DNA from: Arthrobacter burdickii
Lineage (GTDB): Bacteria; Actinomycetota; Actinomycetes; Actinomycetales; Micrococcaceae
Length of the DNA stretch: 64,000 nucleotides
NCBI RefSeq assembly: GCF_030433645.1
Contig: NZ_JAROCG010000001.1
Location: 2,480,001-2,544,000, forward strand
Direction: 5' to 3'
Part shown: in pieces, positions 1 through 64,000 of the stretch
Layout of the letters: every line of letters begins with the position of its first letter
Position numbering within the stretch: position 1 is the stretch's first letter
Notes under the pieces: model-generated
Seen by the model: the letters and a program-made list of their open reading frames with translations, nothing else
What the model was told of the DNA's origin: nothing
Database searches by the model: none
Position numbers and translations under genes: made by a program

Positions 1-283
1 CTCGTTCTTCGTCCCGGCGTTCCTGCAGAAGCGGGACCTCTACCCGGGGCGCACCAACTACATCAACCTCACCCCTACCAAGGAGGGGACCTTCGCGGGC
101 AAGTGCGCCGAGCTGTGCGGTCAGTACCACTCGGAGATGCTCTTCAACGTCAAGGTCGTCTCGCAGGCGGAATTCGACGCGCAGATGGCGCAGCTGGAAG
201 ACGGTCAGCTCGGTGACGAGTACGACCGCGACTCCTACCCAGAGGATGATCCCGATACCGACCCAGCCAGGAGCAGCAGCTGA
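1..283 (+). CDS. ctaC: Cytochrome c oxidase subunit II, C-terminal part (cut by window edge)
   Basis: Carries electrons from cytochrome c into the aa3-type oxidase through the binuclear CuA centre, on the outer face of the membrane. Only the last ~93 codons are present, read from base 2. The CuA-binding motif [12 protein letters not shown] is intact, with Cys35, Cys39, His43 and Met46 of the visible part as ligands. The tail is acidic and ends in serines. The stop overlaps the ctaD start (TGATG), so the two are translationally coupled. The 5' part, including the two N-terminal membrane helices, lies outside the window. Confidence 0.95.
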
Positions 284-2013
284 TGTCCACCTTCGAATAC
301 ACCCTTGAGGAAGCCGGCACCATAGCCGCTCCGCGTGTTGTTCCCCGGTCCAAGGGACGCATCGTCGTCAACTGGATCACGACGACGGACCACAAGACCA
401 TCGGGTACATGTACCTGATCGCCTCGTTCGTCTTCTTCTGCTTCGCCGGCGTGATGGCGCTGATCATCCGCGCCGAGCTCTTCGAGCCCGGGATGCAGGT
501 CCTGCAGACGAAGGAGCAGTACAACCAGCTGTTCACGATGCACGGCACAGTGATGCTCCTGATGTTCGCGACACCGCTGTTCGCCGGCTTCACCAACGTC
601 ATCATGCCGCTGCAGATCGGGGCGCCCGACGTCGCCTTCCCGCGGCTGAACGCCCTGGCCTTCTGGTTCTTCCTCTTCGGCAGCACCATCGCGGTCTCCG
701 GATTCATCACCCCCCAGGGTGCGGCCTCGTTCGGCTGGTTCGCGTACGCCCCGCTCTCGAGCACCACCTTCTCGCCGGGCATCGGCGGGGACCTGTGGGT
801 CTTCGGCCTCGCACTGTCCGGCTTCGGCACCATCCTCGGTGGCGTCAACTTCGTCACGACGATCATCTGCATGCGTGCTCCAGGCCTGACCATGTGGCGG
901 ATGCCGATCTTCACCTGGAACGCCCTCATCACCTCGATCCTGGTGCTGATGGCCTTCCCACCGTTCGCCGCAGCCCTGTTCGCACTCGGTGCCGACCGCC
1001 GCTTCGGTGCCCACATCTTCGACCCGGAAGCCGGCGGTGCCATCCTGTGGCAGCACCTCTTCTGGTTCTTCGGCCACCCCGAGGTGTACATCATCGCGCT
1101 GCCGTTCTTCGGCATCGTCTCCGAGATCTTCCCCGTCTTCAGCCGCAAGCCGATCTTCGGCTACAAGGGCCTCGTCTACGCGACGATCTCGATCGCCGCC
1201 CTCTCCGTGACGGTGTGGGCGCACCACATGTACGTCACCGGCGCGGTCCTGCTGCCGTTCTTCGCCTTCATGACGATGCTCATCGCCGTGCCGACGGGCG
1301 TGAAGTTCTTCAACTGGATCGGCACCATGTGGCGCGGGTCCCTGACCTTCGAGACCCCGATGCTGTGGAGCATCGGCTTCCTCGTCACCTTCCTCTTCGG
1401 CGGTCTGACCGGCATCATCCTGGCGTCGCCGCCGCTGGACTTCCACGTCTCGGACACCTACTTCGTGGTGGCCCACTTCCACTACGTGGTCTTCGGCACT
1501 GTCGTGTTCGCGATGTTCGCCGGGTTCTACTTCTGGTGGCCCAAGTTCACCGGCAAGATGCTGAACGAGCGCCTCGGCAAGATCCACTTCTGGATGCTGT
1601 TCCTCGGCTTCCACGCCACGTTCCTGATCCAGCACTGGCTCGGTGTGGAGGGCATGCCCCGCCGCTACGCCGACTACCTGCCGGAGGACGGCTTCACGGC
1701 GATGAACCAGTTCTCGACCATCGGGTCCTTCGTCCTCGGAGCCTCGCTGATCCCGTTCTTCTGGAACGTCTACATCACGTGGCGCAGCGGCAAGAAGGTA
1801 GAGGTGGACGATCCCTGGGGCTTCGGAGCCTCGCTGGAGTGGGCGACGTCGTGCCCGCCCCCACGCCACAACTTCACCTCGCTCCCGCGCATCCGCTCGG
1901 AGCGCCCGGCCCTGGACCTGCACCACCCCGAGCTGCAGCAGACCCACACGCCCGATGACAACGCCGCGGGCCAGATCCTGGGCTCCGCCGCCCGGAAGGA
2001 CGCGAACGTATGA
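283..2013 (+). CDS. ctaD: Cytochrome c oxidase subunit I (aa3 type)
   Basis: Catalytic haem-copper subunit that reduces O2 to water and pumps protons; integral membrane protein with about 12 helices. At 576 residues it has the usual actinobacterial length. Visible hallmarks are GHPEVYI near residue 265 (CuB His and the crosslinked Tyr), the paired HH of WAHHMYVTG at 314-315, and VAHFHYV near 398-400 (haem a3 and haem a ligands). The start is fixed by overlap with the ctaC stop, and the stop overlaps ctaF by 4 bp (ATGA), so ctaC-ctaD-ctaF form one operon. The hydrophilic C-terminal ~60 residues are typical of actinobacterial CtaD. Confidence 0.98.
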
Positions 2014-2411
2014 GGATCGAGACCAAGCTCTTCGTCTACATGACGCCGTTCTTCCTGCTGGTGGGAACCGTGTACGGCTTCCTCGTGGAATGGTCGGAGC
2101 CCGTAGGATTCCTCGCGCTCTACCTCACGGCAGGCCTGTCGGGGATGATCGGGTTCTACCTCGCCTTCACCGGCAAGCGCGTGGGCCTGCGCCCCGAGGA
2201 CCGTCTGGACGCCGAGATCCACGAGGGTTCCGGTGAGCAGGGCCAGTTCAGCCCCTGGAGCTGGTGGCCCCTGGTCCTCGGGCTCGCCGCCGCGACCGGT
2301 TTCCTCGGTATCGCGATCGGGTTCTGGATCATGTACATCGGGATGGGGCTGGCCGTGATCGCCCTGGTCGGCTGGGTCTTCGAGTACAGCCGTGGGTACC
2401 ACGCCCACTAG
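2010..2411 (+). CDS. ctaF: Cytochrome c oxidase subunit IV, actinobacterial type
   Basis: Small accessory subunit of the actinobacterial aa3 oxidase in the bc1-aa3 supercomplex. At 133 residues, four hydrophobic segments are visible, roughly residues 8-25, 33-50, 85-102 and 107-125, with a charged loop between the two pairs. The start overlaps ctaD by 4 bp, and a strong hairpin follows the stop, so this is the last gene of the ctaCDF operon. The identification rests on position plus the four-helix pattern, which is characteristic of this subunit. Confidence 0.93.
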
Positions 2412-2437
2412 GCCTGTCCAACCTGTACGACCCGTCC

Positions 2438-2468
2438 GAAGGGAGCCCGTCGCGTGCGGGCTCCCTTC
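2438..2468 (+). terminator. Intrinsic terminator of ctaC-ctaD-ctaF
   Basis: Perfect 12-bp stem, GAAGGGAGCCCG pairing with CGGGCTCCCTTC, with a 7-nt loop. A short T-containing run (CGTTTAAG) follows. It starts 27 bp after the ctaF stop. Confidence 0.85.
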
Positions 2469-2532
2469 CGTTTAAGTACAGTCGATAGTGCTGCCGCCGG
2501 GGCGGCCTGAGGATCGGGGGGGGACGGACAAC

Positions 2533-3324
2533 ATGGCGGTGCTGCCGAGGCCCTTCAACGCCGAGCCGCTCGACGCAGCGTCCGGGGCGCCCAAGCATGT
2601 CCAGCTGCGCGAGAGCCTGCGGCGCTACGTGCGGCAGTTCGGGGAACCCGGGGAGGGCATTCCGTCCGAGCGTCAGCTCAGCGAATACTTCGGCGTGGCA
2701 CGCATGACGGTACGCCAGGCCATCGACGCTCTGGTCGCGGAGGAAGTCCTCGAGCGCATCGTCGGCCTGGGGACCTTCGTGGCACGCAGCAAGATGGATC
2801 TGCACATGAAGATGACCTCCTACTCGGAGGAGATGATCCGTCGAGGCATGGTGCCCGACGCCAGGGTGCTGAGCTTCGAGCAGCAGGGCGCCACGCCACT
2901 CGTGGCGAGGGAGCTACAGATCGAGATCGGGCAGCCGGTCGTGCGGTTCCGCCGGCAGCTGCTCGCCGACGGGGAGCCCATGAGCGTCGACGAGAACTTC
3001 ATCCCCGCGCACCGCGTCAAGGGCATCCTCGATGATCCGCCGCCGACGTCGCTGTACCACGTGCTCAGCGAGAAGTACGGCCTGGTGATGGAGTGGGGCG
3101 AGGACACCATCGAGGCGACCGCTGCGTCGCCGGCGATCGCGCGGCTGCTCAACGTGGAGATGAACGCGCCGCTGCTGAAGATCCAGCGCCATGCCTACGT
3201 CGCGCGCGCCATGATCGACTACTCGGTCTCGTACTACCGGGCGGACCGCTACAAGCTCTGGGTGCCCCTGCAGCGGCCGGGTGTGCGTACGCCGCGGGCC
3301 TACACCTCGAAGCGCCTCGGGTAG
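2533..3324 (+). CDS. GntR-family regulator, HutC/DasR-like (wHTH + UTRA)
   Basis: Cytoplasmic transcription factor. The N-terminal winged helix (about residues 20-85) carries the GntR signature IPSERQLSEYFGVARMTVRQ. A UTRA effector-binding domain (about 100-245) follows, the fold that senses sugar phosphates such as GlcNAc-6-P in DasR. The ATG at 2533 is chosen because it has a purine-rich stretch just upstream; a GTG at 2488 is in frame but overlaps the region next to the ctaF terminator. The gene stands alone, with no sugar transporter beside it. The DasR-like assignment is inferred from overall sequence character; the ligand is not known. Confidence 0.9.
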   Translation: MAVLPRPFNAEPLDAASGAPKHVQLRESLRRYVRQFGEPGEGIPSERQLSEYFGVARMTVRQAIDALVAEEVLERIVGLGTFVARSKMDLHMKMTSYSEEMIRRGMVPDARVLSFEQQGATPLVARELQIEIGQPVVRFRRQLLADGEPMSVDENFIPAHRVKGILDDPPPTSLYHVLSEKYGLVMEWGEDTIEATAASPAIARLLNVEMNAPLLKIQRHAYVARAMIDYSVSYYRADRYKLWVPLQRPGVRTPRAYTSKRLG

Positions 3325-3330
3325 CACCCG

Positions 3331-3480
3331 GCCACTGCGTGGCCGCGCAGGGGACTCAGCGGCACACGGTGGTCCGAGCGGACCCAGGGGGCACTTCGTG
3401 GCCGCGCAGGGGACTCAGGGGCACTTCGTGGCCGCGCAGGGGACCAGCCGGACTCCAGGGGGCACACGGTGGCCCGAGGA
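3331..3480. repeat. Short direct repeats between convergent genes
   Basis: The core GTGGCCGCGCAGGGGA occurs three times, at about 3339, 3398 and 3428. The last two copies sit in exactly tandem 30-bp units (3391-3420 and 3421-3450). A second motif, CACACGGTGG, occurs at 3363 and 3463. The block fills the space between the 3' ends of the GntR gene and the PAP2-like gene. I see no gene in it. Confidence 0.8.
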
Positions 3481-3484
3481 CGGC

Positions 3485-4099
3485 TCAGCGCCCCGCGACG
3501 AAGACCGCGAAGGCCGCGCCGATGACGGCACCGAGGAGGCAGCCGGCCCAGACCTGCCCCGGGCTGTGCGCGCGGAGCCGTACCCGTGACCATCCCACCG
3601 CCGGGGGTACGAGGAGGAGCGGTGCGGCCTTCGGGCCGAAGAGCGCCACGATCCCGACGACGAAGAACACGGCGACCGCGGAGTGGGCGGACAGCTTCCA
3701 CCAGAGGTTCACGACGAGGACGACGACCACGCCCCCGACTGTGCACAGGACGGTGCCGGTGACCGCCCAGGGCGCGTGCAGGAGAGTGAGGAGCAGGAGT
3801 CCCACACCGATGGACACGAGCGTCGCAGCGAGCACCGGGCCCCGCTGACGGCGATCACTGATGTGGTGGTCCACCAGGTGGCCGCTGTGCACGAGGAGCA
3901 GCACCCCCGCGAAGGGGAGTGCCGCGGTGAAGACCACCGCGATGGCGCCGGGGAGTATCCCGCCGGGTCCGCCCGCCGACCGAACCGCGGCGACCAGGAG
4001 GAAGGCCGACACGAGGATGGCCGGAGCGAAGACCTCGCTGATCGCAGCAGCAAGGGAACGGCCGGCCGATCTCTCTCGTGCGGTGCCTGAAGCGGTCAC
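3485..4099 (-). CDS. PAP2-like integral membrane protein
   Basis: About 204 residues with five or six hydrophobic segments after a short polar N-terminus. It resembles type 2 phosphatidic acid phosphatases, but the three catalytic motifs are weak. The second motif region reads KLSAHSA rather than PSGH, and the third reads SRVRLRAHSPGQ, so the final Asp of SRX5HX3D is replaced by Gln. GTG 4099 is chosen because GGAAAGG lies a few bases upstream and because a longer frame would run into the qcrB terminator. It could act on isoprenoid or lipid phosphates, or be a non-catalytic relative. Confidence 0.7.
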   Translation of the reverse strand: MTASGTARERSAGRSLAAAISEVFAPAILVSAFLLVAAVRSAGGPGGILPGAIAVVFTAALPFAGVLLLVHSGHLVDHHISDRRQRGPVLAATLVSIGVGLLLLTLLHAPWAVTGTVLCTVGGVVVVLVVNLWWKLSAHSAVAVFFVVGIVALFGPKAAPLLLVPPAVGWSRVRLRAHSPGQVWAGCLLGAVIGAAFAVFVAGR

Positions 4100-4163
4100 G
4101 GATGACCTTTCCGGAAGGTGGGGGACGTGGGGACCCGGGGCGGCGGCAGGGGGCTGGAGACGG

Positions 4164-4199
4164 CGAAAGGGCCCGGACTCAGGAGTCCGGGCCCTTTCG
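4164..4199 (-). terminator. Terminator-like hairpin downstream of qcrB
   Basis: A 17-bp perfect inverted repeat, CGAAAGGGCCCGGACTC and its complement, separated by 2 nt. It begins 10 bp after the qcrB stop on the minus strand. No clear U-tract follows. Confidence 0.75.
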
Positions 4200-4208
4200 G
4201 CGAGCAGC

Positions 4209-5891
4209 CTAGTGGCTTGCGATCGACTCGCGATCCTTCGCACCGGCAACCTCGTCGTGGTGGTCGCCGTGTGACGCCGCCAGTTCCTTCGGCGTGACCG
4301 GTGCGACCCGGTCCTCGAAGAAGAAGCGGGACGCCCGACCGTGGACCTTGTCGAGCAGGCTGACCTTGCCGTTCGCGTCCGCGGTGGGCACCATGACCTC
4401 GGGCGAATCGAAGCTGACCAGCTTGTATCGCTTGTAGTCGTCGACCGGCTCGTGGACCTCGATGAACTCGCCGTGCGGCAGCCGCACGATACGTCCGGTT
4501 TCGCGGCCGTGGAGGGCGATCTCGCGGTCCTTGCGCTGCAGGGCCAGCGCGATGCGGCGCGTGACCATGAAGGCGATGACCGGACCGAAGAACACCAGGA
4601 AGCGCAGCCAGTAGGTCACGTCGTTCAGCGACACCAGGAAGTGGGTGGCGATGAGGTCGGAGCTGGCAGCAGCCCACAGGACGCAGTAGAACACGACGCC
4701 TGCGACGCCGACGGCGGTGCGGGTAGGAGCGTTGCGCGGGCGGTTGAGCAGGTGGTGCTCGCGCTTGTCCTTGGTCACCCACGCCTCGATCCAGGGCCAG
4801 GTGAACATGAGGGCGAAGACGATGGTCGCGGGGACCAGGGCGGGGACCAGCACGTTCAGCGAGAGCGCGTTCACTCCCCAGGGGAACGGGATCATGAACT
4901 CGAAGTCGAAGTTACCGATCGTGCCCGGCATGAGGCGCAGGGCGCCGTCGACCCAGCCGATGTACCAGTCGGGCTGCGTTCCGGCCGACACGGGGGAGGG
5001 GTCGTACGGGCCGTAGTTCCAGATCGGGTTGATCGTGAACGCTGCGGCGATCGCGGCCAGCACGCCGAACACGATGAAGAAGAATCCGCCGGCCTTCGCT
5101 GCGTAGACCGGACCGACGGGGTAGCCGACCACGTTCGTGTTGGTCCGGCCCGGGCCAGGGAACTGCGCGTGCTTGTGGAGCACGACCATGAACAGGTGGA
5201 CGCCGATCATGAGCAGGATCACGGCCGGGATCAGCAGGATGTGGAGAACGTAGAGGCGTCCGATGATCATCGTGCCGGGGAACTCCCCGCCGAAGAGGAA
5301 GAAGCTCAGGTAGGTGCCGACCACGGGGAGCGCCTTCATGACGCCGTCGATGATGCGCAGGCCGTTGCCCGACAGGAGGTCGTCGGGGAGCGAGTAGCCG
5401 GTGAAGCCGGCCGCCAGGCTCAGGATGACCAGGGTGCAACCGACGACCCAGTTGAATTCACGGGGACGGCGGAACGCGCCGGTGAAGAAGACGCGGAGCA
5501 TGTGCACGGCCACGGAGGCCGCGAAGAGCAGAGCCGCCCAGTGGTGGATCTGCCGCATGAACAGGCCGCCGCGGATGTCGAACGAGATGTCGAGGGACGA
5601 GGCATAGGCCACGGACATCTCGACGCCGCGCAGGGGAAGGTAGCTGCCCTCGTAGTGCGTCTCGGCCATCGACGGGTCGTAGAAGAAGGTGAGGAAGGTA
5701 CCGGTGAGCAGCAGGATGATGAAGGTGTACAGGGCCACCTCACCGAACATGAACGTCCAGTGGTCCGGGAAGATCTTCCGGCCGAACTCCTTGACGATCC
5801 CCGAGCCGCCGACCCGGGAGTCGACATAGTCGGTGACCTTTCCTACGCGCGTCTTCGGCACGTAACTTTGCGTCGCAGTTGAGCTGCTCAT
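4209..5891 (-). CDS. qcrB: Cytochrome bc1 complex cytochrome b subunit
   Basis: Membrane-embedded quinol-oxidising subunit carrying two b haems. At 560 residues it is longer than mitochondrial cytochrome b because of the C-terminal cytoplasmic extension usual in Actinobacteria. Paired histidines in the second and fourth helices are visible: QIHHWAALLFAASVAVHMLR (residues ~110-130) and VLHILLIPAVILLMIGVHLF (~215-235). The start lies 2 bp after the qcrA stop. Order on the minus strand is ctaE, qcrC, qcrA, qcrB, the standard actinobacterial supercomplex operon. Confidence 0.97.
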   Translation of the reverse strand: MSSSTATQSYVPKTRVGKVTDYVDSRVGGSGIVKEFGRKIFPDHWTFMFGEVALYTFIILLLTGTFLTFFYDPSMAETHYEGSYLPLRGVEMSVAYASSLDISFDIRGGLFMRQIHHWAALLFAASVAVHMLRVFFTGAFRRPREFNWVVGCTLVILSLAAGFTGYSLPDDLLSGNGLRIIDGVMKALPVVGTYLSFFLFGGEFPGTMIIGRLYVLHILLIPAVILLMIGVHLFMVVLHKHAQFPGPGRTNTNVVGYPVGPVYAAKAGGFFFIVFGVLAAIAAAFTINPIWNYGPYDPSPVSAGTQPDWYIGWVDGALRLMPGTIGNFDFEFMIPFPWGVNALSLNVLVPALVPATIVFALMFTWPWIEAWVTKDKREHHLLNRPRNAPTRTAVGVAGVVFYCVLWAAASSDLIATHFLVSLNDVTYWLRFLVFFGPVIAFMVTRRIALALQRKDREIALHGRETGRIVRLPHGEFIEVHEPVDDYKRYKLVSFDSPEVMVPTADANGKVSLLDKVHGRASRFFFEDRVAPVTPKELAASHGDHHDEVAGAKDRESIASH

Positions 5892-5893
5892 GG

Positions 5894-6916
5894 TCAGCCT
5901 CGCTCCCAGAAACTAGGTCCTACGGGTTCTTGGAAATCGCTTGACGCGACGAGGTAGCCCTCGTCGTCGACTTCGATGGGTAGCTGTGGCAGCGGACGCG
6001 CAGCCGGCCCAAAAATCACCTTGCACTCTTGCTCGAGGTCGAAGGTGGATTGGTGGCAGGGGCACAGCAGGTGGTGTGTCTGCTGTTCGTACAGTGCTAC
6101 CGGGCAGCCGACGTGCGTGCAGATTTTGGAATACGCAACGATTCCGTCGTAGCCCCAGTTCTCCCGGCCGGGAGAGGGGTTGAGCTCCTCGGGGTCCAGG
6201 CGCATCAGCAGGACGACTGCCTTCGCCTTCTCCTCGAGCTTGTTCTCGATCTCGTTGAGGCCTTCGGGAATGACGTGGAACGCCGATCCGATGGTCACGT
6301 CCGAGGCACGGATGGGTGTACCGCTCGGGTCACGGGTCAGGCGGACGCCGGTGTCCCACATGGTCTGCTTCAGGGAGTTACCCGGCAGCGGACCGAGGTC
6401 GCGGAAGATCGCGATCGCCGGCAGGGGAGCCAGCAGCGCCGCTCCGAGGAGCGTGTTGCGGATCAGCGGGCGGCGCTTGATGCCGGACTCGTCGAGGACG
6501 TCGTTGACGATCTTCTCCGCGTCCTGGCGGTCCCTCTCCGGGCGGATCTCGTGGCGGCTCTCCGTGATCTCGTGGTCCGGCATGAGCGTCTTCGCCCAGT
6601 GCACGATACCGACGCCGATACCCAGCATCGAGAAGGCGGTGCCAAGGCCGAGCATCAGGTTCTGGAGGCGCAGGCGCTCCACCGACTGGTCGAGCGGGAC
6701 GAAGAAGTAGCCGGCGAAGAAGAGCAGGGTACCGAGAACCGAGATGAAGAACAGCAGGGCGACCTGGCGTTCGGCGCGCTTCTCCGCGCGTCGGTCACGA
6801 TCCGCGAGGCGCGGCCGGTGGGGCGGGAGACCCGGGTTCTCGAACTCGTCGAGTTCCCGGCCCGGCGTAGCGACGGTGACCGAGGTTCCCGGAGCGCCGT
6901 TACTGGAGTCGGCCAT
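5894..6916 (-). CDS. qcrA: Cytochrome bc1 complex Rieske iron-sulfur subunit
   Basis: Transfers electrons from quinol to the QcrC haems through a [2Fe-2S] cluster. About 340 residues with three N-terminal membrane helices, as in other actinobacterial QcrA, and a C-terminal Rieske domain. Cluster motifs CTHVGC and CPCHQS are intact and supply two Cys and two His ligands plus the disulfide cysteines. ATG 6916 is preferred to ATG 6928 because AAGGATGAG lies at a proper distance from it, whereas the upstream start abuts the ribosome site. It is followed within 2 bp by qcrB. Confidence 0.96.
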   Translation of the reverse strand: MADSSNGAPGTSVTVATPGRELDEFENPGLPPHRPRLADRDRRAEKRAERQVALLFFISVLGTLLFFAGYFFVPLDQSVERLRLQNLMLGLGTAFSMLGIGVGIVHWAKTLMPDHEITESRHEIRPERDRQDAEKIVNDVLDESGIKRRPLIRNTLLGAALLAPLPAIAIFRDLGPLPGNSLKQTMWDTGVRLTRDPSGTPIRASDVTIGSAFHVIPEGLNEIENKLEEKAKAVVLLMRLDPEELNPSPGRENWGYDGIVAYSKICTHVGCPVALYEQQTHHLLCPCHQSTFDLEQECKVIFGPAARPLPQLPIEVDDEGYLVASSDFQEPVGPSFWERG

Positions 6917-6991
6917 GATCACTCTCATCCTTCTTTAGGTGCTGCATTCGCAGGTCTGTCATTGATTCGTTCTCGAGGCGTGCGCGGATGG

Positions 6992-7831
6992 TCAGGAGGA
7001 CCTTGACGTGAGCCACACGGTGAAGGCGATGACGACGCCCAGCCCGGCAACCCAGATGAAGAGCCCTTCGGAGACCGGACCGAGCGAACCGAGGTCCGCT
7101 CCACCCGGCGAGCCCTGCTCCTTGATGGTGTCGAGGAAGGCGATGATGTCCTGCTTGTCCTCCGGCGAGATGTTCGCGTCGTTGAAGACGGGCATGTTCT
7201 GCGGACCGGTAACCATGGCCTCGTAGATGTGCCGCTCGCTCGTGTCGTCGATGGACGGAGCGAATTTGCCCTGGGTCAGCGCGCCGCCGGCCGCTGCCGC
7301 GTTGTGGCACATGGCGCAGTTCACGCGGAAGAGCTCACCGCCGTTGGAGGCGTCACCTTCGGAGGGGTCCAGGATCTCCTCGGACGGGATGGACGGACCT
7401 GCGCCGAGCGACGCCACGTAGGCGGCCAGCTGCCCGATCTGCTCGTCGGTGAACTGGACCGGCTTGGCCTGCGCCTGGGGGCCGTCCATCTGCATGGGCA
7501 TGCGGCCGGTGCCGACCTGGAAGTCGACGGACGCGGCTCCCACGCCGATGAGCGACGGTGCCGCATTGGAGCCCGTGGCACCCAGCCCGTGGCAGGAAGC
7601 GCAGTTGGCCGAGAAGAGCTTGCTGCCCTCTTCGACGTCGTCGGCCGTGAATGTGGTGGTCTGGGCCTGTGCCTGGTTGGCGGTGCTGGCGGCGGCGTAG
7701 ATCCCGCCGGTGACGAGGAGTGCCATCAGGAGCAGCGCGAACGCTGCTAGGGGATGACGCCGCCTCTGGGAGAGTGCCTTCACGGAATGCTTCCTGCCTT
7801 TTGTGGTACCAGAGCTGCTGGACTTCTTCAT
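6992..7831 (-). CDS. qcrC: Cytochrome bc1 complex di-haem cytochrome c subunit
   Basis: Di-haem c-type cytochrome that links the bc1 complex directly to the aa3 oxidase, replacing soluble cytochrome c. 279 residues: a basic N-terminus, a membrane anchor near residues 28-48, two haem-binding domains with CASCHG (~77) and CAMCHN (~174), and a C-terminal transmembrane helix near 255-272. Both CXXCH motifs are complete. It lies between ctaE and qcrA in the supercomplex operon. Confidence 0.97.
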   Translation of the reverse strand: MKKSSSSGTTKGRKHSVKALSQRRRHPLAAFALLLMALLVTGGIYAAASTANQAQAQTTTFTADDVEEGSKLFSANCASCHGLGATGSNAAPSLIGVGAASVDFQVGTGRMPMQMDGPQAQAKPVQFTDEQIGQLAAYVASLGAGPSIPSEEILDPSEGDASNGGELFRVNCAMCHNAAAAGGALTQGKFAPSIDDTSERHIYEAMVTGPQNMPVFNDANISPEDKQDIIAFLDTIKEQGSPGGADLGSLGPVSEGLFIWVAGLGVVIAFTVWLTSRSS

Positions 7832-7869
7832 TGAATTCTACCTCTAGTAGAAGAGTCTGGGGGAGGTAG

Positions 7870-8508
7870 TTACTGAAGGAAGTAGATGATGATGAACAGG
7901 CCGATCCAGACCACATCGACGAAGTGCCAGTAGTACGACACCACGATGGCGGAGGTGGCTTCGAAGTGGCCGAAGCGGCGGGCGATGAACGCGCGGCCGA
8001 TGATGAAGAGGAAGGCGATGAGACCGCCGATCACGTGGATCCCGTGGAAGCCCGTGGTCATGTAGAACGCCGACCCGAAGGGGTTGGACGACAGCGCGAC
8101 GCCTTCGGAGACCAGCTCTGCGTACTCGTAGGCCTGCACCGAGACGAAGATCGCGCCCATGATGAACGTCAGCAGGAACCACTCGACCATGCCCCAGCGG
8201 GCGAAGGAGAAGAGTCCGCCCGTCCTGCGCGGCTGCAGGCGCTCGGCGGCGAAGACGCCGAACTGGCAGCTGAAGGAGCTCGACACCAGGACGATGGTGT
8301 TGATGAGGGCGAACGGGACGTTCAGCTTCTCGGTCTCCGTGGCCCACAGTTCGCTGGAGGTGGAGCGCAGGGTGAAGTACATGGCAAAGAGGCCGGCGAA
8401 GAACATCAACTCGCTGGACAGCCACACCACGGTTCCTACGGAGACCATGTTGGGACGGTTGAGCGCGGGATGCGGGGCGGCACTGGGGGCTTGGGTCGCA
8501 GATGTCAC
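7870..8508 (-). CDS. ctaE: Cytochrome c oxidase subunit III
   Basis: Structural subunit of the aa3 oxidase. 212 residues with five predicted membrane helices, the short form normal in Actinobacteria. Conserved patches include [11 protein letters not shown] and [10 protein letters not shown] near the C-terminus. First gene of the minus-strand ctaE-qcrCAB cluster, 38 bp upstream of qcrC, and divergent from trpD. Confidence 0.97.
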
Positions 8509-8656
8509 GATCTCATTATGTCCCCAAGATCATTCCGATCACCAACGCGAAACGGCGCCCCGAAGCCTCCTGCGAAGGGGTGGGGAGCCCTAACGCCCGG
8601 TATTCCGCGGAAGTTCCCCGTGATGACTTTCTACAATTCGTAGATAATCTTGGACG

Positions 8657-9718
8657 GTGAGCCTGACAACAAGCCCTCCCGCGGCGCAACCCACCTGGCC
8701 GTCGATCTTCTCGTCCCTTCTGGCGGGCCTCGATCTGAGCACCGGGCAGAGCCGCTGGGCGATGGACACGATCATGGCGGGGGAGGCGAGTCATGCCCAG
8801 ATCGCCGGCTTCCTCATCGCCCTTCGGGCGAAGGGCGAGTCCGTGGACGAGCTCGTCGGCCTCGTGGAGGCGATGCTCGGCCGGGCGCACCGGATCCAGG
8901 TGGCCGGCCCCACCCTGGACATCGTCGGCACCGGCGGTGACGGGCTGAACACCCTCAACATCTCGACGATGTCCTCGCTCGTGGCCGTAGGAGCCGGGGC
9001 GAAGGTTGTCAAGCACGGGAACCGGGGGGCGTCCTCGGCCTCGGGTGCGGCGGACGTGATCGAGGAACTGGGTGTGCGGCTCGATCTCGCACCGGCCGAC
9101 GTCGCCCGGACCGCCGAGCAGGCCGGCATCACGTTCTGCTTCGCGCAGGTCTTCCACCCGTCCATGAAGCACGTAGCCGTGCCCCGGCGGGAGCTCGGGG
9201 TTCCCACGGCGTTCAACTTCCTCGGCCCGCTGAGCAATCCGGCAGGGGTCTCCGCCCAGGCGCTCGGGTGCGCCGATGCCCGGATGGCTCCGCTGATGGC
9301 CGGGGTGCTCGCGGCGCGGGGCATCCGCGCGCTGGTGTTCCGGGGCGACGACGGCCGGGACAAGCTGACGACGAGCGGGTCGTCCACGGTGTGGGAGGTC
9401 CGGAACGGAGAGGTCCAGGCGCACGAGGTGCACCCGGGGGACTTCGGGCTCGACGTCGTCCCCGTCGATGCGCTGCGCGGCACCGACGCGAGCGGCAACG
9501 CGGACGTGGTCCGCGCGGTTCTCGGCGGGCAGGCCGGCCCGGTGCGGGACGCCGTCATCCTGAACGCAGCGGCGGGCCTGGTGGCGCTGGACGAGACCGC
9601 CGACGGCGGCCTCGTCGACCGGATCCGTACGGCGATGGAGCGGGCGCGCACGTCGATCGATTCCGGCGCCGCCGCAGGAGTGCTCGAGCGGTGGGTCGAG
9701 GTCAGCCGGTCCTCCTGA
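8657..9718 (+). CDS. trpD: Anthranilate phosphoribosyltransferase
   Basis: Second step of tryptophan synthesis: anthranilate plus PRPP gives N-phosphoribosylanthranilate. 353 residues; an N-terminal helical domain is followed by the PRPP-binding loop [17 protein letters not shown] (~residue 93) and the anthranilate-site motif [16 protein letters not shown] (~120). The start is GTG 8657. The gene is alone, divergent from ctaE and away from any trp operon; as I recall, the same ctaE-trpD neighbourhood occurs in other Micrococcaceae. Confidence 0.96.
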
Positions 9719-9820
9719 CCACCCGGCTCGTTGTCCCGCCGGCTCGGCCGGCCGACACGGGATCCTTCCGCGGCGTCGTCGCCCGGTTCGCCCGGGGAGT
9801 TCCGGGCAGCGCCCGCAGTG

Positions 9821-10102
9821 TCAGCTGTCGAAGCCCAGGGTGAACGCGGCGTCGAGGTCGTGCTGGGAGTAGGAACGGAAGGCGATCTGCGTCGTCGTCG
9901 AGCGGACGCCGTCGACCTTGGAAAGGCGGTCGGCGATGACGTCCGCGAGGTCCTCATGGCGGCTCACGCGCGCGATGGCGATCAGGTCCCATTCACCGGT
10001 GACGGAGTAGACCTCGCTGATGCCCTCGATCTCCGAGATGGCCTGGGCGCTCTCGGGAATGCGCGACGCGTCGGTCTGGATGAGGACGAATGCGGTGATC
10101 AT
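9821..10102 (-). CDS. Stand-alone Lrp/AsnC ligand-binding (RAM) domain protein
   Basis: 93 residues that correspond only to the effector-binding alpha/beta-sandwich of Lrp/AsnC regulators. The N-terminal helix-turn-helix is absent. The pattern VYSVTGEWDLIAIARVSRHEDLA is typical of the family. Such proteins form ring oligomers and bind amino acids, possibly acting together with full-length Lrp proteins. It follows trpD in convergent orientation, so an amino-acid link is plausible but unproven. Confidence 0.85.
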   Translation of the reverse strand: MITAFVLIQTDASRIPESAQAISEIEGISEVYSVTGEWDLIAIARVSRHEDLADVIADRLSKVDGVRSTTTQIAFRSYSQHDLDAAFTLGFDS

Positions 10103-10141
10103 GGCGTGCCTTTCAGGAGGGGGCGGGGACTCGGATCTACG

Positions 10142-10561
10142 CTACCGGTTTCCGCGGCGTCGCCTGATCCAGCGCACGACGGCGCGGGGCAGGAGGAGGA
10201 ACGCGCCGAGGACGAGCAGGGTGACGACCTGGAAGCTCAGGGCCACCCCGCCGCCGGACAGTGCCCGCAGCGCGAGGCCGCCGATGACGGTGCCCAGCCA
10301 CAGGACCAGCCCGGTGGGCCGCAGGGCGGCGGGGGAGCGCCAGGCCCGGACCGCGAGGGCCGACAGCGCATACGCGACGAGGAACGGCCAGGCCGTCTCC
10401 AGGACACCGGCCACGGTAACGCCGTGCTCGTGGGTGCGGCGCCCCGAAGCGGCGAAGGCGAGGATCAGGACGACGTCGGCGGCTCCCCAGGCGGCAGGTA
10501 CGGCACGGGAACGCTCCCGTACCTGCTCGACCGGAGGAGGGACAGGGTCGGGGCGGGGCAT
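10142..10561 (-). CDS. DUF3054 family membrane protein
   Basis: 139 residues with four hydrophobic segments and a basic C-terminus (RWIRRRRGNR). The stretch GLVLWLGTVIGGLALRALSG matches the core of DUF3054 proteins, actinobacterial membrane proteins of unknown function. ATG 10561 is chosen; the frame is open far upstream but overlaps the neighbouring VOC gene. A 10-bp inverted repeat, GCAGGTACGG, sits inside the early coding region (10494-10526). It lies 39 bp from the Lrp-like gene on the same strand. Confidence 0.8.
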   Translation of the reverse strand: MPRPDPVPPPVEQVRERSRAVPAAWGAADVVLILAFAASGRRTHEHGVTVAGVLETAWPFLVAYALSALAVRAWRSPAALRPTGLVLWLGTVIGGLALRALSGGGVALSFQVVTLLVLGAFLLLPRAVVRWIRRRRGNR

Positions 10562-10654
10562 GGAACCAGCGTAGTGGTTGTCGCCGTCCTGCCCGTGGAC
10601 TAGATTCGGGCACCAGCCGGCGCTCCAGCGCGGCACGAGCAAAGGACACCTCCG

Positions 10655-11119
10655 ATGGGATCGATAACCCCGTGCCTCTGGTTCGACAGCCAGGCCGAGG
10701 AAGCCGCTCAGCTGTACACATCGGTCGTGAGGAACTCCCGCATCGTCGACGTCTCCCGCGCCGGGCAGGGACCGGATGATCCGGCGCTGACGGTGTCGTT
10801 CGACCTGGACGGCCAATCGTTCGTCGCCCTGAACGGGGGCCCCGAGTTTTCCTTCACGGAAGCGGTGTCCTTCCAGATCGCCTGCGCGGACCAGGCGGAG
10901 GTCGACCACTACTGGACCGCGCTGACCGAGGGCGGCGAGGAGAGCCGGTGCGGCTGGCTTAAGGACCGGTTCGGACTCTCGTGGCAGATTGTTCCGACCG
11001 TGCTGCCCGGACTGATCGGAGGCGAGGACGCCGCGGGCGCCCAGCGCGCCCTCGAGGCCATGCTGGGCATGCGGAAGCTGGACATCGCAGCCCTTGAAGC
11101 CGCCTATCGGGGCGACTGA
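10655..11119 (+). CDS. VOC superfamily protein, PhnB-like
   Basis: 154 residues with a single glyoxalase-like fold of the PhnB subgroup, often labelled 3-demethylubiquinone methyltransferase-like. Typical patches are PCLWFDSQAEEAAQLYTSV at the start and CGWLKDRFGLSWQIVPTVL near residue 105. Biochemical role unknown; these proteins are small cytoplasmic dimers. Convergent with the following gene (1-bp gap). Confidence 0.88.
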   Translation: MGSITPCLWFDSQAEEAAQLYTSVVRNSRIVDVSRAGQGPDDPALTVSFDLDGQSFVALNGGPEFSFTEAVSFQIACADQAEVDHYWTALTEGGEESRCGWLKDRFGLSWQIVPTVLPGLIGGEDAAGAQRALEAMLGMRKLDIAALEAAYRGD

Positions 11120-11120
11120 T

Positions 11121-11714
11121 CTATCGTCCGGCCTCATCCCGCGGGTCCAGCAGCGGTTCGAGCAGTGCGGCCCGGAGTTCGGGCCTGAGGCCGACCTCGT
11201 CGTCGACGTCCGACCCCAGCGCCTGGAGCGTCCGGCTGAGGTAATTGCGCGCAGCCGCGGCAAGGACGATCTGCACGATCTCCTCGTCGCTGAATCCTTC
11301 GTTGCGGAGCACCTGTGTGTCCGCATCGGTCATCGAGGAGGAGTTCCTGCTGAGTTTCTCCGCGAACGCCATCATCGCGACGTCGGACGACGGCAGCCCG
11401 GCGGTGCGGTAGTCGCGGGCGATCCCTATCAGCTGCGCCTCGTCGATCAGCCCGAGGGACTTCCGGCCGTGGGCGAGACGGCAGTGGGGGGAACCGATGC
11501 CGAGTGCGGCGGCAAGTGTCACCAGCTCGTAGCGGCGCTTGTCCATGGGCCCGGCGATAGCGCCGATCAGCTGCTCCCAGGCGTCATACGCCTCCGGATG
11601 CAGTGCCAGCACGCGGGTATGCGGCGCAACGTAGCCGAATGCCGCGATGTCCTTCCGGTAGATCTCTGCCACTGTTCCGGACGCGTCCTGGGGATCGATG
11701 GTGGGGATGATCAT
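11121..11714 (-). CDS. Carboxymuconolactone decarboxylase/AhpD-like protein, one redox Cys missing
   Basis: 197-residue all-helical protein of the peroxidase-related CMD family. The redox motif normally reads CXXCXXXH; here it reads SPHCRLAH, so the first cysteine is serine and a classical disulfide peroxidase cycle is not possible. The start at ATG 11714 has GGAAGG upstream. It points away from the secreted-protein gene at 11901. It may be a structural or lyase-like relative. Confidence 0.82.
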   Translation of the reverse strand: MIIPTIDPQDASGTVAEIYRKDIAAFGYVAPHTRVLALHPEAYDAWEQLIGAIAGPMDKRRYELVTLAAALGIGSPHCRLAHGRKSLGLIDEAQLIGIARDYRTAGLPSSDVAMMAFAEKLSRNSSSMTDADTQVLRNEGFSDEEIVQIVLAAAARNYLSRTLQALGSDVDDEVGLRPELRAALLEPLLDPRDEAGR

Positions 11715-11900
11715 GGCGTGCCACCTTCCGCGGGGACCTCCAGTATGTGCCTCCGCACCGGAGGAGGACACTGCCTCCCGGCACAGCCTGCGCACAGCAT
11801 CGCGAAAGGTGGGCCACAAGCGCGGCAGTGACAGTGGTCCTGGGCCGTGTGGGCCCATCACTGCAACCGCTCGAGACGAGCGGAAGATCGAGGAGACGAA

Positions 11901-12434
11901 ATGATTCAGCGTAGGAAGATCGCATTGGGCGTCAGCGCTGCTGCCCTCGTGGCCGGAGCGAGCCTCGGAGTCACCGGTATGGCCTCTGCGGCAACGACGG
12001 CGACGCCCGAGCCGACGGCCAGCGCGTCGGCCACTCCGGGTGACGAGAACCACGACGGCGGCTTCGGTCGCCACGGCCGCGGCGGAGTCGATACGGCAAG
12101 CCTCGCCGAGAAGCTCGGGGTGGAGGAAACGGCGGTCAGCGACGCGCTGGAGGCCATTCGGGACGAGGCACGGTCCGGGAAAGACGACGGTACCAGGCCT
12201 GATCGGGAGGCGATGCAGGCCGCTCTGGCTGCTTCGCTCGCGGAGGCACTGGGACTGGACGAGTCCACGGTGCAGACCGCCCTGGATGACCTTCGCACCG
12301 AGCAGCAGGAGGAACGGGCCGCTGCCCTTCAGGACCGTCTCGATGCCGCAGTCACGGACGGGTCCCTCACCCGGGCGGAGGCGGACGGTGCGGCCAAGGC
12401 CGTGGAACTCGGCATCATCGGCGGACACCGGTAA
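11901..12434 (+). CDS. Secreted hypothetical protein with helical repeat
   Basis: 177 residues. A Sec signal peptide (residues 1-30: MIQRRK, hydrophobic core, cleavage near ASA-A) is followed by a Thr/Pro/Ser-rich linker and two related helical units, LAEKLGVEETAVSDALEAI and LAEALGLDESTVQTALDDL. A third unit may be present near the C-terminus. The start has GAGGAGACG just upstream. Similar proteins are common in actinobacterial genomes but their role is not known. Confidence 0.85.
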   Translation: MIQRRKIALGVSAAALVAGASLGVTGMASAATTATPEPTASASATPGDENHDGGFGRHGRGGVDTASLAEKLGVEETAVSDALEAIRDEARSGKDDGTRPDREAMQAALAASLAEALGLDESTVQTALDDLRTEQQEERAAALQDRLDAAVTDGSLTRAEADGAAKAVELGIIGGHR

Positions 12435-12483
12435 GCGGAACACCATCGGCTGGTCCTGGAGAGCCCCGCTTCGGACAGCCCGT

Positions 12484-12524
12484 TGCGCACGGCGCCGCCC
12501 TGCCCCTGGTCGGCGCCGTGCGCA
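12484..12524 (+). terminator. Strong hairpin after the secreted protein gene
   Basis: Perfect 14-bp stem, TGCGCACGGCGCCG and its complement, with a 13-nt loop, 50 bp after the stop. A second, imperfect hairpin (arms CCCGGTTCC/GGAACCGGG) follows at about 12529-12573. Confidence 0.65.
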
Positions 12525-12676
12525 CAGGCCCGGTTCCTCGGCAGCCCTGCTGCTGCGGAACCGGGTTGTCCGCATTGCTCCTCCCTGCGGCAGCCCGGCG
12601 ACGTACTCTTTCCTCAGTCGGCGGGAAGCGCAGACCAGCGACCCCGCCCTTGTCGAGAAGCACACGAGGAGCAGCC

Positions 12677-13231
12677 ATGACGACCCTGCAGAACCGCCCC
12701 AGGACAGCGTTGCTCGTCATCGACGTGCAGAACGGTGTCGTCGCCGATGCCTATGACCGCGACGCGGTCGTCGCGAACATCGATGTGCTGGTCGCGAAGG
12801 CACGCACCGCAGGTGTCCCGGTGGTGTGGGTGCAGCACTCGGATGCCGACCTCGAGGTGGGTTCGGATTCCTGGGAACTGGTCCCCGAACTCGAGCGACT
12901 CCCGTCCGAACCGCTCGTGCACAAGAGCTATGGGGACTCGTTCGAGGGAACCGACCTCGAGGATGTCCTCGCAGCGGCAGGCGTCGGTCGGCTGGTGGTA
13001 TCGGGTGCTCAGACCGACGCGTGCATCCGCTCGACCATCCATGGGGCGTTCGTGCGGGGGTACGACGTGACGCTGGTCGGTGACGCCCATACGACCGAGG
13101 ACCAGAGCGCGTGGGGTGCCCCTTCGCCGGACAAGGTCATCGGTCACACCAATCTGTACTGGCAGTACCAGGCCGCCCCCGGCCGGACCGCCGGTGTCGG
13201 CGCGACGGCGGACATCCGTTTTCCGGGCTAG
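12677..13231 (+). CDS. Isochorismatase-like cysteine hydrolase
   Basis: 184 residues of the isochorismatase/nicotinamidase fold. The catalytic triad is visible: Asp in LLVIDVQNG (~residue 17), Lys in LVHKSYGDSF (~83) and Cys in GAQTDACIRST (~118). The substrate cannot be told from sequence; amide or N-carbamoyl hydrolysis is likely. The ATG follows GAGGAGCAGCC. Single-gene unit upstream of a convergent MOSC gene. Confidence 0.9.
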   Translation: MTTLQNRPRTALLVIDVQNGVVADAYDRDAVVANIDVLVAKARTAGVPVVWVQHSDADLEVGSDSWELVPELERLPSEPLVHKSYGDSFEGTDLEDVLAAAGVGRLVVSGAQTDACIRSTIHGAFVRGYDVTLVGDAHTTEDQSAWGAPSPDKVIGHTNLYWQYQAAPGRTAGVGATADIRFPG

Positions 13232-13263
13232 CCGTCCCATCGCCACGTGCGCCCCCGGTCGGG

Positions 13264-13836
13264 TCAGGGGAGCCGGCTCGGCCTCAGCACGGAGGCGCTG
13301 CCGGCCTGCGCGGGGTCCAAGGGGACAGGGCTGACCAGGACCGCCGGTCCGCGGGAGAGGGTCCCGCTGTCGAGTGGGCGGCAGCGCAGCCCGCCCCTGC
13401 CCCGCATCGCCTTATGGGCGCCGGGCGCGAGCATCCTATCCATCCAGGCGCAGGGGTGCGCGTGCCGGCCTCCGTGGAATCCCACGCTCCCCGTCCGTGT
13501 CTCCAGGACGAAGTCCTGCCCGATGAGGGGCGGAAGCTCTGCGCCGCGCAGGACCAGATTGCGGCGGGGCAGCAGGGGATCGAAGGGATCGGCGCCGAGC
13601 TCTGTCGCTATCGCCTCAAGCGACTCGATGGCGAACAGGGTCACCGCGGCATCCATGTGGGCCGCCTTGCCGAAGAAGCGGTCTCCCACGATTCCCTTGC
13701 CCGCGACGACCTCGACGCTGTCGGCGTCCGTGGTCACGACGTCCGCCGCACCATCCCGCGCCCGACCGAAGTAGGCGTGCGCCCCCGACACGAGCAGGTG
13801 CAGGATCTCCACGTCGTACCGGAAGCCGGGCGTCAT
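13264..13836 (-). CDS. MOSC domain protein
   Basis: 190 residues with the MOSC fold (molybdenum cofactor sulfurase C-terminal domain). Motifs include GKGIVGDRFFG near residue 46, FAIESLEAI, PRRNLVLRG and the Cys of HPCAWMD (~130), the conserved cysteine thought to handle activated sulfur. Probably moves sulfur or acts on N-hydroxylated compounds with Moco. The start at 13836 is chosen as the first Met of the conserved domain; the long upstream frame overlaps the LLM gene. Confidence 0.88.
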   Translation of the reverse strand: MTPGFRYDVEILHLLVSGAHAYFGRARDGAADVVTTDADSVEVVAGKGIVGDRFFGKAAHMDAAVTLFAIESLEAIATELGADPFDPLLPRRNLVLRGAELPPLIGQDFVLETRTGSVGFHGGRHAHPCAWMDRMLAPGAHKAMRGRGGLRCRPLDSGTLSRGPAVLVSPVPLDPAQAGSASVLRPSRLP

Positions 13837-13972
13837 GCCCCCACGGTATCCGGTCGTAGCACTCCAGTTCGCCTCGATAGCCCCCGGCACCGGTTCACTC
13901 CGGCCGACAGTCCTCCCGAGGACGGAAACGGCCGGAGGTGTCTCGGACAGGTCGTCGGGGTGGACATTCCAC

Positions 13973-15412
13973 CTAGGCGAAGGAGGGGGTCGCGGGCTCG
14001 ACGCCGCTGGCATCGAGGGTGCCGGCCCCCGGACCGAGGTGGGCGCCGTTGCGGTACCGCGCACCGGGGTGCTGGTCGAACAGCCTCGTGTTCCCCGGGC
14101 CGAACAGGCGCTCGCGGAGGGTCGACTCCTCATAGGACGTCCGGTACAGGCCTCGTCGCTGGAGTTCGGGGATGACGAGTTCGATGAAGTCCTCGGCGGT
14201 GCCGGGCGTGAGGAACTGCCGTAGGTTGAATCCGTCGAGGTCCGTGCCCTCGACCCACCGCTCGATCTCGTCGGCGACCTCGCCGGGAGTGCCGATGGCG
14301 ACGAAGGGACCGCGGTCGAACCTCGTGATGCTTTCCAGTGCCTGCCCGACCGTCGTCCCCGGCCGATGGTGCCGGTTGCTGGGCTGCTTGTCCCAGCCGG
14401 GGCGGTCTTCCCGCGCGAGGATGTCGTCGATGACCTCGTCCGGCCGGTAGGCAGCGAGGTCGATGCCGTCACCACCGGCGTGCGCGAGGTAGCCCTCGGC
14501 ACTGGAGAGTCGCCGGTACTCCTCCGCCTTGCGCTGTGCCTCCTTGTGGGTCCTGCCGACGATGACGACGGCCCCGGCGAAAGCCTTGATGTGGCCGGCT
14601 TCCCGGCCGTTCTGGACTGCCAGCCTGCGCAGGTCCTGGACGTTCTCGCGGTACGCCGCCGCGTCGCGTCCGCCGACGAAGACGCCCTCGGCGTGCTTGG
14701 CCGCGAACGCCTTCCCCGCCGTCGAACTGCCGGCCTGGAACAGGACCGGCGTGCGCTGGAGGGACGGTGCGCTGAGGTGGGGACCGGCGACGGAGAAGTT
14801 CGGGCCACGGTGGTTGATGTAGCGGACCTTGGACGGGTCGGTATAGACCCGCCGATCACGGTCCTCGATCACCGCGTCGTCGTCCCAGGACCCTTCCCAC
14901 AGCTTGTACAGCACATCGAGGTACTCGTCGGCGATGGCGTAGCGCTGGTCGTGCTCCACTTCGTCGGCCAGTCCGAAGTTGCGGGCCGCGTTGGGGAGGT
15001 ACGACGTGACGATGTTCCAGCCGAACCGGCCCTTGGTGAGGTGGTCCAGCGTCGAGGCCCTGCGGGCGAAGGCGAACGGCGGCTCGTAGGTGGTGGAGAA
15101 GGTTGCGGCGAAGCCGAGATGCCTGGTGACCGCAGCCATCGCCGGGATGACCAGCAGGGGGTCGTTGCTCGGGATCTGGACGGCTTCCCGGAGGGCCGTC
15201 TCGGGGCCGTTGCGGTAGCCGTCGTAGGTGCCGATCACGTCGGCGAGGAACACGCTGTCGAAGAGCCCTGCCTCGAGCATCCTCGCAGTCTCCGTCCAGA
15301 AGTCGAGATCGTTGAAGCGGTGCCGGTTGTTCTCGGGGTGGACCCAGAGGCCGTGGGAGATGTGGCCCACGCAGTTCATCTCGAAGAGGTTGAAGGCGAT
15401 CTGACGTGTCAT
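13973..15412 (-). CDS. LLM-class flavin monooxygenase, NtaA/SnaA/DszA family
   Basis: 479-residue FMN-dependent monooxygenase of the luciferase-like superfamily. The family patterns are clear: HISHGLWVHPENNRHRFND at the start, GRFGWNIVTSYLPNAARNFG near residue 135, and a C-terminal GTPGEVADEIERWVE. Homologues desulfurise organosulfur compounds or oxidise nitrilotriacetate and streptogramins; the exact substrate is unclear. The start at 15412 has GAAAGGACC upstream and overlaps the end of an open frame coming from upstream (ATGA). No flavin reductase lies beside it. Confidence 0.93.
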   Translation of the reverse strand: MTRQIAFNLFEMNCVGHISHGLWVHPENNRHRFNDLDFWTETARMLEAGLFDSVFLADVIGTYDGYRNGPETALREAVQIPSNDPLLVIPAMAAVTRHLGFAATFSTTYEPPFAFARRASTLDHLTKGRFGWNIVTSYLPNAARNFGLADEVEHDQRYAIADEYLDVLYKLWEGSWDDDAVIEDRDRRVYTDPSKVRYINHRGPNFSVAGPHLSAPSLQRTPVLFQAGSSTAGKAFAAKHAEGVFVGGRDAAAYRENVQDLRRLAVQNGREAGHIKAFAGAVVIVGRTHKEAQRKAEEYRRLSSAEGYLAHAGGDGIDLAAYRPDEVIDDILAREDRPGWDKQPSNRHHRPGTTVGQALESITRFDRGPFVAIGTPGEVADEIERWVEGTDLDGFNLRQFLTPGTAEDFIELVIPELQRRGLYRTSYEESTLRERLFGPGNTRLFDQHPGARYRNGAHLGPGAGTLDASGVEPATPSFA

Positions 15413-15894
15413 GCGTGGACCTGGTCCTTTCGGAAGGCGGGAAAACCGGGGAGTAGGAAGCACAGAATGTCCTGGCGCCTGTGCGCGTCGAAAGCGTCGC
15501 CGACCGTGGAGCCGGACGCCTCATGACCAGTACGTCGTTGCGTGAGTCCTGGCACGGCCGGCACACGGTGCGGAAGAGGACCGGACAGCGACAGCAGGAT
15601 CGGCGTCGTCCGGCAGGTGCCTGCTAGGGAACGGTGCGGTGGGCGGTACAGCTCACGGGATAAGCCTTTCGACGTGCTCTTGCCCACGCCGGACCAGCAC
15701 TGTCATGCCGAGGCGAAGGCCGCTTCGTCATCCGAACCACCCAGGAACATGGGGTTGGTGCGCGGTCCAGTCGGAGCTTTGCGACCGCATCTCTTGAAGC
15801 TGGAACGACTATAGGCGGAGAACGGAGCGGTGGGACCAATGAGAAGCGATGTGACCCGTCGTCGGAGCGGCCGTTCCATGCCGTGAACTCCGCG
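15413..15894. other. 482-bp leader/intergenic region of the LLM monooxygenase
   Basis: No confident gene. On the minus strand a frame is open from about 15687 and ends with a stop overlapping the monooxygenase start. Its last 30 codons include DILCFLLPGFPAFRKDQVHA, but the upstream part looks non-coding. It could hold a regulatory leader peptide; nothing is proven. Confidence 0.3.
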
Positions 15895-16320
15895 TCAGCC
15901 GATGTCCACCGTGCCGTCCTCACCGATATGCCAGCCCGGATTGTGGGCGATCTCCCAGACGATGCCGTTCGGATCGCGCACGAGTGCGTGGAAGATGCCC
16001 CCGAAAGCGCCGTCCCGGGGCTCCTGCAAGATGGTCGCGCCCGCAGCCGCCATCGCCGAGACGAGCTGGTCAACGTCGGCAGGACTGCCGACGTTGTGGG
16101 ACAGCGTCACCCCGGACGGCGCGGGTCTGGCATCGAGTCCGGCGTCCTGGGCGAACTTGTCATCGAGGAACAGCCCCAGCAGCAGGCCGGGTGCCACCTG
16201 GTAGAAGATGATCTCGCCCGGAACATCCAGTGCCGGCGTCCAGCCCAGCGTCCGGTAGAACGACCGTCCCGCATCGAGGTCCCGCGTGGCGACGGTGATG
16301 AAGTGCAGCTGTTGGTCCAT
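15895..16320 (-). CDS. VOC (glyoxalase/bleomycin-resistance-like) protein
   Basis: 141 residues with a tandem beta-alpha-beta-beta-beta VOC fold. Features are HFITVATRDLDAGRSFYRTLGW at the start and a typical ending, HALVRDPNGIVWEIAHNPGW. Metal-ligand positions (an early His and a late Glu in VWEI) are present, but substrate prediction is not possible. Divergent from the TetR gene at 16472. Confidence 0.88.
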   Translation of the reverse strand: MDQQLHFITVATRDLDAGRSFYRTLGWTPALDVPGEIIFYQVAPGLLLGLFLDDKFAQDAGLDARPAPSGVTLSHNVGSPADVDQLVSAMAAAGATILQEPRDGAFGGIFHALVRDPNGIVWEIAHNPGWHIGEDGTVDIG

Positions 16321-16471
16321 GGCGAGAGCGTAGCCGCGCGACGGCTGTCCGGTGAGTGTGCGCAGCCATGGACTTCCGCATGCGGTGCGGTTGCCCCTGC
16401 GGCCGTTCCAGGCGCGACCGCTCTGCCGCCGGTTGTCCGGCTGCTACTTTGGGCCTAAAAGGAGACCGTCA

Positions 16472-17089
16472 ATGCCGCGCCCCCGATCCACCCTCCTGTC
16501 CGTCGAACTGATCGTCGAGGCAGCACTGAAGCTCGTCGACGAGACGGGCGACTTCAGCTTCCCCAGGATCGCCCGCGAGCTCGGCGTCAGTCAGTCCTCG
16601 CTCTACAACCGGATCTCCAGCCGCGAACACATCGTGGAACTCCTCCGCGCCCACCTCTTCACCTCGAATCCCACGCCGTCGACCACTGACGCCCCGTGGG
16701 ACGAGGCGCTGCGCATGCTCATCCGCGGGTATCGCGACTGCTTCGCTCCGCACCCCAGACTGGTACCCCTGCTGGTGACCCAAACGGTGAGGGCGGCCGA
16801 GGTGATCGCCATGTACGAGGATCTGACGCTCGCCCTGGAACGGTCCGGCCTCGACGCCGCCGACGTCGCTCCGGCCCTCTCGCTGGTCGACTACTTCGCC
16901 CTGGGTGCGGCACTCGACTTCACTGCCCCCGAGGAGGTCTGGGGGCCGGAACCCGAGAAGTACCCGGCCCTGACGAGGGCGGTCCGATCCAGCCCGTCGG
17001 CGCCGGAGCGGGTCGAGCGCGCCTTCGAGTTCGGCCTCGAGGCACTGATCGCCGGCATCGCAACACGGGTGAAACACAAAGTTAACTGA
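16472..17089 (+). CDS. TetR-family regulator (upstream of MFS/amidohydrolase genes)
   Basis: 205 residues. The N-terminal helix-turn-helix (residues ~10-55) includes FPRIARELGVSQSSLYNRI, and a helical ligand-binding domain follows. The ATG follows AAAAGGAG. The likely target is the 19-bp palindrome 17136-17154 just downstream, ahead of the MFS and amidohydrolase genes on the same strand. The regulator probably represses those genes until a substrate appears; this is inferred from gene order and the operator. Confidence 0.92.
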   Translation: MPRPRSTLLSVELIVEAALKLVDETGDFSFPRIARELGVSQSSLYNRISSREHIVELLRAHLFTSNPTPSTTDAPWDEALRMLIRGYRDCFAPHPRLVPLLVTQTVRAAEVIAMYEDLTLALERSGLDAADVAPALSLVDYFALGAALDFTAPEEVWGPEPEKYPALTRAVRSSPSAPERVERAFEFGLEALIAGIATRVKHKVN

Positions 17090-17135
17090 AAGGCTTTCAA
17101 AAACTATTGCTCGGGGGGCCCCTCGCCCCGATACT

Positions 17136-17154
17136 AAATGAACGCCGTTCATTT
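17136..17154. promoter_or_regulatory. TetR-type operator before the MFS gene
   Basis: Perfect palindrome: AAATGAACG, one central C, CGTTCATTT. It overlaps a weak promoter (TTGCTC at 17107, TACTAA at 17132) and lies 29 bp before the MFS start. Size and symmetry are typical of TetR-family operators. Confidence 0.85.
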
Positions 17155-17182
17155 GGAGTGGCGGCCATCACACTCTCAATGA

Positions 17183-18436
17183 ATGGAGCACGCCGTGGGA
17201 AGAACGCCTGCACAACCCGACGCCACCGTCAGGGTTCCACTGACGGCCTCCCGGGCCATCTCCACCTTCGGGATCACGGTCGTAGGATTCATGACCGCGA
17301 ATCTGGTCCCCGTCATGATCGTCGCGCTGGCCGACCTGGGGTTCACCCCGACCGGAGCGGGCACACTCATGACGGCCTGCCTGCTCCTGTCCGCCCTTGC
17401 CTGCCTGGCTACCTCCCGTTGGACCGCCCTCGGCGGCCGCTATGTAGTCGCGCGGGCGGGTCTGGCACTCACGGCCCTGGGGTTCGGTGCGGCCGCCCTG
17501 GTCGCCGAGCCTACGATCGCCGCGGCCGGGATCATCGTCGGCGGCATCGGCGGTGGCGGCGCAGTCGCTGCAGGCGGAGCCGCCCTTGCTGCGTTGCGTG
17601 ATCCTGACCGTGCATCGGGTATCAGCGGATTCGCCAACAGGGCCATTGTCGCCGTCGTGCTGTTCATCATCCCCGTCGTCGGCCTGGGCATGGCGAGCGC
17701 TTTCGGCATCCTGGCATGCCTGGCGCTTGCGGCGCTCGTGACCACGGGGTGGCTGCCGGATCGTCCGGCCGCCACACCGCACGGCAGCATCGGCCGCTCG
17801 GCGTCTCCCGTCGACAGCCCACGAAGCGTGACCATCGCCGGCGTCGTGCTCCTTGCCTGTTTCGCTATGTGGGCACTGGGCGAGGACTCGCTCTGGGCCG
17901 TCGCAGCAGTGATGGGGGCAGAGCAAGCCGGGCTCGATGAAGCAGGAATGGGCCTGGTACTGAGCCTTTCGACCCTGGGTGGGCTCCTGGCTTCCGCACT
18001 GGTGGGAGTTGCAGGCAAACGACTCGGGCGGACGGTCCCGCTCGCAGTAGCTCTCCTCATCGGTGCGGCGCTGAAGATCGCGTCCGGATTCATCACCGAT
18101 CCCCAGCTGTACCTGGTGGTGATCATCATCTGGAACACCGTCTACATGGTGGCGTTCCTCTATGTCATCGCTATCGCCGCCGCGCTGGATCCAACAGGCC
18201 GCTGGTCGGCTCCCATCCTCGGGGTCTACCTGGTCGGTTCCTCCTTCGCACCCCTCTTCGGCACCGCGGTCTCCTCGGCTCTGGGCTACCCGGCCCTGGG
18301 CATCATTCTCGGCTGCATCACCCTGCTGGTCCTGGGTCCCCTGGTAGTCGTCTCGCGCGAGTCCCTGCGCAGGGAAAAACGTCCCGTGCCGGACGCGACG
18401 CCGGAGACCGATTTCCCCCACGCAGCCATCGCCTGA
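17183..18436 (+). CDS. MFS transporter
   Basis: 417 residues with about 12 membrane helices, glycine- and alanine-rich, and short loops except a cytoplasmic link near residues 195-215. No substrate-specific motif is recognised. GTG 17195 is an alternative start with GGAG at good spacing; ATG 17183 is kept as the longest reading. It follows a TetR operator and is 17 bp upstream of an amidohydrolase gene, so it probably moves the substrate or product of that enzyme. Confidence 0.9.
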   Translation: MEHAVGRTPAQPDATVRVPLTASRAISTFGITVVGFMTANLVPVMIVALADLGFTPTGAGTLMTACLLLSALACLATSRWTALGGRYVVARAGLALTALGFGAAALVAEPTIAAAGIIVGGIGGGGAVAAGGAALAALRDPDRASGISGFANRAIVAVVLFIIPVVGLGMASAFGILACLALAALVTTGWLPDRPAATPHGSIGRSASPVDSPRSVTIAGVVLLACFAMWALGEDSLWAVAAVMGAEQAGLDEAGMGLVLSLSTLGGLLASALVGVAGKRLGRTVPLAVALLIGAALKIASGFITDPQLYLVVIIIWNTVYMVAFLYVIAIAAALDPTGRWSAPILGVYLVGSSFAPLFGTAVSSALGYPALGIILGCITLLVLGPLVVVSRESLRREKRPVPDATPETDFPHAAIA

Positions 18437-18453
18437 CAATAGAACGGATTCTC

Positions 18454-20163
18454 GTGCCACTTCAGCAGACCGCCTATACCAACGCGTCCATCCTTACTCC
18501 TCGGGGAGTGATCAAAGGCTCCATCCTCGTCGACGGCACCAGGATCCATGCCGTCCGTCATGATGACGCCGGCCATCAGGGCACTGACCGGGCCGACACG
18601 GCGAGAACGCGTGAGGTCGACCTCGGCGGCCGCTTTGTCCTGCCAGGATTCGTCGACGCGCACACCCACCTGCTCATGCTCGGACAGTCCCTGCAGAAAG
18701 TGCAGCTCCGCGGAGCCTCGTCGCTGGCGGAGATACAGGAAGCGGTGAAGGACGCGCGACGCCGGAACCCCGGGGCCCCACGCATTCTGGGCGGCGGCTG
18801 GCTCTACAGCGCCCTGGACGGCACCGCTCCCGACCGGGCGATGCTCGACGCCGCCGTCGAGGACGTCCCCGTCTACCTTGACGCCAACGACCTGCATTCG
18901 GTGTGGGTGAACTCGGCAGCACTGGCAGAGCTCGGCATCACCGCTGACACCGAGGATCCCCATGGAGGATCCATCACGCGGGACCCCGAGACCGGAGAAG
19001 CGACAGGGATGCTTCTCGAGACCGCGGCGCAACAGATCGTCTGGCCCGCGCTGGCCCGGCAGGCCACCGACACCGACCGGGATTCCTGGCTCGAGAGCGC
19101 GATCAGCCACTATCTTGCCAGCGGAGTCACCAGCGTCGTCGACATGGCCGTGGAGGACAACGACCTCCAGGCTTTCCTTCGCGCAGAAATCCGACACGGG
19201 GGAGAGCTGCCCCTCCGGATCAAAGGACACTGGTTCGTCCACCGCCGACCCACCGTCGAGGAGAACCTCCAGCAGGTGCACCGTGCCGTCGAGCTGGCCG
19301 CTCAGGTGGACTCGCCGACCCTGAAGATGGCAGGCATCAAACTGGTTCTCGACGGGGTCATCGACAGCTGCACCGCAGCGATGAAGGAACCGTACTTCGA
19401 TGGAACGAACGGCGACCCTATCTGGGATCGCGAGGCCCTGATCCCCGTCGTCGCGGCAGCAGATGCGGCCGGACTCCAGATCGCCATCCACGCCATCGGC
19501 GACGAGGCCTCGGATATTGCACTCGACGCACTGGAAGCGGCCTATGCGATCAACGGGCCCCGCGACCGGCGCCACCGGATAGAACACCTGGAGACCGTCA
19601 CACCCGAGAACGTGGTCCGGCTGGCCCGGCTCGGCGTCGTCGCCTCGATGCAACCCGTCCATGCCGACCCCGCCATCCAGCACAACTGGCAGGCCATGCT
19701 GGGAGATGACCGGACAGACCGCGCCTACCCGTGGGTGGAATTCATCGCCGCCGGGGCTACTCTGGCGCTGAGCACCGATGCGCCGACCGCCCCCCACGAG
19801 CCGCTCCCCAACATGTATGTCGCAGCAACCCGCAAGTCCGCGCTGGATCAGTCCCTGCCGGCGAATCTTCCCCGATACGCGCTCGACCTGGAGTCGGCCC
19901 TACATCACGCCACCAGGGATGCGGCCTATTCCTGCAGGGCGGAGCGTCAGGAGGGCAGCATAGAGCCCGGCTTCCTTGCGGACTTCGCGGTGCTGGAGGC
20001 GGACCCCTTGTCGGAGGATCCGATCGGGCTGCTCAGCAACCAGACCTGCTTGGTGGTTGTGAACGGCGTCCACCGGTACGAGACGCCGAGTGGGCTGTTG
20101 TCACGCCGGGAGGAAGCGCATCAGGAACGGATTCGTACGCCGTCGGAATGCTCTCCTTCCTGA
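18454..20163 (+). CDS. Amidohydrolase, YtcJ-like (Amidohydro_3)
   Basis: 569-residue metal-dependent hydrolase of the amidohydrolase superfamily. The N-terminal beta-sandwich is followed by the metal motif GFVDAHTHLLML (~residue 68). Later motifs are HAIGDEASDIALDALE (~346), RHRIEHLETV and LSTDAPTAPHEPLPN (~443). Members cleave amide or carbamoyl bonds or deaminate rings; the substrate is unknown. The start is GTG 18454. Cotranscribed with the MFS gene and probably under the same TetR control. Confidence 0.92.
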   Translation: MPLQQTAYTNASILTPRGVIKGSILVDGTRIHAVRHDDAGHQGTDRADTARTREVDLGGRFVLPGFVDAHTHLLMLGQSLQKVQLRGASSLAEIQEAVKDARRRNPGAPRILGGGWLYSALDGTAPDRAMLDAAVEDVPVYLDANDLHSVWVNSAALAELGITADTEDPHGGSITRDPETGEATGMLLETAAQQIVWPALARQATDTDRDSWLESAISHYLASGVTSVVDMAVEDNDLQAFLRAEIRHGGELPLRIKGHWFVHRRPTVEENLQQVHRAVELAAQVDSPTLKMAGIKLVLDGVIDSCTAAMKEPYFDGTNGDPIWDREALIPVVAAADAAGLQIAIHAIGDEASDIALDALEAAYAINGPRDRRHRIEHLETVTPENVVRLARLGVVASMQPVHADPAIQHNWQAMLGDDRTDRAYPWVEFIAAGATLALSTDAPTAPHEPLPNMYVAATRKSALDQSLPANLPRYALDLESALHHATRDAAYSCRAERQEGSIEPGFLADFAVLEADPLSEDPIGLLSNQTCLVVVNGVHRYETPSGLLSRREEAHQERIRTPSECSPS

Positions 20164-20306
20164 CGTTGCCGACCGACCTCGGGCCGGCGGGGGAGTAGGG
20201 CCTCCGTCGGCCCACGCAGGCGGGCGAGTGCATCTTGCCACCCGGTCCCAACAGGGGGACAGTAGCCACGGACAGCAACGAGGCGCAGCCGGACGGGAGT
20301 TGATAG

Positions 20307-20963
20307 ATGCGGAATGCATCGACCGGAATTCTTACCGCCTTCTTGGGAGCGGCCCAGCAGGTCGAAGTCGTTCTCGACAGCAAGCCTGTTGCTGATCATT
20401 GGGAGGACCAGAGTGCACTCGAGGGCTATACCGTGGCGGGTCTGGCCGGGCACCTGGCACGGGGCGTGCTGACGGTGGAGCGGTACCTCGATGCCCCCGC
20501 ACCGCCCGACGCAACCGAAGCCACTGATGCCGCGGGCTACATCACTGCAGTGCTGGGTGATCATGATCCGGTCGACAGCGGGTTCCACCGGAGTGTCCGT
20601 GCCCGATCCCTGGATACCTCCAGCGCCGGGGCGTCGGCCCTTGCACGGGAGGTCGGACGAGCGAGACTGGCGCTGCAAGAACGTCTTGATGGATCGACCC
20701 TGGGTCGACGGGTCGAAGTCCTGCAGGGTGTTGTGATCACGGTCGAGGAATACCTGCGGACGCGCCTGGTGGAACTGGTGGTACACCTCGATGACCTTGC
20801 GGTCAGCGTGGGCCAGGAGAACAGCAAAGACTGTCCGCAGGACGCCTATGACGAGGTTGCCATCGTCCTGGTTCAAGTAGCCGCACGTCGGCACGGAGCT
20901 CTGTCGGTGATTCGAGGTCTGGCCCGGAGAGAACGCCACCCGGATGCCATCCGCGCATTCTGA
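20307..20963 (+). CDS. Mycothiol-dependent maleylpyruvate isomerase N-terminal (DinB-like) protein
   Basis: 218 residues of the DinB/MDMPI helical-bundle family, with YTVAGLAGHLARGVLTVERYL near residue 40 and LRTRLVELVVHLDDLAVSV near 150. The His residues in these two helices match the metal-site positions of the family. Such proteins use mycothiol as a cofactor in Actinobacteria. Convergent with the TetR gene at 21048. Substrate unknown. Confidence 0.85.
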   Translation: MRNASTGILTAFLGAAQQVEVVLDSKPVADHWEDQSALEGYTVAGLAGHLARGVLTVERYLDAPAPPDATEATDAAGYITAVLGDHDPVDSGFHRSVRARSLDTSSAGASALAREVGRARLALQERLDGSTLGRRVEVLQGVVITVEEYLRTRLVELVVHLDDLAVSVGQENSKDCPQDAYDEVAIVLVQVAARRHGALSVIRGLARRERHPDAIRAF

Positions 20964-21047
20964 GGGGAAACGCGAATACCTGGCGGGTGAGGGTCAATGC
21001 CGGCACCGCCGCCAGCGCCGAGAGTGCTGCCGGGGCATCGGGAGAAT

Positions 21048-21782
21048 TCAGTCCTGCCGTCCGCCACTCGGCTTTCCGGGCTTTGAGCTCCAGCCCTGCC
21101 GGTGCAGTCGTTCAAATCCGTCCAAGAGCAAGTCGAGAGCGAACTCGAACTCGAACTGATCGTCGCAGCCCTGCCCCACTACCGAGGCGCCGTCATGGGC
21201 GCTGGAGGCGGCAATGGCAGCGATGTTGGGGTACAGGTCGGTCATCTGCTGCAGCATCACCGCCTGGGCGGCCGACGGCACCGCACTCTGTCCGGCGGCC
21301 GCGGCGGGGTCGTCGAACAGCTCCTGCGTGAAACCCCACATGCGGCCGCCCATGGCATGCATGACGTGGTGGGTGAGATCGACGGAGAGACCACCAGCCA
21401 GGAACATGCCGGTGAAGGAATCCCAATAGGCCAACACAGCAGGGGTTCTGGTGGTGCGCGACTCAATGACCTGGCGCGCCCATGGGTGCCGCTGCAACGC
21501 GCGGCGTGCTGAGAGCACCCGCTGCCGGACTTCGCTTTTCCAGTCGGATCCTCCCGCTGAAGGGTCGATTTCGGCGATGATGGTTTCCACCATGCCGTCG
21601 AGGAGTTCTTCCTTTTTGGAGACGTGCTTGTACAGGGCCATCGGCACTACCTGAAGCTCCTGGGCGAGCCTGCGCATGCTCAGTGAGTCAATGCCGGTCT
21701 CGTCGGCCAGGAAGACGGCGGCCTGCAGGACACGGTCCCTGTTGAGGCGGACGCGCCGGTCCACTTCAAGGTTCTGGGTCAC
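21048..21782 (-). CDS. TetR-family regulator (class-A TetR-like C-terminal domain)
   Basis: 244 residues. The HTH is near residues 15-55 (LSMRRLAQELQVVPMALYKHV), and a TetR_C-like ligand domain follows, with FTGMFLAGGLSVDLTHHVMHAM near 120. It belongs to the same subfamily as the regulators at 44010 and 46639. A site resembling GTAC-N3-GTAC lies upstream at 21823-21838, and two better copies sit before the DUF4386 gene at 22201, so it probably controls both. Its C-terminal tail is basic and glycine-rich. Confidence 0.9.
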   Translation of the reverse strand: MTQNLEVDRRVRLNRDRVLQAAVFLADETGIDSLSMRRLAQELQVVPMALYKHVSKKEELLDGMVETIIAEIDPSAGGSDWKSEVRQRVLSARRALQRHPWARQVIESRTTRTPAVLAYWDSFTGMFLAGGLSVDLTHHVMHAMGGRMWGFTQELFDDPAAAAGQSAVPSAAQAVMLQQMTDLYPNIAAIAASSAHDGASVVGQGCDDQFEFEFALDLLLDGFERLHRQGWSSKPGKPSGGRQD

Positions 21783-21822
21783 GTCCTACACCTTTCCCTT
21801 CTCCGTCCGAGCTCATCGACGG

Positions 21823-21838
21823 GAGTACAGCGTACACT
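21823..21838. promoter_or_regulatory. Candidate operator upstream of TetR gene 21048
   Basis: The core GTACAGCGTACAC carries the GTAC-N3-GTAC spacing found in other intergenic regions of this window. It lies about 41 bp upstream of the start. Confidence 0.5.
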
Positions 21839-22113
21839 TTACTGCGCTTATCTCAGGTGCAAGCCGCACATGAGCGGTGCGGAGGTGCCGTTGAAAATAT
21901 GCGGGCCTTCTTCAGGTGTGGTGCGGCGCGGTGCTGCTGATCGGGGATGGGGTACGCCGCGTCGAGCCTGGCCGCGCCCCAGAGGGTCAGTACCAGCACG
22001 ATCGTGACCGGGACCCGGATGAGGCGTTCGACAACGAGGGGGAAGCGATGTCCATTATCGATCCGATGACCATGAGGTCGCTGGGTCCATACGGAAAGCG
22101 GCGACGAAGCCGG
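21839..22113. other. Intergenic stretch with no confident gene
   Basis: On the minus strand a short hydrophobic run, RVPVTIVLVLTLWGAARLDA (about 21950-22010), is readable but has no clear start or family. It may be a gene remnant. Confidence 0.25.
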
Positions 22114-22147
22114 ACGGGAGCCCACGAGGTTCCTGGTGGGCTCCCGT
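22114..22147 (-). terminator. Terminator of the DUF4386 gene
   Basis: Perfect 12-bp stem, ACGGGAGCCCAC with its complement and a 10-nt loop, 54 bp beyond the stop of the minus-strand gene at 22201. Confidence 0.75.
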
Positions 22148-22200
22148 GCCAGATAGATGACGGCGGTGACCGCGCCTCAGGGTGTTGGGTTGAGCTGCCT

Positions 22201-22923
22201 TTATCGCACAGCCGCAGCCACGTCGGTCAGGGTTGACTGCGTGGTGAGGATGCTTACCGGGCGGAAGCCCTTGGCGATGAGCCACACCGCCAGGGAGAGC
22301 TCCCAGGTGAAGACTGGAAGCGCGACGAGGAGGCCGATGGTGGACGTCTGCTCATAGGCGCCGAACATCACTGCGAGCGCGGAAAGGGAGATCAGCGTCC
22401 CGCCGACCAGCCCGAGCACGGCGATCGCGCGGGGCACCAGACCCGATGAATACATCAGGTAGGCCAGGAGCAGCGAAGCGGCACCCAGGGCGAAGTTCGG
22501 TCCGAACAGGAATGTCCAGCTGTGCAGGGCCGCCAGTGCGGAGCCGATAGTGGAAAGCGCCGTCAGGTCTGTGTCTGCGACGCCGTCGAATTGCTGTCGA
22601 AGTGTGACGATCGACAACAGGCTGAGGATTCCGACGAGAAGAACTGCTGCTTCCAGCACGCGGGCCGCGACGAAGGCAAGAGCGACCCCTTCATTCTGTC
22701 GCTTGATGATCGGGTACAGCGTGACAGCGGTGCCGACGGCGGCGATCACCAGAAGCAGCTCGAAGAGCCCGCCCAGAAGGATTGAATTGTCCGCGCCGGC
22801 GCCGGTGATGTAATCGGTGCCTTCCAGGATCGGACTGTAGAGGGCTCGCCCGGTGATCGCGCCCACTTCGGTGAGGAGGAAGAACACTCCAGCTACGACG
22901 GCGGCAGGTCTGGATAGGTTCAT
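22201..22923 (-). CDS. DUF4386 membrane protein
   Basis: 240 residues with about six membrane helices. Pattern AAVVAGVFFLLTEVGAITGR at the N-terminus and GTLISLSALAVMFGAYEQ near residue 190 are typical of DUF4386, a family of unknown function often next to regulators. Two GTAC-type inverted repeats lie 20-70 bp upstream (22943-22993). One of three DUF4386 proteins in this window, the others being at 42340 and 45873. Confidence 0.88.
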   Translation of the reverse strand: MNLSRPAAVVAGVFFLLTEVGAITGRALYSPILEGTDYITGAGADNSILLGGLFELLLVIAAVGTAVTLYPIIKRQNEGVALAFVAARVLEAAVLLVGILSLLSIVTLRQQFDGVADTDLTALSTIGSALAALHSWTFLFGPNFALGAASLLLAYLMYSSGLVPRAIAVLGLVGGTLISLSALAVMFGAYEQTSTIGLLVALPVFTWELSLAVWLIAKGFRPVSILTTQSTLTDVAAAVR

Positions 22924-22942
22924 GATGATTCCCTAGGACAGA

Positions 22943-22993
22943 GGTATACGGCGTACACCTTCTGTCTCGAAGGCTAGGTGTACGGCGTACGCC
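22943..22993. promoter_or_regulatory. Double operator before the DUF4386 gene
   Basis: Two 17-bp near-palindromes, GGTATACGGCGTACACC (22943-22959) and GGTGTACGGCGTACGCC (22977-22993), with centres 34 bp apart. Each has one mismatched pair and a central GGC. They are likely sites for the TetR protein encoded at 21048. Confidence 0.8.
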
Positions 22994-23547
22994 TGTCAAG
23001 GGTGCCACCTGCGGAGGGTCGACGGGCGCGAAGGTGTAACTCGAGGCGGCTGGACAGCGGTCTTCAAAATGTCGGGGCGGATGGCGCCGGCACCGGCGTG
23101 AGTGATCGGAGTCGGGGTGGTGTGCGTCGCCGTATCGATCATCGTCGCCACGCTGGCGCTCAACGATCTCCTGAGCCGCCACTCCCGGTCGCGCACTCGT
23201 CACTAGTTCAGCGCGTTAGGGCTGCTCGTGGTTAGGGCTGCTCATCGCCCGGTGGAGGATGCTCGACCAACCGGCCATCTTCACGTTCGGTCAGTCGGTG
23301 GTCGAGCCGGTGTTGTCGGTAATCCGCTGTGGTGCATCCAGGATGCAGCAAGCCCGGCAACACAAGAACGGCTCTGCGATGGTATTCCCTGGTATGCCGA
23401 TAAGGATCACACGGGTTGAACTGATCCGTGGCCGCGGCTTCCTCCGGGCCGGCACTTGGAAGGGTGCGAAGCGGTTCTTACCCTTGATCCTGCGGGTGTA
23501 TTTCTCCGTACCGCGGACACCAGAGGGATCAGGAAAGTGAGGCAACG
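22994..23547. other. Intergenic region with a possible broken small membrane ORF
   Basis: An ATG at 23069 gives ten codons, then TGA. The same frame restarts at GTG 23102 and encodes a hydrophobic helix (VIGVGVVCVAVSIIVATLAL) ending at 23206. This looks like the end of a decayed membrane protein. The direct repeat GTTAGGGCTGCTC occurs at about 23215 and 23231. The rest shows nothing I recognise. Confidence 0.3.
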
Positions 23548-24141
23548 GTGAGACTTATCCAGATCGGTGCCGTTTGTGGCCTGGCCTGGGCGGCAGGACT
23601 CCGCGAGTATATGGGAGAGGTAGCCGGTGCTGAATCGGATGTCACGTGGGTGGGAACCCTGGCGGGCGTCCTCGGCCCCGGTGTGGCGGTGGGTGCGCTG
23701 CTGGGTTGGGCAGAACATCTACGGCAAACTGGTGGCCGTCGGGGATGGCGCTGGCTGGCGCTGACGCCGCTGCTGTTCATCGTGGCGCCCCTGGCGATGC
23801 CGGGAGCACTGGCAGCGTTGGTCACCACTGGGATCGGCGGCGGGGCGATCATGGTGCCGCTCATCGGGTTGGCGGGCGGCTACGCATTGAGCGGGCGTGG
23901 ACGCGTCTGGACCCGCGCCGCATGCGGCCTCCTTGCCCTTTCCATCATCCCCTTGTGGGCGGTCATGGCCCCGCTTGCCGGCGGCAGCGCCCTTGCCGTC
24001 GGGACACCCCGCGGGGCTTTGGTCGCCCTGCACTTTTATGCGCTGCTCGCGGTGTTGTCCCTCGCGTGTTCCGCGCCCTTCCGGCCCGTGGTCGACGTGG
24101 GCCGGTCCCTGGAACCGAAGGCAGCCGATGAACGTCTTTAG
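23548..24141 (+). CDS. Conserved hypothetical membrane protein
   Basis: 197 residues with five or six hydrophobic segments. Distinctive features are GLAWAAGLREYMGEVAGA at the N-terminus, GWAEHLRQTGGRRGWRWLAL (~55-75) and the glycine-rich GIGGGAIMVPLIGLAGGYAL (~100-120). It resembles uncharacterised actinobacterial membrane proteins; no function can be given. The start is GTG 23548, behind AGGAAAGTGAGG. Confidence 0.8.
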   Translation: MRLIQIGAVCGLAWAAGLREYMGEVAGAESDVTWVGTLAGVLGPGVAVGALLGWAEHLRQTGGRRGWRWLALTPLLFIVAPLAMPGALAALVTTGIGGGAIMVPLIGLAGGYALSGRGRVWTRAACGLLALSIIPLWAVMAPLAGGSALAVGTPRGALVALHFYALLAVLSLACSAPFRPVVDVGRSLEPKAADERL

Positions 24142-24570
24142 ACAGTGGCCAGCGACTCGTTGATCAACGCTCGACCCTTGGGACTTCGCCGATACCCAAG
24201 CCGCCGCATGCGTGACCCGTGGTAACTTCCATCCCGCGCGAAAGTCGTCTGGCAATCGGGAATACTCGGCCCCTCAACCGCCGAGAAAGCGCACGGACGG
24301 CGTGTTGACCAATCGAGATCACCATCCGTCCTGCACTGGGAAGATTCGCGCCGCTCTGAAGGGCCTAGGCGGGCCGCGAAGAGTCGCCAGCACAAGGGCG
24401 TGGCAATGTGGCGGTAGGTCATGGTGCTCCCACGGGTCCCGCCACTCCTTTCGAGGTGTTGCTTCGCCAAGCTCGAGCGCGACCGACTGGCCGAGCGAAC
24501 CATCTCCCGGCCGCCGCATGGCGGCCAGACGTAGTGGGATTGCCGCAGGGGAGTAATTCGCTGCCCTGAT
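24142..24570. other. Intergenic region, no confident gene
   Basis: Open frames here have no family resemblance. On the plus strand near 24459-24535 a fragment reads CFAKLERDRLAERTISRPP, faintly like the helix E region of serine recombinases, but too short to call. Confidence 0.25.
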
Positions 24571-25221
24571 TCAGCGGCCGATGAACCCGCATTCATAGGC
24601 GAGCAGGACGGCATGAACACGGTCACGGAGACCCAGTTTGGCCAGGATCCGGGTCACGTGGGATTTCACGGTGGCCTCACCCATATACAGCTTCGCGGCG
24701 ATTTCAGAGTTCGTCAGGCCGAGAGCAATGGCCTCGAAGACATCCAGTTCCCTGTCCGTCAGGACGCGCAGCACCGGCGGGATACCGGCGGGAGCCGGTG
24801 GGCGATGCACATAGGCGTCGATCAGGCGCCTTGTGACGGTCGGGGCGAAAATGAGCTCTCCGACGTGGCATGCGCGGATCGCTGCTGCCAGCGTATCCGG
24901 AGGGGTGGTTTTGAGCAGGAATCCACTGGCTCCGGCCTGTAGCGCCGCAAAGACATACTCATCAAGGTCGAACATCGTCAGAATCAGCACCTTGGCCTGG
25001 GGGCGTGCCGCTGCAACTCGACGCACCCCTTCGATGCCGTCGGTACCGGGCATCTGGATATCCATGAGGACGACGTCGGCAGCTTCGGTTCCTGCCAACC
25101 TTGCCGCGCCTTCGCCGTCTGCTGCCTCACCCACGACGTCGATGTCCGGTTCCGCGAGCAGGATGGCTCGAAGCCCGCCCCGGATCAGGGCCTGGTCGTC
25201 GGCAACCACGACGCGGATCAT
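24571..25221 (-). CDS. Response regulator, NarL/LuxR type
   Basis: 216 residues. The receiver domain (1-120) has acidic residues VADDQ, the phospho-acceptor Asp in DVVLMDIQMPG (~52), and the conserved Thr and Lys. The C-terminal LuxR-type HTH is LTDRELDVFEAIALGLTNSE (~150-200). The start overlaps the stop of the histidine kinase by 4 bp, so the two form one operon and a cognate pair. The target may be the membrane-protein gene divergent from the kinase. Confidence 0.95.
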   Translation of the reverse strand: MIRVVVADDQALIRGGLRAILLAEPDIDVVGEAADGEGAARLAGTEAADVVLMDIQMPGTDGIEGVRRVAAARPQAKVLILTMFDLDEYVFAALQAGASGFLLKTTPPDTLAAAIRACHVGELIFAPTVTRRLIDAYVHRPPAPAGIPPVLRVLTDRELDVFEAIALGLTNSEIAAKLYMGEATVKSHVTRILAKLGLRDRVHAVLLAYECGFIGR

Positions 25222-27056
25222 GACAGCGTCGCATCCGGGATAGGAAAGTAGGCCGTGACGGTGAAGGACCCGCCGGAGCTGTTGATCGTCAGTGTGCCAC
25301 CCAGACTGTCCACGCGTTCACGAATGCCGGCCAGACCGAAGCCGGCGCTGTCGGCTGCTGCCACCGGTCGGGGCAGGTCGTTGGTCACGGTGATGACGAT
25401 GCCGGCTCCATGGTTGCTGACGTTGACTGATGCCCTGGCTCCCGGGGCATGGCGGGCTACGTTGGTGAGAGCTTCCTGGATGGTGCGGTAGATGGTTCGT
25501 GACAATCCAGCAGGCACGGCTAAGGGATCGCTGACGAGGTCGACATTCAGGCCGGCTGTACGCATCCGGGTGATTAGTTCCTGGAGGGTTTCCCCCGCAG
25601 GGGCCGCCAGTGCCGGGGAACCAATGACACCGGTGTCCAGCACTCGGAACAGCTCGGCAAGTTCCGTCAACGCGTGATCGCCGGCGGACTCCACATTTGC
25701 CAAGGCGTTCCTCGCACCCTGCGGATTCCTTTCATGGAGGGTCTGAGCGGCCGACGCCTGCAGGACCATCACACCCACCGCATTGCTGGTGACGTCGTGT
25801 AGCTCCCGCGCTATGCGCAGCCGCTCCGAGCGGATGCCTCGGTCTATGTGGTCGTACAGATCCGAGGCCAGGGCGCTGCCTTGAGCCTCGGCGGCGCGGC
25901 GATCCCGGTCCCGGGTACGCCATTCTTGTCCTGCCAGGGCGGGCATGAGGAACATGGCAATGGCCAGGGGGACGGCGCCCGGCTGGATGAGGTAGAACCG
26001 CCAGATGACGACGGCGCCGAGGAGGGCCAGGCCCATCCAGCCTGCCCACTGCCGGGCGGTCGCGACGGACCACGCCAATACGGTGAAGGTGATCATCGGA
26101 CCCAGCGTAAAACCGTAGAGGAAGGGCAGTCCGAGGACAGGGCTTATGGCGATGAGCGCTGCGACGGCGAGGCATGCCGCCATGGGGTTGCGCCTTCGGA
26201 ATGCCAGTGGCAAGGGAAGGAGCGCGGGAAGGATCCACGCCGGCATGTTGCCCGGCGGTGCTCCTGCGAGAACGGCTTCCAGAAGGGACAGAAGACCGAC
26301 CCCGGCCGCCGTCGCGGCATCTACGAGCCAGGCTTTCTGCCGCTGGTCCTGCTGCGGGGCCGGCGGCGCATCCGGGCTTGTCCTCAGCAGCCCAAGAAGC
26401 GACCTCAGTTCCGTGACTGCGGCACGGCCCCGGTCCGAGATGCGTCCGATCAGGACAGGATCCAGGTTCTGGGCCGCGGCGGCAGCATCCTCGTTCATCT
26501 GCTCCACCGAAGACCGGATGACGGACAGCGCCTGCCCTCCCAAACGTCCGCGTTCGTCCGCAATGGCCTGTTCGGCCGCAGCGGCGGCATCCACTCCCGC
26601 CAATGATGCCGCTGCTGTCCGCGCATGTTCGGCTGCTAATGCGCGTCGGCGAACCACGCGACCAAAGGCAAACGGTCCGCAGAACAGGATGGACCCGAAG
26701 ATCGCCGTCTCAAAATCCTCAACCGAACTCACCATCGAGCAGTAGAGAAGGACGGCACCCACCAGCAGGCCGCGTGCCAGATTGACGTATCGAGCCAAGA
26801 AATAGGACGCAGCAAGGAGGGGGGCCAAGAATGCCGGAGTGTCAGCGTTGGAGTACACCAAGCCGCCCGCCAATTGCAGGGCCGCCACCGCCAGCACGGA
26901 CAGTATGGTGAACCGGCAGATGAACAGCATCCCTGCGGAGGTCGCGGCGGCCAGAACCAATCCCCAGGGAGCGATCTGAAGGAGCCACACCGCCATCCAC
27001 GCTCCGCACGTCAGGGCGGCGGTCCATTCGCTTGCCCTGGGCCGAACTAGCCTCAT
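25218..27056 (-). CDS. Two-component sensor histidine kinase (HisKA_3, NarL-type partner)
   Basis: 612 residues. An N-terminal block of about five helices (residues ~15-140) is followed by a coiled helical stretch, a second block of four to five helices (~235-365), the dimerisation motif RIARELHDVTSNAVGVMV with the phospho-accepting His (~425), and a HATPase_c domain with GFGLAGIRERVDSLGG near 585. The double membrane region is unusual for this family. ATG 27056 is chosen as the first Met before the helices; the frame is open further upstream but overlaps the divergent gene's promoter. Confidence 0.92.
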   Translation of the reverse strand: MRLVRPRASEWTAALTCGAWMAVWLLQIAPWGLVLAAATSAGMLFICRFTILSVLAVAALQLAGGLVYSNADTPAFLAPLLAASYFLARYVNLARGLLVGAVLLYCSMVSSVEDFETAIFGSILFCGPFAFGRVVRRRALAAEHARTAAASLAGVDAAAAAEQAIADERGRLGGQALSVIRSSVEQMNEDAAAAAQNLDPVLIGRISDRGRAAVTELRSLLGLLRTSPDAPPAPQQDQRQKAWLVDAATAAGVGLLSLLEAVLAGAPPGNMPAWILPALLPLPLAFRRRNPMAACLAVAALIAISPVLGLPFLYGFTLGPMITFTVLAWSVATARQWAGWMGLALLGAVVIWRFYLIQPGAVPLAIAMFLMPALAGQEWRTRDRDRRAAEAQGSALASDLYDHIDRGIRSERLRIARELHDVTSNAVGVMVLQASAAQTLHERNPQGARNALANVESAGDHALTELAELFRVLDTGVIGSPALAAPAGETLQELITRMRTAGLNVDLVSDPLAVPAGLSRTIYRTIQEALTNVARHAPGARASVNVSNHGAGIVITVTNDLPRPVAAADSAGFGLAGIRERVDSLGGTLTINSSGGSFTVTAYFPIPDATLS

Positions 27057-27122
27057 CGTCTGAGCGTAGCCCTTCAGCCCGGCGGTGGCGCCGACCTGAA
27101 GGAGGTCAGGGCTCCACCCCGG

Positions 27123-27140
27123 GTAGGAACGAAAACCTAC
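27123..27140. promoter_or_regulatory. Small inverted repeat between the kinase and membrane protein genes
   Basis: GTAGG, eight bases, CCTAC. Its position in a divergent promoter region makes it a candidate NarL-type response-regulator box. Confidence 0.4.
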
Positions 27141-27246
27141 TTGAGGTGGATGCTGCGGGTGTGCCGCGGACGATGTCCCAGCAGTCTCACCAGAGCAGGC
27201 TGGGAGGCAGCAGGCGGACCCACCGCCGTGCAATAAGGAGCTGATC

Positions 27247-27876
27247 ATGAAACTGCTTCCAGTCGCTGCCGTCTCCGCTGCAGCGGCACTGTCCGCCCTC
27301 GCATTGTCGGACGCGGCGCTCAATGCGCTCACACCATCCGGAGCGGCACCATGGGATCCTGAAAGTGCATCCGAGCTGATGCTCCGGGCCGTCAACCTAC
27401 TTCACGGAATCGCGTATCTGCTGCTTGCCGCGGTGCTGATGACGTACCGACGCCAGATCGCCCAGGACAGCAGAGCACTGCCGTGGCTACGGAATATCCT
27501 GGCAGGCTGCTACGTAATCCTCGGACTGTTCTTCAGTTTCGCCGGACTGTTCGCACCCCATCTCGACACGGATGCCCCGACATGGATGTTGACGGCGGTC
27601 TTCGTACCCTTCCTGGGTTCCTTCATCGTCTCCATCCCACTGGGGCTGCTGCTGCTCAAACATCATCGGATGCAGCTTTCGGGGTGGCTGCTGGCCTCGC
27701 CCATCATCGTCCTTCCGCTGACCATCGTGCTTGAGTCGACATCGAGGTGGGCACACCCGGCCTACCTGGAAACCGTGATCAACCTCGGAACTGCGCTTAT
27801 CAGCGTCGCTGCCACCTCGAGGCGAAGCGCTGACAGCAGCACCCCTGCCCACGCTACTGCCGCCAGGAACGCATAG
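27247..27876 (+). CDS. Hypothetical membrane protein, divergent from the two-component system
   Basis: 209 residues with six hydrophobic segments: ~2-22, 48-68, 85-105, 115-140, 148-165 and 175-190. No family recognised with certainty; the layout recalls DUF4386-like proteins. The ATG follows AAGGAGCTGATC. Divergent from the kinase gene with a shared 190-bp promoter region, so it may be the target of the two-component system. Confidence 0.78.
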   Translation: MKLLPVAAVSAAAALSALALSDAALNALTPSGAAPWDPESASELMLRAVNLLHGIAYLLLAAVLMTYRRQIAQDSRALPWLRNILAGCYVILGLFFSFAGLFAPHLDTDAPTWMLTAVFVPFLGSFIVSIPLGLLLLKHHRMQLSGWLLASPIIVLPLTIVLESTSRWAHPAYLETVINLGTALISVAATSRRSADSSTPAHATAARNA

Positions 27877-27975
27877 AAACGGTGCCGCATCAACGACCAT
27901 CGCTCCCATAACCGACGCAATCGTCCACCGCCCCTGATAACGGGGTTGTGCAGCACCGCCTACATGTAGCAGGGC

Positions 27976-28310
27976 CTGCTTTCAGCAGGGAAAGTCGCCG
28001 ACCGAACTCACGCCCAGGCCAAAGAGCAGGGCGTGAGTTTGGTCGGCCCTGGCGGGCTGCTGAGCCAGCTGGCGAAAAATGTCCTCGAGGCCGCGCTTGA
28101 GGCAAAGCTGACGGAGCACCTCGTGTACGAGCGCAGGCAGACGCCGAGCGCGGCGAACATGCGCAACGAAACCGGGTGAAGACCGCACTGACCGAAATCG
28201 GTCCTGTCAGCAATCGAGGTGCTCGGGACCAGGACGGGTCGCTCGAGCCGGTGATCGTGTCCCAGCGGAAACGATGCCTGGCGATGTCTCGCAACCAATT
28301 CTTCGGGTAG
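27976..28310 (+). pseudogene. IS256-family transposase remnant
   Basis: From 27994 the frame reads AQAKEQGVSLVGPGGLLSQL and EAALEAKLTEHLVYERR, the N-terminal region of IS256-type transposases. It stops at 28177. After a one-base shift the similarity continues as VKTALTEIGPV and DGSLEPVIVSQRKR up to a stop at 28308. No start codon, no DDE catalytic core and no clear terminal repeats remain, so it is dead. It marks an old insertion at the edge of the decayed block. Confidence 0.88.
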
Positions 28311-28386
28311 GTCCAGGGCTGCAGCTTTGGTGGCTGGAATGGCAGCAGGCCATTCCAGCCAGGTGCGTTGTCCTATCCCGGGACGA

Positions 28387-28581
28387 CTACGTGCCAGAGG
28401 TACGTTGTCTACGGGGTTGATTGCGATTCCGGCGGTCTCCAGCGCGTGTGATGAGGAGTGCACCGAGACCACGTCCGATCAATGCCAGTTTTATTGCTCC
28501 GGGTTCACTTTCTGCACGGATCTGCGCGACCATGAGCACTACCCCGACCGCTATCAGCAGTGTCGGTACCAGTCTTCTCAT
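28387..28581 (-). CDS. Small membrane protein (64 aa)
   Basis: One N-terminal hydrophobic helix (RRLVPTLLIAVGVVLMVAQI), then ESEPGAIKLALIGRGLGALL and a basic tail. The ATG follows GAAAGGTCTGAG. The composition and ribosome site look genuine. It lies downstream of the broken DUF2975/XRE pair and may once have been part of that operon. Function unknown. Confidence 0.65.
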   Translation of the reverse strand: MRRLVPTLLIAVGVVLMVAQIRAESEPGAIKLALIGRGLGALLITRAGDRRNRNQPRRQRTSGT

Positions 28582-28769
28582 CTCAGACCTTTCATATGGT
28601 CGTGAACGGGTTGCCGTATCGGCTCAGTTTCATCGAGATGCAGCGAGATGACGGGTGCTGGCCCCATTCGTCCCCAAATAAGGCCTCAATCTTCGCGGGT
28701 CCGACGTCGGAGCGGGGGAATCGGCGGCAGGCACGTCACTGAGTTGTTTCATGAACGTGCGGAGGTCGA

Positions 28770-29048
28770 TCATGAGTGTCTTTCTGCCCTGGTGCTGGTG
28801 CTGGTGCTCGGGTCAGAGGTGGTTCGCGGGAGGCCTGGTTCGTTGACCTCATCGACCCATTCCAGGTCTCCTGGTTGGCAGTCGAGCACCTTGCACATGG
28901 CTTCCAGAGTGCCGAAACGGACCGCCTAAGCTCGTCCGTTTTTCAGGACGGCGACGTTCGCGGGCGTAAGGCTGATCCGGTCGGCGAACTCGCCGACGCT
29001 CATTTTTCGCCGGGCAAGTTCCACATCGATGCGTACGCCGATCGGCAT
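28770..29048 (-). pseudogene. XRE-family (YozG-like) regulator interrupted by an amber codon
   Basis: Reads MPIGVRIDVELARRKMSVGE and ISLTPANVAVLKNGRA, then TAG (28926-28928), then AVRFGTLEAMCKVLDCQPGD and a tail to 28770, all in one frame. Family members normally have Lys at the stop position (GRAKAVRF), so a single AAG-to-TAG change explains it. The break is just after the recognition helix. The full product would be about 92 residues. Overlaps the DUF2975 remnant stop (TGATG), the usual operon order for these two genes. Confidence 0.9.
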
Positions 29049-29194
29049 CAGATCACCTCGTCAAGCTCGGTGCGGAGCCCGAAGGTCAATAGGGAAGCGG
29101 CTGCGATGGCACCGATCATGATGTGGACCAGACGGAAGGCGTCGGTCGAGAACACTGTTCCCCGCCGCACCATCACAAGAATCCTGATTTTCAT
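29048..29194 (-). pseudogene. DUF2975 membrane protein remnant with internal deletion
   Basis: Reads MVRRGTVFSTDAFRLVHIMI then GAIAAASLLTFGL, the middle of DUF2975, fused directly to RTELDEVI, the typical C-terminal end. The two intervening helices are lost and the N-terminal helices are absent. It is placed immediately before the XRE gene, as in intact DUF2975-XRE operons. Clearly not functional in its normal form. Confidence 0.82.
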
Positions 29195-29409
29195 TGCGTG
29201 CCAGTATCCGGAATGTCAGTGGTGGGTCACCTGAACCTACGGCCCTGATCGCGTCGGTTAGCCCAGAGGGCAAAGCGCGGAGGGCCACGGGTTACGCCAG
29301 GAAGCAAAGGGTGGAGGTAGCAGGCGTCCCGGTTCCCATGAGGATGCCAATGCTGATGTCTCGGGCGTGAGCGCTTGGACTGGCGGGGATGATGCGGGGT
29401 GAGGGTGGC

Positions 29410-29979
29410 TTACTGATTCAGGAGAGCCGCGGTGGTCAGCACTGTGGCGAACTCTTCGTGGAGGTTGGTGGCGGTTATGACTGAAAGCGTTTCGGCAGGA
29501 ACCCGGGTGCCGTTCGGAGTGTTTCGGTCGAAGGTGTGCGTGGCGTCGATGGCGAAGTAGGTGTCGTAGCCCAGGTTGCCGGCCATGCGGGCGGTGGTTT
29601 CGCAGCAATGGTTGGTTGTGATGCCGCAGATGACGACCTGGGTGATGTCCTGGCTTTGCAGCCAGTGGTGCAGGTCCGGGGTTCCGTAGAAGCTTGAGTT
29701 GACGCTTTTGCGTACCAGCAGGTCGGGCTCGCCGGTGAGCATGTCCTTGAAAGCGTGCCCGCGCTGTGAGGGTGAGAGCGGTGAGTCCGGATTCTTGGAT
29801 TCGTGCTGAACGAAGACCACCGGCCAGTTGTGGTTACGCCATTCCCTCAGGAGCGCAGCGATGTTGTCCTCACACGCAGGATTGTCCCGTTCGCCCCAAA
29901 AGGCGGCGTCGTCGAACCCTCGCTGCACGTCGATCACCACAAGGGCGGGCTGACTGAAATGTGGTGGAGGTGTGGCCAT
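29410..29979 (-). CDS. Isochorismatase-family cysteine hydrolase
   Basis: 189 residues. The catalytic Asp is in LVVIDVQRGFDD (~residue 17), Lys in LLVRKSVNSSFYG (~93) and Cys in CGITTNHCCETTARMAGNLG (~129). The family hydrolyses amides, isochorismate or nicotinamide; the substrate is unclear. ATG 29979 is the first Met before the conserved Asp strand. A second isochorismatase-like gene lies at 12677 but the two are only distantly alike. Confidence 0.92.
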   Translation of the reverse strand: MATPPPHFSQPALVVIDVQRGFDDAAFWGERDNPACEDNIAALLREWRNHNWPVVFVQHESKNPDSPLSPSQRGHAFKDMLTGEPDLLVRKSVNSSFYGTPDLHHWLQSQDITQVVICGITTNHCCETTARMAGNLGYDTYFAIDATHTFDRNTPNGTRVPAETLSVITATNLHEEFATVLTTAALLNQ

Positions 29980-30056
29980 AGATGGACGATAACACCCGGG
30001 ATCTGAGGCGCGAGAGATTCCCAGCCTCCCTAATCGTCGAGCAGCGCCTGCTGCTT

Positions 30057-30878
30057 TCAGTGATTGCCGAGCAGGATGCCGATTGCTCCCGCCGTGTTGA
30101 ACGCGCCGTGGAGGAGCGCGCTGCCCAGGTAGTTCTCTGTCTTCTGGAAGTAGTAGCCGATCACCAGGCCGAGTACTGTCGCTACGCCGGCTTGGGCGAT
30201 CGCGGGACCCAGCGGCTGTCCGAGGAGGATGTTGGGTAGGTGCATGATCCCGAAGGCCAGTGCGGCGACGATGAGCGCCCACGGCACAGGACCTCGGTCG
30301 ACCCAACGTCGTTTGAGCGGAAGGTGAACACCGACCCTGATGAGCATCTCCTCGGCGAGGCCCACAACGACCCCTTGGAACACGAGCGTCAGCGCGATCG
30401 AGAGGACGCCCCCACGAACCCATTCAGGGGCAGCGGCGGAAGCGGTGAGCAGTTCGTCGGCGAGGTTCAGCGTTACCAGAACGACGGCTATCACCACGAA
30501 CACGGTCGTACCTTGCCGGTGCCAGCCGAGAAGGGAAGGCTGCTCAGGTCCCAGGAAGGGACGCAGGCGTATCCGACACCAGAGCAGCGGGATGAGAAGC
30601 ATCGGAATGTGCGTGGCGCACGACACGAGGACCCGGAGCGGGGCAACCGGCACCAACCAGATCCCAACAAGAACGCTGACCGTCAGTGCGACGACGTACA
30701 CCGCGAGCACTTCCAAGAGCGACGGGAACGCCCCCAGTTCGATAGCCGAAGGACTCCCCGGCACCTGCGACGGGTTTAGCGGACGGCTGGTGATCCCCGA
30801 ACGGCTTCCTGCCGCCCTGGCCGGATCACCGCGATCACCTTCAACGGTTTGCGGGAACGGCCGATCACGCTCAGCCAT
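30057..30878 (-). CDS. CPBP-family intramembrane metalloprotease
   Basis: About 273 residues with eight hydrophobic segments. The two CPBP/Abi motifs are present: VGLAEEMLIRVGVHLPL (EEXXXR) and AFGIMHLPNILL (FXXXH), with a third conserved HGAFN. Homologues include eukaryotic CAAX prenyl protease Rce1 and bacterial bacteriocin-immunity proteins. ATG 30878 is preferred; a GTG at 30914 adds 12 residues. One of four CPBP proteins in this window, three of them within 3 kb. Confidence 0.85.
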   Translation of the reverse strand: MAERDRPFPQTVEGDRGDPARAAGSRSGITSRPLNPSQVPGSPSAIELGAFPSLLEVLAVYVVALTVSVLVGIWLVPVAPLRVLVSCATHIPMLLIPLLWCRIRLRPFLGPEQPSLLGWHRQGTTVFVVIAVVLVTLNLADELLTASAAAPEWVRGGVLSIALTLVFQGVVVGLAEEMLIRVGVHLPLKRRWVDRGPVPWALIVAALAFGIMHLPNILLGQPLGPAIAQAGVATVLGLVIGYYFQKTENYLGSALLHGAFNTAGAIGILLGNH

Positions 30879-31063
30879 GAAGCACCCCGTCATAGGCTGC
30901 ACTGCGCATTCCACTCATTCCACTGATCCCACAGGCCTCATCAGCACTCCCATGAGCTCCACCAGGTGCTCCGCCCAGTGTTCTGTCAGGTCCACCACCC
31001 GTCGTGTACTCACCCATGATTGCCCCTCCCGCGGCCGACGTCGTTGCATCAGGTCATGTTCTA

Positions 31064-31079
31064 TTCTCACGATTGAGAA
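31064..31079. promoter_or_regulatory. Inverted repeat before a CPBP gene
   Basis: TTCTCA, CGAT, TGAGAA. A partly similar sequence (TTCTCATTTGTAAGAA) occurs about 45 bp downstream. Candidate operator for the gene at 31177. Confidence 0.5.
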
Positions 31080-31176
31080 AGTACCAGCAAGTGTATGGCG
31101 CGCCGGCCCGCTCAGGTGTATGTTCTCATTTGTAAGAAAGGTCATGTCCCTGCTTCCAGAAAGAGAACAACGACCG

Positions 31177-31995
31177 ATGTTCCGCTCCGACCGCAAAGCC
31201 CTTGTGGCGTTCTTCGTCCTTACCTACGTCCTGTCATGGACCATTTGGGCCACGGCCCTGGCCTTCCAGAACGGTCTCCTCGACTGGAGACTGCCGGGGG
31301 ACCCCCTGTCATACCTGGCGGTCACTGTTGCGGCTCTGACGATCACTGCACTGTCAGCAGGGTCGAAGGGTGTGAAGGATCTTTTCCGGCGGATGATCCT
31401 GTGGCGGGTGCACGTCAAGTGGTACCTCGCCGCGCTGCTGATCCCCGGCATCCCCGCCGTGGTCGCGATGGTGACCTACGCCGCGCTCGGTGGCAGCCAC
31501 GACGTCGGGGCGTTGGTGCCGGCGTCCGCGATCGTGCCGCTGCTGCTCACCCAGACGCTGCTGCATCTGCTCACGGAGGAGCTCGGCTGGCGTGGTTTCG
31601 CCCTGCCACGGTTGCGCGCCCGGTTCGGATCGTTGGTCGCGGGGGTGGTGTTGGGGCTGCTCTGGGGGGCATGGCATATTCCAATGTTCTTCGTGGCGGG
31701 TACCAGGCAGACGTATCCGTTCCTGGGCTTCGTGGTCCTGATCGTCTCGATCAGCGTGATCATGACGTGGATCTTCGACCGGACTCGGGGCAGCATCCTG
31801 ATCGCGGCCCTGTTCCACGCCGCGATGAATACCTGGTGGGCTGCCACGAACCTGCTGTGGGGCGCTACCTCACTGTTCTGGATCTTCGTCGTCGCGACCG
31901 CCGCGACGGCCGTAGTCGTCGCGCTGGTGCAGCGCCGCGGCCAGGAAGCGACACTGCTGCCGCAGGCAGCAACGTCAGCCGCCAGCGCCTACTGA
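31177..31995 (+). CDS. CPBP-family intramembrane metalloprotease
   Basis: 272 residues with about eight helices. Catalytic motifs are HLLTEELGWRGFALPRL (EEXXWR) near residue 135, LGLLWGAWHIPMFF (FXXXH-type) near 165, and ALFHAAMNTWW near 215. The Trp before Arg matches the common prokaryotic form. ATG 31177 is chosen with AGAAAGAGAAC upstream; ATG 31144 is an alternative. Followed by a second CPBP gene on the same strand. Confidence 0.9.
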   Translation: MFRSDRKALVAFFVLTYVLSWTIWATALAFQNGLLDWRLPGDPLSYLAVTVAALTITALSAGSKGVKDLFRRMILWRVHVKWYLAALLIPGIPAVVAMVTYAALGGSHDVGALVPASAIVPLLLTQTLLHLLTEELGWRGFALPRLRARFGSLVAGVVLGLLWGAWHIPMFFVAGTRQTYPFLGFVVLIVSISVIMTWIFDRTRGSILIAALFHAAMNTWWAATNLLWGATSLFWIFVVATAATAVVVALVQRRGQEATLLPQAATSAASAY

Positions 31996-32151
31996 GAACC
32001 ACAGCACGATCTCGCCCACAGCACTGCCTTGCCCACTGCGCCGCCTCGCCCGCAGCACTGACCAACCGTCAGCGACGTGCCTGTGTCTGTGCTTCTGGAG
32101 AGAATCCCTGGCCCGTATGAATCCGCTGTTGATCGAAAGGAAGATCGCCAC

Positions 32152-33081
32152 ATGTCGCGGAAGTTGAGATTGTTCCTCGTTATCTCGTTGGGGTGGGCGG
32201 CGCTGGTAGGCGCAGGCCTCTTCGTCACCGGCACGCCACTGGATTCCCTTCCGGGGGTGATCGTCATGGCCGTGCTGTATATGCCCTCTCCCTTCGTTGC
32301 CGCGCTGATCGCCGAGCGGGGCATCCGACGGGACCGCTTCAGCTTTCCCCAGGGCGGCATCAGGGGAGTAGTCACCTTCCTGCTCGCACCGGTGGCTGCG
32401 ATTTTCGCCTTCGTGCTCCTCTACCTGGTTGCTGTTCTCATCGGAGGTGAACTTCTGGGCGTTCCGCTGTTCGGCGGTCTCGCCACCACCCAAGCGGAAC
32501 TCGTGAAGGGGGCCGCCGGACTGCTCGGGGAAGCCGCGGTGGAGGCTGCCGGCCCGCCACCCCCGGCCATTGTGCTGCTGCTGGCAGGGATGTGGGGTGC
32601 CATCGTCGCCGGCTGGACGATCAACGGCCTATTCGCCATGGGGGAGGAGTACGGCTGGCGCGGCCTGATGTGGGACGAGGTCAAGGCGTTGGGCCCGGTT
32701 CGGGCGAACCTACTGATCGGTGTTGCCTGGGGGCTGTGGCACGCACCGGTGATCCTGCAGGGCTACAACTACCCCGGCTACCCCGTGGCGGGCATCGTCG
32801 CCATGGTGGCGTTCTGCACCGGCATGTCCTTCGTCCTCACCGCGATCCGGGAGCGCACCGGCAGCCTACTGCCGGTCGCCGCAGCCCACGGCATGTTCAA
32901 CGCATTGGCAGTTATCCTGCTGCTCCTCGCCCCGGGCACCACGTCGGTGATCACCGGCCCGCTGGGCCTTCTTGGGGCTGCCCTGCTCGGGGCCATCGGC
33001 GCGTTCATGTGGTTCCGTGCACACGGCCCCGTGACCCGGCATGAAACAGCCGAGGCGGGTCAGGCTCGGCTTCCCCGATAA
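32152..33081 (+). CDS. CPBP-family intramembrane metalloprotease
   Basis: 309 residues with eight to nine helices. Motifs: MGEEYGWRGLMWDEV (EEXXWR) near residue 165, VAWGLWHAPVILQGYNYPGY near 190, and AAHGMFNAL near 243. The YNYPGYP segment after the second His is typical of the larger CPBP subgroup. The ATG follows GAAAGGAAGATCGCC. Next to another CPBP gene and upstream of an ArsR-like regulator, so the three may form a unit. Confidence 0.9.
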   Translation: MSRKLRLFLVISLGWAALVGAGLFVTGTPLDSLPGVIVMAVLYMPSPFVAALIAERGIRRDRFSFPQGGIRGVVTFLLAPVAAIFAFVLLYLVAVLIGGELLGVPLFGGLATTQAELVKGAAGLLGEAAVEAAGPPPPAIVLLLAGMWGAIVAGWTINGLFAMGEEYGWRGLMWDEVKALGPVRANLLIGVAWGLWHAPVILQGYNYPGYPVAGIVAMVAFCTGMSFVLTAIRERTGSLLPVAAAHGMFNALAVILLLLAPGTTSVITGPLGLLGAALLGAIGAFMWFRAHGPVTRHETAEAGQARLPR

Positions 33082-33168
33082 ACCCGGCTCCAGCCCCAGA
33101 GTGTGCCTTGTGTTGGTATGACATCACGTGCCTGCGGGGACAGATACGAAGCCTGCTGGTTTTGTGAT

Positions 33169-33180
33169 TATTCATGAATA
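33169..33180. promoter_or_regulatory. 12-bp palindrome before the ArsR-like gene
   Basis: TATTCATGAATA, 17 bp upstream of the ATG at 33197, in an AT-rich island. Candidate autoregulatory site, or part of the promoter. Confidence 0.45.
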
Positions 33181-33196
33181 TGCGAATGATGGGGAT

Positions 33197-33736
33197 ATGA
33201 CTCGTTCCAAGAGCACGGCGGATATTGTTCTTCACCCGGTGCGGCTGCGCATCATCCAGGGCCTGCTCGGCGGTCGGCAACTCACCACGGCGCAGCTCGC
33301 TGAGGGCCTGCCGGAGGTGACAACCGCGTCGCTCTACCGACACATCGCCACCCTGGCAGGAGCCGGGATCCTTGAGGTGGTAGGGGAGCGCCCGATCCGT
33401 GGAGCGGTCGAGCGGACGTACGCCCTCCGCCTCGAGGCCAGTGAGCTTTCGGCCGAGGAGCTCGCGTCAATGACCCCGGAGCAGCACAAACAGGCTTTCA
33501 CGTCCTTCGTAGCCGGCCTCATGGGAAGCTTCGACCGTTACGTCGACGAAGCGGAAGAGGTCGACCTCGTGCGGGACGGCGTGGGCTACCGGCAGACCGC
33601 CCTCTGGCTTTCGGATCAGGAATTGGCCGACCTCCTCGCGACGACTCGCGAAGCACTCTTACGCGCCGCGGGTAACGCTCCGGCAGAAGGTCGACGGCGA
33701 CGACTGATCGCTACGATCGTCATGCCCTCGTCCTGA
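33197..33736 (+). CDS. ArsR-like winged-helix regulator
   Basis: 179 residues. The N-terminal winged HTH (ADIVLHPVRLRIIQGLLGG, then LTTAQLAEGLPEVTTASLYRH) is followed by a wing (ERPIRGAVERTYALR) and a helical C-terminal domain of unknown ligand. No metal-binding Cys pair is visible. ATG 33197 is chosen with GATGGGG upstream; the GTG at 33128 is less likely. Lies between CPBP genes and an alpha/beta hydrolase. Confidence 0.9.
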   Translation: MTRSKSTADIVLHPVRLRIIQGLLGGRQLTTAQLAEGLPEVTTASLYRHIATLAGAGILEVVGERPIRGAVERTYALRLEASELSAEELASMTPEQHKQAFTSFVAGLMGSFDRYVDEAEEVDLVRDGVGYRQTALWLSDQELADLLATTREALLRAAGNAPAEGRRRRLIATIVMPSS

Positions 33737-33831
33737 CCCAGCTACCCTTATCACTATTGACAATGGTCGCAGTTCTAATATCTTTGAGGTAGCCGGAGCG
33801 GCCCGGACGGCTTCGATGAGGAGGATCAACG

Positions 33832-35112
33832 GTGGCACAACTGACGGTCAGCGGGGGAAGGCTGGGGCTACGGTTCGAGTCGGTGGAGAAGGCGCTCGGT
33901 CTGGTGCAGGATCTCAGTGTGCCGGTCTCCGCGGTTGTATCCGTTGCCGTCACCGATGCCCCCTTTTCGGTGGCCAAGGGTCTTCGGGCCCCGGGGTTCG
34001 CCCTGCCGGGCCGGACCCGCATCGGCACCTGGCGCTCCGCCGGACAACGCACCCTCGTTGCGGCGAAGAAGAATCAGCCGGCGGTCGTGATAGCCCTTCG
34101 TGGTGGGAAGTACTCGACCCTTGTCATCGGTACCGGTGCTGCAGCTGAATTGGCCGAGGAGATCCTGGCCGCGGCTCCCGACGCTGTCCTTGCCGAGACC
34201 GACGTTTGCGTTCGCTCCGGTGATGTGGTGTTGTCGGGGACACACGTGCGGCCGGCCACCACGGAACCCGTTGCTCAGGTGCTGTTGCTGCCCGGTTCCG
34301 GCGAGGTCGACCGGAACGCGGACCACCGCAGGATCCCACTGGGGGTCAGCCGTGATCTGGCACACGCATTCGCGGCCAGGGGGATCGCTTCCCTGCGGTA
34401 CGACAAGAGGGGAGTGGGACGTTCCACCGGTTCCTACCTGCACGCCGGGATCTCGGACAACACAGCAGACGCCGCGGCGATGCTGGCATGGTTGCAGAAG
34501 GCAGCGCATGCTACGGATTTACCGGTGTTCCTTGTCGGTCACAGTGAAGGAGCGATGATCGCGGAGCTTCTCGCCGCCGACCAGAGCCAGCTTGCGGGTG
34601 TTGTCCTCCTTGCGGCGCCCGGTACGACCGGAGAGAAGACGATGTCCTGGCAGACGAGACAGCTTGCCCAGGCGCTGCCCCCGTTCGTCGGAGCTGTCAT
34701 CAAACTGCCGCGCATCGACATCACCAAGCAGCAGCGGAAGTCGGTTGCGAAGCTGCGGACCAGCAGCACCGATACCCTCCGGATGCAGGGAAGGACCATC
34801 AACGCCAGGTGGCAGCGCGAACTGCTCGATTTCGATCCTGCGACGGTGCTGCCGCATATCACCGCCCCGGTGCTGGCCATTACCGGCGGCAAGGACCTTC
34901 AGGTGAATCCCGATGACCTCGAGATCATCCGCGAGCAGGTTCCCGGGCCCGTCGAGGTCCGGCGACCGGCGAACCTCACGCACCTTCTGCGGTCGGACCC
35001 GAAACCCGCCAGCTTCGCCAGCTACAAGAAACTCGTGCGCAAACCCACCGACGCGGACACCATCGACGCCGTCACCGACTGGATCGCAGCGCACGCAAGC
35101 ACCCGGGTCTGA
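33832..35112 (+). CDS. Alpha/beta hydrolase with an N-terminal extra domain
   Basis: 426 residues. Residues ~1-110 form a beta-rich domain (QLTVSGGRLGLRFESVEK ... RIGTWRSAGQRTLVAAKK) that also occurs alone in actinobacteria; the C-terminal 300 residues are a serine hydrolase. Catalytic Ser is in VGHSEGAMIA (~residue 236), Asp in ITGGKDLQVNPDD (~365) and His in NLTHLLRS (~390). Oxyanion region GSGEVDRNADH. The two-domain fusion is uncommon. GTG start at 33832; ATTGACAATGG upstream may be part of the promoter. Confidence 0.85.
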   Translation: MAQLTVSGGRLGLRFESVEKALGLVQDLSVPVSAVVSVAVTDAPFSVAKGLRAPGFALPGRTRIGTWRSAGQRTLVAAKKNQPAVVIALRGGKYSTLVIGTGAAAELAEEILAAAPDAVLAETDVCVRSGDVVLSGTHVRPATTEPVAQVLLLPGSGEVDRNADHRRIPLGVSRDLAHAFAARGIASLRYDKRGVGRSTGSYLHAGISDNTADAAAMLAWLQKAAHATDLPVFLVGHSEGAMIAELLAADQSQLAGVVLLAAPGTTGEKTMSWQTRQLAQALPPFVGAVIKLPRIDITKQQRKSVAKLRTSSTDTLRMQGRTINARWQRELLDFDPATVLPHITAPVLAITGGKDLQVNPDDLEIIREQVPGPVEVRRPANLTHLLRSDPKPASFASYKKLVRKPTDADTIDAVTDWIAAHASTRV

Positions 35113-35124
35113 TACCCGAACCGC

Positions 35125-35162
35125 CCCGCCAGCCCTGAATCCTGCTCAACGGAGATGGCGGG
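35125..35162 (+). terminator. Weak hairpin after the hydrolase gene
   Basis: Arms CCCGCCA and TGGCGGG with a 24-nt loop, 13 bp after the stop. No T-run follows. Confidence 0.35.
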
Positions 35163-35350
35163 CCTCACAGCGAACCAAGGGAAAGGTCAGAGGAAAGAAG
35201 GTCGTCTACCCCGGCGGGCATGAAGGATAGCCCGGCTACGAAGGTCACCATCACGAAAGCGGGGACTCACCGCTCAGTCGACGGGCCAAATAAACAACGC
35301 GGTGCCTGGCGCTACATAGCGCTGGCAGTGCACCCTGAAGGATCCGGGGC

Positions 35351-35833
35351 CTAGTCGGGTAGGTAGGGCTTATAGGGGTCGAGGGTGCCGTCGACGACGG
35401 GTACGAGGAGCTCAACCTCTCCCAGGTCGGTCGTCGCGGTGAGAGTTGTTCGTGCTCCAGGTGCGTCCCCGGCGGTCCCTAGCCGGGTGTCGACTGTGTC
35501 CAGGGGCAGGCTGCCTTGGGCTGGGATGGTCAGTGTCGTCTCTTCATCGGTATCGCTGATAGTCACGTTCACTGGTTGGTCGCCATCGTTCTCGAAGGTC
35601 CCGAGGAGTCGTGCTGGTTCGCCCTCATCGGTAGCCACGAGTAGGACGCTGCGCAGGTCAATGCTGCCGACGCTCTTGTCGTCACCGACGGCCGTTGAAT
35701 TCCAGTTGTCTTCGCCGCCCGTGGCGCAGCCGGTGACCATCATCGCTCCTGCAAGCAGGAGCATCCCAGGGCGCAGCAACCGGCCTCTGGGACGGGTTGC
35801 CGTTCCACTGGTGTCACTGGTGTTTTCGATCAA
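35351..35833 (-). CDS. Putative lipoprotein
   Basis: 160 residues with a lipoprotein signal: a basic start, LLLAGAMMVTGC (lipobox VTGC, Cys ~residue 36), then a beta-rich domain in which LLGTFENDGDQPVNVTISD suggests an immunoglobulin-like fold. The ending DGTLDPYKPYLP is distinctive of a conserved actinobacterial lipoprotein of unknown role. The start is TTG 35833, set by GGAGG six bases upstream; no ATG or GTG fits. Confidence 0.78.
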   Translation of the reverse strand: MIENTSDTSGTATRPRGRLLRPGMLLLAGAMMVTGCATGGEDNWNSTAVGDDKSVGSIDLRSVLLVATDEGEPARLLGTFENDGDQPVNVTISDTDEETTLTIPAQGSLPLDTVDTRLGTAGDAPGARTTLTATTDLGEVELLVPVVDGTLDPYKPYLPD

Positions 35834-36077
35834 GGGGGGCCTCCAATGTCGTCGTCTTTTGTTTCCTTCTTCGACCGTAGGCACGCCGGTAGTACAAGCG
35901 GAAGCGCTGTTGCGCGACTGCAACCCCATTCCCAGAGGCTGTGCAGGGTTCGTAGGGCAACTGTGCAGGTAAGCGCGAACAGGCTGTGAACCATGAATCG
36001 TTGTGCCACCACATGTCAGGCAGATATGGAAGGAGCGTCGGGCGCGTTCACGTTTCTTACTGCGGCGCCTAACGTGG

Positions 36078-36530
36078 TCAACGGTCGGCACGGACCTGTG
36101 TTTTCCTCCGTTGGACTTCGGTGATGATTTGGTGGATGGCGTCGACGACCAGGTCTGGGTGTCGTAGGTGGATGTTGTGGAATCGGTCGCCTGTGCGCGG
36201 TGGATATGCCCGGTCGAGGTGTGGGCGAGTTCGGTCTGCCATGCGTCCCACTTGGCTCCGTAGGCAGAGCTGGAGACGACTGCCAGCGGGAGGTTGCCGA
36301 GCGGTGGGCTGGTAGGGGTCGAGGGGGTTGCCAGTTCTTCCGCAGCATGGGCAGGTGGGAACGCTTGCGAGTTCGGCGGCAGCGCCGTTCAGGAAACTGC
36401 GTGTCACGCTCGATCGCCATGTCCGGGTCTGTTCTGCTGTCAGCCGGGCCTCCAGATGCCGTTGTTCCGGGTAGGCGGGCATGCGCTGCATGGAGAGTAT
36501 GAGTTGGGTCAGGCCGACAGGACCGCACGC
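36078..36530 (-). pseudogene. Alpha/beta-hydrolase C-terminal remnant (two frameshifts)
   Basis: Three reading frames must be joined to recover the protein: GLTQLILSMQRMPAYPEQRH and SFLNGAAAELASVP in one frame, EELATPSTPTSPPLG then NLPLAVVSSSAYGAKWDAWQ in a second, then GDRFHNIHLRHPDLVVDAIH (the catalytic His region) back in the first. The N-terminal half with the nucleophile Ser is absent. It is fused head-on to the GAF remnant upstream. Confidence 0.75.
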
Positions 36531-36873
36531 CGGCCTCGGCCGCGGCGCCCGACCATTCCTTCCACCGCGTGTCCGTCAGCATGTCGGCATTAAGGACGGG
36601 CTGGAGGTCCGCCCAGGTGCTCAGGCAGGGGCCTTCCCCGAGGGTGTATTGCAGGGTGTCCGCTTCGAGGACTTCCGCGTCGGTTGCGCCGACGCTGGTC
36701 CGGTCACCGTCCCGGATGAGGCTTACGCCTGCGCCTTCGGCGTGGTCGACGGCATCCCGTGCACCTTCTGCCAGTCCGTCGACGACGTTGCGGGCAGTTC
36801 GTTCGGTGAGGAGGAAGCCTTTGGTCCTGTCGATGATCGCACCGATCTCATCAATGCGGGGTGTGTCACTCAC
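36513..36873 (-). pseudogene. GAF-domain protein, truncated
   Basis: Starts at GTG 36873 behind GAAAGGTGCCCC and reads SDTPRIDEIGAIIDRTKGF, then GAGVSLIRDGDRTSVGATDA and YTLGEGPCLSTWADLQPVLN, the first part of GAF(-ANTAR) sensory proteins. It stops matching at AGVRSC (~36513), where hydrolase-like sequence begins in another frame. The end of the GAF and any RNA-binding ANTAR domain are missing, probably through a deletion that fused two old genes. Confidence 0.8.
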
Positions 36874-36936
36874 GAGGGGCACCTTTCTGGTTCTTGCAGA
36901 GTCAGCACCCATTGAGTGGAAGGCTGTCTGCTCAAC

Positions 36937-37107
36937 CCACGGAAGAACCACGAGAACGGTGTCCTCAGCGTGATGATCCCCGTCATCGAGCGCGTGAAGC
37001 CCCGCAAGATCGAGATCGAGATCGTGAGCGATGAGTCCCCGGCTGAGTCCACGGCGGTCGATGCCCATGCGTCCGGTGCCGGACGCCATAAAGCCGTCGA
37101 GGCGTAG
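36937..37107 (+). pseudogene. Hsp20 (small heat-shock protein) 3' fragment
   Basis: Reads ENGVLSVMIPVIERVKPRKI, the final beta-strand of the alpha-crystallin domain and the I-X-I motif region, then a polar tail to the stop at 37107. The upstream part of the domain is not readable in any frame. A perfect hairpin follows, probably the original terminator. Likely a 5'-deleted gene. Confidence 0.72.
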
Positions 37108-37125
37108 CGTCGCCCCTTCCCCAAT

Positions 37126-37160
37126 TGCTGGTACCCCCGCAGATGCCGGGGGTACCAGCA
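37126..37160 (+). terminator. Terminator of the Hsp20 remnant
   Basis: Perfect 13-bp stem, TGCTGGTACCCCC and its complement, loop of 9 nt, 19 bp after the stop. Confidence 0.75.
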
Positions 37161-37678
37161 GTTGAAGCACCGAAACCTCCTTACGAATACCCGCAGAACC
37201 AACAAGGGCTTTCAGTCCTACATGTCAGCGCACGACATCGTCACATTCGTTCACTAGGACGTGCGCCGGACGGTTGCGACCAGCGTGATTCGGTCAGCGT
37301 GCTCACCGCAGCGCCAGTCCGACCCGAACCGCTGACCTGAGCCCAGCCTTTGCCAGCTAAGGGGCCGGACCGCGGCGCTAGGACGATTTGCGGGCACGCT
37401 TCGTGGAACGGGTTCATCGCCGGCATCCGTGCCAAGGTTGGCGGAGCGAGGCGATGCCAATGCCCGTCCAGGTGCAACGAAGGCAGCAATCGGTCTGCAC
37501 CCGGCGGGATGCCATGCCAGTCAGAACCGCCCGTTCGATCAAGCATCAACTCAGTGGTGCCGGACCGCGATCATGGTTGGTCCTTCCGGAAACCACCGAA
37601 CGAGCAACTCCTTCCCGGGATCTCGACTCCCACTCTCGGCACCCTTTTGACCGACTGGCGAACCGCGCGGATCGTTCC
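37161..37678. other. Intergenic region, no recognisable gene
   Basis: Open frames on both strands lack family resemblance and good ribosome sites. I see nothing further in it. Confidence 0.4.
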
Positions 37679-37726
37679 TGTCAGCGGCACTTCCCGCCTG
37701 TGCCGGGGCCCCGAGGGCCGCTGACA
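37679..37726 (-). terminator. Hairpin downstream of the FBP-domain gene
   Basis: Perfect 10-bp arms TGTCAGCGGC and GCCGCTGACA around a 28-nt loop, 12 bp after the stop of the minus-strand gene. Confidence 0.55.
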
Positions 37727-37737
37727 CCAGGAGCTGG

Positions 37738-38232
37738 CTACTGCTGCTGCACCCGGAGAAGGAACTTTTCCGTCCGTTCGCGCATTTCGCCCACCTGGCG
37801 TTGGACGACGAGGGTGGGATCCGGGTGGATCTCGTTAGCGGGCGGCTCCCGCCGCACGTTGGAGGAGCAGATGAAGTCGGCGCAGATGAGCGTCCCCACG
37901 GTATTGCCGTCACGACCGGACTGCCCGGCACGACGCGCGACCCACAGGAGGACGTCCTCTTTCGAGAACACGTCGCGGCAGAGCTCGCAGAGGACCGCGC
38001 GGTTCTTGCGGGCGTCACCCTCGGGTGCCCTCAGGAGGATGCCGGACAACCCCTGCGTGGTCGGTACTACGAGGTACCCACGCAGGGGCATCTTCTCGTC
38101 CCGCCAGCCCAGGAAATCGAGGCTGTCCCAGTCGAGGGATTCGAGGTTTGTGGGCGGGGTGAGTTTCGCCGCCTCAGAGCGGGTGGCGTTGATGAAGGAC
38201 GAACGGATGTCCTTGAGAGAGATCGGATGCAT
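37738..38232 (-). CDS. FBP-domain protein (EF-G-binding, FusB-like treble-clef zinc finger)
   Basis: 164 residues. Zinc ligands are visible as CELC (~83) and CADFICSSNVRRE (~117-128), the treble-clef pattern of the FBP_C family. FusB/FusC members bind elongation factor G and can rescue ribosomes stalled by fusidic acid. The LGWRDEKMPLRGYLVV stretch before it is typical of actinobacterial members. ATG 38232. Role in resistance is inference. Confidence 0.88.
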   Translation of the reverse strand: MHPISLKDIRSSFINATRSEAAKLTPPTNLESLDWDSLDFLGWRDEKMPLRGYLVVPTTQGLSGILLRAPEGDARKNRAVLCELCRDVFSKEDVLLWVARRAGQSGRDGNTVGTLICADFICSSNVRREPPANEIHPDPTLVVQRQVGEMRERTEKFLLRVQQQ

Positions 38233-38873
38233 GAAAAAGTGCCTTAGCAGTTGAAGGATCGAAGGTGATCAGGCTCTGCCGGCTCATGGCGTGCGGAGGT
38301 ATGGGTGTCGGATGCGACGTCGCCCAGACGCACGTGCGGCGTCGGGCTGGGTGCTTCAGCTAAAGGGAGATACCTGCGACACGCTGGAAGGCCGGCCGGG
38401 GCCCGGTCGCACAGCAGGCCCTAGCGGCCACCCCGCTCACCATGGCAGTCCCGTACCCGGAGGTCCGCAGCATGCTCATACTTCCTTGTTCCTCGACGCT
38501 TCGTGCACGCCCATCCTTTCAGCACACGACACGACTACGCAAAGCGGACCTATCACCGCCGCCGAACGAAGATCCGTGCCGGCCCAGGGGGTGCAGCGTG
38601 TAGTCACACGCGTCCTTGGCGGTATGTGCAGAAACGGCCCGTTGTGCACCACTCATTTGCGACGTCGTGAACGAATCACTGGTCCTGCCCTGTCGAGAAT
38701 ATGAAAGGTCGGGCCTGCTGGGTCTGAAGAGCAGTGTCTAAAGGTGCGGGGGTCCCCCACAGGTGGACGACTTGGAGCTCTACCCTTTGGGCTCCACCCG
38801 CCCACAGGTGACTGACCTGAGCTCCCTCCGGTTCGTCTTCCGGCGCCCGCGGGGGGAGTTGTACGCTCACGGC
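38233..38873. other. 641-bp intergenic region without a confident gene
   Basis: Contains a GGGGGTCCCCC palindrome near 38748 and the direct repeat CCACAGGTG at about 38758 and 38802. Frames up to 138 codons exist but none resembles a protein family. Confidence 0.4.
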
Positions 38874-39455
38874 ATGAGCAAACTCGTGGTTTCGGTCCTC
38901 ACCTCGCTCGACGGCTACTTCCAGGGCCCTAATGGCGACCTCGGTGTCATGCCCTTCCAGGACGCCTTCAACACGCACAATCTCGAGCTGCTCAGCACGG
39001 CCGGGACCCTCGCCTATGGCAGTACCTGGTTCACCGAGAACTGGGATTTCTGGTCCAAGGTTGCAGCGGATTCGTCTGCGAACACAAGGGAACGCGACAT
39101 CGCGCACTTCGTCACCGCGCTGCCGAAGCTCGTCATCAGCGATTCGATGGCAGCGGATCCGGACGCACCGTGGGCGCCAACGACCCGGGTTGTTCATAGG
39201 GCTGCGGCGCCGGCGGAGCTCGCCCGGCTCAAAGAGCGCAGCGACGGTGATGTGGTGATGTTCGGCAGCGCGACAACCTGGAATCCCTTGCTCGAGCTGG
39301 GGCTCGTCGACGAACTCATCGTCCTGGTCGGTCCTGCCCTCCTCGGAGCAGGAAACAAGCTCTTTACGGGCTCCCGTGCCGGCCTGCACCTGACCGAGGC
39401 AAGCATTCTGCCGGGGTCGGAGCTCGTGAAGCTCCGCTACCTCACCACGGACTAG
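38874..39455 (+). CDS. Dihydrofolate reductase-family (RibD C-terminal-like) protein
   Basis: 193 residues. Typical features: MSKLVVSVLTSLDGYFQGP at the start, LAYGSTWFTENWDFW near residue 45, DVVMFGSATTWNPLLELGLV near 125, and ELIVLVGPALLGAGNKLF. These proteins have the NADPH-binding RibD/DHFR fold, but their physiological substrate is usually unknown. ATG 38874 follows GGGGGGAG. Confidence 0.92.
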   Translation: MSKLVVSVLTSLDGYFQGPNGDLGVMPFQDAFNTHNLELLSTAGTLAYGSTWFTENWDFWSKVAADSSANTRERDIAHFVTALPKLVISDSMAADPDAPWAPTTRVVHRAAAPAELARLKERSDGDVVMFGSATTWNPLLELGLVDELIVLVGPALLGAGNKLFTGSRAGLHLTEASILPGSELVKLRYLTTD

Positions 39456-39467
39456 CGACCCTTTTGA

Positions 39468-39662
39468 TTAGGAGTTCGTGAGGCTCTCGCTGATAGCGGA
39501 TGCTTGCTGATGGCGGTACAGCGTCGCCCGGCTCCATCCCACGAGGCGAGCTGCTTCCTCCGCGGTCCGTCCCTTAGCGCGCGCATCGGCGGCGAGGGCA
39601 GTCTTGTCCGCGATGACTTTTGGGCTGACGAGAGTGAAGCCACCGGCGAGACCATCCAGCAC
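39468..39662 (-). pseudogene. Serine recombinase/resolvase C-terminal HTH remnant
   Basis: The end of the frame reads ADARAKGRTAEEAARLVGWS and RATLYRHQQ, the Hin/resolvase-type helix-turn-helix. The catalytic serine-recombinase domain is not found upstream; the frame there reads through unrelated sequence without a start. Probably the tail of a mobile-element recombinase. Confidence 0.6.
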
Positions 39663-39689
39663 CGTCGGAGCGATCGAGACCAGACTCGT

Positions 39690-39790
39690 ACCCGAGGGCC
39701 CTTCATGATCAGGAGGATACGAGGATCCGGCTCATCCGTTGGTTGCTCACCTCGAGCTTGCGCTGCAACTCGCGGGTTACTACGGTCCAT
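39690..39790 (-). repeat. Repeat copy A (similar to 59165-59270)
   Basis: On the minus strand, GCTCGAGGTGAGCAACCA and CCTGATCAT are shared in order with the copy near 59.2 kb. In one frame both copies read RGEQP then RxxLI, so a common ancestral coding sequence is possible. Confidence 0.55.
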
Positions 39791-39819
39791 TGATGCAGGA
39801 CGGGTGTATTTGTGTGGAC

Positions 39820-40719
39820 TCAAAGCGGGTAGCTGACTCCGGTCAGTACTTCTGATGTTGCCCATAGTCGGGTGGCGGTAAGCGGGTCCGAAGCGCTCTT
39901 CGTTCGACCGACGAGTCTAGGTGGTCCGGCCATCTCCCGCCGGTTGCCCGGTCCTGCATAGCTGCCGCCGGGGATCGGTTCGGTCGCGGCAAACAATGTT
40001 GGGGCGGCCCCGGAAACGGAGTCCTGGGCGAAGAAGTGGTTGGCGAACCAGGCCGCGGTGTCGAGCCCGACGTGCTGGGAGCTGGAGCCGAGGTTGGTTG
40101 CGGTCATGCCGGGGTGTGCCGCTGTTGCGATGACCCTTGACCCTGATCTTTCCAGGTGTCGTTGCAGCTCGAAGGTGAAGAGCAGGTTCGCGAGTTTCGA
40201 TTGACTGTAGGCGGCTCCGCGGCGGTAGCGCCGCGTTGCCCAGTTGAGGTCCTCGAAGTCGATCAGTCCCGTCCGGTGCGCATTGCTCGCCACGGTAACT
40301 ACGCGTCCGGTGATGCGGGGTAGGAGCAGGTTCGTGAGGGCGAAGTGTCCGAGGTGATTGGTACCGAATTGGAGCTCGAAGCCATCCCGGGTGTGCCCGA
40401 AGGGTGGTGTGAGGACTCCTGCGTTGTTGATGAGAAGGTGAATGTCTCCCTGCCAGCCTGCCGCGAATTCCCGCACGGAGGATAGATCGGCCAGGTCCAG
40501 CGAACGGAGCTCGGTCGATCCGCCGATGCTGGCGGCAGCTGTCTGTCCCTTTGTCTCGTCGCGCACAGCGAGGACGACGTGTGCATCATGCGCGGCGAAT
40601 GCGCGCGCGGTTTCGAGGCCGATTCCGCTGTTGGCGCCTGTGATGATGATGGTCTTGCCTGCCAGGTTCGGCAGGCGGGCACTGGTCCACTCATGGTGAG
40701 TAGCTGGTGATGCGGTCAT
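39820..40719 (-). CDS. Short-chain dehydrogenase/reductase
   Basis: 299 residues. Cofactor motif TGANSGIG (~residue 25), NNAG (~98), and catalytic YSQSK (~172) with Ser in VASNAHRT. Resembles WW-domain-oxidoreductase/retinol-dehydrogenase-like SDRs that use NADP(H). ATG 40719 has GAGGACC upstream. Last gene of a minus-strand group starting with DUF4386 at 43146 and probably under the TetR at 43235. Confidence 0.93.
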   Translation of the reverse strand: MTASPATHHEWTSARLPNLAGKTIIITGANSGIGLETARAFAAHDAHVVLAVRDETKGQTAAASIGGSTELRSLDLADLSSVREFAAGWQGDIHLLINNAGVLTPPFGHTRDGFELQFGTNHLGHFALTNLLLPRITGRVVTVASNAHRTGLIDFEDLNWATRRYRRGAAYSQSKLANLLFTFELQRHLERSGSRVIATAAHPGMTATNLGSSSQHVGLDTAAWFANHFFAQDSVSGAAPTLFAATEPIPGGSYAGPGNRREMAGPPRLVGRTKSASDPLTATRLWATSEVLTGVSYPL

Positions 40720-40781
40720 GGTCGGTCCTCGCAGATTCAAATACAGGGCGGAGGTGAGTGGGGAATCCGGAGGTGCCGGCT

Positions 40782-41741
40782 CTATCCCACCGGTGAGATC
40801 TGCTCCTGGGTGTAGCTGCGCAGAGTCTCGGCGATGGCTTGGTCGATCGGGGTGGCACTGATGCCAAGCCGTTGCGTGATTTTGCTGCTGTCGACGATGA
40901 ACGGTTCCTCGAACTGGTACTGCATCTCGAGGAGTTCGCGCACGGTGGGATTGATGAACCCGAGAGCCCGGAGCAGCAACGACGGCATGGGTCGGAGTTT
41001 GGTGCGGTTCTGGCCGGCCTGCCGGTAGATGATGTCGGTGAGTTGCCGCGTGGTCCGGGTGTGGGGGTCGTTGGGCAGGTGCCAGACTTCTCCGGGTGCG
41101 TCCGCGTGTTCGCCAAGGACCGCCAAGGCCTCGCCGATGTCGGGAATGTAGGTGTAGGTGTGCGGCTGGTCGGCATTGCCGAACACAGTCGCAGTCTTAC
41201 CGTGTTGCGCCGCAGGAAATACCCGGTCACCGAGATTTGATTGAGCGCCACCGCGGGGGCCGAAATAGTCGGAGGCGCGGCCGATCGCTACCTCGACGCG
41301 GCCGGCCCGATGGGCCCTGAGCAGTTCCTGGGCCATGTGTGCCCGGAGCTGCCCTTTTCTGGTGTGGGCGGCGTCCCCGCGATCCTCGGTGAGTGGGCGT
41401 CCTGCGGGACGACCGTACATGTAGACGTTTTCCATGCTGACCAGACGCGCACCGGTACTTTCGGCAGCTGAGAGCACGCCGGCCTGCAGCGCCGGAAACT
41501 GTTCACTCCAATGCGAGTAGGGAGGGTTCAGGGTCTGATAGACGACGGAGGCGCCTCGCGCGGCGTCGGCGGCGAAGTCGGCTTTTCCGGCGTCCCCGCC
41601 CAGAACTTCGATGTCGTGGGGGACAGGGGCGTGGCCTGAGCGGTTGATAAGCCTCACCGTCCGCCCGCGACGTCTCAGTGCGTCAGCGGTGGCCAGACCA
41701 ATCGCTCCAGTACCGAAGACGACGTGCAGCCCGGTGTTCAC
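40782..41741 (-). CDS. NAD-dependent epimerase/dehydratase-like oxidoreductase
   Basis: 319 residues, Rossmann fold. Begins LHVVFGTGAIGLATADAL (GXGXXG), then VYQTLNPPYSHW, ENVYMYGRPAGRPLTED and GRASDYFGP. The canonical YXXXK is replaced by a lysine after RKGQLRA. A paralogue at 57307 shares NPP..W, MYGR, GRA..YGP and MQYQFE..-IVDSSK. The GTG start overlaps the upstream gene stop by 4 bp. Substrate unknown; probably atypical extended SDR. Confidence 0.9.
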   Translation of the reverse strand: MNTGLHVVFGTGAIGLATADALRRRGRTVRLINRSGHAPVPHDIEVLGGDAGKADFAADAARGASVVYQTLNPPYSHWSEQFPALQAGVLSAAESTGARLVSMENVYMYGRPAGRPLTEDRGDAAHTRKGQLRAHMAQELLRAHRAGRVEVAIGRASDYFGPRGGAQSNLGDRVFPAAQHGKTATVFGNADQPHTYTYIPDIGEALAVLGEHADAPGEVWHLPNDPHTRTTRQLTDIIYRQAGQNRTKLRPMPSLLLRALGFINPTVRELLEMQYQFEEPFIVDSSKITQRLGISATPIDQAIAETLRSYTQEQISPVG

Positions 41742-42334
41742 GCCGTCGCCGCTTTCACGGGTAGCACCGGATGGGTTCCGGGCTCGTGCTGGGAGGGAAG
41801 GATCTGGTGGAGCAGGAGGCCGGAGAGTGCCGTGACGACGAGAGCACCGCTTGCACCGAAGACGATGAACTGCGCGTCGACTCCTACCAGGATGAGGGTG
41901 GAGACGCTCCAGCCGAGTGCCCAAAGGACGGGCATGGCGGCTGCCCACATCCAGCGCCGTTGGGCCCTGCGGGGTAGGGCCACGGCCTGTGTGGTGCCAA
42001 GGACGAGGCCATTGATGGCCCCCATCAGGACCAGGTCGGCCAGCGAGGTTCGGTAGCTGACCGCGGTGGCGCCGAGGAACAGTCCTAAGCTCATGCCGGT
42101 GGCGGTCGCGGGTATCCACGTAACTGCCTGCAGCCGGTGTGTGCTGGTCAGTGCCTGCCCGAAGCCGATGATGAGTCCGACGATCGCGCCGCCGGCCAGG
42201 GCCGCGGCGGGATTATCGATGCGACCGATGATGGCGCTCCCTGCGAATCCGGCCAGCGGAAGAACAATAAATCCGGCGGTCCACAGCAGCCAACTGCGTA
42301 GGGAAGGGGGTGCGGGTGAGTCGATCGTTTTCAT
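41738..42334 (-). CDS. Hypothetical membrane protein
   Basis: 198 residues with five or six helices. The N-terminus is SWLLWTAGFIVLPLAGFAGS. GGAIVGLIIGFGQAL and GAINGLVLGTTQAVAL are two related glycine-rich segments that suggest an internal repeat. Overlaps the epimerase start and lies 5 bp from the DUF4386 stop, so they are co-translated. Function not recognised. Confidence 0.85.
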   Translation of the reverse strand: MKTIDSPAPPSLRSWLLWTAGFIVLPLAGFAGSAIIGRIDNPAAALAGGAIVGLIIGFGQALTSTHRLQAVTWIPATATGMSLGLFLGATAVSYRTSLADLVLMGAINGLVLGTTQAVALPRRAQRRWMWAAAMPVLWALGWSVSTLILVGVDAQFIVFGASGALVVTALSGLLLHQILPSQHEPGTHPVLPVKAATA

Positions 42335-42339
42335 GGGAA

Positions 42340-43146
42340 TCAGTTCCTCGTGTCAGCCGGGATTGGTCGGCTTTTTGTCGGTACGGGCAGGGAGGGCGCT
42401 TCGGTGGAACGGTCGTCGGAGCTGCTCCTTGTCGGGTCCTGGCGCATCAGGAGGCTGATACCGAGAGCGGCTACCCAGAGCCCCCATCCGGTGCTGCCGA
42501 GAAGCCCAGCCAGGTCCCAGACGGGGAATCCGGGGAGGGCGGTGGCAAGGATGTCGCCCTGATTGAGCAGGTAGATCGCGCTGACGACGATGCCAGCGAC
42601 GCCGAGCCAGCGCGAAAGGACTCCGGTGCGCAAGATAATCACGCTAAGAGCTATTGACCATCCGATGACCAGGAGCTGGCCCAGGTGTTCACCCAGCAGG
42701 GCACCGCCGAACTGGTGCTGGGCGGTCCATGCCGCGTCCACCGCTGCCTGTGTCGGGGCGTCACCGGTGACGTAGGACTCCGTCAGCGGGGGAACGACGA
42801 AAACCCAGCGCAGAAACCCGATCAGGGACAGCAGTACCGAGGTGGCTCCCGCATAGGTGGCTACCCGCAGGACCTGGCTCGAGCGCATTCCCAGTACCGC
42901 GGGCAGCAGAAGTACAGGGAGGGCAAGGAGCCCGTAGGTCCAGGCGGTGGCGAACCAGAGCCAGACCAACCCAGACCCGCCGGCGGCGAAGGCAGGCAGG
43001 ACGACACTGGCCGGTTCCCGCAGGATGTCAGGCCAGTCGAAGCTGATGGAGAGCGCTGTGGCGGCTGCGGCGAAGGTGAGTGCGCTGATCAGGAACAACG
43101 TTGCAGTGACCCACCGCAGATTCCTGCTGCTGCTGGTGGTTGTCAT
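42340..43146 (-). CDS. DUF4386-like membrane protein
   Basis: 268 residues with about six to seven helices. Patterns RWVTATLFLISALTFAAAAT and, near residue 155, WTAQHQFGGALLGEHLGQLL resemble the DUF4386 family. First gene of a minus-strand group (DUF4386, membrane protein, epimerase, SDR). The promoter region contains two GTAC-type operators shared with the divergent TetR gene. Function unknown. Confidence 0.85.
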   Translation of the reverse strand: MTTTSSSRNLRWVTATLFLISALTFAAAATALSISFDWPDILREPASVVLPAFAAGGSGLVWLWFATAWTYGLLALPVLLLPAVLGMRSSQVLRVATYAGATSVLLSLIGFLRWVFVVPPLTESYVTGDAPTQAAVDAAWTAQHQFGGALLGEHLGQLLVIGWSIALSVIILRTGVLSRWLGVAGIVVSAIYLLNQGDILATALPGFPVWDLAGLLGSTGWGLWVAALGISLLMRQDPTRSSSDDRSTEAPSLPVPTKSRPIPADTRN

Positions 43147-43172
43147 GGCCTGACGCTTTCTTGAGTGGTAAT

Positions 43173-43205
43173 CTGTACGGCGTACAAATCGTGTACCCCG
43201 TACAG
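43173..43205. promoter_or_regulatory. Double GTAC-type operator between divergent TetR and DUF4386 genes
   Basis: TGTACGGCGTACA (43174-43186, perfect except the centre) and TGTACCCCGTACA (43192-43204), centres 18 bp apart. The outer CTGTAC and GTACAG also form a wider dyad. Position and symmetry fit a TetR dimer pair. Confidence 0.85.
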
Positions 43206-43234
43206 AGTTAAGTCAAGAGTAGGAAGGGTCGGCG

Positions 43235-43957
43235 ATGACAGCGCAAGCTAAGGGTTCCCGCCGTGGCCCCCGAAGGGCCTCGACCGAGGAGGACATTCTG
43301 GAAGCTGCACTCCAACTGCTGGATGAAGGCGGGGTGAAGGCGGCGTCGATTCGAGGCATCGCCGCCAGGATCGGAGTGGCCCCGAATGCGGTCTATACGT
43401 ACTTCCCTGATAAGGCTGCCGTCGTCAAAGCGATTGTGGAGCACCTGCTCGGGCAGGTTGACCACGCGGTCTTCGCTGACCGCGACGTCGCGTGGCGCCA
43501 GCGGATCGAGCTGCTCGCCCTTGAACTGCGCGAACGGCTCACTATCCATCCGGGCGCCGTCGGGCTGATGATCGGAGGACCCATGGACGGGCCGCGGGCC
43601 CTTGCGCTGAACGAACGCCTGATGGAAGTGCTTTCCAGCGCTGGATTCTGCCCTGCAGACGCCGCGAGGGCGTCCTATCTGCTGATTGTCTACGTGTTCG
43701 GTTCCATGGCCCTGGAGATGGCCGAACTCGGTGAAGCCCGTTCCGCCCCCCCTGAAGCCGAGCGTATCGCGGCCCGGCATGCCGGTTTTTCCCAGATACC
43801 CGCCAAGAGCTATCCGTTGTCCGCCGCCTCGGCCGACGTCATGGCCCGCTACGTCTCCACCGAGCAGTATGTGTGGGGCCTCCATCGAGTACTCGACGGC
43901 CTCACCGCTTCCCTGCCTCAGCAGGCGGCATCCGCCGAGCGTTCCATGGTGGACTAG
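43235..43957 (+). CDS. TetR-family regulator
   Basis: 240 residues. HTH: ASIRGIAARIGVAPNAVYTY (residues ~34-53). C-terminal domain: a helical bundle with LLIVYVFGSMALEMAELG near 150. Not of the same subfamily as its neighbours at 44010 and 46639, yet it has a related operator. Divergent from a four-gene group that it probably represses. Ends in a shared bidirectional terminator. Confidence 0.93.
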   Translation: MTAQAKGSRRGPRRASTEEDILEAALQLLDEGGVKAASIRGIAARIGVAPNAVYTYFPDKAAVVKAIVEHLLGQVDHAVFADRDVAWRQRIELLALELRERLTIHPGAVGLMIGGPMDGPRALALNERLMEVLSSAGFCPADAARASYLLIVYVFGSMALEMAELGEARSAPPEAERIAARHAGFSQIPAKSYPLSAASADVMARYVSTEQYVWGLHRVLDGLTASLPQQAASAERSMVD

Positions 43958-43958
43958 C

Positions 43959-44009
43959 AGGCCCTCCCAGTTCCTGGATTCATTCTCCACCCAGGAACTG
44001 GGAGGGCCT
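43959..44009. terminator. Bidirectional terminator between convergent TetR genes
   Basis: Perfect 19-bp arms (start AGGCCCTCCCAGTTCC) with a 13-nt loop; it begins 1 bp after one stop and ends 1 bp before the other. Among the longest perfect hairpins in the window. Confidence 0.9.
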
Positions 44010-44711
44010 TCACCCCGGGTGGGGTGAAATCCAGCCCTCGAGGGCGTCGAGGATCACATTGAGCCCGATGTCGAACTCGTCGCCGAAGTTGTAGCCGGGC
44101 TGGAGAACGCGCTCGGTGGCAATCTCATAGAGGTATGGGTACTTGCCGTCCGAGAACATCTGAACCATCGGTTCGGCAACCTCGGCGACGGGCCCGGAAT
44201 TACTCAGAGGAAGAGCGGCTTCCTGAAGCGCGAATCCGTAGATATAGCTGTCAAGCAGGGCGTACGCGTGGGAGGTCATCTCCATCGAAAAGCCCGCCCT
44301 GCGCAGCACACCGAGCGTCGCTTCATGGTGGTGCAGCGTGGCAGGGCCGGGACTGGTCCGAGACTCCAGCAGACCGATAGCCCAGGTGTGGCGCTGCAGG
44401 ACCGCACGGACGGAGTTGGCCCGGCGGTACATCCCGGATCGCCAGCCACCGTCGTCGGAGGGCAGGTCGATTTCACTGAAGACCAGATCAACGAGACTGT
44501 CGAGGATCTCATCCTTGTTGGCGACGTAATGGTAGATCGACATGGGTCTGGTGCCCATTGCATGGGCCAGGGAACGGATCGTCAGTGAGCCTATTCCCGA
44601 CTCGTCCACCAAGGCCAGGGCGCTGCTCAGCACCCTCTCCCTGCTGAGCCGGGTCCGCCCCGGCGTGCTGGCTTTTCCGGATTCGGCAGTCATTCCACTC
44701 CCCAGGTCCAT
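44010..44711 (-). CDS. TetR-family regulator (class-A TetR-like C-terminal domain)
   Basis: 233 residues. HTH: LTIRSLAHAMGTRPMSIYHY (~42-61). Ligand domain with LLDSYIYGFALQEAALPL (~150). About 40% similar by eye to the regulator at 46639 (shared LLDSYxxGFALQEAALPL and LQPGYxFGxEFxxGLxVILD). ATG 44693 with GGGGAG upstream is an alternative start. Divergent from a quinone-oxidoreductase gene with two CGTAC-N3-GTACG sites between them. Confidence 0.92.
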   Translation of the reverse strand: MDLGSGMTAESGKASTPGRTRLSRERVLSSALALVDESGIGSLTIRSLAHAMGTRPMSIYHYVANKDEILDSLVDLVFSEIDLPSDDGGWRSGMYRRANSVRAVLQRHTWAIGLLESRTSPGPATLHHHEATLGVLRRAGFSMEMTSHAYALLDSYIYGFALQEAALPLSNSGPVAEVAEPMVQMFSDGKYPYLYEIATERVLQPGYNFGDEFDIGLNVILDALEGWISPHPG

Positions 44712-44719
44712 GGCGTTTC

Positions 44720-44755
44720 CGTACTTTGTACGTTACCGTTCTCGTACATAGTACG
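44720..44755. promoter_or_regulatory. Double operator between TetR and quinone-oxidoreductase genes
   Basis: CGTACTTTGTACG (44720-44732) and CGTACATAGTACG (44743-44755), both perfect 5-bp arms with a 3-bp spacer; centres 23 bp apart. Confidence 0.85.
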
Positions 44756-44797
44756 CAACAGCCTTTCGCCAACACTATCAGTGAGAGAGCAACAGTC

Positions 44798-45829
44798 ATG
44801 ACACTGGACGGGCAGCACGAGGTACAAGGTCACGAAGAGGGCCGCGGGCCAGCCGGCAGCACGATGCGCGCAGTCGTGCAGGACCGCTATGGCACGGCCG
44901 AGGTCTTGAAAATTCAACAGATCCCCCGACCGACGCCCGCCGAGGATGAGGTGCTGATCCGGGTGCACGCGGCTGGTCTGGACCGGGGAACGGAGCACTT
45001 GATGACCGGCAAGCCCTACCTGATGCGCCTCGGCGTAGGAGTGCGGCGGCCCAAAAATCCTGTAGTGGGTGTAGATGTCGCAGGAACGGTTACTGAAGTC
45101 GGCGCGTCGGTGACCCGATTCCAGGTAGGCGATGAAGTATTCGGCGTCAGCAAAGGATCCTTCGCGGAGTCCGCAGTGGCCCGTGAACACCGACTCGCCC
45201 GCAAGCCCGCCAACACAGCCTTCAAGCAGGCTGCTGTGGTTCCGACATCGGCGCTCACCGCACTCCACGCCCTGCGCGACGCCGGCCGTATCCAGCAGGG
45301 ACAGAAGGTGCTGATCATCGGCGCTTCCGGTGGTGTCGGCAGCTATGCAGTACAACTGGCCGCGGCGTTCGGTGCTGAAACCACCGGCGTCTGCAGCCCA
45401 GCCAAACTCGACCTCGTGCGCGCCCTCGGCGCCGGCCACGTGATCGACTACACCCGTGATGACTTCGCTGATGGCGCCTCCCGCTACGACCTGATTATCG
45501 ACACCGGAGGAAATCCGGGACTCTCCCGGCTTCGCCGCGCGCTCACGCCCCGCGGTACCGCCGTTCTCGTCGGTGGTGAGGGAGGCGGCGACTGGACAGG
45601 GATGGGCCGGCAGGTGCGGGCCATGATGCTGTCACCATTCATCAGGCAGCGCCTGGTCATGTTCTTCTCCACACCGCGCGCCAGCGACCTGCAGGTGCTC
45701 GCCAGCCTCCTCGAGGCCGGCACCATAGCGGCAAGCATCGGCAGCACCTACCCGCTCGAACAGGTCCCGGACGCCATGCGCCACCTCCAGTCCGGGCAAA
45801 CGCGCGGAAAAACCGCCATCACAATCTAG
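44798..45829 (+). CDS. Zinc-independent NADPH:quinone oxidoreductase (MDR family)
   Basis: 343 residues. GroES-like N-terminal domain with MRAVVQDRYGTAEVLKIQ and the Rossmann motif VLIIGASGGVGSYAVQLAAA (~residue 172). No zinc-binding Cys set, so it belongs to the quinone-oxidoreductase branch; likely detoxifies quinones or reactive enals with NADPH. ATG 44798 follows GAGAGAGCAACAG. Next gene is DUF4386 on the same strand; divergent from TetR 44010. Paralogue of 47453. Confidence 0.92.
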   Translation: MTLDGQHEVQGHEEGRGPAGSTMRAVVQDRYGTAEVLKIQQIPRPTPAEDEVLIRVHAAGLDRGTEHLMTGKPYLMRLGVGVRRPKNPVVGVDVAGTVTEVGASVTRFQVGDEVFGVSKGSFAESAVAREHRLARKPANTAFKQAAVVPTSALTALHALRDAGRIQQGQKVLIIGASGGVGSYAVQLAAAFGAETTGVCSPAKLDLVRALGAGHVIDYTRDDFADGASRYDLIIDTGGNPGLSRLRRALTPRGTAVLVGGEGGGDWTGMGRQVRAMMLSPFIRQRLVMFFSTPRASDLQVLASLLEAGTIAASIGSTYPLEQVPDAMRHLQSGQTRGKTAITI

Positions 45830-45872
45830 CGCCTGCGTTGCCCCACTCCAATCCTCGGAAAGAAGAAACACC

Positions 45873-46622
45873 ATGTCCGTCCTGAAGCAGCATGAATCGC
45901 CCCGGCAGGTACCCGTACAGCGGGTCCCCGGCTCCCTGCGCAGGCCCAGTCTGATCGCGGGAACCGCGCTCTTTCTCATGATCGTGTTTTCCATTTACGG
46001 TGTCTTCGGGCCCGTTGGCAAGCTTGTGACGCCCGGCGACGCATCGAAAACCGCGGTGGATGTCGCCGCCTCCGAAACCTTGTTTCGCTCAGGCATCGCC
46101 AGCCTGATCATCGTGGTCATTCTGGACGTCATCGTGGCAGCTGCACTCTTCGAAGTGTTCGCCTCGGTGAACCGGGCCGTTTCCATGACCGCGGCATGGT
46201 TCAGGCTTGCCTACGCGGCGGTCTTCCTGGTGGCCATCGGTCAGCTCCTGGAAGTACCGGCCTTGGAAGGAAACGGGGAGCGGATGCTGCTCGCGGTCCA
46301 GGCGTTCAACCAGATCTGGGACATCGGTCTGGCTCTCTTCGCCGTGCATCTGCTGCTGATCGGTTACCTTGCGTATCAGTCCGGGTTCATGGCGAAAGTC
46401 TTCGGGGTTCTCCTCGTGATCGCCGGGCTCGGCTACCTGACCGACGCCTTCGGTGCTGTGCTGGTCCCAGACCTCTCGATCGGGCTCGCCCAATTCGTCT
46501 TCATGGGCGAAGTCGCGCTCAGCTTCTGGCTACTCATCAAAGGTCGCCGGACCACCCCGGGCTCGATCATCCAGGATCAGCCATCCATGGAAGGAACCGG
46601 CCCACGTAGCCCCGATGTCTGA
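45873..46622 (+). CDS. DUF4386 membrane protein
   Basis: 249 residues with six helices. RPSLIAGTALFLMIVFSIYG near the N-terminus, LDVIVAAALFEVFASVNRAV, and GYLAYQSGFMAKVFGVLLVI near residue 170 give a clear family match. It follows the quinone oxidoreductase gene (44 bp) and is probably cotranscribed under TetR 44010. Convergent with TetR 46639. Confidence 0.92.
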   Translation: MSVLKQHESPRQVPVQRVPGSLRRPSLIAGTALFLMIVFSIYGVFGPVGKLVTPGDASKTAVDVAASETLFRSGIASLIIVVILDVIVAAALFEVFASVNRAVSMTAAWFRLAYAAVFLVAIGQLLEVPALEGNGERMLLAVQAFNQIWDIGLALFAVHLLLIGYLAYQSGFMAKVFGVLLVIAGLGYLTDAFGAVLVPDLSIGLAQFVFMGEVALSFWLLIKGRRTTPGSIIQDQPSMEGTGPRSPDV

Positions 46623-46638
46623 CAAGCACCCCGGCAAC

Positions 46639-47370
46639 TCAACCCTCCTTGGCCGCGTGGGCAGCCTCGATACCGTCAAGGATGACCTGAAGCCCGAACC
46701 GGAACTCGTTCCCGAACGCATATCCGGGTTGCAGGATGTAGGCAGCCGCGATTTCGGCCAGATTCGGGAAGGCGTGCGACATCATCTGCTGCTGCGCCAG
46801 AACGTCCTCCGTCGCCTCCGTTATGCCACCGGCCTCGTCGAGTGGCAGGGCGGCCTCCTGCAGGGCGAATCCATCGACGTAGCTGTCGAGCAGGGACATC
46901 GCATGACCGGCCATGGCCGGAGAGAAGCCCGCGGTGCGCAGGCATCCGATCGTGGCATCAAGATGTCTCAAAGTCGCAGCCCCTGGCGTGGACCGCATCA
47001 GCGCGATGGCCCAGGGATGCCGGGCGAGGACAGCGCGGGCGGACTCCGCACGCTCCCGCATCGCCGTCTTCCAATCCTCCCCGGGGGAGGGCAGGACGAT
47101 CTCGCTGAAGACGACGTCCACCATGCCGTCGATGAGGTCGTCCTTGTTCTTCACGTGATAGTAGAGCGACATCGCCTCGACACCGAGTTCCTGAGCGAGC
47201 TTGCGCATACTCAGCGACTCCAGCCCGCCGGCGTCGGCGAGGCCGACAGCCACCTGCACTGCCCGATCCCTGGTGACAGGCTCCCTCGGGGCGGCCTTCG
47301 TTCTCGCTGGTGCCACAGCATCTCCCGTCTCGGATAGCTCGTAGTCCGTGCAAATATTCACGCTACCCAT
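46639..47370 (-). CDS. TetR-family regulator (class-A TetR-like C-terminal domain)
   Basis: 243 residues. HTH: LSMRKLAQELGVEAMSLYYH (~53-72). Ligand domain: HAMSLLDSYVDGFALQEAAL (~162). The N-terminal 30 residues are polar and absent from the paralogue at 44010. Divergent from the gene at 47453, with a strong operator pair at 47377-47426, so it probably represses the whole downstream operon including an ABC transporter. Confidence 0.93.
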   Translation of the reverse strand: MGSVNICTDYELSETGDAVAPARTKAAPREPVTRDRAVQVAVGLADAGGLESLSMRKLAQELGVEAMSLYYHVKNKDDLIDGMVDVVFSEIVLPSPGEDWKTAMRERAESARAVLARHPWAIALMRSTPGAATLRHLDATIGCLRTAGFSPAMAGHAMSLLDSYVDGFALQEAALPLDEAGGITEATEDVLAQQQMMSHAFPNLAEIAAAYILQPGYAFGNEFRFGLQVILDGIEAAHAAKEG

Positions 47371-47376
47371 AGACCG

Positions 47377-47426
47377 TACCTTACGGCGTATGGTATCTTC
47401 AAATAGTTACCTTACACCGTTAGGTA
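47377..47426. promoter_or_regulatory. Double 19-bp operator between TetR 46639 and the oxidoreductase/ABC operon
   Basis: TACCTTACGGCGTATGGTA (47377-47395) and TACCTTACACCGTTAGGTA (47408-47426), each a near-perfect palindrome of form TACCTTAC-N3-GTAAGGTA; centres 31 bp apart. Confidence 0.88.
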
Positions 47427-47452
47427 ACGTCGACCGATCGAGGCGCAGAGCA

Positions 47453-48460
47453 ATGAGATCGAGCATCAGCCCAGCCAAAACGACTACCGCGATGAAAGCC
47501 GTGGTCCAGCACAGATACGGCAGCACTGAGGTGCTCAGCTTCCAGGACGTCGACAAGCCGACGGTGGGGGACGGCGAGGTGTTGGTGCGCATCCATGGCG
47601 CGTCCGTCAACCACGCGGACTGGGTCTATGCCAGCGGCCGCCCGCTGATCGCGCGGCTGGCCTTCGGTTTGCGCACACCAAGGAACACTGTGCGGGGCAA
47701 GGACATCGCGGGCCGGGTGGAGGCGGTAGGTGCCGGCGTCACCGACTTCCGTCCGGGTGACGAGGTGTACGGCGAAATCGAAGCTGGAGGCTTCGCCGAA
47801 TTCGCCACCGTCCCGGCTGATCTGCTGGCTTCGAAGCCGGCGAACCTGACCTTCGAGCAGGCCGCCACGGTTCCGCTCTCGGCCAGGACCGCTCTGCAGG
47901 GACTCAGGGGCGGCGGCACCATCCAGCCTGGCCAGAAAGTCCTGATCAATGGCGCCTCCGGCGGGGTGGGCACGTTCGCCATCCAGATTGCGAAGGCCTT
48001 CGGTGCGGAGGTGACCGGGGTATGCAGTGCGAGGAATGCCGAACCGGTCCGGGCGCTCGGCGCCGATCGCGTCATCGACTACACCCGGGAGAACTTCACA
48101 GAGAGCGGCCTGCAATATGACCTGATCTTCGACTCCATCGGAAACCACCCGCTGTCGGCACTCCGGAAGGCCCTCACCCGCGAGGGGACGCTCGTGCTCT
48201 CCAGTGGCACCGGCGGCCGCGTCCACGGGCCCATGGGACGTATTGTCCGGGCGCTTGTCCTGTCGAGGTTCATCCGCCAGGACCTGCGCACCGTTCCCGC
48301 GAAGCCGGGCAGGGAAAGCCTGGACATGTTGCGGGATCTCATCGAATCCGGCCGGGTCACCCCGGTCATCGACCGGACGTACCCGTTGAGCCAGGTACCC
48401 GAAGCGATCGACTACTTCGTCAAGGATCACGCCAGGGCAAAAATCGCCATCACCGTGTAA
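47453..48460 (+). CDS. NADPH:quinone oxidoreductase (MDR family)
   Basis: 335 residues; KAVVQHRYGSTEVLSFQDVD at the N-terminus, NGASGGVGTFAIQIAKAFGA near residue 165, DLIFDSIGNHPLSALRKAL near 225. Same subfamily as the gene at 44798. First gene of an operon of five (this, DUF4389, ABC ATPase, permease, DUF2306). ATG 47453 is chosen after the operators; the upstream in-frame sequence overlaps them. Confidence 0.93.
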   Translation: MRSSISPAKTTTAMKAVVQHRYGSTEVLSFQDVDKPTVGDGEVLVRIHGASVNHADWVYASGRPLIARLAFGLRTPRNTVRGKDIAGRVEAVGAGVTDFRPGDEVYGEIEAGGFAEFATVPADLLASKPANLTFEQAATVPLSARTALQGLRGGGTIQPGQKVLINGASGGVGTFAIQIAKAFGAEVTGVCSARNAEPVRALGADRVIDYTRENFTESGLQYDLIFDSIGNHPLSALRKALTREGTLVLSSGTGGRVHGPMGRIVRALVLSRFIRQDLRTVPAKPGRESLDMLRDLIESGRVTPVIDRTYPLSQVPEAIDYFVKDHARAKIAITV

Positions 48461-48535
48461 TGGCATCCGCCGCCGCTAGACCGGGGCGGCATCAGGTTCC
48501 ACCCGTTTCATCCTTCAAGAACCAGGACCAAGACC

Positions 48536-49462
48536 ATGAGCAGCACCCCGATCGACACGTTCGGCCCTTCCAGTCCGCCGCCCGAAAAAATGAGTGCACC
48601 TTACATGCTGGTGCTCGTCACCGGGGTCCTGCTGGGCGCAGGATCCCTGGCCGTCTTCGCGAACTCCGGCCCCGTGTTCGTGGGCCTCGCGCTGCTGGCT
48701 ACCGGGCTTGCGCTGATCATCCTCGGCGCCGCGGGCCTCGGCCGGGGACTGCTCTCCTCCTCCCACCCTGCGCACAATGGAAACGCAGGGGGAACGTATC
48801 CGGCACGGCTGGAAGGCCAGTTGGATGCGAACCTCTCGCGGTGGATGTGGCTCGTCAAATGGGTGCTGGCCATCCCTCACTACATCGTGCTCGCCATCCT
48901 CGGGATCGCCTTCGTGGTGGTCACTGTCGCCGCGGGGGTGATGATCCTGATCACCGGCCGCTACCCGGCGTCACTGTTCCAGTTCACGGTCGGGGTGATG
49001 CGCTGGAACTGGCGGGTGGCCTTCTACGCCAACGGGGTGCTGGGCACGGACGTCTACCCGCCGTTCACCCTCGCCCACACCGATTACCCGGCCACGTTCG
49101 AGGTGGACTATCCCGAGAAGCTGTCCCACTGGAAGGTCCTGGTGAAGTCCTGGCTCCTGGCCCTGCCGCACGTGCTCATCGTCGGGGTGCTTACCGGCAG
49201 CGTATGGGCGTCCTCGAATGATGGTGGCACCAATGGGATGTCTGTGCTGGGCCTGCTGGTGTTCATCACCGCGGTGATCCTGCTGTTCACTGGCGTCTAC
49301 CGTTTGGGGCTGTTCAACCTGATCATGGGCATCAACCGGTGGGTCTACCGGACCATCACCTACACCGCCCTGATGAGGGACGACTACCCGCCGTTCCGGC
49401 TGGACCAGGGCCCGCTCGACCCACCTGCACCACCCGCCCGAGCCCTGAGCGGGGCCATCTGA
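48536..49462 (+). CDS. DUF4389 membrane protein
   Basis: 308 residues with six helices. Two copies of the family pattern are visible: LVKWVLAIPHYIVLAILGIA with FQFTVGVMRWNWRVAFYANG, and LVKSWLLALPHVLIVGVLTG with FNLIMGINRWVYRTITYTAL. Each is followed by YPPF. Function unknown. Its stop overlaps the ABC ATPase start (TGATG), so it is likely a partner of that transporter. Confidence 0.9.
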   Translation: MSSTPIDTFGPSSPPPEKMSAPYMLVLVTGVLLGAGSLAVFANSGPVFVGLALLATGLALIILGAAGLGRGLLSSSHPAHNGNAGGTYPARLEGQLDANLSRWMWLVKWVLAIPHYIVLAILGIAFVVVTVAAGVMILITGRYPASLFQFTVGVMRWNWRVAFYANGVLGTDVYPPFTLAHTDYPATFEVDYPEKLSHWKVLVKSWLLALPHVLIVGVLTGSVWASSNDGGTNGMSVLGLLVFITAVILLFTGVYRLGLFNLIMGINRWVYRTITYTALMRDDYPPFRLDQGPLDPPAPPARALSGAI

Positions 49463-50166
49463 TGGACACATCCGTTCTCGCTGTCCGGAACCTCAGCAAG
49501 TCCTATGGGCGCGGTAGCGCGCGCTTCGATGCGCTCAAGGGCGTCACCCTGGAGATACAGGCAGGCGAATCCCTCGCAATCGTCGGCAAGAGCGGGTCCG
49601 GCAAATCAACCCTGATGCACCTGCTGGCCCTCCTCGATACACCCGACGGTGGCGCGCTGCTCGTCAAGGGCGCCGATGCGACAAAACTCAACGTCAGACA
49701 GGTCAACCGGCTGCGCAACGAGGACTTCGGTTTCGTGTTCCAGCAGTTCTTCCTCACCCCCAACGCCTCCGTCCTCGAGAACGTCGTGCTACCGCTGAAA
49801 ATCGCAGGAATCGGATCCCGGGAACGAAAGGCCCGCGGCATGGCGGTCCTCGAAAAGCTCGAACTCGCCGACAAGGCGAAGAACAAGGCCATCAACCTCT
49901 CGGGCGGGCAGAAGCAACGCGTCGTGATCGCCCGCGCCCTGGTGAACAACCCCGAAGTCATCTTCGCCGACGAGCCCACCGGCAACCTCGACACCGCCAC
50001 CGGCCGCCTGGTCGAGGACATCCTGTTCTCCCTCAACAGGGACCACGGCATCACCCTCGTGATCGTCACCCACGATACGGAGCTCGCCGCCCGGTGCGAC
50101 CGGCAAATGTTCATCCGCGACGGACGCGAAGTGGAATCCCTCCATAATCCACAGGACGCACCATGA
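49462..50166 (+). CDS. ABC transporter ATP-binding protein, MacB/LolD type
   Basis: 234 residues. Walker A GKSGSGKST (~41), Q-loop FQQF, signature LSGGQKQR (~145), Walker B VIFADEPTGNLD (~162-173), H-loop VTHD. This family powers mechanotransmission by MacB-type permeases or antimicrobial-peptide/lipoprotein export. Start overlaps DUF4389 and the stop overlaps the permease by 4 bp. Confidence 0.97.
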   Translation: MDTSVLAVRNLSKSYGRGSARFDALKGVTLEIQAGESLAIVGKSGSGKSTLMHLLALLDTPDGGALLVKGADATKLNVRQVNRLRNEDFGFVFQQFFLTPNASVLENVVLPLKIAGIGSRERKARGMAVLEKLELADKAKNKAINLSGGQKQRVVIARALVNNPEVIFADEPTGNLDTATGRLVEDILFSLNRDHGITLVIVTHDTELAARCDRQMFIRDGREVESLHNPQDAP

Positions 50167-51473
50167 GCTTCATCGACATCATCGGCACCGCGATCGGCAA
50201 CAGCCTTCGCAGCAGGCTCCGGACCACGCTCACCGTCATCGCCGTCTTCATCGGCGCCTTCACACTCACCATCACCAGTGCGATCGGCACCGGCATCTCC
50301 AGCTACATCGATACCCAGGTCGCTGCCTTCGGTGCCGCCGACGTCCTTTCCATCACCGTGACAGCCGAGGAAGAGGCCCCCGCGGAGGAAGGACCAGCAC
50401 CCTATGACCCGGATCAGGCAGTCGCCGCCGGAGGATTCGAAGGTGACGGCTCCGAATTCGCGACCGGGGTCCTCACCGCTGAGGACCTGACAGCCATCAA
50501 GGGTGTGGAAGGGATCCTCGACGTCAACCCGGTCCTGCAGGTCACCCCGCGCTATATCGAATACGCCGGCAACGGCAAGTTCGAACTGGCAGTCAATGCC
50601 AGCGCCGCCCTGAGCACCCCCGACCTGGCTGCCGGATCCCAACTGCAGGGCGAAAGCGCCGGAAACGGGAATCAGTTGTTGCTCGTCACCTCCGACTTGG
50701 ACGGCCTCGGGTTCCCCACCGCCGACGCCGCGGTGGGCGAGAGCGTGATCATAGGAATCGTCGACTACATGGGTGAGATGCACGAAGTCACGGCAACAGT
50801 GGCCGGCGTGCAGAACCAGTCCATCCTCACCGGCGGTGGTGGCGCGCTCAACCAGGCCCTCACCGACGAGCTCTACGACGTGCAGAACACGGGCAAGCCG
50901 GCGAACACCACCGAGGGCGCATTCCTTGCAATGGCGCACTTCGACGCGGCATCCAGCGAAGACGAAATCGACGCACTCCAGGCCGATCTCGCGGCGCAGG
51001 GCTACACCGCCGTCACTGTCGCCGACCAAATCGGCATCATTCAGACCGTCATCAGCGGGATCGTCGGCGTGCTCAACGCGTTCGCCGTGATCGCGCTGAT
51101 CGCCGCAGGATTCGGGATCATCAACACGTTGCTCATGAGCGTCCAGGAACGCACCCGCGAAATCGGGCTGATGAAAGCCATGGGCATGGGTGGCGGCCGG
51201 ATCTACGCACTGTTCAGCATCGAAGCCGTGTTCATCGGCTTCCTCGGCAGCGCCATCGGGGCGCTGGCCGCAATCGGTACGGGCGCGATCGCGAACAATT
51301 TCCTCGCAGGCACGGTGCTGGCAGACCTCGAAGGACTTCAGGTCCTGCGGTTCGCGCCACTACCGATGGCCGCCATCATCCTCCTGGTCATGCTCATCGC
51401 CTTCCTCGCCGGCACCCTTCCGGCACGACGGGCATCACGCCAGAACCCCATCGACGCCCTCAGGTACGAATAG
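50163..51473 (+). CDS. ABC transporter permease, MacB/FtsX type
   Basis: 436 residues. One N-terminal helix (~20-40), a long extracytoplasmic MacB-PCD domain (~45-300, acidic, alanine-rich), then three C-terminal helices (FtsX domain) including LLMSVQERTREIGLMKAMGM with the coupling motif near residue 330, and the ending LPARRASRQNPIDALRYE. Pairs with the ATPase at 49462; in a Gram-positive this type typically exports or expels membrane-active compounds, or transduces signals. Confidence 0.96.
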   Translation: MSFIDIIGTAIGNSLRSRLRTTLTVIAVFIGAFTLTITSAIGTGISSYIDTQVAAFGAADVLSITVTAEEEAPAEEGPAPYDPDQAVAAGGFEGDGSEFATGVLTAEDLTAIKGVEGILDVNPVLQVTPRYIEYAGNGKFELAVNASAALSTPDLAAGSQLQGESAGNGNQLLLVTSDLDGLGFPTADAAVGESVIIGIVDYMGEMHEVTATVAGVQNQSILTGGGGALNQALTDELYDVQNTGKPANTTEGAFLAMAHFDAASSEDEIDALQADLAAQGYTAVTVADQIGIIQTVISGIVGVLNAFAVIALIAAGFGIINTLLMSVQERTREIGLMKAMGMGGGRIYALFSIEAVFIGFLGSAIGALAAIGTGAIANNFLAGTVLADLEGLQVLRFAPLPMAAIILLVMLIAFLAGTLPARRASRQNPIDALRYE

Positions 51474-51509
51474 CGGCGCCGCCCCGACCTGTCGAACAAA
51501 GGATCCTCA

Positions 51510-52292
51510 GTGGAACCCACCAGAAAACCCGCAAAGGTACCGCTACGCCCTGCAAATACGCCGGCTGCAACCACGCCGGATCTGGGCCGACCTCCGAAAC
51601 TGGACCGGATGCACTGGGCCCGGTGGTTCGTCCCCGTCGGCCTGATCTTCCTCAGCCTCGTCCCCGTGATCGCTGGATCAAGCCGCCTGACCCAACTGGC
51701 CGGAGGTGGGATCACAGCCGAGAATGCGAGGTTCTTCGACTCGCCTGTCCCCGTACTGATCCACATTCCAACGGTCACCCTCTACCTGCTGCTCGGATCG
51801 TTCCAATTCGTTCCCTCACTGCGCCGAGGGAAGCGCGGCAGGACCAGCTGGCACCGCATGGCCGGACGCATCCTCGTCCCTGCCGGCCTGCTCGCTGCCC
51901 TGTCGGGTCTATGGATGGCGGTTTTCTATGACCTCCCACCCCTGGACGGGCCGCTTCTGCTGATCCTTAGGCTGATCTTCGGGTCGGCCATGGTCGCGAG
52001 CCTCAGCCTGGGGTTCCTCGCGGTCCGCCGTCACGATTACGTTCGGCACAGCGAGTGGATGACCCGCGCCTACGCCATCGGCATCGCTCAAGGGACCATC
52101 GTCGTGGTGACAATCCCCTGGATTGTCCTGGTCGGCCCGGTCACCGAACTGACCCGGGCCCTACTCATCGGAGCATCATGGGTGCTCAGCCTGGCGGTGG
52201 CCGAGTACGTCATCCACCGACGGGCCCAGACGTCGCCGCGAATCCCTCATGCTCCCGCCCTCCCTATCGAATCCGAACCGCAACCCCTCTAA
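51510..52292 (+). CDS. DUF2306 membrane protein
   Basis: 260 residues, seven helices. Histidines at HIPTVTLYLLLGSFQFVPSL, SWHRMAGRILVPAGLLAALS and RHSEWMTRAYAIGIAQGT are in the pattern of the DUF2306 family, which resembles haem-binding membrane proteins. GTG start at 51510. Last gene of the operon; a hairpin follows at 52329. Role inferred only by association with the redox enzyme and transporter. Confidence 0.85.
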   Translation: MEPTRKPAKVPLRPANTPAATTPDLGRPPKLDRMHWARWFVPVGLIFLSLVPVIAGSSRLTQLAGGGITAENARFFDSPVPVLIHIPTVTLYLLLGSFQFVPSLRRGKRGRTSWHRMAGRILVPAGLLAALSGLWMAVFYDLPPLDGPLLLILRLIFGSAMVASLSLGFLAVRRHDYVRHSEWMTRAYAIGIAQGTIVVVTIPWIVLVGPVTELTRALLIGASWVLSLAVAEYVIHRRAQTSPRIPHAPALPIESEPQPL

Positions 52293-52328
52293 AAGGGCCG
52301 AAATAGCCAAAGCGTCTGGGCGTCTCCA

Positions 52329-52347
52329 CTTCGGTCATGCACCGAAG
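52329..52347 (+). terminator. Hairpin after the DUF2306 gene
   Basis: Arms CTTCGGT and ACCGAAG around CATGC, 37 bp after the stop. Confidence 0.55.
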
Positions 52348-52521
52348 CTCCCACCCACGCCGACCCGCACGCTCAGCTCCGCCCGTCCCCTGCATGCCGG
52401 ACGAGCGCACAATCCATTCCCTATCCAGTGGAGGAGTTTCGAGGAAGGCCGGTCCGGCTACTTCATTTCCGGGGTGTAAGCTCCACGGCTACGGGTATAG
52501 AACGGCAAGGATTCAAGTGCT

Positions 52522-53226
52522 ATGAGTGCGTTTGAGAGCGTCCTGGTGGGGTCTGGTAGCGGTTCTGCCGGGCCTGGTTCGAAGGCGCGCGTCGGACCTC
52601 GTAGTGGGGCTGATCCGGCGCATCCGTTGATCGCGTCCCACGAGGCTGAGGTACGGTTGCGGGTTCTGAAGGCCGCCAGCGTGCTGCTCGACCGGCTCAG
52701 CTACGACGCGGTGACTATCGACGCGGTGGCGAGGGCGTCGGGGGTGGGCAAGTCGACGCTGTACCGGTACTGGCCCTCTCGCCAGTTGTTAGTGCTGGAA
52801 GCCTTCACCTACAAGACCAACCTGCTGACGAACGTCGAGGACACGGGTGACGTCGCACGGGACCTGCACGCCTACCTCGTGGCGCTGACGTACTGCCTCC
52901 ACGTCGGAGGTGCTGCCTCTACGGTGGCGAACCTTCTGGCCGAGGCGATCCGTAGCGAGGACTTCGCCGCGCAGTTCCGCCAGACCATGCTGCGGGAGCG
53001 GCGCCAGGGGTTTCTGGCGATCCTGCAACGGGGTCAGCGCCGCGGACAGGTTCGAGACGACGTCGACCTCGTAATGGTGATCGATGCGGTGTACGGATCG
53101 ATCCATCACCGTCTGGTCGCCACAGGTCAGGACATAGATGGTTCGTTCCTGCGGAACCTGACACGGTTCGCGATCGATGGTGCCGCTTCAGCTTCATACC
53201 TTGCGAGCTACCACGCCCAAGCCTGA
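52522..53226 (+). CDS. TetR-family regulator
   Basis: 234 residues. A Gly/Ser-rich N-terminal extension of ~40 residues, then VTIDAVARASGVGKSTLYRY (HTH ~66-85) and a TetR C-terminal bundle. The extension, and a start with no clear SD, leave a later start possible. Upstream of AhpD, NDH-2-like and oxidoreductase genes on the same strand; a wide inverted repeat at 53282-53308 is a likely target. Confidence 0.9.
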   Translation: MSAFESVLVGSGSGSAGPGSKARVGPRSGADPAHPLIASHEAEVRLRVLKAASVLLDRLSYDAVTIDAVARASGVGKSTLYRYWPSRQLLVLEAFTYKTNLLTNVEDTGDVARDLHAYLVALTYCLHVGGAASTVANLLAEAIRSEDFAAQFRQTMLRERRQGFLAILQRGQRRGQVRDDVDLVMVIDAVYGSIHHRLVATGQDIDGSFLRNLTRFAIDGAASASYLASYHAQA

Positions 53227-53281
53227 CTGGCGCATCGGCGCACTGCCCGACGTCCGAATGAGCTTCTCACCTATGGGCTCG

Positions 53282-53308
53282 TGGGACGATCGGTGCCATT
53301 TCGTCCCA
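53282..53308. promoter_or_regulatory. Inverted repeat before the AhpD-like gene
   Basis: TGGGACGA and TCGTCCCA separated by 11 bp, about 90 bp upstream of the ATG at 53397. Candidate TetR operator. Confidence 0.6.
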
Positions 53309-53396
53309 TTCCTTCGTCCGTCCCCTGGTCATGGCGGGATGGTGGAACCAGCGCAGGAACAGGCGCTGATCACCACTCACCGGAGGTACGAAGGCC

Positions 53397-53864
53397 ATGA
53401 TCACCAAGGAAAAGACCGCAAGGACGGATGTCGGCAGCAGGCATCCGCAGCTCTACCGGGCGATGCCCCCGGTCGCAAGGATGGCGGATGTGACCGCGCT
53501 CGAGGAGGGCTTGTCTCCGTTGCTGATCGAGCTCGTGAAGCTCCGCGCGTCCCAGCTCAACGGGTGCGCTTTCTGCCTGCGCGCCCACTCCCAGGATGCC
53601 CTCGCCAAGGGTGAGAGTCCCGTGCGGCTGAACGTTCTCTCCGCCTGGCGGGAGAGCGAGTACTTCGACGAACAGGAACGCTCCGCCCTGGCTCTCACCG
53701 AGTACCTCACCCTCATTCAGGACTCCCATCGCAACGCGGGCCTCTACGAATCGGCCACCGCGCACCTCACCTCCGGACAGGTGTCCGCCGTGACCTGGGT
53801 GGTACTGATCATCAATACCTACAACCGCATCGCCATCAGCGGCGCCTACCGCGTCGCCCCCTGA
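53397..53864 (+). CDS. AhpD-like carboxymuconolactone decarboxylase-family peroxidase
   Basis: 155 residues. Redox motif CAFCLRAH (~residues 57-64) complete with two Cys and the His, after LVKLRASQLNG; typical alkylhydroperoxidase AhpD-core protein. Likely reduces peroxides or acts as a redox partner. ATG behind GGAGGTACGAAGGCC. Followed within 70 bp by an NDH-2-like flavoprotein. Confidence 0.93.
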   Translation: MITKEKTARTDVGSRHPQLYRAMPPVARMADVTALEEGLSPLLIELVKLRASQLNGCAFCLRAHSQDALAKGESPVRLNVLSAWRESEYFDEQERSALALTEYLTLIQDSHRNAGLYESATAHLTSGQVSAVTWVVLIINTYNRIAISGAYRVAP

Positions 53865-53931
53865 CACTTCTGTCCGGGCTCACGTACCACCACCCAAGCA
53901 GTACCAAGAGAAAGTTTGGAGGCGCATTCAC

Positions 53932-55368
53932 ATGCGCAGGATCCTCATCATCGGCGGAGGATACGCAGGTTTCTACACCGCCTGGCGGCTGGAAAAGTAC
54001 CTCCGTCGCGGGGAAGCGCAGGTCACCCTGATCGACCCCGTTCCCTACATGACCTATCAGCCGTTCCTGCCCGAAGTGCTCGCCGGATCCATCGAAGCCC
54101 GCCACAGCGTCATCGTCCACCGGCGGCACCTGAAGAAGACCCGGCTCATCACAGCGACGGTCACCTACATCGATCACGCCGCCAGGACAGTGACTCTGAA
54201 GCTTCCCGACGGACGCCAGCAACGGGAGACGTACGACGTCATCGTGGTCACCGCCGGCGCCGCGACGCGCACCTTCCCCATCCCGGGCGTCGCTGAACAG
54301 GCGATCGGCGTGAAGAACATCGAGGAGGCCGTTTTCATCCGGGACACGATGCTGCGCAACATCGACACCGCAGCGTCCCTCCCCCCGGGCCCCGAAAGGG
54401 AGAAACTACTGACCGTCGTCTTCATCGGCGGCGGCTACGCCGGCATCGAGTCCTTCGGCGAGCTCCGGGCGCTCGTGACAGCCACCTTGAAGAAGTACCC
54501 CGAGTTGTCCCTGGCCGAGACCCACTTCCACCTGATCGAGGCAACCGCGCGGATACTGCCGGAAGTATCCGAGAAGACCAGCCGCTGGGTCCTCCGCCAT
54601 CTGGGCCGGCGGCAGGCCATCATCCATCTGGAGACCCAGCTGACATCCGCGACCGACGGACGGATCAGCCTGTCGACGGGCGAGTCCTTCGACGCGGGCC
54701 TGCTCGTCTGGACCGCCGGCGTCATCGCAAATCCCGTGATCACCAGGAACACGGACTTGCCGATCGATCAGCGGGGACGCATCATCGCCCGCACCGACCT
54801 CCGGATCGGCGGCGCTGACACGCCGGTTGCCGACGCCTGGACGGCAGGAGACAACGCGGCCATCCCGGACCTCACAGGTGGAGGGGTGGGCGGCTTCACC
54901 GTCCCCAACGCCCAGCACGCCATCAGGCAAGCCAAACTCCTCGCACGGAACATCCGGGACACCCTGCGCGGCGGGGAGGCACAGGAATACCGCCACCGCA
55001 ATCTGGGCGCCGTCGCCACCCTTGGACTGGGCACCGGCGTCTTCCAGTCCGGGCCGATCGTCGTCAAGGGCTTTCCCGCCTGGGTCATGCACCGCGGCTA
55101 CCATGTGCTAGCCATCCCCACCTGGGAACGGAAGTGGCGGGTCCTGTGGGGGTGGTGGAACAACCTCTGGCTCGGCCGCGACACCGCTGGGCTTCGCGGC
55201 CTCGAGTCGCCACGGGCGTCGTTCGAGGAAGCCGCGTCCTACAGCCGGCCCCATCCGCTGGCTCCGATCGTGACTATCCCCGCCTCAGCACACATCGCTG
55301 TAATCGGCGCGGTACCCGCCGCAGCTACGAGCACCACAGACCACGAGGAGGAAAACCATGCGCACTGA
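53932..55368 (+). CDS. NDH-2-like NAD(P)/FAD oxidoreductase
   Basis: 478 residues. FAD-binding GGGYAGFYTAWRLEK near the start, the NAD(P)-binding Rossmann motif VFIGGGYAGIESFGE (~residue 165) and the second FAD motif DAWTAGDNAA (~302). C-terminal amphipathic region typical of type II NADH dehydrogenases. Catalyses NADH oxidation with quinone. Overlaps the next ORF by 11 bp, so translation is coupled. Confidence 0.92.
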   Translation: MRRILIIGGGYAGFYTAWRLEKYLRRGEAQVTLIDPVPYMTYQPFLPEVLAGSIEARHSVIVHRRHLKKTRLITATVTYIDHAARTVTLKLPDGRQQRETYDVIVVTAGAATRTFPIPGVAEQAIGVKNIEEAVFIRDTMLRNIDTAASLPPGPEREKLLTVVFIGGGYAGIESFGELRALVTATLKKYPELSLAETHFHLIEATARILPEVSEKTSRWVLRHLGRRQAIIHLETQLTSATDGRISLSTGESFDAGLLVWTAGVIANPVITRNTDLPIDQRGRIIARTDLRIGGADTPVADAWTAGDNAAIPDLTGGGVGGFTVPNAQHAIRQAKLLARNIRDTLRGGEAQEYRHRNLGAVATLGLGTGVFQSGPIVVKGFPAWVMHRGYHVLAIPTWERKWRVLWGWWNNLWLGRDTAGLRGLESPRASFEEAASYSRPHPLAPIVTIPASAHIAVIGAVPAAATSTTDHEEENHAH

Positions 55369-56335
55369 TGCCAGGCGGACGGCCGATCATCGCCGCAGGA
55401 CGATGAAGGCCTTGAGGCTCCACACGCCGGGCGACAGCAACGACCTCCTCTACGAGGACGCTCCGCTCCCGCAGCTAGGTCCTGGCGACGTTCTTGTCGA
55501 AGTGCACGCCACAGCTATCACCTTCGATGAGTTCCAGTGGCCGGAGACATACGTCGACGGCAACGGCAATGATCGGATGCCCACCATCCCGGCACATGAA
55601 TTCTCAGGTGTCGTCGCAGCCCTGGGTCCAGATGTCACGGGATTCGCGGTAGGAGAGGACGTTATCGGTATCCCGGAGTTCGATCGTGACGGGGCGGCCG
55701 CCCAGTATGTGGCGGTTGGCCACAAGAACATCGCGCACCGTCCCGTATCGCTGAGTCATCAGGCCGCAGCGTCCGTGCGCCCTTCTGCCCTGACCGCCCT
55801 GGAAGCTCTCACGACTCAGGGACGCCTCAGGGCAGGGGAGCAGGTACTCATTCTGGGTGCGACCGGTGGAGTCGGGTCGTACGCGGTGCAACTCGCACGT
55901 ATTCTGGGCGCCACTGTAACCGCGGTGGTCCGCACCATCCACGACGGGTTTGCGGAACAACTCGGTGCACACAGGATCATCCAGACCCGTACCAAAGAAC
56001 TGCGGGCTGCGCTACAGGAAGCGGACCTCATCATCGATACGGTGGGTGGGACTGCTCTTCAGGACGCCACTGCACACATGCACGATGGTGCCCGGCTGGT
56101 TCCTCTGGGAGCTCCTGTCGACCAGTCACTGATCGGTGACCGTCCGCTTGAGGTCGCCTTCTTCATCGTGACTCCCGATGGGCACCGGTTGGGCACCATC
56201 GCGGATATGATCGACGCCGGTCAGCTGCATCCCACAGTCGCCGCCGTGTATCCCCTGGCCGACGGACGGCGGGTATACGCCGAAGGACCCCGTCATGGAC
56301 GACACGGCAGAACAATTCTTGCCATCGGGGCCTGA
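55358..56335 (+). CDS. NADP-dependent MDR oxidoreductase (quinone oxidoreductase-like)
   Basis: 325 residues. MKALRLHTPGDSNDLLYEDA near the N-terminus, ILGATGGVGSYAVQLARILG (~residue 170), no zinc motifs. ATG 55358 is preferred because a strong ribosome site (GAGGAGG) lies five bases upstream inside the preceding gene; ATG 55403 is possible. Last gene of the AhpD/NDH-2/oxidoreductase operon. Third quinone-oxidoreductase relative in the region. Confidence 0.9.
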   Translation: MRTDARRTADHRRRTMKALRLHTPGDSNDLLYEDAPLPQLGPGDVLVEVHATAITFDEFQWPETYVDGNGNDRMPTIPAHEFSGVVAALGPDVTGFAVGEDVIGIPEFDRDGAAAQYVAVGHKNIAHRPVSLSHQAAASVRPSALTALEALTTQGRLRAGEQVLILGATGGVGSYAVQLARILGATVTAVVRTIHDGFAEQLGAHRIIQTRTKELRAALQEADLIIDTVGGTALQDATAHMHDGARLVPLGAPVDQSLIGDRPLEVAFFIVTPDGHRLGTIADMIDAGQLHPTVAAVYPLADGRRVYAEGPRHGRHGRTILAIGA

Positions 56336-56342
56336 CCATACC

Positions 56343-57299
56343 TCACGGATCCGGATCCGGATCCGGATCCGGCCCTGGCCCTAGGTTCCGGGCTTTGGTG
56401 CCGGGGCCTTCCGGGGGGGGGGGGGGGGGGGTGCCGAGGCGGCCGCGGCTGGCGGCGAGAACGACGACACCTACGGTCGCTGTGGCGAGCAGGTGCATGG
56501 ATCCGACCGTGGTTCCTGAGTACAAAAGGGGGAGCAGCCCGTTTCCGAAGCCGCCGCCGACGGCTACCGCGTTTCCCGCGGCGTGGAAGATTCCGACCAG
56601 GAAGATGCTGCCGGTGCGGTTGTAGAGCCAGCCCGTGGCTGCCCGGAACGGTATGGCGAGGACGGCGATGAGGATGAGGACGATGATTGCGGCGGAATTC
56701 CCGGCGAGAAGTGACAGGTGTTGCAGGGCGAAGAGTGGAGCGGTGATGAGTGCGGCTTTCAGTGCGCCGTGGCGGTCCTGCAACCGTGCTTGGACGAAGC
56801 CTGTCCACGCCACTTCCTCCCACAGGTTGCTGGTCAGGAGACCGAGAATTGTCTGGAGCAGCAGGCCTGATGCCAGCGCCGTAACCAGCGTTCCGAGGGG
56901 AAGCCCCGGGGGAGGCCCGCCGAGGAACAGGGCCAGTACCGTGGCCACGGCGGGGACGGCGAGTGCGGCAAAGGCATACCAGCCGGCACTTCGTCGTACT
57001 GCGGCGATCCGATGCCCCAGCGCCTTCAGCCCGGCGTCGCCGTCGACCACCCAGGTGATCACCAGGGCGGGTACCAGCAGGCCGACCGCGTTGCTGGCGA
57101 TGACGAAAGGCACTGTTGGGAGATTTGCTCCGGAGGTGTTCGCAATGACCGGCGCGAAAGCGATGGCTTGTCCGACGGTGAAGAACCATGTGAGGAGAGC
57201 GCCTACCGGATGGCGCCTGATAAGTCTGGTGATGTGGCTTCGAGTACGGACCAGCACGGTGGGCGGAGCAGGGCGGCGGGTGGGCGGCGAACCGGGCAT
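56343..57299 (-). CDS. CPBP-family intramembrane protease with unstable proline tail
   Basis: 318 residues in the given sequence, about eight helices. SNLWEEVAWTGFVQARLQDR (EEXXXTG, ~residue 170) and FALQHLSLL with FHAAGNA are the CPBP motifs; Trp-Arg of the canonical motif is replaced by Trp-Thr. The C-terminus (PPPPPP, then DPDPDPDP) is encoded by a 19-G run (plus strand) and four GGATCC repeats. GGAAGG upstream of ATG 57299. 7 bp from the epimerase stop, same strand. Confidence 0.85.
   Translation of the reverse strand: MPGSPPTRRPAPPTVLVRTRSHITRLIRRHPVGALLTWFFTVGQAIAFAPVIANTSGANLPTVPFVIASNAVGLLVPALVITWVVDGDAGLKALGHRIAAVRRSAGWYAFAALAVPAVATVLALFLGGPPPGLPLGTLVTALASGLLLQTILGLLTSNLWEEVAWTGFVQARLQDRHGALKAALITAPLFALQHLSLLAGNSAAIIVLILIAVLAIPFRAATGWLYNRTGSIFLVGIFHAAGNAVAVGGGFGNGLLPLLYSGTTVGSMHLLATATVGVVVLAASRGRLGTPPPPPPEGPGTKARNLGPGPDPDPDPDP
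56347..56370. repeat. Tandem GGATCC x4
   Basis: Four adjacent hexamers inside the end of the CPBP gene, encoding alternating Asp-Pro. Likely unstable. Confidence 0.9.
56413..56431. repeat. Homopolymer of 19 G
   Basis: Nineteen consecutive G on the plus strand within the end of the CPBP coding sequence. A change in length shifts the frame of the last ~25 residues. May be a slippage tract or a sequencing artefact. Confidence 0.9.
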
Positions 57300-57306
57300 G
57301 GCCGCT

Positions 57307-58275
57307 CTACCTTCCTGAAGGGATGAGGCCCCGGGCCGGCTGCCGGGTGCGGTACCAGTCAAGCGTCGCGCGGATGCCGGCCTCGTAGGAGGTGACCTTT
57401 CCATGCCCGAACACGTTCCGGTATTTGGTGGAATCGATCACGTGGGGGTGCTCGAACTGGTAGAGCATCTCGGCACCTTCACGGGCGACGGTGGAAAAGA
57501 TTCCGGCAGCGCGCACCAACCCGGGGCTCACCCTGTGAACACGAAATCGCCTGCCGCTTTCGATGGAAATCCCGTCGATGAATTCCCCGGCCGTCGTCGG
57601 TGGCGGTGTCGGCAGATGCCACACCTGCCCCAGGGCTTCGGTATTTTCGCCCAACTCCACCAGCCCGTAGGCGAAATCCTCGATGAACATCGGCGTCAGC
57701 GGCTCCGTTGTCGACCCTGCCCACAACCCGGATCTGCCTCGTACTGCCGCGCCGAAGAGAGTGCGGCCGAGCAGGGATTCGACTCCCGGGCCGTACAGTT
57801 CAGGGGCCCTGCCGATCACCGTGGCGACCTGACCCCGGGCGTGGGCGGCAAGGACCCGCTCGGCGAGCCAAGCCCTCAGCACTCCCTTGTTGCAGACCGG
57901 GCGTTCGGGCAGGTCCTCGGTCATCGGCCCGCTCACCCGCCCGTACATCCACGTGTCATCAACGAAGACCATGCGCGCTCCTGCGGCCTCGGCACCGGCA
58001 AGGACCCCGTCGACCACTGCAGGAAAATCCTCCCGCCAGCGGTCCAGGGGAGGGTTTACGGCGTTGTAGACCACCCCCGCGTCCTGGCAGACCTGCCGCA
58101 TCCGCTCCGGGTCGGCCGCGTCCCCCCGTACGATTTCCACCCCTGCCGGTACATCCGCCCGTCCGGACCGGTTAACGCCCCGGACACGGTACTCGCGCCG
58201 AAGGAGTTCACGCACCAGCGCTGCTCCGGTTCCGCCACTGGCGCCGACCACCACATGCACCTGGTCCCTGCTCAC
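57307..58275 (-). CDS. NAD-dependent epimerase/dehydratase-like oxidoreductase
   Basis: 322 residues. HVVVGASGGTGAALVRELLR at the N-terminus (NAD(P) motif), NAVNPPLDRWREDFPAVVDG, DTWMYGRVSGPMTEDLPERP, IGRAPELYGPG and MLYQFEHPHVIDSTKYRNVF. Paralogous to the gene at 40782. Divergent from the TetR gene at 58399 with two palindromes between them; the CPBP gene follows in the same unit. Confidence 0.92.
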   Translation of the reverse strand: MSRDQVHVVVGASGGTGAALVRELLRREYRVRGVNRSGRADVPAGVEIVRGDAADPERMRQVCQDAGVVYNAVNPPLDRWREDFPAVVDGVLAGAEAAGARMVFVDDTWMYGRVSGPMTEDLPERPVCNKGVLRAWLAERVLAAHARGQVATVIGRAPELYGPGVESLLGRTLFGAAVRGRSGLWAGSTTEPLTPMFIEDFAYGLVELGENTEALGQVWHLPTPPPTTAGEFIDGISIESGRRFRVHRVSPGLVRAAGIFSTVAREGAEMLYQFEHPHVIDSTKYRNVFGHGKVTSYEAGIRATLDWYRTRQPARGLIPSGR

Positions 58276-58319
58276 GACCGACCTCGATCCTCACGGTCGC
58301 GTGCGAGGCCCTCCGCCTA

Positions 58320-58345
58320 TTTTAGATACGCGAGCGTGTCTAAAA
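58320..58345. promoter_or_regulatory. 26-bp operator between epimerase and TetR genes
   Basis: Arms TTTTAGA and TCTAAAA, with inner ACGC and GCGT also symmetric. 11 of 13 positions per arm pair. Strong TetR-operator candidate. Confidence 0.85.
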
Positions 58346-58367
58346 TCAGTGTGAATTCTCGCCATAG

Positions 58368-58383
58368 GAAACGCAAGCGTTTC
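58368..58383. promoter_or_regulatory. Second palindrome before the TetR gene
   Basis: GAAACGC, AA, GCGTTTC, 15 bp before the ATG at 58399. Shares ACGC/GCGT with the 58320 site. Confidence 0.65.
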
Positions 58384-58398
58384 TTGTATTCTGAAGTC

Positions 58399-59010
58399 AT
58401 GCCTAGCCCTCAAGCCCCAGCTGCCACCCGCCGCCGCGGCGAAGTCCTAGACCAGGCAATCCGGAGCGCCGTTCTGGAGCTCGTGATCGACCACGGCGTC
58501 GCGGGAGTCACGATGGAAGCGGTGGCCGCCCGTGCCGGAACGAGCAAGCCGGTCCTCTACCGGCGATGGGACAGCCGGTCCGCGCTGCTGAGGGACACGC
58601 TCGTCCCGCTGGCCATGGAAGCCATTCCCCATACCGACACCGGCAGCTATCGCAGTGACATGCTGGCCATCCTGCAGGGTTGGGCGGATTTCTTCGCCAG
58701 TCCCGTCGGCGCGATCGGGCCCGCGATCGTCGGTGCGATGCCACACGATCCTGAACTCGCAGCGGCCTTCCGAGGCGGCGTGATCGCTTGGCGGAAGCAG
58801 GCGATGGCGGAAACGCTCCACCGGGGAATTGCACGGGGAGAAGTCCGTGCGGATGTGCCCTTCGAAGTGGCACGGGAGCTGGGCCAGGCGTTCCTCTGGC
58901 ACCGGTTCCTCATCACCGGGGATCCGATCACCCCCCAATTGATCGAAGGGATAGTCGACGATATCCTCGTGCCCTTCACCGAACCGCGCGGGCGAATTCC
59001 CGCCGCTTGA
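58399..59010 (+). CDS. TetR-family regulator
   Basis: 203 residues. VTMEAVAARAGTSKPVLYRR (HTH ~38-57), TetR_C-type bundle with ELGQAFLWHRFLITGDPI near 165, as in the AcrR/YcdC-like group. ATG 58399 has no strong SD but fits the domain start. Divergent from epimerase + CPBP genes and likely their repressor. Confidence 0.93.
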   Translation: MPSPQAPAATRRRGEVLDQAIRSAVLELVIDHGVAGVTMEAVAARAGTSKPVLYRRWDSRSALLRDTLVPLAMEAIPHTDTGSYRSDMLAILQGWADFFASPVGAIGPAIVGAMPHDPELAAAFRGGVIAWRKQAMAETLHRGIARGEVRADVPFEVARELGQAFLWHRFLITGDPITPQLIEGIVDDILVPFTEPRGRIPAA

Positions 59011-59164
59011 TACCACGCAAATCACAGTTCGCGCCCGGCGCCCATCCGAAAGGATGAGCGTGTTTGAGGTGGACCGCACACAGAGGTCATAACCACGCAG
59101 CGGGGTAGCGTCCCTCATATAGCCTCTTCAGCTGTAGAAGATGACCACCGACCGAGGAGGGTAC

Positions 59165-59270
59165 GACCAGCAACGTAAGGGTCTAGAGGGCACTCAATGA
59201 TCAGGAAAACCCGATGAGTAGACCCATCCACTGGTTGCTCACCTCGAGCATCCGCTACAGCTACTTGTTC
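59165..59270 (-). repeat. Repeat copy B (similar to 39690-39790)
   Basis: Shares GCTCGAGGTGAGCAACCA and TCCTGATCAT with copy A, with roughly three-quarters of bases matching across about 80 bp by eye. No gene is evident. Confidence 0.55.
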
Positions 59271-59286
59271 GCGCTCCATCCTCCGA

Positions 59287-59487
59287 ATGTCGCTCCTTCT
59301 GCTGCCCATCCCGCCGCGCGTCCGTAATCAGGTCGCTGGCGCCCTGGCAATCGGCCTGTGGTTTCTCGGCGTGGACGTTCTGGTCACCGCGGCCGCCGCG
59401 CCCTGGTGGGGGCAGCTGATGGTCGCTGCTGCAGCCGCGTTCATCATCGCGGGTGTTGTATGGATGGAAGGCGGCGGCGGACGATGA
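59287..59487 (+). CDS. Small membrane protein (66 aa)
   Basis: Two hydrophobic helices, QVAGALAIGLWFLGVDVLVT and GQLMVAAAAAFIIAGVVWM, joined by a short AAAAPWW turn, ending in MEGGGGR. The hairpin layout looks genuine, but no family is recognised and the ribosome site is weak. Not linked to the neighbours. Confidence 0.55.
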   Translation: MSLLLLPIPPRVRNQVAGALAIGLWFLGVDVLVTAAAAPWWGQLMVAAAAAFIIAGVVWMEGGGGR

Positions 59488-60051
59488 TCGACCGACCGGC
59501 TCATGCCCGATGAGATTTTGGTGGAGGTAGCCGGTAATGAGGAAGCGCAGGGGAGAGGGTGATCGGCTCTGAGAGAAAGTCATCAAGGGCCCACGACCGC
59601 ATGACTGCTGGATCTGGACCGGAGCTGTAGCGGACGACAGGTACGGCCGATCCTGGGTCACCCGGGACGGCGAGCAACGCGGCCTGCACCCTTGCATCGC
59701 GCTCCTGCATGTCTGTGACGTGCCGATGCTGACGTGCCGCTGTGCGTGTACGCCAGCACCGGGGGAGACACACATCTGCTGCCCGGCACCCAGGCACTGG
59801 ACATGCTGGACCGGTCCCGAAAGAGCCGGCACCAATGCCTCATCCTTCCGGAGGCGCGGTATCGGCCAGATCCGGTTCCCCGCCCGGTCCGTCGGGAGCA
59901 CGGATGGCACGAGCCAATCGTCCAACCCCGGCTCACCGGTGTTGACCCCCGAGGCGCCAATCAATTCTGACGCCCCAGCGACCGACCGCCAGTAGTCAAG
60001 ACCTTGGTTGGGCGTCCCAGTAGGCGATCTTCTTGCGGGTTGCCGGGCTTT
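59488..60051. other. 564-bp intergenic region without a confident gene
   Basis: Several frames are open (up to 241 codons on the minus strand extending from 59964 into the small gene), but none shows a domain, signal or ribosome site I trust. Probably decayed sequence. Confidence 0.35.
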
Positions 60052-60528
60052 TTATATGAAAGCGCTCATCCGCTGAGCCAGGTTACTCAAACCCGCACGA
60101 ATCATCTTCCCGTACCCGTCTTCGCCAAGGGCCCCCGTCTCGGCTTGTCCCCGTTCCAGATGGGCCTGCGCGAGCTCGGCCCTACCCTGACGGTGATACC
60201 CGTCAGCGAGATTGAGGTGCAACGAAGGCCGCAGAGTGCGTGCCGAGGGGATCCCCAGTGGCTTGAGGTCATCGTCGCCCAGAAAGCCATGCTCCTCGAA
60301 AGCTCTCTCATCCCACGCTACCTCCCTGCCTACATCCGATTCCGTGTCTGCAAGGTAGTGAGCCAACACACACCGGTAAGCATGATCAGCCAACCCAGTA
60401 GCGTTCCAACAGTTCAGAAGGAGCTCGCGTCCGCGGCTCTTGTCGCCGCTTTGTGACACTCCGACGGCAGCTGTGATCGTCGCCCAGTCAGCCGTGCTCC
60501 GGCCTTCGCCATCGTCTTGGTACCCCAT
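60052..60528 (-). CDS. Hypothetical protein with TPR-like helices
   Basis: 158 residues. GDKSRGRELLLNCWNATG, DHAYRCVLAHYLADTESDVG, ALHLNLADGYHRQGRAELAQ-like helix pairs and LGEDGYGKMIRAGLSNLAQR resemble actinobacterial proteins of unknown function that look like short tetratricopeptide arrays. ATG 60528. Stands alone beside the dif site. Could act as a scaffold; no function is known. Confidence 0.8.
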   Translation of the reverse strand: MGYQDDGEGRSTADWATITAAVGVSQSGDKSRGRELLLNCWNATGLADHAYRCVLAHYLADTESDVGREVAWDERAFEEHGFLGDDDLKPLGIPSARTLRPSLHLNLADGYHRQGRAELAQAHLERGQAETGALGEDGYGKMIRAGLSNLAQRMSAFI

Positions 60529-60656
60529 TGGACCAGACTAATGCAGCCCCTCGTTGATTGTTGCCGAGTACGCAGATTATTAGCTATGGGGACGCCGACG
60601 TAGCTCCGGGAGTATTGGCCGCCTGGACATGGTCAGGAGAGGGCCTCCAAACCGCT
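60529..60656. other. Spacer before the dif site
   Basis: No gene seen. Together with 60685-61096 it makes a 568-bp gene-free block around the dif site. Confidence 0.5.
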
Positions 60657-60684
60657 ACCTGACATAATGTAGATTATCGGCGAA
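60657..60684 (-). other. dif: Chromosome dimer resolution site dif (XerCD target)
   Basis: Read on the minus strand: arm TTCGCCGATAA, centre TCTACA, arm TTATGTCAGGT. The 11-6-11 layout and the TTATGT arm match dif in general, and the whole differs at about one position from the actinobacterial consensus as I remember it. It lies in a gene-free stretch, as dif sites do, and is flanked by an extra dyad (CCTGACA ... TGTCAGG). Marks the replication terminus region. Confidence 0.88.
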
Positions 60685-61096
60685 TTGTCAGGAAGCTTGG
60701 AAGGGGCTGCAGGTCGCCTCACGGAGGTCACGGCTACTGACGCCTTAACGTGAGCGAAATCCACGGCCTGTGGCGGGAAACATCGTTCGAGGATCGTTGC
60801 GGTGTGGGCTCACATCAGGATCTGCCGGCGGGCGAATGGGAAGATGCTGTCTCGCGCAGTTTTGTCCGACCAAGAACTCCTGACCGGGAACACGGGACCT
60901 TCAACCTAGTACCCGTTGTCGCACCTGGATAGGAAGGTGCGACGACGCAGAGGCTGCATCTGCTCTGGCCGTACTTTCCTGGCCTTCGTGACGTGCTGTC
61001 CGACGCAGACAGCCCACTGCTGCTCGGCGGCTTACGAGTACTACAAGGTTCTAACAAGTTATACAACTTTCCTTACAACGGGGTAGATTTCCGTAT
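60685..61096. other. Region between dif and the AAA ATPase gene
   Basis: No confident gene. A small frame at 60750-60932 has no recognised family. The last 60 bp are AT-rich with a dyad AAGTT-ATAC-AACTT (61056-61069), likely the promoter/operator of the ATPase. Confidence 0.45.
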
Positions 61097-62269
61097 ATGC
61101 ATTTGGAGCTGAACCCCTATAACCCCGGATCCGGCCTACCACCCCGTGTCATGGGAGGCCGGCAGCAGGAAATGGACGCGTTCGACCTCATCGTCGCGCG
61201 GACCAAACGAGACCTGCCAAACCGTGGAATGGTGCTGTCGGGGCTTCGGGGTGTCGGCAAGACAGTCCTCCTCAACTACCTTAGGTCCCACGCGGACAAC
61301 CACGGCTGGTTCACCATCTGGCTCGAGGGCAAGCCCGAAGCACAAGGCTTCACGGAGGTTCGTGAGAAGTTTGCACGGGAGCTCACCTCCGCAGCCCGCC
61401 GATACAACGGGCCCTCCGGCAAGGACCGATTACGAGAGGCTTTTGGGACAATCCAGTCCTTCAACCTCGCCCTGGGTGTGCCCGGAATCAAAGCCGATAT
61501 CAGCGTGAGCGCCAACCGGGCCAACTCCGGCACCATTGACATCGACCTTGAGGAGCTCGTCGAGGACGTTTCACTCGCCCTCAAGGCCGACAAGAGCGCC
61601 TTCGCGATTTTCATCGACGAAATGCAGGACCTAGACCAGGAACTACTCTCCGCGCTCATCACCGTCCAGCATGCAGCAGGTCAACGCGGTTGGCCGTTCT
61701 ACATCGTCGGTGCCGGCCTGCCCAATCTCCCTACCACCCTCAGTGAAGCCCGGACCTACGCCGAACGGCTCTTCACTTACCGCACCATCGGGCCCCTCGC
61801 TGATACAGATGCGCATTATGCCCTGACGCGGCCGGCGAAAGAGATGGGGGCGGAATATTCCCAGGACGCTCTCGACGTCCTGCTGGATGCCTCCGGGCGA
61901 TACCCCTACTTCATCCAAGAGTTCGGCAAAGCGATCTGGGATGCAGCTCCGAGCACACCCTTCACCGAGGAAGACGCAGAGGTGGCAGTGTCGATCGGTC
62001 GGAGCCAACTCGACGCAGGTTTCTTTTCCTCCCGCTGGGGACGCGCCACACGCAAGGAACGCGGCTATCTCAGGGCGATGGCTCATGACGGTGACGCAGG
62101 ATCCAGTACAAGCCAGATTGCCGAGCGACTCGGCGTCAAAGTAACCGCCCTCGGCCCCGCTCGAGCTCAACTGATCAACAAAGGCATCATCTACTCCCCC
62201 AAGTACGGACAAGTCGCCTTCACAGTCCCGGGTATGTCCGGCTTCATCCTTCGACAGCAGGAAGACTGA
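61097..62269 (+). CDS. AAA-family ATPase (Orc1/Cdc6-like or archaeal-ATPase-like)
   Basis: 390 residues. Walker A GLRGVGKTVLLNYLR (~residue 50), Walker B FAIFIDEMQDLDQEL (~174), sensor region PFYIVGAGLPNLPTTL (~212), C-terminal winged-helix-like domain with TSQIAERLGVKVTALGPARA (~340). The combination of a P-loop ATPase and wHTH recalls ORC/Cdc6 or MoxR-like STAND ATPases. The start at ATG 61097 directly follows an AT-rich promoter. Adjacent to dif; partner genes not evident. Confidence 0.9.
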   Translation: MHLELNPYNPGSGLPPRVMGGRQQEMDAFDLIVARTKRDLPNRGMVLSGLRGVGKTVLLNYLRSHADNHGWFTIWLEGKPEAQGFTEVREKFARELTSAARRYNGPSGKDRLREAFGTIQSFNLALGVPGIKADISVSANRANSGTIDIDLEELVEDVSLALKADKSAFAIFIDEMQDLDQELLSALITVQHAAGQRGWPFYIVGAGLPNLPTTLSEARTYAERLFTYRTIGPLADTDAHYALTRPAKEMGAEYSQDALDVLLDASGRYPYFIQEFGKAIWDAAPSTPFTEEDAEVAVSIGRSQLDAGFFSSRWGRATRKERGYLRAMAHDGDAGSSTSQIAERLGVKVTALGPARAQLINKGIIYSPKYGQVAFTVPGMSGFILRQQED

Positions 62270-62576
62270 ATTTCGGGGTGACATTCAGCTCTCAGTGCGA
62301 TGTTGAAAGCATTTCTGAACACCGCACGATCCGCGGCGTAACTTGATCATCGGGACTCTTCGCCACTCCCCCATCACAAGACGCAGCAGCCCGATCTCCC
62401 CAAGGTAAACGCGTTCAGGGAGGGCTTATTTCCTCGTCAGATCCTTGCCCCGGTGGCAGGGCGCCACCAACGACCCACCGTGATGATGGTGGCTAGTATG
62501 CATGTTCTCGCCCATCAACTTCTCCTTGGGCCAGCGCGTCGAACCACTCCAACGCCACGCTTTCCGAACTTGCCAC
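62270..62576. other. Intergenic region, no gene seen
   Basis: No conserved frame. Possible degraded sequence; the last part is the promoter of the MFS gene. Confidence 0.45.
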
Positions 62577-62597
62577 TTATACCCCCTGGGGGTATAA
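62577..62597. promoter_or_regulatory. CsoR/RcnR-like palindrome 1
   Basis: Perfect 10-bp arms TTATACCCCC and GGGGGTATAA around a single T. The C-tract/G-tract with TATA ends is the form bound by CsoR-, CstR- and RcnR-type repressors. Confidence 0.85.
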
Positions 62598-62606
62598 AGG
62601 TGGGCA

Positions 62607-62625
62607 GGTACCCCCTAGGGGTACC
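62607..62625. promoter_or_regulatory. CsoR/RcnR-like palindrome 2
   Basis: GGTACCCC, CTA, GGGGTACC. Second copy of the same type, centre 29 bp from the first, 32 bp before the MFS start. Confidence 0.8.
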
Positions 62626-62656
62626 GGATGGACGAACTATTCCTCGAGGAGTTCCA

Positions 62657-64000
62657 ATGCCCATGAGTTCACTCAGCTCCCGGCCTTCAGTCGGGCCCGC
62701 CACTGCGAAGAGCCGGCGTCTTGGTCTGGCGTTGCTGGTAGTCGCCAGTGCCCAGCTGATGCTGGTCCTTGATGATTCGATCGCGAACATCGCCCTGCCA
62801 TCGATCCAGATCGAGCTGGGTATCTCCCCCGCGAGCCTGCCCTGGGTGATCAACGCCTACATCCTGGCGTTCGGAGGTCTGCTGCTCTTCGGTGGAAGGC
62901 TCGGTGACCTCTTCGGCCGACGGCGCATCCTGCAGATCGGTATCGGCCTGTTCACGCTCTCATCTCTTGTGGCCGGGATCGCACCGGCCGGCCCGGTCCT
63001 CGGCGCAGCCCGCGCGATCCAGGGACTCGGCGCCGCACTGACCGCGCCGAACGCCCTTGCCCTGATCACCACGACGTTCCCTGCCGGCGAGGCACGCAAC
63101 AAGGCGCTTGCCGTGTACGGGGCCATGTCAGGCCTCGGCGTGACCGTAGGGCTGCTGCTGGGAGGCGTGCTGACTGGGACGCTCGGGTGGCGGTGGGTGT
63201 TCTTCATCAACCTCCCCATCGGACTCGCTCTGCTGGCGGGAACCCGCATCCTCGTCGACGCGCCCCGACATGCGGGCCGCCTCGACCTCCCCGGAGCGGT
63301 CGCTGGCACTGGCGGGGTCGCGGCCATCGTCTTCGCCATCATCCACGGGGGTGAGCAGGGCTGGGATGCCCCGATGACACTGATCGCGTTCGGCCTGGCC
63401 GCCGTCCTGCTCCCCGCGTTCGTCATCATCGAATCCCGGAGCAAGGACCCGATGCTTCCCCTGCGTCTGTTCAGGGATCGCAACCGCACCGGCTCCTACC
63501 TCGGCATGCTGTTCATCAGCTTCGGGCCCATGGGCACCTTCTACCTGCTGACCCTCCACATGCAGCACATCCTCGAATACGACCCCGTCCGCACAGGGCT
63601 GGCCTGGCTGCCCTTCGGCGCTGGCATCATCCTCTCCGCCGGCATCGCGTCGAAACTCGTCGTGCGGTTCGCTCCCCGCGTCGTGGCAGTCTCCGGGATC
63701 CTCATCTCCACCGTCGCCATCCTGTGGCTGTCGACCATCACCCCTGACTCCGGGTACGCACGGCACCTCATGCTCGGGATCTTTGCCGTCGCCGTCGGTT
63801 TCGGGCTGAGCTTCGTGCCACTGACCCTCACCGCAGTCACCGGCATCCGCCCCGATGACTCGGGCATCGCCTCGGCACTGCTCAACGCCGCCCAGCAGAT
63901 CGGCGTCGCCCTCGGCATCGCAGCCCTGTCGACCATGAGCGTCACCACAACAGAAAGCCGATTTCCGAACGCCCTCACCACCCTTCGTGAAGCCCGTTCA
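62657..64000 (+). CDS. MFS exporter, DHA2 (EmrB/QacA) family (cut by window edge)
   Basis: 448 codons to the edge with no stop. LALLVVASAQLMLVLDDSIA at helix 1, FGGRLGDLFGRRRIL (motif A) near residue 75, AARAIQGLGAALTAPNALAL near 115, GLLLGGVLTGTLGWRWVFFINLPIG (motif C region) near 157. Fourteen helices expected; about 13 seen. Drug/proton antiporter. Start at ATG 62657 behind GAGGAG. Two CsoR-like palindromes suggest control by a metal- or sulfide-sensing repressor. Confidence 0.94.
   Translation, partial: MPMSSLSSRPSVGPATAKSRRLGLALLVVASAQLMLVLDDSIANIALPSIQIELGISPASLPWVINAYILAFGGLLLFGGRLGDLFGRRRILQIGIGLFTLSSLVAGIAPAGPVLGAARAIQGLGAALTAPNALALITTTFPAGEARNKALAVYGAMSGLGVTVGLLLGGVLTGTLGWRWVFFINLPIGLALLAGTRILVDAPRHAGRLDLPGAVAGTGGVAAIVFAIIHGGEQGWDAPMTLIAFGLAAVLLPAFVIIESRSKDPMLPLRLFRDRNRTGSYLGMLFISFGPMGTFYLLTLHMQHILEYDPVRTGLAWLPFGAGIILSAGIASKLVVRFAPRVVAVSGILISTVAILWLSTITPDSGYARHLMLGIFAVAVGFGLSFVPLTLTAVTGIRPDDSGIASALLNAAQQIGVALGIAALSTMSVTTTESRFPNALTTLREARS

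Follow-up and report, generated by a model that had tools for sequence, protein, structure and literature searches.

We identified the 28-bp sequence TTCGCCGATAATCTACATTATGTCAGGT, on the minus strand at positions 60657..60684, as the chromosomal dif site of an Arthrobacter-like actinobacterium, located where replication terminates (probability about 97%). At dif, two recombinases act when replication ends and take apart daughter chromosomes that have become joined. We observed directly the sequence, uniqueness, conservation and position of the site, and the presence of XerC, XerD and FtsK in the same genome. The site itself is ordinary and belongs to a known kind; calling it pins the terminus of a draft genome to a few kb. 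The window (the whole 64,000-bp stretch of DNA that was analyzed) corresponds to G000:C1:2480001-2544000, and dif is at C1:2540657-2540684.

The site has two 11-bp arms and a 6-bp center, with conserved inner arms. Read from the sequence on the minus strand, these are TTCGCCGATAA (the XerC arm, 60674..60684), TCTACA (the central region, 60668..60673) and TTATGTCAGGT (the XerD arm, 60657..60667); the assignment of the arms to XerC and XerD follows what we take to be the usual convention. A first-pass annotation had described this 28-mer, its arms and its center, and had placed it in a gene-free spot. The letters are as it said, and no ORF of at least 80 aa overlaps the site. It had also put the arms about one base from the actinobacterial consensus. 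That was too close: there are 3 differences from the consensus of 32 congener sites and 5 from the site given for Frankia alni in the available part of PMC3025954. Nine congeners have a site one base off the one in the window, and one (G015) has an identical site.

The site is unique in the genome. Allowing up to 3 mismatches, the 28-mer had one match in 3,949,738 bases (both strands, 8 contigs), the outcome that the first-pass annotation had named as support, and the reversed pattern had none at the same threshold. Within the window there was also one match, and there were none in 100 shuffles of the window. With a matrix made from the 32 congener sites, dif scored 53.6 bits and the runner-up in 1.004 Mb of sampled sequence from this genome scored 3.9. 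Given the shuffles and these scores, there is practically no chance that the 28-mer is an accidental match to a short palindromic pattern; we found no point in favor of that idea and regard it as already refuted. A second copy, which had been proposed as the mark of a dif-integrating element, was found neither in the genome (up to 3 mismatches) nor with the matrix (1.004 Mb sampled). The same searches gave no convincing second, degenerate dif near the one in the window.

The dif core was present in 37 of the 38 genomes of the genus. At a limit of 3 mismatches, the 28-mer itself occurred in 23 of them (including this genome); of the 15 genomes left, 14 had a 19-position core with up to 2 mismatches. 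By these two thresholds we found no recognizable dif in G018, and the only site in G033 was degenerate. Across the family, the core was found with at most one mismatch in 281 of 295 genomes, representing 31 of 31 genera. An exact scan of named genomes matched a single record, that of Arthrobacter sp. H41, in a set from which the window's own record may be missing. This match and the named plasmids discussed below suggest that the family is Micrococcaceae. In the published survey, as far as its available part goes, dif was predicted in 66 of 66 single-chromosome actinobacterial genomes (PMC3025954). The site described here is like those in length (28 bp), in copy number (single), in its location near the terminus and in its core, and is unlike them in that the switch at the terminus is revealed by a polar octamer and not by GC skew.

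Some relatives contain secondary sites (for example, on G009:C1, G010:C42 and G026:C32) that have dif-like arms and an altered center. The 28-mer might thus be something other than the chromosome's own dif: what is left of an attachment site, or a dif-like site of the plasmid type. We consider this very improbable. The secondary sites have changed centers, whereas the center here, TCTACA, is the commonest one among the primary sites of the congeners. In addition, the 28-mer is the only such site in the genome and is placed at the polarity switch described below.

The position of the site is that of a terminus. dnaA is at C1:613289-613774, and dif is 1.927 Mb away. That is, 48.8% of the 3.950-Mb genome separates the two, provided that C1 (3,120,448 bases) and C2 (816,217 bases) of this draft genome form one circle, and the proposed location opposite dnaA is borne out to that extent. 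We searched for dnaA in seven congeners, and in six of them a single large contig carried both dif and dnaA. The distance was ~48-53% of the contig in five of these six. In the sixth, G002 (89% complete), dif is at G002:C1:2488809, 71% of the contig away from dnaA, which may reflect a rearrangement or an assembly fault. GC skew, which had been suggested as a check, was too weak to mark the terminus here: its mean was 0.0049 on one arm (25 stretches) and -0.0071 on the other (18 stretches), which is not a significant difference (P = 0.22), and we dropped it.

A polar octamer succeeded where GC skew failed. We ranked octamers that occur 60 times or more by how strongly they are biased on the two arms. 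Read from origin to dif, the top-ranked octamer, CGGGGGAG, had counts of 73 to 3 on the first arm and 52 to 3 on the second. The ranking is partly circular, as dnaA and dif were themselves used to define the arms. Less circular is a fit in which both switch points were left free. A two-switch model fit 126 of the 131 octamer sites in the sampled part of C1, and its best terminus switch was a 3.06-kb interval (C1:2539760-2542824) with dif inside it at 2540657; two neighboring intervals came within one site of the best. The interval is bounded by the last plus-strand octamer before the switch (59760..59767, C1:2539760) and the first minus-strand octamer after it (62824..62831, C1:2542824). The origin switch fell at 539-543 kb, ~70 kb from dnaA, in a region where sites are sparse. 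In the contiguous stretch 2440001-2624000, the octamer pointed toward dif at 16 of 16 sites before it and 13 of 13 after it, and the shorter GGGGGAG had 2 exceptions among 48 sites. At 18 further dif loci, taken from within the genus and the family, GGGGGAG pointed toward dif 146 times (72 + 74) and away from it twice (1 + 1). The E. coli-type sequence GGGNAGGG had no clean polarity in 20-kb samples. The single copy, the location opposite dnaA and a switch interval that contains dif together support the terminus location that the first-pass annotation had proposed.

This kind of signal is known, since the same octamer has already been described in Corynebacterium variabile. There, in the available part of the report, (T/C)GGGGGAG is biased to the leading strands and points to dif (PMC3219685); the concept of such AIMS octamers is set out in the available part of PMC5993296. 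The two cases share the octamer, the leading-strand bias and the switch at dif. They differ in that the octamer was found here from the data, in another family, and locates the switch to ~3 kb, and in that the related 7-mer holds at 18 further dif loci. CGGGGGAG is a good marker of the terminus where GC skew fails.

The genome encodes the expected machinery. XerD is at C1:3109552 (TIGR02225, 340.5 bits; cut-off 329.6), XerC is at C1:2290849 (best model TIGR02224, 322.6 bits, slightly below the cut-off of 335.15), and the FtsK gamma domain (PF09397) is at C2:761360. Weak NCBIfam matches of the host Xer proteins include GmtY and GmtZ. By analogy with other members of these families, XerC would bind TTCGCCGATAA and XerD would bind TTATGTCAGGT. 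When sister chromosomes are fused as a dimer, FtsK would read the polar CGGGGGAG-type sequences and pump DNA along them toward dif. FtsK would then activate XerCD, and strands would be exchanged in the 6-bp center to give two monomers.

Conservation at this locus extends beyond the 28 bp. We aligned the flanks of 33 sites from the genus, 30 after removal of near copies; the set excludes three genomes with a match and no locus (G030, G032 and G034), the degenerate site of G033 and the second one of G014. On the XerC side, columns -22..-15 contained 4.1 bits (30 loci; 3.9 bits at -23..-16), and the maximum among 500 shifted controls was 1.47. On the XerD side, columns +1..+8 contained 5.2 bits (29 loci) versus a control maximum of 1.61. 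The conserved XerC-side motif, AGCCCCTTCC, is 15-24 bp outside the XerC arm, at 60699..60708 on the minus strand in the window, and the best match in the window starts at -24. In a held-out test, the best motif match started at -25..-22 in 23 of 52 loci; the matrix was trained on half of the 103 primary loci from the family, a split in which related genomes may fall in both halves and the window's own locus may be in the training half. The motif probably serves as an outer half-site or as an accessory site.

The XerD-side flanks fall into recurring types that are common to several genera. Similar pairs made up 87 of 6555 near dif, compared to 11-21 of 5995-6216 at control offsets. One of these types (loci L008, L009, L013, L024 and L025) had no match to the gene cassette described below. 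Another observation concerns L183 (8893-9201) and the right flank of L173, where one recurring type seems to extend into an ORF at its 3' end; from its appearance, we take this ORF to be a DUF1016/YhcG-type nuclease. The left flanks did not form recurring families (34 of 6786 similar pairs versus 31, 65, 69 and 63 of 6786 at control offsets), and the evidence for that side is the fixed-position motif only.

By eye there is also a dyad, GGAG-GCCCT-CTCC, 9-21 bp outside the XerD arm (60636..60648, minus strand). XerD-side hairpins with z below -2 occurred in 10-12% of 102 loci next to dif versus 3-5% further out. This excess across the family is small, and we therefore rate the dyad in the window as weak. 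A general hairpin at both flanks was set aside: 6-12% of loci near dif had z below -2 versus 2-5% elsewhere, a slight excess only.

In related genomes and on plasmids, the edges of dif and dif-like sites can be occupied by elements of 3.1-4.7 kb that code for an integrase, for an HTH protein and for a third, large protein. Such elements account for at least some of the recurring flanks. The clearest case is a 3,163-bp sequence directly outside the XerD arm in G010 that is 100% identical to 3,163 bp in G009. The G009 copy adjoins a secondary dif-like site at the same base at which the G010 copy adjoins dif. It is on a contig of 122.8 kb that is otherwise related to G010 contig C42; these contigs are either plasmids or integrated elements. 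Of the three gene products, one is a tyrosine recombinase (PF00589, 407 aa), one is an HTH_26 protein (110 aa) and the third, at 485 aa, has no match in Pfam or NCBIfam. The idea that the third gene is a degenerate tyrosine recombinase was unsupported (hhalign probability 0.5%, E = 0.12). The recombinase retains the R..HxxR..H..Y positions, which we take to be the catalytic residues.

Relatives of these genes (E <=1e-4) that are beside dif and read away from it were found at 13 of the 103 primary loci examined with about 0.4-1.5 kb of flank. Nine were on the XerD side and four on the XerC side. They were also found in 4 of 14 secondary-site regions. Longer flanks confirmed the gene order and revealed shortened copies. 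Overall, 70 of 295 genomes in the family had the recombinase (E <=1e-35). It had no match in the window's own genome at E 1e-35, and no integrase cassette was found near the window's dif.

The insertions are at the boundary of dif, on either the XerD or the XerC side, as judged by comparing flanks with and without a cassette and by identical copies at different sites. In G163, the conserved XerC-side flank starts 39 bp from dif. In G097, G176 and G185, sequence matching that flank starts 3.9-4.4 kb from dif, and the gap is filled by a cassette of 3.1-3.2 kb plus 0.6-1.3 kb of other DNA. G185 has two copies, one on a chromosomal contig and one on contig C3, that are 99.8% identical over 3.26 kb, and by eye the DNA just outside both resembles ordinary XerC-side dif flanks. 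G012 and G289, which belong to different genera, share 3.26 kb at 82% identity from dif outward, with no common DNA directly beyond it.

Plasmids carry such elements too. The recombinase was found in 193 records of named plasmids, and we inspected 11 of the 40 plasmid records listed. A dif-like site (up to 4 mismatches) was upstream of the recombinase on 6 of the 11; the others had 5-8 mismatches. Most of the inspected plasmids had the same three genes annotated, and in some the third gene was changed or missing. In Paenarthrobacter sp. YJN-5, the same 4.7-kb unit is on two plasmids, each time directly after a different dif-like site. On one of these plasmids the DNA past the unit resembles, by eye, a common XerD-flank type, which would follow if the unit had inserted itself in between the site and its flank. 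In P. ureafaciens AT, plasmid pA carries two units in tandem. The 4,712-bp 'plasmid' record pD of the same strain is identical to one such unit (records NZ_CP094493.1, L266, and NZ_CP094490.1, L267); pD may be a circle that was excised, or it may have arisen in assembly.

Based on these comparisons, it is possible that dif in this family extends past 28 bp. In this model, which we hold at even odds, dif is framed by outer half-sites, and both boundaries between half-site and arm are specific landing places for small self-mobile elements. The elements would consist of a tyrosine recombinase, an HTH_26 protein, a third protein of ~485 aa and optional cargo, and would move by means of their own recombinase, with the recombinase clade setting the side. 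They would leave dif intact, would settle at plasmid dif-like sites as well as at the dif of chromosomes, and would leave the recurring flanks as footprints. The dif in the window would be an empty landing place that keeps its XerC-side half-site (60699-60708). If so, a site needed by a circular chromosome would be a safe harbor for elements that avoid breaking it. Two questions would then become testable: how an element can share one half of an essential recombination site and still allow dimers to be resolved, and how dif-like sites serve the exchange of DNA between actinobacterial plasmids and chromosomes.

The relationship between recombinase and side comes from a tree of 41 recombinases (5 more were dropped). 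The XerC-side rows formed one clade (100/100), a result that depends on only three such rows and next to which, according to a warning from the tree program, long branches meet. The 20 XerD-side rows were elsewhere in the tree, mixed with rows that lack a dif-like site. Among the 30 best loci, 14 had a dif-like site upstream of the recombinase gene (at most 3 of 19 positions off); in 30 random 3-kb windows the best sites were 7-9 positions off. Of the other 16 loci, 3 start within 300 bp of a contig end and 13 have no dif-like site, indicating that many members are not at a recognizable dif-like site.

The conserved XerC-side motif might instead be an accessory site for the host XerCD/FtsK and not the outer half-site of mobile elements. 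We think this quite possible, a little short of even chances. The motif is found across the family at a fixed distance, including at loci, such as the one in the window, that show no sign of an element, and by eye the inner ends of XerC-side elements have a similar motif at the same distance. On the other hand, in the G185 copies the insertion appears by eye to separate the XerC arm from a flank that carries the motif, which is the arrangement to be expected with the motif as one arm of the element's target.

The elements might also have arrived by a different route. IMEX are integrative elements that exploit Xer, such as the CTX phage, the gonococcal island and LME-1 (PMC9765430, available part). 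This well-known route would have the host XerCD, and not the elements' own recombinase, recombine dif with a dif-like site on a circle. A dif-like site does precede the integrase in the 14 of 30 loci and 6 of 11 scanned plasmids mentioned above, and L233 has two (2 and 4 mismatches). The IMEX route leaves a dif-type site at both ends, however. In G010, a search out to 6 kb from dif that allowed up to 6 mismatches found no second one; in G009, two sites lie 2 kb past the element, each with 6 mismatches, which is close to what chance would give; and the other cassette loci scanned had no second site with up to 2 mismatches. The retained R..HxxR..H..Y positions and the single clade of XerC-side integrases (3 of 3 rows) also argue against it. 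We therefore consider arrival by the IMEX route unlikely. The elements resemble IMEX, as portrayed in the available part of PMC9765430, in targeting dif or dif-like sites and differ in encoding their own tyrosine recombinase and in leaving one dif and not two at the loci scanned. At the window's dif there was no IMEX signature: no second dif-type site was found with up to 3 mismatches in the genome or with the matrix in 1.004 Mb sampled.

The plasmid sites bring to mind the pdif modules of Acinetobacter plasmids (available parts of PMC13141974, PMC12907356 and PMC7315799). As in those modules, there can be several dif-like sites per plasmid with DNA between them (two on G023:C25, 839 bp apart). 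The sites here differ in their direct orientation, in having actinobacterial arms and, in other cases, in having a recombinase cassette beside the site. The G023:C25 pair is in L183 (G023:C25:14237-28270), where dif-like sites near 7997 and 8836 are in direct orientation with a small ORF between them. This arrangement resembles a pdif module, and by eye the contig carries conjugation-type ORFs. In the open-licence PMC literature we found no report of pdif modules from Actinobacteria, no paper on dif-like sites on Arthrobacter plasmids and no description of such dif-edge elements, which may have been described elsewhere.

RIT elements and the Gamma-Mobile-Trio are three-gene units built around tyrosine recombinases. 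The elements here are also three-gene units and differ from those in that one product is clearly a recombinase, one is an HTH_26 protein and the large third one has no Pfam match. Separately, an exact actinobacterial dif core is on nine IMG/VR contigs (L092-L100). These contigs, on which we found none of the cassette proteins, are either phages integrated at dif or host flanks.

The immediate neighborhood of dif varies. On the XerC side, a gene for an AAA_16 ATPase (61097..62269, plus strand) starts ~0.4 kb from dif. Among the matches scored (38 genomes, at most 7 candidates each), such a gene was beside a primary dif elsewhere only in G013; G014 has a weaker homologue ~3 kb from its secondary dif-like site. 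On the XerD side, ~0.7 kb from dif, is a remnant of a gene from a multi-copy family (59199..59960, plus strand; 69-74% to homologues). By eye, the intact ORF of this family on L196 is HNH-endonuclease-like, and the same stretch carries a resolvase-like ORF. Gene order around dif varies between congeners, and sequence from the right end of the window is located far from dif in G004.

The region is thus plastic, which fits a terminus without proving that the terminus caused the decay. The first-pass annotation had used the terminus to explain a cluster of decayed genes and duplicated accessory modules to the left of dif. The degraded member of a multi-copy family ~0.7 kb to the left and the variable gene order agree with that explanation, and as a causal claim it is weakly supported. 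The duplicated modules are perhaps two pairs of diverged internal repeats, 45203-45513 / 47834-48144 and 21563-21745 / 47094-47276 (67% and 70%). We found no tRNA genes in the window. Its sole Rfam match above the gathering score was a SAM-IV riboswitch at 15671-15799 on the minus strand (61.1 bits).
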